In this document: positions 1-14,938 of the stretch, piece after piece
How positions within the stretch are numbered: the stretch's first letter is position 1
Layout: each line of letters starts with the position of its first letter
Assembly: GCA_030655715.1 (NCBI GenBank)
Contig: JAUSPR010000083.1
Location: forward strand, 1 to 14,938
Length of the DNA stretch: 14,938 nt
Direction: 5' to 3'
DNA from: Thermoplasmata archaeon
GTDB taxonomy: Archaea; Thermoplasmatota; Thermoplasmata; SG8-5
Made by a program: the position numbers and the translations under genes
Notes under the pieces: generated by a model
Told to the model about the DNA's origin: nothing
Databases searched by the model: none
The model's input: only the letters and a program-made list of their open reading frames with translations

Positions 1-24
1 TCCAAATGTCCGAAGGACTTTGGA
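1..24. repeat. Short bulged hairpin repeat (TCCAAA/TTTGGA family), copy 1
   Basis: Bases 1-6 (TCCAAA) pair with 19-24 (TTTGGA), T7 is bulged, and GTCC 8-11 pairs with GGAC 15-18 around a GAA loop. The same hairpin with the same bulged T recurs at 611-635. The window edge cuts the left side, so the element may extend further. Function unknown. Confidence 0.6.
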
Positions 25-87
25 TACAGGGAAAATCGAATCCCGACAGGTCCGCTCAACTTTTTTCAATTAAACCATCTCCCATAC

Positions 88-100
88 AAAAGGCTTTTAA
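88..100 (+). promoter_or_regulatory. BRE/TATA-like promoter of the 134-451 gene
   Basis: AAAAGGCTTTTAA ends 33 bases before the ATG at 134. The same AAGG-plus-TTTTA block stands before aIF5A, the cation-efflux gene and the 71-residue protein gene, which supports a promoter role. With a start site about 26 bases downstream of the box centre, the mRNA would begin near the GAGGGAGG ribosome-binding site at 124-131. Confidence 0.5.
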
Positions 101-133
101 CCACCCTCCGCATTATTCCCACAGAGGGAGGCT

Positions 134-451
134 ATGACAGACGACGAATTTCAGGGCGTGAAACCGGAAATCGCAATGTACATAAAGCGAATAGGAGACA
201 TGCGAGATGTGGATAAATTCGGTAGAGCGGCACAGCTTTGCGATATGGCGCTGGCTCATGAACCTAGCCCGGCCATGAGGAATGTCATTCTGAATTTTAA
301 AGCAGATTCTTTGTACAGGGTTGGCTGGAAGGTCCAGAGCACCGAAATAATGCAGGACGCCAGGAGCTATTACATCGAAGTTCTTGGCAGTGACCCCGAA
401 GACAATGTGGCCAAGAAAGGGCTTGAGGAAATAGATTTCAGTATCTACTAA
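134..451 (+). CDS. Small helical (TPR-like) hypothetical protein
   Basis: This 105-residue protein is not recognised with confidence. It has no signal peptide or membrane segment and looks soluble and all-helical. Residues 30-75 (AAQLCDMALAHEP, then LNFKADSLYRVG) resemble a degenerate tetratricopeptide helix pair, and residues 78-102 read like another, containing a YIEVLGSDPEDNVAKKGLEE stretch typical of TPR ends. If so, it would be a small scaffold or adaptor. The start at 134 is well supported by GAGGGAGG two bases upstream of the ATG. It stands alone: its 3' side opens into a 446-base intergenic region with two simple hairpins and repeats. The pdxT gene further on is co-directional but has its own promoter. 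Confidence 0.7.
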   Translation: MTDDEFQGVKPEIAMYIKRIGDMRDVDKFGRAAQLCDMALAHEPSPAMRNVILNFKADSLYRVGWKVQSTEIMQDARSYYIEVLGSDPEDNVAKKGLEEIDFSIY

Positions 452-467
452 ACTACCAGACCCTAAA

Positions 468-494
468 GTGGCTCTTTATAATTTAAGAAGCCAC
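468..494 (+). terminator. Hairpin downstream of the 134-451 gene
   Basis: GTGGCT 468-473 pairs with AGCCAC 489-494. The stem can extend inward with CTT/AAG around an A/T-rich loop. It starts 17 bases after the stop codon and may define the mRNA 3' end. No long U tract follows, so a terminator role is only a suggestion. Confidence 0.35.
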
Positions 495-500
495 ATACCC

Positions 501-519
501 AGCCCTCACAGGCAGGGCT
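501..519 (+). other. Second small hairpin in the intergenic region
   Basis: AGCCCT 501-506 pairs with AGGGCT 514-519 around a 7-base loop. It sits just after the 468-494 hairpin; together they could act as a tandem 3'-end structure. Confidence 0.3.
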
Positions 520-554
520 TGAATTGATTGAGATATCGGTGTTTATCATTCAGT

Positions 555-674
555 CTCGTTCCAAATGTCCTCTTACTGCTCGTAGTTCCAAATCCCAAAA
601 CACCCCCTCGTTCCAAATGTCCGCAGACTTTGGAAACCGAATAAATTTGGATGCCAGATAAATTTGGATACCGA
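555..674. repeat. Cluster of TCCAAA / TTTGGA repeats
   Basis: CTCGTTCCAAATGTCC occurs at 555-570 and again at 607-622, 52 bases apart. The second copy forms a full hairpin at 611-635: TTCCAAA pairs with TTTGGAA, T618 is bulged, and GTC pairs with GAC. A tandem pair of ATAAATTTGGAT units follows at 642-653 and 658-669. Bases 1-24 carry the same hairpin. The rest of the 452-897 gap holds the hairpins at 468-519, the structured repeat at 768-862 and the pdxT promoter; I see no gene in it. Confidence 0.6.
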
Positions 675-767
675 TAAAAACAGACGGGGCATGTTGCTGG
701 GAATACATCTTGATTCCACATGAGATTGCTGGGAACTTCAGTGCCTAACATTTGTTTCCGGGCCTGG

Positions 768-862
768 AAGTTTACATGTGTAGGCCATGCACCTTATTAT
801 CAAAGTCATATGGCTTTGATTTCATATGCAGAACAATGCACGGTGCATAGCACCAAGCTCCA
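768..862 (+). repeat. Structured dispersed repeat, copy 1 of 3
   Basis: The outer stem is GCCATGCACC 784-793 with GGTGCATAGC 842-851 (one mismatch). The inner hairpin is ATCAAAGTC 799-807 with GGCTTTGAT 812-820 (one G-U pair) around ATAT. The copy shares the leading AAGTTTACATGTGTAGGCC block with the copies at 4473 and 8162, but its 3' tail after the outer stem diverges from the GGCGGTCTG tail of the others. Its end lies right against the pdxT promoter. Confidence 0.75.
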
Positions 863-866
863 CAAT

Positions 867-874
867 CATTTTAA
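867..874 (+). promoter_or_regulatory. TATA-like box of pdxT
   Basis: CATTTTAA lies 24 bases before the pdxT ATG at 898, a spacing that would give a leaderless or nearly leaderless mRNA. It begins 16 bases after the outer stem of the structured repeat ends. Confidence 0.4.
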
Positions 875-897
875 CCGGAATCACTATTGCCGGAAGC

Positions 898-1494
898 ATG
901 AATGTCGGAGTCCTGGCCCTGCAAGGTGATGTGAGCGAGCATATTGCCGCGTTGGAATCGGCCATGAAGCGATTGGGCTTGGATGGAAAAGTTATTCCGG
1001 TTAGACGCACGTCCGAACTTGCCAATGCATCGGCCTTGCTCATGCCTGGCGGAGAAAGCACCACCATCGCAAAGCAGCTTCAGAGATTCGGGCTCAGGGA
1101 ACCAATTATTGAATTTGCCATGGCAGGCAAACCTGTCATGGGAACTTGCGCAGGCTGTATTTTGCTGGCCAAGGAAATTCTGGATCAAAAAGGCCCGGAA
1201 GAAGTGAGACCTCTTGGACTCATTGACATCTCGATTCGGAGAAACGCGTTCGGCAGGCAAAAGGAATCTTTTGAAAGGCCAATTAAAATTACGGGCCTAG
1301 AACAGGATTTCCCTGGCATATTTATCAGGGCGCCGAAAATCGAGAGAATCAGTGAGACAGTGGAATCGCTGGCTATGTTGGGCAAAGAGCATATCATGGT
1401 CAAACAGGGCAATGTGCTGGCTCTGACATTCCATCCTGAACTTGGAACGGACGACCGGGTGCATGCTCTATTTCTAAAAATGCTCAGGCCTTGA
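898..1494 (+). CDS. pdxT: Pyridoxal 5'-phosphate synthase glutaminase subunit PdxT
   Basis: PdxT hydrolyses glutamine and channels ammonia to PdxS, which builds pyridoxal 5'-phosphate from ribose 5-phosphate and glyceraldehyde 3-phosphate. This 198-residue protein is the normal family length. It starts MNVGVLALQGDVSEH, has the PGGEST glutamine-binding loop at residues 50-55, the nucleophile Cys84 in GTCAG, the RRNAFGRQ block at 114-121, and His179 and Glu181 in FHPEL completing the class I amidotransferase triad. An in-frame ATG at 826 exists, but it would place the repeat's outer stem in the coding region and add 24 unconserved residues; 898 gives the canonical N-terminus. No pdxS is in the window, so the synthase subunit must be encoded elsewhere. 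Its 3' end overlaps that of the convergent GGGP synthase gene by 11 bases. Confidence 0.95.
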   Translation: MNVGVLALQGDVSEHIAALESAMKRLGLDGKVIPVRRTSELANASALLMPGGESTTIAKQLQRFGLREPIIEFAMAGKPVMGTCAGCILLAKEILDQKGPEEVRPLGLIDISIRRNAFGRQKESFERPIKITGLEQDFPGIFIRAPKIERISETVESLAMLGKEHIMVKQGNVLALTFHPELGTDDRVHALFLKMLRP

Positions 1495-2167
1495 TTGCCC
1501 GAACTATTTGCTTGAATCTCTCGGAAACGCCCTCTTCCTCGACAATTGTGCCAGTAACAATAATGTCTGCACCTGCCTTCACAGCTGCCATAGCTGCCTC
1601 GGGCGTCCTTATCCCGCCGCCGACAATAAGTGGTATGTCAATGGCCTGGCTCACGCCGGTAATCAATTTTGAAGGCACAGGTTCAGGAGCGCCCGACCCG
1701 GCTTCCAGGTATATCAATTTCATGCCGAGAAGCTCGCCGGCCACCGAATAACCAATTGCTGTATTGACATCGTCCTTTCGCACCAGCTCAGCCTCGCCGA
1801 CCATGCCGGCTTCCATGCCTGGCTCGACAATAATGTAGCCCATAGAAATTGGCTCCAGACCACTCTTTTTTATCAGGGCAGCGGCCTTCATCTGCTCGCC
1901 CAGAAGAAATTTCGGATTTCTTGAATTGAGAAGGCTCATGAAGTAAATGGCATCGGCCTTTAGGGAAACTGCGCTCGCCGCTGTCGGGAACAGAATTACA
2001 GGAATATCGACAACTTTCTTGATTGCCACGACGGTTGCATCCAGAATGTCCTGGGTAACGCCTGTGGAACCGCCAAGCATTATTGCGTCAGTACCAATTT
2101 CGGCAGCACTCTTGGAAATGCTGGCTGCGATATCCGGCTCCTGTTCGTAAGGATCGAGCAGGGTCAT
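1484..2167 (-). CDS. Geranylgeranylglyceryl phosphate synthase (5'-end interrupted by TGA)
   Basis: The enzyme joins sn-glycerol 1-phosphate to geranylgeranyl diphosphate, the first ether bond of archaeal lipids. The TIM-barrel motifs are present: MTLLDP at the start, GTDAIMLGGSTGVT, FPTAASAVSLKADAIYFMSLLNS, YLEAGSGAPEPV, and the phosphate-binding VGGGIRTPEAA and GADIIVTGTIVEE near the C-terminus. As written, the frame opens at 2167 and gives 227 residues. The frame clearly continues upstream in family-like sequence (EKLKTQKLH) to a TGA at 2197-2195 and beyond it to an ATG at 2218. That ATG overlaps the stop of the upstream prenyltransferase gene and has GGAG seven bases before it. The native product would be 244 residues. 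Either translation restarts at 2167, or the TGA is a mutation or read error. No good ribosome-binding site precedes 2167. Confidence 0.9.
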   Translation of the reverse strand: MTLLDPYEQEPDIAASISKSAAEIGTDAIMLGGSTGVTQDILDATVVAIKKVVDIPVILFPTAASAVSLKADAIYFMSLLNSRNPKFLLGEQMKAAALIKKSGLEPISMGYIIVEPGMEAGMVGEAELVRKDDVNTAIGYSVAGELLGMKLIYLEAGSGAPEPVPSKLITGVSQAIDIPLIVGGGIRTPEAAMAAVKAGADIIVTGTIVEEEGVSERFKQIVRAIKA

Positions 2168-2218
2168 GTGAAGTTTCTGGGTCTTCAGTTTCTCTCAAAT
2201 ATATTCCATCACGTTCAT
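2168..2218 (-). pseudogene. Detached N-terminal segment of the GGGP synthase gene with in-frame TGA
   Basis: Read on the minus strand from ATG 2218-2216 the codons give MNVMEYI, then TGA (2197-2195), then EKLKTQKLH running into the MTLLDP start of the annotated frame. The ATG shares a base with the TGA stop of the upstream gene (TGATG), a translational-coupling arrangement, and GGAG lies at 2229-2226. A single C-to-T change from CGA (Arg) would explain the stop. Confidence 0.75.
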
Positions 2219-3048
2219 CATATCACTCCAAGGAGGAAGGCAAGCAACGCGGCGAACATCGCCAGCTTGGCACTTTCCGATGTTTTTTCGGCATTACGGG
2301 AAAGTATGAATGCTGCATAAATAAATATCGCATCCGAGAAAAGCACTGTGACCAGGAAGAAGAAACCGAATATGCCGAGGATGTAAGGCAATGGGCTGAG
2401 GCCAATGCCTATCAAAAAGGCGATGGAAGCCACATATCCTGCTCTTTTTTTCCCGATTTTCATGGGTAAAGTTTTTCTGCCCTCATCGCCAGCCATGTCC
2501 TGGATGTCCTTGGCTATCTCGCGGCCAAGTGTGGCAAAGAATGAGAGGAGGAACATGAACAGCACTGGCACCATAATTTCTGGAAACTTTTCAAGAACCG
2601 CCAGACCGCCAAACAGGAATAGTGATGCGGTCAGCCAGCTAATCATAATATTTCCGGAAAGACCCATGGACTTGGTCTTGAACTCGTAGGCAAGCATGAT
2701 TGCCAGGTTGATGAGGATTATGAGCATGCAATAGAGACTGAGCCAGAGGCCCAGAATTATGGCTGCGATAAACAGGATGCCTGAAAAGGCGGCTGCATTG
2801 CGCGGCTTGACCTTTCCGGCCGGAATTGGGCGCTCAGGATGATTTTTCCTGTCGATATTTCTGTCCAGATAGTCATTTAGCGTGTTTCCCGCGCCTGTGA
2901 ACATGAAGACCACCAGGGAGGCGGCGAGTACCTCTATCAAGGGGATTGAATAGAGGTCCAACTTTGCTGCAACCAGGCTGACCGCGATTATTGACAATAT
3001 CGCCATCAGGCAGTTTTTTGGTCTGAGAAGCTGAATGTAACCGTACAT
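2218..3048 (-). CDS. UbiA-family prenyltransferase, probable digeranylgeranylglyceryl phosphate synthase
   Basis: This integral membrane enzyme transfers the second geranylgeranyl chain to GGGP, the next step after the product of the downstream gene. The protein is 276 residues with about eight hydrophobic segments. The first Asp-rich motif is NDYLDRNIDRKNHPERPIPAG (N58, D59, D62, D66) and the second is DIQDMAGDEGRKTLP (D181, D184, D188); both bind Mg-diphosphate in the UbiA family. The RPIPAG tail and adjacency to GGGP synthase favour the archaeal lipid role over quinone prenylation. I chose ATG 3048 over an in-frame TTG at 3051. The stop overlaps the apparent native ATG of GGGP synthase, so the two form one operon. 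Confidence 0.9.
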   Translation of the reverse strand: MYGYIQLLRPKNCLMAILSIIAVSLVAAKLDLYSIPLIEVLAASLVVFMFTGAGNTLNDYLDRNIDRKNHPERPIPAGKVKPRNAAAFSGILFIAAIILGLWLSLYCMLIILINLAIMLAYEFKTKSMGLSGNIMISWLTASLFLFGGLAVLEKFPEIMVPVLFMFLLSFFATLGREIAKDIQDMAGDEGRKTLPMKIGKKRAGYVASIAFLIGIGLSPLPYILGIFGFFFLVTVLFSDAIFIYAAFILSRNAEKTSESAKLAMFAALLAFLLGVI

Positions 3049-3068
3049 CAATAGCGGATTGGTGCGAG

Positions 3069-3083
3069 CATATTAATCTTTTT
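3069..3083 (-). promoter_or_regulatory. TATA-like promoter of the ether-lipid operon
   Basis: On the minus strand AAAAAGATTAATATG ends 20 bases before ATG 3048, consistent with leaderless transcription. The intergenic region 3049-3186 is shared with the divergent aIF5A promoter. Confidence 0.4.
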
Positions 3084-3146
3084 GTGATTGCCCGATTAAG
3101 CATATGAGAGATATTTCAAGAAAAATGGGTTAGACACTTCAAACGC

Positions 3147-3157
3147 AAGGCTTTTAA
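3147..3157 (+). promoter_or_regulatory. BRE/TATA-like promoter of the aIF5A operon
   Basis: AAGGCTTTTAA ends 29 bases before ATG 3187 and is almost identical to the box before the 134-451 gene. A GAGGT ribosome-binding site lies at 3174-3178. Confidence 0.5.
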
Positions 3158-3186
3158 TGTACAGTGAAATACCGAGGTCGATTATT

Positions 3187-3573
3187 ATGGCATGGGAACA
3201 AGCCGAAGTCAGAGCCCTGAAAGAAGGACGCTATGTATTGATAGATGACGAACCCTGTAGGATAACCAGCCTGTCAACATCCAAGCCCGGGAAGCATGGT
3301 GAAGCAAAGGCTCGGGTCGAGGGTGTCGGAATATTCGACGGACAGAAGAGGAGCTTTGTTCATCCAGTTTCACACAAGGTAAAGGTCCCTATGATTGACA
3401 AACGTGCCGGCCAGGTACTTGCAATCGTCGGCAATGAAGTTCAAATGATGGATATGGTTACTTACGAAACATTCAACATCCCGATTCCGGACGAGTTCAA
3501 GGACGACCTCAAAGAAGGCGCCGAGATACAGTATCTCATTGCCATGGACAGAAAAAAGATCACGAGAGTATGA
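3187..3573 (+). CDS. Translation initiation factor 5A (aIF5A), hypusine-containing
   Basis: aIF5A is the archaeal homologue of eIF5A/EF-P and helps the ribosome through difficult peptide bonds, using a hypusine made on one lysine. The 128-residue protein opens MAWEQAEVRALKEGRYVLIDD. It has the modification loop STSKPGKHGEAKA with Lys36 as the expected site; the N-terminal SH3-like half runs to about residue 68 and an OB-fold half follows. An upstream in-frame ATG at 3157 overlaps the TATA-like box and would add ten non-family residues; 3187 has GAGGT eight bases upstream. It is followed after three bases by an agmatinase-family gene, which fits a shared role in hypusine or polyamine metabolism. 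No deoxyhypusine synthase gene is in the window. Confidence 0.95.
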   Translation: MAWEQAEVRALKEGRYVLIDDEPCRITSLSTSKPGKHGEAKARVEGVGIFDGQKRSFVHPVSHKVKVPMIDKRAGQVLAIVGNEVQMMDMVTYETFNIPIPDEFKDDLKEGAEIQYLIAMDRKKITRV

Positions 3574-3576
3574 TGA

Positions 3577-4419
3577 ATGAACGGAACTTTATTTTCTGAT
3601 GCACATGCGGTTTTCAGCAATAGCAAGTATGTAATATTCGGCGTGCCGCTTGATTTGACTGGCACGCATAGACGGGGCACGGGTAAAGGCCCTGAATCCA
3701 TCAGAAATGAATCTTACACATATGAATCCTTCATGCCTGATTTGGAAATCGATTTCTCAGAAATTCCAACTTATGACAAAGGAGACCTTCCGATGAAAGA
3801 GCCCCAGAAGGAAATATCCGAGGTTGTTAAGGAAATCCTGGCCGCCAAAAAGGTTCCCATCATGTTGGGAGGCGAGCATTCTGTTTCTCCTTATGCCGTT
3901 GCAGAATTTGCTGATGTTTCCGTGCTGGTGTTCGATGCCCATCTGGATTACAGGGACGAGTTGAAGGGGGACAAGAACAACCATGCTTGCGCAATCAGGC
4001 GCATGGATGAGATTATTTCTCCTGAAAAAATCCTCCCGGTAGGTATCAGATCGATATGCAAATCAGAGTTAAATGATGCTAAACGCCTTAACCTGAAATA
4101 CATCACGGCAGACAAAGCCAGGGAGCTTGGTACAAAGGAACTGATAGCATTCATTGATGATTATCTGCCTGGAAACCTCTATGTTTCGGTAGACATAGAC
4201 GGCATTGACCCGGCATTCGCGCCCGGCGTGGGAACACCGGAGCCGTTCGGCTTGGAGCCTGTCATGGTAAGGGACATAATCCGGCATGTCGCTCCAAGAA
4301 CGTCAGGTTTTGACATCGTAGAAGTTTGCCCGCCAGTTGACAATGGTAATACCGCGGCGCTTGCGGCAAGATTTGTAAAAGATTTCATAGGCGCCCGCGA
4401 ATTCGGCCTAAACTACTAG
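3577..4419 (+). CDS. speB: Agmatinase-family ureohydrolase
   Basis: Members hydrolyse agmatine to putrescine and urea with a two-manganese centre. The 280-residue protein has the full ligand set: His101 in GGEHSV, Asp120, His122 and Asp124 in FDAHLD, and Asp206 and Asp208 in SVDIDGIDP, plus NHACAIRR at 135-142 and the family-typical PGVGTPEPFG at 216-225. Only three bases separate it from aIF5A (TGATGAATG), so the two are surely cotranscribed. In haloarchaea an agmatinase-like enzyme has been proposed to act in the hypusine pathway through an agmatine-derived intermediate, so its substrate here could be agmatine, aminopropylagmatine or an aIF5A-bound intermediate. The symbol reflects family, not proven substrate. 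Confidence 0.88.
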   Translation: MNGTLFSDAHAVFSNSKYVIFGVPLDLTGTHRRGTGKGPESIRNESYTYESFMPDLEIDFSEIPTYDKGDLPMKEPQKEISEVVKEILAAKKVPIMLGGEHSVSPYAVAEFADVSVLVFDAHLDYRDELKGDKNNHACAIRRMDEIISPEKILPVGIRSICKSELNDAKRLNLKYITADKARELGTKELIAFIDDYLPGNLYVSVDIDGIDPAFAPGVGTPEPFGLEPVMVRDIIRHVAPRTSGFDIVEVCPPVDNGNTAALAARFVKDFIGAREFGLNY

Positions 4420-4472
4420 TCCCTGAATTGTCAATTATTTTCAAGAAATTGCATTAATCGATTCGGGACTCG

Positions 4473-4566
4473 AAGTTCAGGTGTGTAGGCCCTGCACCTG
4501 ATTTATCAAAGCCATTATGCTTTGATGAAATATGCAATAATATCACGGTGCATGGCGGTCTGCCAC
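4473..4566 (+). repeat. Structured dispersed repeat, copy 2 of 3
   Basis: The outer stem is GCCCTGCACC 4489-4498 with GGTGCATGGC 4547-4556 (one mismatch). The inner hairpin is ATCAAAGCC 4505-4513 with TGCTTTGAT 4518-4526 (one mismatch). It starts AAGTTCAGGTGTGTAGGCC and ends GGCGGTCTGCCAC. It lies between the convergent ends of the agmatinase and coiled-coil genes and fills most of that gap. Confidence 0.75.
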
Positions 4567-4570
4567 ACTT

Positions 4571-5302
4571 TTACCTGTAGCCAGGTATATTATCCGACTT
4601 CTTGAAAATACTATCAAAATCGAATTTTTCCATCTCTTCATCAAATTTTCTCTTGAACCCTGCCATACGCTTCTGGACCTTGGTGAGGTCAGAATCTTCC
4701 TTCTCCATCATCTTGTTGATGCGCTTCATGTCCCCGAACAGGGCCTTGTCAATATTGAATCCGCAGAGTGCCATGATGGACAATGTGTTCCTAATAATCT
4801 TCAGTTCCATTTCAATTTTCTTGGCAGGTTCGATTTTATAGACTTTCTTGTTTAGCTTGATGAGGTATTCTCTATGATTCTTCAGGGCCGAGAGCATGTT
4901 TTCCATTCTTTTACCATATTTCAGGACATGTTCGTCGGTCGTGAGAAGTGACTGGCCTATTCGGTCTATGGCACCGGCGTCGCCTTTCTTGGACCTGGAA
5001 TTCATCTCAAGAGCAGTCATGAAAATATCCTCTCTCTTGGTCCTGGTTTCCATTTTACCTTCAAGGCTGGCAATCTGCTTCTGCTGGGCCTTGGTGGTCC
5101 TGGCCAATGCATCCAGTTCACCCCTGAGTTTGGAATTCTGCTTTTTCAGGTTCTCAATCACCCTGTTGACTTCTTTCAAGGTAGGCTCGACCTTCTTGGA
5201 CTCTTCAATCTTTGGTTTTGTTGTCTTGGGCCTGGTGGCTGGTTTTGCCTTGCTGGTTGCGGCCTTTTTCTTCGGCTTTGCCTTGGTTTTTACCGTTGCC
5301 AT
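4571..5302 (-). CDS. Coiled-coil protein with lysine/alanine/proline-rich basic tail
   Basis: This 243-residue protein belongs to no family I can name. Residues 1-38 are almost only K, A, T and P (MATVKTKAKPKKKAATSKAK at the start), a low-complexity basic tail like those of histone H1 or nucleoid-binding proteins. Residues 40-90 show heptad-like spacing (VNRVIENLKKQNSKLRGELD) and should form a coiled coil. The rest is charged and helical (residues 91-225), ending FDSIFKKSDNIPGYR. It has no membrane segment and one cysteine. The tail suggests binding to nucleic acid or another polyanion, the coil dimerisation; that is inference. ATG 5302 is preferred to an in-frame TTG at 5305. A TATA-like box stands about 28 bases upstream, so the mRNA is probably leaderless, divergent from the transporter gene. 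Confidence 0.8.
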   Translation of the reverse strand: MATVKTKAKPKKKAATSKAKPATRPKTTKPKIEESKKVEPTLKEVNRVIENLKKQNSKLRGELDALARTTKAQQKQIASLEGKMETRTKREDIFMTALEMNSRSKKGDAGAIDRIGQSLLTTDEHVLKYGKRMENMLSALKNHREYLIKLNKKVYKIEPAKKIEMELKIIRNTLSIMALCGFNIDKALFGDMKRINKMMEKEDSDLTKVQKRMAGFKRKFDEEMEKFDFDSIFKKSDNIPGYR

Positions 5303-5328
5303 CAACCGACTGTATGCAGCCTTTTAGA

Positions 5329-5337
5329 TAATAAGCT
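5329..5337 (-). promoter_or_regulatory. TATA-like box of the coiled-coil protein gene
   Basis: On the minus strand CTTATTATC followed by TAAAAGG lies 27-35 bases before ATG 5302. No better ribosome-binding site is visible. Confidence 0.35.
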
Positions 5338-5359
5338 TCCCATGAAATTTTCAACCCTG

Positions 5360-5372
5360 AAAAAGGTTTTAT
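5360..5372 (+). promoter_or_regulatory. BRE/TATA-like promoter of the cation-efflux gene
   Basis: AAAAAGGTTTTAT ends 22 bases before ATG 5395. The in-frame ATG at 5371 sits inside this box, which argues against that upstream start. Confidence 0.45.
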
Positions 5373-5394
5373 GCCGCGTTTATATCCAATGCCC

Positions 5395-6321
5395 ATGAAG
5401 GGAGAAGGTCGAAGAGCCATCATAGCCGCGTTTCTGGCTAACCTTGGAATCGCTTTTGCCAAGACAATTGGTTTCATTTTCACAGGTGCAGCGTCAATGC
5501 TGGCAGAGGCCGTTCACTCATTTGCTGATACCTCGAACCAGGGCTTGCTGATTCTTGGCGGCAATCTTGCCAAGCGGAAAAAGACCAGAGAACATCAGTT
5601 CGGTTTCGGCAGGGAGAGGTATTTCTGGGCCTTCGTGGTGGCAGTGGTCATATTCTCCCTGGGTGCGGTGTTTGCAATTTATGAAGGTTTGACCAAGCTG
5701 GTGAACCCCCATGACATAGATTCACCGCTCTGGGCAGTGGGAATTCTTCTGTTCGCGATTATAGTTGAGAGTTATTCAATGAAAATTGCCATACATGAAT
5801 CCAGAAAGGTCAAGGGAAAAATGGGTTGGTGGGCGTTCATCCGCCATTCCAAGGTTCCTGAACTGCCTGTTGTCCTCTTGGAAGACCTGGGCGCGCTTGT
5901 CGGACTTGCGCTGGCACTGGCCGGAGTCGGTCTGGCCATGTGGACTGGTGATTCAAGGTTCGATGCTATGGGCAGCCTTTCAATCGGTATTCTTCTGGGC
6001 ATAATCGCAGTTATCCTGGGAATCGAGATGCGGTCACTGCTTCTCGGTGAATCCGCGTCCGAAGACACCCAGGCCAAGTTGGAGAAGGCAATACGGAACC
6101 ATCCTAAAGTATGCAAGCTCATACATATCCGCACCGAGCATATCGGGCCTGAGGAGCTGCTTGTGGCTGCCAAGGTCGAGCTTTCAGGAGAACTGGATGC
6201 AAAGGGCGTTGCAGCGGCAATAAACAGCATCGAGAAGGTCATGAGGTCAGTGGTCGAGATGAAACTGACCATTTACATTGAACCGGATATTTTCAATGGA
6301 GAGGAATGCCCGGCAAAGTAG
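5395..6321 (+). CDS. Cation diffusion facilitator transporter, SLC30A9 (ZnT9)-like
   Basis: The gene encodes a membrane antiporter of the cation diffusion facilitator family, about six membrane segments in 308 residues plus a C-terminal cytoplasmic domain (about residues 225-300, with HPKVCKLIHIRTEHIGPEEL). Its motifs are those of the SLC30A9/ZnT9 branch: HSFADTSNQ in TM2 (H41, D45), the QFGFGRERYFWAF block at 69-81, and LLEDLGALVG in TM5 (E163, D164) instead of the usual HxxxD of zinc exporters. The substituted TM5 site makes the metal uncertain; zinc, manganese or iron are possible. I chose ATG 5395 because the ATG at 5371 overlaps the promoter box; ATG 5389 is an alternative two codons longer. 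The gene is followed by a strong hairpin. Confidence 0.88.
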   Translation: MKGEGRRAIIAAFLANLGIAFAKTIGFIFTGAASMLAEAVHSFADTSNQGLLILGGNLAKRKKTREHQFGFGRERYFWAFVVAVVIFSLGAVFAIYEGLTKLVNPHDIDSPLWAVGILLFAIIVESYSMKIAIHESRKVKGKMGWWAFIRHSKVPELPVVLLEDLGALVGLALALAGVGLAMWTGDSRFDAMGSLSIGILLGIIAVILGIEMRSLLLGESASEDTQAKLEKAIRNHPKVCKLIHIRTEHIGPEELLVAAKVELSGELDAKGVAAAINSIEKVMRSVVEMKLTIYIEPDIFNGEECPAK

Positions 6322-6328
6322 AGACATC

Positions 6329-6356
6329 ATAAAATCCGGCAAAAGCTGGATTTTAT
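6329..6356 (+). terminator. Terminator-like hairpin after the cation-efflux gene
   Basis: ATAAAATCCGGC 6329-6340 pairs over all 12 positions (one G-U) with GCTGGATTTTAT 6345-6356 around an AAAA loop, eight bases after the stop codon. The T-rich 3' arm resembles an intrinsic terminator. Confidence 0.6.
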
Positions 6357-6410
6357 ATCACTGGATGGTTAATTATGCCATGGCAAGAGTGGGCACAATT
6401 TTCCAGATTC

Positions 6411-6418
6411 TTTAAATA
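6411..6418 (+). promoter_or_regulatory. TATA box of the ABC exporter operon
   Basis: TTTAAATA lies 40 bases before ATG 6458, leaving a short leader that contains the ribosome-binding site AGGTGA at 6448-6453. Confidence 0.5.
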
Positions 6419-6457
6419 CTCTGTACATTTTATTAAGGGTTAGAAATAGGTGAAAGC

Positions 6458-7369
6458 ATGAATCACAATCACGAATCCGCAATAATTGCGAAAGGAATCT
6501 CGAAGACTTACGATAAGAAAACCCAGGCACTGAAGGGCATGGACCTGACAGTTAACAAGGGCGAGGTATTCACCATACTGGGACCGAATGGCGCAGGCAA
6601 GACCACATTTCTCAGGATACTGTGCACACAGCTTATGCCCACGGCTGGCGATGCCACAATACTCGGGGACAGCGTTGTAAAAAATCCTGAAGCCATACGG
6701 AACAATATCGCCATGGTGCCGCAAGATGCAATGGCCTATGCAAATTTCACGCCCTGGGACTATGCCCATAATTTCTGTCTGCTGAGAGGGATGGACAAGC
6801 CAACCGCCAAGAAGAAGGCCGAAGAGGCACTGAAGGCCATGCTGATGTGGGATATGCGCTCGAAACCATGCCAGTCCATGTCAGGCGGCGAGAAGAGAAG
6901 GGCGCTCATTGCAGCCACCATTGCCAGCGATGCGCCAGTTATGATGCTGGACGAGCCAACGAGTGGGTTGGATGCAATTGGCCGAAGAAATGTCTGGTCC
7001 ACATTGCGCGAGCGTGCGGCTCAGGGCAAAACAATCATTCTGACAACGCATATGATGGACGAGGCCGAAATGGTCTCGGACCGGCTGGCCATCATCAACA
7101 AGGGCGAGCTTATCATAGTGGGCACGACAGCTGAGATTAAAAAACAAGTTCCTTTCAAGTACCGGGTAATTGTCCCGGAAAGCGAGATTGACAAGTCCAA
7201 ATTTTCCGACATCACGAAAATCGGGGACCGCCTGGTCATCTACCTGAAGAATGATGAGGATGCCATCGAACTGGTCAGGGAAATGCTGAAGAAAGGGGTT
7301 CAGGCTGAGGCGGCACCAGTAACGCTTGAGGATGCATTTGTAAGATTGGCCGGAGGTGAACTCCTATGA
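6458..7369 (+). CDS. ABC-2 type exporter, ATP-binding protein
   Basis: This is the ATPase subunit of a two-gene ABC exporter of the DrrA/NatA type. In 303 residues it carries Walker A GPNGAGKTT (42-50), Q-loop Gln89 in MVPQD, signature MSGGEKRRA (141-149), Walker B VMMLDEP (161-167), D-loop SGLD (169-172) and H-loop His198. The C-terminal part (about 225-303) is the accessory domain often seen in these subunits, ending LEDAFVRLAGGELL. The N-terminus MNHNHESAIIAKGI is supported by AGGTGA five bases before the ATG. The stop overlaps the permease start (ATGA), so the pair is one operon. The substrate cannot be told from sequence; drugs, lipids, sodium or peptides are exported by relatives. Confidence 0.93.
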   Translation: MNHNHESAIIAKGISKTYDKKTQALKGMDLTVNKGEVFTILGPNGAGKTTFLRILCTQLMPTAGDATILGDSVVKNPEAIRNNIAMVPQDAMAYANFTPWDYAHNFCLLRGMDKPTAKKKAEEALKAMLMWDMRSKPCQSMSGGEKRRALIAATIASDAPVMMLDEPTSGLDAIGRRNVWSTLRERAAQGKTIILTTHMMDEAEMVSDRLAIINKGELIIVGTTAEIKKQVPFKYRVIVPESEIDKSKFSDITKIGDRLVIYLKNDEDAIELVREMLKKGVQAEAAPVTLEDAFVRLAGGELL

Positions 7370-8142
7370 ACATCAGAAAGATTGTCAGGGACATGTGGAT
7401 AATCGCCTACATGAAATCCATACCTGACCTCAAGAGGCAGCCGCTAATGCTACTGATTTTGGTGGGGCTGGCAGCAATCCCGCTGTTCTTCATCGGGCTC
7501 TTTGCTGGAGGAGATAATGCCGAGGCCACATTCAATGGCGGACTTATTGGCGTGATTGTATCCAGCATCGGGTTCATCGCAATCACCGCATCTATTCAGG
7601 ACCTCACATACGACAGGTACGTGAAACTTCGGGAGATGGTTGTTGCCATGCCGGTCCATCCGCTATCCTACGTTATGGGCCTTACTCTCGGGTTCCTGAT
7701 TTTTTCATTCCCAGGATTCATCGCGTTCCTGTGTTACGGAGTCTACCGGGGCCTGTTCGATCCAATATCGATACTCATGACCCTTGGCGCGATGGTACTG
7801 TGCTGGCTGGCGCTGGCGACAATAGGGTTCACAATCGCGACCTACCTGCACAAGACCAGCCCGAACACGCTTGGCATAATAGCCAATATCCTGAGTTTCG
7901 GATTCGTGTTTCTGCCGCCGGTCTACTACTCGGAAACCATGCTGACGAACATTGGAGGGATGGACCTCTCATGGTTTGTGTATCTCCTGCCCACTTCCAA
8001 TGCAGCCGCAATAATCAGGTACTCGACAGATTTAACAGCCTGGAACGGGACTGCATTCATGCTTCACTGGATTATACTGGCACTTACCGTGATAGTGTTC
8101 TCGGTACTGGTTGTTAAAAAGGCTCGCTGGAGAGAACCGTAA
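7366..8142 (+). CDS. ABC-2 type exporter, membrane permease
   Basis: This 258-residue protein is the permease partner of the preceding ATPase. It has a short cytoplasmic N-terminus (to about residue 22) and six hydrophobic stretches: near residues 26-46, 60-78, 104-125, 137-160, 167-186 and 227-250. The pattern and the SPNTLGIIANILSFGFVFLPPVYYSE block match ABC-2 transporters. The start overlaps the ATPase stop by four bases (ATGA). A strong hairpin begins at the stop codon and runs into copy 3 of the structured repeat. Confidence 0.9.
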   Translation: MNIRKIVRDMWIIAYMKSIPDLKRQPLMLLILVGLAAIPLFFIGLFAGGDNAEATFNGGLIGVIVSSIGFIAITASIQDLTYDRYVKLREMVVAMPVHPLSYVMGLTLGFLIFSFPGFIAFLCYGVYRGLFDPISILMTLGAMVLCWLALATIGFTIATYLHKTSPNTLGIIANILSFGFVFLPPVYYSETMLTNIGGMDLSWFVYLLPTSNAAAIIRYSTDLTAWNGTAFMLHWIILALTVIVFSVLVVKKARWREP

Positions 8143-8170
8143 ACTACCAGCCTCCGGCTGTAAGTTTACG
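8138..8170 (+). terminator. Two-part hairpin spanning the permease stop codon
   Basis: CGTAAACT 8138-8145 pairs with AGTTTACG 8163-8170 (8 of 8), and inside it CAGCC 8148-8152 pairs with GGCTG 8156-8160 around TCC. The TAA stop lies in the 5' arm, and the 3' arm is the first part of structured repeat copy 3. No U-run follows. Confidence 0.5.
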
Positions 8171-8257
8171 TGTATAGGCCGTGCATCTGACTCATCAAAG
8201 CCGACTGGCTTTGATTTCATAAGCAATAAGATGTACGATGCACGGCGGTCTGTCACG
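8162..8257 (+). repeat. Structured dispersed repeat, copy 3 of 3 (best-paired)
   Basis: The outer stem GCCGTGCATC 8178-8187 with GATGCACGGC 8237-8246 is perfect. The inner hairpin ATCAAAGCC 8194-8202 with GGCTTTGAT 8207-8215 is perfect around GACT. It starts AAGTTTACGTGTATAGGCC and ends GGCGGTCTGTCAC. Relative to copies 1 and 2, two outer pairs have changed on both sides together. It lies between the convergent ABC permease and carbonic anhydrase genes. Confidence 0.8.
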
Positions 8258-8297
8258 GCACAGCGGCTTCCAATATAATGTGATTTACTTTATTTGA

Positions 8298-8840
8298 TTA
8301 CAGGAACTCAACAGTCCCGTCTTCCAGATGATAGATAGCACCCTGTATCTCCAGGGCACCGCTTTCCACGGCCTGGGCGATCGCAGGGCTGCGCTGGAGA
8401 ATCATTTTCTCCTGTCTTCGAACATTGTCCCTGAGATGGTCATCGCCGCCGAAGCAGCAACGAATCTCATTGACGATATCGCCAATGCAGGTTCCATCAC
8501 CAGGACCGGTTTCCGAGGCCTTCATTGCGCCACAATTAGTGTGGCCCAGGATGAGGAGAAGAGGCACATGAAGATGACTGACTGCGTATTCCAGCGAGCC
8601 TATGACAGATGAGCCAAAGGCAATGTTTCCAGCGTCTCTTACCACGAACAATTCGCCAACGCCTGCATTGAAAATATGCTCCGGTGGCACTCGAGAATCC
8701 GAGCATGTGAGAATCACTGCATAGGGCTTCTGGCCTGAAACATGCCTGGCGAGGTCATGACCATGGGTTTGGATGAACCTGTGGTTGCCCTCGATTAGGC
8801 GCTTTTTCTCTTCTGATATATCTGCTCGCTTAGGCTGCAT
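8298..8840 (-). CDS. Beta-class carbonic anhydrase
   Basis: The enzyme interconverts CO2 and bicarbonate with a zinc centre. The 180-residue protein has zinc ligands Cys46 (in CSDSRVPPE), His100 and Cys103 (in GHTNCGA), the Asp48-Arg50 dyad, and RDAGN at 68-72, all typical of the family; length is normal for a small bacterial/archaeal beta-CA. The start at 8840 has AGGAAG about six bases upstream and overlaps the end of the upstream MFS transporter gene by 11 bases, so translation is probably coupled. The pairing with an OFA-type carboxylate transporter suggests it handles CO2 or bicarbonate linked to the transported acid; that is inference. Confidence 0.93.
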   Translation of the reverse strand: MQPKRADISEEKKRLIEGNHRFIQTHGHDLARHVSGQKPYAVILTCSDSRVPPEHIFNAGVGELFVVRDAGNIAFGSSVIGSLEYAVSHLHVPLLLILGHTNCGAMKASETGPGDGTCIGDIVNEIRCCFGGDDHLRDNVRRQEKMILQRSPAIAQAVESGALEIQGAIYHLEDGTVEFL

Positions 8841-10245
8841 TTTCTTCTTCCTTGTTCACTGCTTCCGGCTTGTACATCAAGGCAAGTCCAGCTGCAACAA
8901 AGCACATGATTGCTGCCGGGAAGAATGCATAGCTGAAGGACATTCCCTGGTCCTGGACAAAGCCTGCAAGGTATGGCCCGGCAATGCCGCCGATCCCGTA
9001 AGCTGTAAACACAAATCCATAGTTGATTCCGACCTTGTCAGAACCGAACGTGTCCGCGGTCGCTGCCGGGAATAGTGCGAAGTTACCGCCGAAGTTAAAA
9101 CCGATGAGTGCTGCGACGATGTAGAACGCATATTCGTTGCTGGTCGTGTAGAAGAATGCTGCCATCATGACACCCTGGAAAAGAAACATGGACATGAGTG
9201 CCTTCTTCCTGCCTATCTTATCTGAGACCTGGCCCCAGACAATGCGACCTGCGCCGTTGAAGATGGGTAAACATATTGCCGCGCCAAGCACTGCGAAATC
9301 AATTGCCTGATCTGGTGTGAACCCATGACCTGCGAAACCGTCAACCGGATCCTTGGCAAAGTTCTGCACGTTACCGATGACCATTAGACCGGCTAGAGCG
9401 CCAACAATGAACATTGTCCAAAGCATCCAGAACTGTGGCGATTTCATCATGGCCCTAGGTGAAAAACCCTTGGAGGCTTTCTTACCGGGTGCCAGTGCTG
9501 GTGGGTTCCAGCCAGCTGGTTTCCAGCCTTCTGGCGGGTTGACCATTACTAGCGAGCCAAGAACAACCATAACTAGGAATATTACACCGTAAATCATGAA
9601 GACCATGTCGACGTTCGCCACTGTGTAAACAAATGCGCCGGTTTCCTGCACTATCAAACCACTGAAACCAAGAATGCTTGGCGGATTTGCCAAAAGAATC
9701 CAGATGAATGCACCGAAACCAAAACCTGCCACAGCAAGCCCGGTGACAAGACCTTTCTTGTCCGGGAACCACTTAACGCCAGTGGCTATCGGAACGACAT
9801 ATGCTAGTCCGATACCTGCGCCACCGATTATTCCGATGGTGAAAAGTTTTCCAATGAAACTTGCACCGACCAGGCCACCGAGTAGGTACCCAAGACCGAG
9901 AATGACACCGCCCAATAGAGCAATGTTCCTGGGGCTATGGGTCTTCAATAGCCGACCCGCGATGATGACCAATACTGCGAATGAAGCCAAACCTGCGCTG
10001 AAAATAAGCTGTACCTCGGTTTTGCTGAAACCGTATTCACTTGGATTTAAGGCATTGCCCTGAAGAGGAGTTGTGAACGCAGACCAGGCATATATAGCGC
10101 CCAGGGCCAACTGAATCAGGATAGCGCCCATGACGACGACCCAACGGTTCATTACCTTCTTCTCGGATACCTGAGGCTGCTTGGCCTCATCGTTCGACCC
10201 ATTCTCGGGCATCACATCATCGGTTGGTTTTAATTCATCTGACAT
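8830..10245 (-). CDS. MFS transporter, oxalate/formate antiporter (OFA) type
   Basis: This is a 471-residue major facilitator with a hydrophilic N-terminal tail (residues 1-31) and about 12 membrane helices. The first helix region, NRWVVVMGAILIQLALGAIY followed by AWSAFTTPL, and the later RIVWGQVSDKIGRKKAL loop are characteristic of the OFA family, whose members exchange or import small carboxylates such as oxalate, formate, lactate or pyruvate. The exact substrate cannot be read from sequence. AAGGAG at 10259-10254 fixes the start, and a TATA box with AAAGG stands upstream at 10281-10293. It overlaps the carbonic anhydrase gene downstream by 11 bases. Confidence 0.9.
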   Translation of the reverse strand: MSDELKPTDDVMPENGSNDEAKQPQVSEKKVMNRWVVVMGAILIQLALGAIYAWSAFTTPLQGNALNPSEYGFSKTEVQLIFSAGLASFAVLVIIAGRLLKTHSPRNIALLGGVILGLGYLLGGLVGASFIGKLFTIGIIGGAGIGLAYVVPIATGVKWFPDKKGLVTGLAVAGFGFGAFIWILLANPPSILGFSGLIVQETGAFVYTVANVDMVFMIYGVIFLVMVVLGSLVMVNPPEGWKPAGWNPPALAPGKKASKGFSPRAMMKSPQFWMLWTMFIVGALAGLMVIGNVQNFAKDPVDGFAGHGFTPDQAIDFAVLGAAICLPIFNGAGRIVWGQVSDKIGRKKALMSMFLFQGVMMAAFFYTTSNEYAFYIVAALIGFNFGGNFALFPAATADTFGSDKVGINYGFVFTAYGIGGIAGPYLAGFVQDQGMSFSYAFFPAAIMCFVAAGLALMYKPEAVNKEEENAA

Positions 10246-10280
10246 GAACGTTACTCCTTGCCGCCCCCAAGTAGATATTA

Positions 10281-10293
10281 TTAATATACCTTT
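10281..10293 (-). promoter_or_regulatory. BRE/TATA promoter of the OFA transporter-carbonic anhydrase operon
   Basis: On the minus strand AAAGGTATATTAA ends 35 bases before ATG 10245, with the AAGGAG ribosome-binding site between. It repeats the AAAGG-TATA layout seen elsewhere in the window. Confidence 0.55.
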
Positions 10294-10308
10294 CTCATTA
10301 TTAATAAA

Positions 10309-11316
10309 CTATAATTTCCAATATTTTGATTGAATTTCAATGGCCTCGGAAATCCACCTGGCACCAATTGTTTCAGTATCACTTGCCTCGTTGAATTGGG
10401 TTTGAATCGGATTGCCCGAAGCCATTGCCGCAGATGAACCAACCACATCAGCCAGTGCGGAAATGTTGTAACCGCCCTCTAAAAATACAGACCATCGATT
10501 TTCGCAATTCTCTTCTGCAATTTTTGCGATGCCCTTCATTATGTCCAAATACCCCTTGCTGGACAGGGTCAGGGAAGCAAGAGGATCCATGTAATGTGCG
10601 TCCGCGCCCAGGCTGATAAGAATGGCATCAGGTTTGAATTGCCTCAGTATCGGAAGAATTATTTTTTTGTTGGCCGCTAGGAAGGTCGCATCCCCTGACT
10701 GCGCGCCCAAGGGAATGTTGACAGTAAAACCCTTGCCCTCGCCTGTACCAACCTGGGAGGCCGGTCCAGTTCCCGGGTATATGCCCCTCTGATGAGTTGA
10801 AATGTAAAGCACATCGCTCCGGTCTAGGAAAGTGTCGTTCGTACCGTTTCCATGATGGACGTCTATGTCCACGATGGCGATTTTATCGAGCTTTTTCCTG
10901 AGCCAGTTTGTCGCAATTGCGACATTGTTAAAGTAACAAAATCCCATGCCATTATTCATGGTCGCATGATGGCCTGGCGGTCTGACGAGCGCGAATGTTG
11001 GTTCGTTATGGACAAGCATGTTCCTTGCAGCCGCGATTCCGCCACCGGCCGCCAGCATTGCCATGTCATAGGTATATGGCCACACGGAAGTGTCCGCATC
11101 CAAACAGCCGTGTCCGAAATTTTTCAGAAGTTCAAGATAATCCGCTGAATGGACAGTAAGAATGTCGTTTATGTCAGCCAGTTCGGGCGTGATGGTTTCC
11201 GGGCGAAGCTCATTCTCGTCCATGTATTCGATGATGGAAGAAAGCCGCTCAGGGCATTCAGGGTGGCCGGGGGTCTGGGTTAATTTCAGATAATCCTCGT
11301 GATAAACAATCTTCAT
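10309..11316 (-). CDS. Histone deacetylase / acetylpolyamine amidohydrolase family protein (AcuC-like)
   Basis: This is a zinc amidohydrolase of the arginase-deacetylase fold, 335 residues. Visible catalytic elements are RPPGHHA (His116-His117), DIDVHHGNGT (Asp150, zinc ligands Asp152 and His154), GADAH (zinc ligand Asp239) and LEGGYN (Tyr283). Members remove acetyl or acyl groups from protein lysines, polyamines or acetoin-pathway enzymes; the substrate here is open. I place the start at 11316 (MKIVYHEDYL) rather than an upstream in-frame ATG at 11340, because MKIVYH is the family-like N-terminus and the ATG overlaps the stop of the upstream RDD gene (ATGA). Cotranscription with a membrane/zinc-ribbon protein is likely. 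Confidence 0.9.
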   Translation of the reverse strand: MKIVYHEDYLKLTQTPGHPECPERLSSIIEYMDENELRPETITPELADINDILTVHSADYLELLKNFGHGCLDADTSVWPYTYDMAMLAAGGGIAAARNMLVHNEPTFALVRPPGHHATMNNGMGFCYFNNVAIATNWLRKKLDKIAIVDIDVHHGNGTNDTFLDRSDVLYISTHQRGIYPGTGPASQVGTGEGKGFTVNIPLGAQSGDATFLAANKKIILPILRQFKPDAILISLGADAHYMDPLASLTLSSKGYLDIMKGIAKIAEENCENRWSVFLEGGYNISALADVVGSSAAMASGNPIQTQFNEASDTETIGARWISEAIEIQSKYWKL

Positions 11317-11900
11317 TGTATCAGTCCGCATTTCTCGCATTGAAACTTGCCGCCTGGCAATAGAATGATGGGGCCAGCGCAGTCCTCACATACTTCCTGG
11401 TCTGTTTGAGATTCTGGCTCCTTGAATTCTTTCACAGGTTCGGGTGCTGACCGAATTGCAGCTTCATGTCTTTCTTTTTCTTCGAGATGGACAACTTTCG
11501 TGCCTGCCACTCTATCGAGCAATTTCTGGCGCGGGTCGCCTCTCATGGCCAGGCCGATTGCAAAATCCAACGGCGGCAAGATGAACCAGAAAGCTCTTGT
11601 GATATTACGCACGCATGCTTTTCCTGCAATGCTTTCTCCCTTGACTGGATAGACCCTGAAACCCAGCAGGCGCTTGCCCAGAGATGCGCCAGTGAATGAT
11701 TCCACCACAGATGATGAGAGATAAAATATAACTGTATTAACGAGGCCGACAGTGAAGATGTCTGTCACATCCAGCATGTAGAGAGCCAGAGAGGTAGGAA
11801 TAAAAGCGATTGCCGCGTCAATGATGAAGGCGATGATGCGACCTTTCCAGTGCCTGCGCAGACCTGCATCATGTCCCCATATGTCGAAACCAGTTACCAT
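11313..11900 (-). CDS. RDD-domain membrane protein with C-terminal zinc ribbon
   Basis: In this 195-residue protein, residues 15-138 match an RDD domain: Arg21 and Asp28 in GRIIAFIIDAAIAF, then ESFTGASLGKRLLGFRV, then GDPRQKLLDRVAGTKVV near the end. Two or three membrane helices are expected. A charged linker (140-168) leads to a zinc ribbon with Cys171/Cys174 and Cys188/Cys191. The open frame extends to 12158, but I start at ATG 11900 because a TATA-like box lies 22 bases upstream and the extension would cross the divergent gene. It is coupled by ATGA to the deacetylase-family gene. The role of RDD proteins is poorly known; some have been linked to ion or solute transport. Confidence 0.8.
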   Translation of the reverse strand: MVTGFDIWGHDAGLRRHWKGRIIAFIIDAAIAFIPTSLALYMLDVTDIFTVGLVNTVIFYLSSSVVESFTGASLGKRLLGFRVYPVKGESIAGKACVRNITRAFWFILPPLDFAIGLAMRGDPRQKLLDRVAGTKVVHLEEKERHEAAIRSAPEPVKEFKEPESQTDQEVCEDCAGPIILLPGGKFQCEKCGLIQ

Positions 11901-11921
11901 CCACAGGTAAATATCATTGGT

Positions 11922-11930
11922 GGATAAAAT
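11922..11930 (-). promoter_or_regulatory. TATA-like box of the RDD-deacetylase operon
   Basis: On the minus strand ATTTTATCC ends 22 bases before ATG 11900, pointing to a leaderless mRNA. The 82-base gap to the divergent gene at 11983 also contains GATATAGTATC (11932-11942), a candidate TATA for that + strand gene. Confidence 0.4.
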
Positions 11931-11982
11931 AGATATAGTATCATGCCTTTGGTCGATGGATAATATATCCAACGGTGATGAG

Positions 11983-12837
11983 ATGAGTGAAAACAATGAA
12001 ACAGTAAAAACTACGAGCCAGGCAGTTCCGAAATCCGGGCCACGAATGCTACCGCTGATTGTAGTGGCGATAGTGATAATGGCTGCGGTTGGCGGAATAT
12101 TCATGTTCAATAAATTCATGAAACCCGATATCGATCCCGATGAGGTGAACGTCAGCATCTCGATAAATTATGGCAACGGGACTGTTGAATGGTACAATGT
12201 ATCTACAGTCAATAATAGCATGACCGGTGTTCTGTCCCAGGCCATAGATGACAATAATTTCGTGGTTGAGCAGAGCATCGAAGGCGTGCTATACATAGAG
12301 AGTCTGAGAGGCGTAAGGAACAATGGGACCGTGAACGGTCTGGCCGATACTGAGGATAGGTGGTGGAGATACTCCATCAACGGAACTCTGGCCCCTCTAA
12401 CAAATCAGACCTTCGACTCAAGGAACACACTTGCGCCGATAAAAAACGGTCAGACAATTGCATTCGCTTTCATGAAATCCGATGGACCAAGTGGCATTGT
12501 GGACAAGTCCGGCATCAGCATCACAGTGCGAATAGATTATGGCAACGGCACAGTTGCTGAGGAAATCGTGACAACAAGTAATTACACGGCCCTCGGTGCC
12601 CTTGAGGCCATGGTTGGACATGGCAATCTGGACATGACCGATCACGGCGGCTTGGGCATATTGGTGAACGGAATAAATGGCGTCTCAACAGGTTCCACTG
12701 TGGAAGGAATCGAGGACACAAGCAACTATTACTGGTTCTGGTATGTGAATGATGACTTTGCCTATGTTGGGGCCAGCCAGTATGTTCTCCAGGATGGCGA
12801 TGTCATGGAATGGCGGTTCGAGGAGAGTTCCTGGTGA
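11983..12837 (+). CDS. Membrane-anchored protein with two DUF4430 (transcobalamin-like) domains
   Basis: The 284-residue protein has a cytoplasmic tail (1-21), one membrane helix (about 23-44) and an external part with two tandem DUF4430 domains. Domain 1 (about 55-167) carries INYGNGTVEW, RWWRYSING and GQTIAFAF; domain 2 (about 178-281) carries IDYGNGTVAE, YYWFWYVND and GDVMEWRF, so the internal duplication is plain. Several N-glycosylation sequons (NGT, NVS, NNS, NGT, NQT) suit a surface location. DUF4430 resembles the C-terminal part of transcobalamin/intrinsic factor and often sits with ECF transporters. The stop overlaps the next gene's GTG by four bases, so the two probably work together in cofactor capture. 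I chose ATG 11983 for GGTGATGAG just upstream; ATG 11956 is possible. Confidence 0.85.
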   Translation: MSENNETVKTTSQAVPKSGPRMLPLIVVAIVIMAAVGGIFMFNKFMKPDIDPDEVNVSISINYGNGTVEWYNVSTVNNSMTGVLSQAIDDNNFVVEQSIEGVLYIESLRGVRNNGTVNGLADTEDRWWRYSINGTLAPLTNQTFDSRNTLAPIKNGQTIAFAFMKSDGPSGIVDKSGISITVRIDYGNGTVAEEIVTTSNYTALGALEAMVGHGNLDMTDHGGLGILVNGINGVSTGSTVEGIEDTSNYYWFWYVNDDFAYVGASQYVLQDGDVMEWRFEESSW

Positions 12838-13439
12838 AAAAAAATAATCTGAAATTAGACCCAAAGAAGCTCAATCAGGCAATATTGCTCATAGCCATGG
12901 GAGTGGCTATCCGAGTCATGCTGGCAGGATATCCTAACATCGAACCGGTACTGGTCATCGCTCTGATGGCCGGACTGATATTGGGCGGGCTCTACGCTTT
13001 TGTGGTCCCGTTCCTAATAATGGTGCTATCTGACTATGCCATTTATGCCTTGCATTATGAGGGGATGTTCGGATGGGAAATAATCCTTGGAATCTCATTC
13101 TTCACCTGGACTGGTATGATGTTTGTGGGATTTGTAGGTACAAGAATGAAACCAACATTTTTGTTCAGAATGAAGGGGATTGGCGTGTTCACGGGCGTGG
13201 CTGTGTTTGTCACAATTTTGTACGACCTGTGGACTGTTGTAGGCATCATACTGCTGATACCCTGGGCAAGTCCGGGGCATATATTAGTCGCACAGATACC
13301 TTTCACGATTTACCACATTTTGAGCACACTCATTTTTGCCCCTCTTTTCGGCACTGGCTACGTCTATCTCAAGGAATACGGTATGCCCATCCTTTCGGAC
13401 TGGAAAGTAGAGGACAAGAACCCAGGTAATGAAAGATGA
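12834..13439 (+). CDS. ECF transporter S-component-like membrane protein
   Basis: This 201-residue protein has about five or six hydrophobic helices, beginning NQAILLIAMGVAIRVMLAGY and continuing PNIEPVLVIALMAGLILGGL, a layout typical of small-molecule-binding S components of energy-coupling factor transporters. The start is GTG 12834, which shares GTGA with the upstream stop and has GAGGAG at 12820-12825; an ATG at 12810 would put the start inside the upstream gene. With the DUF4430 partner, a corrinoid or another vitamin precursor is the best guess. No ECF ATPase or T subunit is in the window, so it would have to share a module encoded elsewhere. The family assignment rests on hydropathy pattern and neighbour. 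Confidence 0.72.
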   Translation: MKKNNLKLDPKKLNQAILLIAMGVAIRVMLAGYPNIEPVLVIALMAGLILGGLYAFVVPFLIMVLSDYAIYALHYEGMFGWEIILGISFFTWTGMMFVGFVGTRMKPTFLFRMKGIGVFTGVAVFVTILYDLWTVVGIILLIPWASPGHILVAQIPFTIYHILSTLIFAPLFGTGYVYLKEYGMPILSDWKVEDKNPGNER

Positions 13440-13440
13440 G

Positions 13441-13452
13441 AAAGGTTTTTAT
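13441..13452 (+). promoter_or_regulatory. BRE/TATA-like promoter of the 71-residue protein gene
   Basis: AAAGGTTTTTAT ends 32 bases before ATG 13485 and matches the AAAGG-TTTTA motif seen elsewhere. It starts two bases after the stop of the ECF S-like gene. Confidence 0.45.
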
Positions 13453-13484
13453 CCACGACCAATTATACTCCGAGTAGGAATAAC

Positions 13485-13700
13485 ATGAAACTATACCTGA
13501 AAATCTACTTCAACAGTGAGGGTGCATCCACCATGGACGTCATCACCATTGCCGAGAAAGTCGGGTTCGAGCCACATGTCGGTGATTATGACTTTGTCAT
13601 AGATTTCGAGTCGCCGGAAGAATACTCGGAAATCATGGGCAAGCTCCACACGATGTTGAAGGGAACCAAGACAATGTACAAGGTCTCGACCCACCGGTAA
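13485..13700 (+). CDS. Small conserved-looking protein, ferredoxin-like (Lrp ligand-domain) fold candidate
   Basis: This is a 71-residue soluble protein, MKLYLKIYFNSEGASTMDVI at the start and TMYKVSTHR at the end. The order strand (LKIYF), helix (MDVITIAEKVG), strand (GDYDFVIDFES), helix (PEEYSEIMGKLHTML), strand (TKTMYKVS) is beta-alpha-beta-beta-alpha-beta-like and resembles the ligand-binding (RAM) domain of Lrp/AsnC regulators, where the GDYDFVIDFES pattern is typical. It lacks a DNA-binding domain, so it would be a stand-alone RAM-like protein, possibly an amino-acid sensor. The ATG at 13485 has only a weak TAGGAA upstream. It has its own promoter and is followed by the IS110 element. 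Confidence 0.7.
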   Translation: MKLYLKIYFNSEGASTMDVITIAEKVGFEPHVGDYDFVIDFESPEEYSEIMGKLHTMLKGTKTMYKVSTHR

Positions 13701-13774
13701 TGCCCTTTGACCATTTCGGAGTTATAATTTTCTACTTTTAATGTAAATTACCAGCCCCTTGTATATACACCCCG

Positions 13775-14002
13775 TGAGGTCTATATCTCTGTAAAGCATC
13801 CTATAAAATAGGCTGAGGGGTAGGCGTACGTACAGACCCTGAGGCGCAAGTCCTCGAACTTTAGCAAGCCTCCCCTCCTATGTGATCTCTACGAATAGCA
13901 CGTAATGGGCCACAGTATGGCACCCGGCCATACAACACGTGGACTCCATGTATCACGTGCAAGCTTGTAGTTCGCATAGTTGCAGGGGCGATATAGACCT
14001 CA
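13775..14002 (+). ncRNA. Candidate IS110 bridge RNA
   Basis: A perfect 13-base stem, TGAGGTCTATATC 13775-13787 with GATATAGACCTCA 13990-14002, encloses a 228-base unit just before the transposase. Inside, arm A has GAGGGG 13815-13820 with CCCCTC 13872-13877 and GGC 13823-13825 with GCC 13868-13870. An internal loop (13826-13839 and 13857-13867) is capped by a hairpin GAGG/CCTC (13841-13855). Arm B has GCACGT 13898-13903 with ACGTGC 13955-13960, then an internal loop (13904-13914 and 13934-13954) capped by GTATGGC/GCCATAC 13915-13933. Two arms with big internal loops match the target- and donor-binding loops known for IS621. TATA-like boxes near 13734-13742 or 13760-13769 could drive it. Guide assignment is not possible here. 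Confidence 0.6.
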
Positions 14003-14003
14003 G

Positions 14004-14015
14004 CCTATAATAATT
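14004..14015 (+). promoter_or_regulatory. TATA-like sequence before the IS110 transposase
   Basis: CCTATAATAATT lies just after the closing stem of the candidate RNA. The ribosome-binding site GAGGTGA at 14017-14023 follows, eight bases before ATG 14032. Its closeness to the ATG makes it uncertain as the main promoter; transcription through the RNA region is an alternative. Confidence 0.3.
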
Positions 14016-14031
14016 TGAGGTGAAAAAAATT

Positions 14032-14938
14032 ATGAACACAATATTTGTGGGAATGGATGTGAGCAAGGACGATTTTATGGCCGCGGTCAAGGACGAACAG
14101 AACAATCTGATCGGGCCTGTGAAAAACTATCGACATGACAGACCTGGCCTGGAAGCTTTTGATAAGGATATACGAGCCATCAAGGAACAGCTCAGAGCTG
14201 TCGCGGTATTCGGCCTGGAATCCACCGGCATCTACCATCTGTCATTATACCAGCATCTGGTTGAAGCCGGTGAGCATGTAAAATTGTTCAATGCTCTTGA
14301 GTTGAAGAGATTCAAGAGCAGCATAAGAAAGACAAAAACAGACAAACTGGATGCACAGGCAATAGCCGAGGCATTATTATTGGTAAGAGAGCCGAGCTAT
14401 CATCATGTTTCGGAGCCGGAACTGATACAAATAAGAGAATTGTGCCGTCTCAGAGGTCGTCTGGTAAAGAAAGCGTCACAATGCAAGAACCAGGCGGTCC
14501 GGGACATGGACGTGCTCTGCCGTGGGTACACAAACCTGTTCGGCGATGTATTCAGCCCATCTTCAATAGCAATCATGAAGGCCGCGGTCAGGACGACCAG
14601 ACTATTTCAGATAGACAGGGAAAACATGACAAACATACTGAGTGAATACATGCCCAGACATACTGCGGAGACGAAAGCCGGAAAGCTCCAGACACTGTTC
14701 CAGAATGCGGTGGTCCCGGAGCATATGAAGGATATTTGTGTCATGGAACTACACATGATAATCCAGCAATATGAACTCCTAAAAATGCAAGTGAAACGCA
14801 TTGAGCGCAGGATCGAGACGCAGGTCAAGAATACAAACACGCACCTGCTGACCATCCCAGGCATAGGGATATTGACTGCCGGCGCCATACTCGGAGAATT
14901 GGGAAACCTAAGCAGGTTCAATTCCATCGACCAGTTGA
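14032..14938 (+). CDS. IS110-family transposase (3' truncated by window end)
   Basis: This is a recombinase of the IS110 family with a RuvC-like DEDD N-terminal domain and a C-terminal serine-containing domain (Transposase_20). The frame is open from ATG 14032 to the last base, giving 302 residues with no stop. Catalytic residues are visible as Asp9 (FVGMDVSK), Glu63 (FGLESTGIY) and Asp104/Asp107 (KTDKLDAQ). The middle is helical, as in the coiled-coil linker. The beginning of the C-terminal domain, LLTIPGIGILTAGAILGEL, is present; the catalytic serine would lie beyond the window. A strong GAGGTGA site supports the start. The N-terminal two-thirds look intact, so the element may be active. 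Confidence 0.93.
   Translation, partial: MNTIFVGMDVSKDDFMAAVKDEQNNLIGPVKNYRHDRPGLEAFDKDIRAIKEQLRAVAVFGLESTGIYHLSLYQHLVEAGEHVKLFNALELKRFKSSIRKTKTDKLDAQAIAEALLLVREPSYHHVSEPELIQIRELCRLRGRLVKKASQCKNQAVRDMDVLCRGYTNLFGDVFSPSSIAIMKAAVRTTRLFQIDRENMTNILSEYMPRHTAETKAGKLQTLFQNAVVPEHMKDICVMELHMIIQQYELLKMQVKRIERRIETQVKNTNTHLLTIPGIGILTAGAILGELGNLSRFNSIDQL

Follow-up and report, generated by a model that had tools for sequence, protein, structure and literature searches.

The repeat found in three copies in the window, by which we mean the whole stretch of 14,938 nucleotides analysed here from a Thermoplasmata archaeon, is with a probability of about 0.88 the core of a PATE-like, non-autonomous element of the IS200/IS605 type, which would be mobilised via its end hairpins by a Y1 transposase (TnpA) encoded elsewhere. 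This assignment follows from the layout of the element, its empty sites, a guide rule and a transposase with the same ends; at the level of sequence, the case consists of ends common to a transposase-bearing element, empty sites, complementarity at one position and a covarying fold. An unexplained structured repeat thereby becomes interpretable as a mobile element family in archaea that are known here from metagenome assemblies only.

The three repeats marked in the preliminary description were all recovered on the + strand, with cores at 776-857, 4481-4562 and 8170-8252 that score 71.7, 78.2 and 86.2 bits (copies 1, 2 and 3) under a covariance model built from 49 cores, the window's three among them. 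When compared with shuffles the copies gave fold z-scores of -2.39, -4.47 and -3.86, with 2, 0 and 1 of 200 shuffles folding equally well. The compensatory pairs that had been named are present (A-T/G-C at the fourth and C-G/T-A at the ninth pair of the outer stem, T-G/C-G at the eighth pair of the hairpin), albeit the 10-pair outer stem ascribed to all copies is intact in copy 3 only, one pair being broken in each of copies 1 and 2. The extent of about 95 bases was too short, as a left-end hairpin precedes the core in each window copy and the repeat constitutes the core of a longer element. As a right end was not detected anywhere in the window, its copies look like truncated relics. The features are as follows.

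448-475, + strand: isolated left-end relic (left-end match at 449-473, 96%)
about 740-775, + strand: left end of copy 1, 3' part only (partial left-end match at 740-778, 79%)
776-857, + strand: structured core of copy 1 (covariance model, 71.7 bits)
4408-4480, + strand: degenerate left end of copy 2 (sequence, ORF and alignment)
4417-4419, + strand: stop codon TAG of an arginase-family gene (Pfam Arginase), inside the left end of copy 2
4481-4562, + strand: structured core of copy 2 (covariance model, 78.2 bits)
8139-8169, + strand: left-end hairpin of copy 3, GTAAACTACCAGCC ... GGCTGTAAGTTTAC (sequence and alignment with other copies)
8140-8142, + strand: stop codon TAA of an ABC-2 type permease gene (ORF end 8142), inside the left end of copy 3
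8170-8252, + strand: structured core of copy 3 with outer 10-pair stem, inner 8-9-pair hairpin and asymmetric loop (covariance model and covariation); the folded strand is likely the reverse
13743-13759, + strand: left part of a further left end, the hairpin loop of which is interrupted by an IS110-family element (sequence; junctions compared with L081, L082, L083 and L085)
14029-14937, + strand: IS110-family (DEDD) transposase, running off the contig (Pfam PF01548, PF02371)

Degenerate as it is, the left end of copy 2 is by eye still largely pairable (CTAAACT..AGTCCC with GGGACT..AGTTCAG). The permease gene upstream of copy 3 matches Pfam ABC2_membrane_3 at 22.7 bits, under the cut-off of 31.6, and the relic at 448-475 contains the stop codon (449-451) of the ORF at 134-451. 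These stop codons within left-end sequence explain why the copies had appeared to lie directly 3' of + strand genes. In copy 1 the 5' part of the left end is replaced by other sequence that is found in L012 too. Another repeat, consisting of TCCAAATGTCC / GGACTTTGGA palindromes, adjoins or sits in element copies (window about 1-30 and 553-760; L012, L013 and L043), and in copy 1 appears to have taken the place of the 5' part.

An early alignment of 36 of 38 matches with their flanks, two duplicates being left out, already showed the repeat to extend further than had been described. The full element is about 210 nt in length and, in the direction read, begins with a left hairpin (GTAAACTACCAGCCC...GGGCTGGAAGTTTAC), continues with the core and ends with a second hairpin (e.g. 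CGATTCATCTCAGCCCTGAAGGACTGAGCGTTCTCG) near a final NTAA. From 194 sequence entries we extracted 108 de-duplicated two-ended elements, of which 62 measure 200-219 nt, 14 fall in the 230s, 7 are of about 115 nt and have no core, and 2 are of 712 bp; 106 of the 108 are shorter than 410 nt and have no transposase gene, while the remaining two carry tnpA. An alignment of 62 elements, restricted to lengths of 195-225 and with identical sequences merged, showed by its stem counts imperfect palindromes near both ends and no terminal inverted repeats, and by eye the left and right ends differ in sequence. The elements are mosaic in composition. A unit of some 26-29 nt (ACGATGCATGGCRGGTCATGCATATGAGC-like) occurs in one to three tandem copies on the 3' side of the core stem in L126, L150, L168, L183 and further elements from the S2_100 MAG.

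The flanks of 102 elements (6 of the 108 had too little flank) were joined at the inferred ends and searched against all sequence retrieved, yielding raw matches across the joint for 28 of the 102. Eighteen of these were dropped as self-matches at the element's own left flank, as gapped matches or as matches with less than 25 nt on one side, which left ten gapless matches elsewhere that extend over at least 25 nt to either side of the joint. These ten uninterrupted sites, which are to be taken as relatives of the insertion site and not as the proven ancestral state of the same locus, are 84-100% identical, including 80/80 and 78/80 bases; as the joints match continuous sites without gaps, insertion is precise and occurs without target duplication. 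Three of the ten lie within other element copies, two in the right hairpin and one in the core. The right junction reads NTAA in 101 of 108 elements and NTAAA in 74, as parsed by a procedure that favours NTAA where possible, with 7 and 34 junctions, respectively, lacking these motifs.

Immediately after the 3' arm of the right hairpin stands a base that complements the first base of the flank, i.e. the N of NTAA, in 94 of the 108 elements, the pairs being C with G in 40, G with C in 42, T with A in 10 and A with T in 2. This fit holds for 64 of 76 distinct right ends, whereas 20,000 shuffles averaged 27.3 and did not exceed 43; because related copies are not independent, the comparison represents no strict probability. 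The test covers one guide position, and the parse took in all 108 elements with all 14 exceptions counted as misses; judged by eye, six of the misfits are parse shifts (L008, L022, L023, L038, L048 and L162), five are real mismatches (L019, L020, L027, L149 and L186) and three are ambiguous (L018, L065 and L076). At the left end, 93 of 108 elements have C as the corresponding base together with G as the first base. When viewed on the reverse strand, a guide is situated directly 5' of each hairpin and the targets are TTAC, TTAG, TTAT or TTAA. In the account cited here, IS608 has the cleavage site TTAC, a guide AAAG 5' of its left hairpin and insertion 3' of TTAC (PMC5934647). Related elements of the present family carry different guide bases at correspondingly different targets, which amounts to natural target switching, and the family represents a natural experiment on target choice through DNA-DNA base pairing.

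A search for Y1_Tnp (PF01797) gave matches in 9 of the 15 genomes searched, with 1 to 5 in each, and 2 of the 15 Y1 loci are flanked by the repeat's left end on one side and its right end on the other. These two loci, L090 (G008) and L091 (G002), belong to two genera and are the elements of 712 bp, each with an intact gene, located at 1465-1941 in L091 and read against the core direction, for a TnpA of 158 aa that scores 100.0 and 99.9 bits, respectively, with Pfam Y1_Tnp. Its catalytic residues were recognised by eye, and among the solved structures that the L091 protein matches are 2ec2, 2f4f and 2a6m of ISHp608. We infer from the shared ends that the TnpA of the 712-bp element moves the smaller elements as well. 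Within the order, only these 2 of 13 genomes yielded relatives of 85-100% identity; another six Y1 matches, spread over five genomes, are 31-35% identical. The presence of a matching TnpA in only 2 of 13 genomes, with no Y1 transposase found in the window's own MAG (72.7% complete), counts against our reading. Divergent low-copy Y1 genes, some of them broken and without the repeat's ends by blastn, were seen at L088, L089, L092, L093, L094 and L099, and may belong to another IS200-type family. The stretch that precedes tnpA (L090 1890-2027, L091 1329-1465) looks strongly structured by eye, with two hairpins within an outer stem followed by a GGAGG-like site, and possibly controls tnpA translation.

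The low copy number of the Y1 genes, the many short palindromic copies per genome and the mosaic composition of the elements would also be expected of REP/REPIN-like repeats spread by a domesticated, single-copy RAYT and not by an insertion sequence. We regard this as very unlikely, as TnpA of L090 and L091 scores 106.6 and 107.3 bits with the NCBIfam model for IS200/IS605 transposases (cut-off 55) and 29.6 and 30.5 bits with that for REP-associated transposases, far under the cut-off of 80. In addition, TnpA lies within an element having its own ends, and the repeat forms a whole unit, each of the two ends of which has a hairpin with an adjacent guide.

The transposase that the window itself encodes is of the IS110 family, and IS110 copies of the window's own genome sit in the loops of left-end hairpins, such that the repeat might be taken for a miniature IS110 element with the folded part acting as its bridge RNA. 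This idea was rejected and we give it next to no credence, because IS110 elements of the window type, present in 2 of 9 genomes searched, were not found in G001, G002 and G003 despite the many repeat copies there, and because the ends of IS110 differ from those of the repeat, both of which the Y1 element has. By eye, the left flanks of the repeat also have no conserved target half. The window's IS110 transposase is thus likely not the mobiliser of the repeat. The junction of the own-genome IS110 in the left-end loop reads CCAGCCC-CT-AAAGTGG, its left side being seen in the window copy (13743-14938) and its right side in a second copy, L083 (about 935-966). In three G008 relatives whose left end can be read, L081, L082 and L085, this CT core recurs at other targets.

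Covariation of the core was assessed in 49 cores, comprising 46 from the 62 aligned elements, after removal of near-identical sequences, together with those of the window's three copies. Fourteen of the 18 core pairs change on both sides while 95.2% of cells stay paired, a combination that 0 of 500 shuffles reached, and two-sided changes were seen in 87 core cells as compared to 17 in shuffles, again reached by 0 of 500; the number of further pair types was not above that of shuffles (223/500). Sliding the partner by 1-3 columns lowered pairing to 17-37%. The selection on a single-stranded fold proposed in the preliminary description is thus well supported by covariation across two families. 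That description had also named a match to a known MITE with a transposase partner as a finding that would refute its reading, and this outcome has been obtained as well: the repeat belongs to a short mobile element, and a transposase-bearing element has the same ends.

As to the strand that folds, A.C mismatches on the strand read, which are G.T pairs on the reverse strand, exceed G.T by 67 to 24 in the stems of the 62 elements, by 53 to 12 in 66 distinct core stem strings and by 23 to 5 in 27 clusters; a sign test per pair column was marginal (11 to 3, p 0.057). Under DNA parameters the reverse strand is the more stable in 47 of 62 elements (p 1.9e-6), and under RNA parameters it folds better in 36 of 62 (p 0.08, not significant), both p values being too optimistic owing to related copies. 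Strand-biased mutation on single-stranded DNA could be an alternative source of the A.C excess, and would implicate the same strand. Wobble pairs, DNA fold energies, the geometry of the guides and the even orientation of neighbouring genes (see below) make single-stranded DNA of the opposite strand the most likely form of the fold, ahead of an RNA read with the upstream gene, and we infer that the core adopts it during excision and insertion; an RNA made from the reverse strand is a less likely form.

The strong covariation of the core and its wide conservation would also suit a functional RNA, be it a 3'-UTR element or a regulatory or OMEGA-type guide-carrying RNA, that was spread as cargo of the element, and some copies do begin at a stop codon, namely three left ends in the window and those of 5 of 35 co-directed upstream genes, which end 3 bases into the element. 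We consider such an RNA improbable, given the wobble pairs on the reverse strand, the existence of core-less elements and a lack of bias in gene orientation: upstream genes were found on the + strand in 40 and the - strand in 39 cases, and downstream genes in 37 and 37 (simple ORF caller, 104 elements, with 18 that overlap an ORF of at least 100 aa excluded from the counts). A 3'-UTR role was rejected for want of orientation bias, and the common orientation of the window copies 3' of + strand genes does not represent a general rule. Consistent with the earlier failure to place the repeat in a known RNA family, Rfam gave no match in the window at E up to 1; among 8 loci it recovered two tRNAs and a single match below threshold, all of them outside the elements. 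A TnpB-domain search put 0 of 13 genomes of the order over the cut-off of 26.3, with G002, G011 and G012 at 20.8-21.8 bits, and only G014, of another family, passed it. A resemblance to integron attC sites was considered on the general features of attC and set aside.

The core-less elements of about 115 nt, seven in number, occur at separate sites, one of which (L188) has a gapless empty site at another place, and the core is therefore not strictly needed for presence at a site. The family thus raises the question of what maintains a third, covarying fold in an element for which the ends alone seem to suffice. Tentatively, and as a proposal that we would sooner doubt than assert, the core may be a third functional domain, a folded DNA or a reverse-strand RNA recognised by TnpA or a host factor, which gives non-autonomous elements an advantage and is kept by order-wide selection amid compensatory change.

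In the window's own MAG (G000; 1.73 Mb, 287 contigs, 72.7% complete) the repeat is present in dozens of copies, as a blastn search with copy 2, in which 40 of 105 first-look candidates were scored, returned at least 48 matches, 42 of them at or below an E of 3.1e-13. When a 210-nt composite served as the blastn query, the element was detected in 11 of 41 genomes. A search with a covariance model, of the kind that the preliminary description had proposed, placed the core, at E up to 1e-4, in 12 of the order's 13 genomes and in none of 107 sampled elsewhere in the class; carriers span two of the order's three families and five genera, and G009 is the sole genome of the order in which this search gave no core match. 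Core counts per genome are lower bounds that may miss weak matches, since scoring was limited to 38 candidates per genome and used stricter filters. The exact left-end pattern occurs in 78 stretches, the named records being MAGs labelled Methanomassiliicoccales, Thermoplasmata or Euryarchaeota, and it had no match among viral contigs.

In the mechanism that we propose, the end hairpins would be recognised on single-stranded DNA by a Y1 (HUH) TnpA, supplied from elsewhere by the 712-bp element with the same ends. On the reverse strand, the guide directly 5' of each hairpin would pair with the sequence to be cleaved or targeted (TTAN, in most cases TTTAN), and insertion of the element would take place 3' of this sequence without target duplication. 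The core might serve to compact the excised strand in the stretch between its ends; this is the least certain step, and compaction is a guess, if the most likely one, prompted by the three hairpins occupying most of the element.

Among the best-ranking matches in the openly available literature, no account of this element family was listed. As far as the cited accounts extend, several known systems share features with it. Like IS608 and other IS200/IS605 elements, it combines a Y1 TnpA, subterminal hairpins and a guide 5' of each that pairs with the cleavage site, and it is inserted 3' of a short motif, TTAC in the case of IS608 (PMC5934647); unlike IS608, its 712-bp element has no TnpB and its target is TTAN, the last base of which switches naturally. 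REP/REPIN and TnpA-REP (RAYT) systems likewise comprise palindromic repeats that are present in high copy number and have a Y1 transposase as a relative (PMC8266576, PMC3116915); however, REP carries a fixed GTAG tag whereas the hairpin-adjacent base varies here with the target, the element of about 210 nt has two distinct ends, and TnpA falls far below the RAYT cut-off. The own-genome IS110, in the hairpin loop of the repeat and with a CT core, resembles IS110 elements that target REP palindromes, e.g. IS621 (PMC1525189), and is in this respect a parasite of the repeat and not its mobiliser. The closest described kind, to the extent of the cited account, is the PATE of Haloquadratum walsbyi, which is reported to lack a transposase gene, inverted repeats and target duplication, to have palindromes close to its two ends and ends related to those of IS200/IS605-type elements, and to be invaded in its palindromes by other elements (PMC3119063), and a PATE-like sequence has been described in Halanaerobium too (PMC7290912). 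The present family differs from PATEs in a third, covarying core that is unusually well preserved and kept across two families, a point stated for this family's side of the comparison only, in a left palindrome that starts at the very end of the element, and in the coexistence of several guide and target types.
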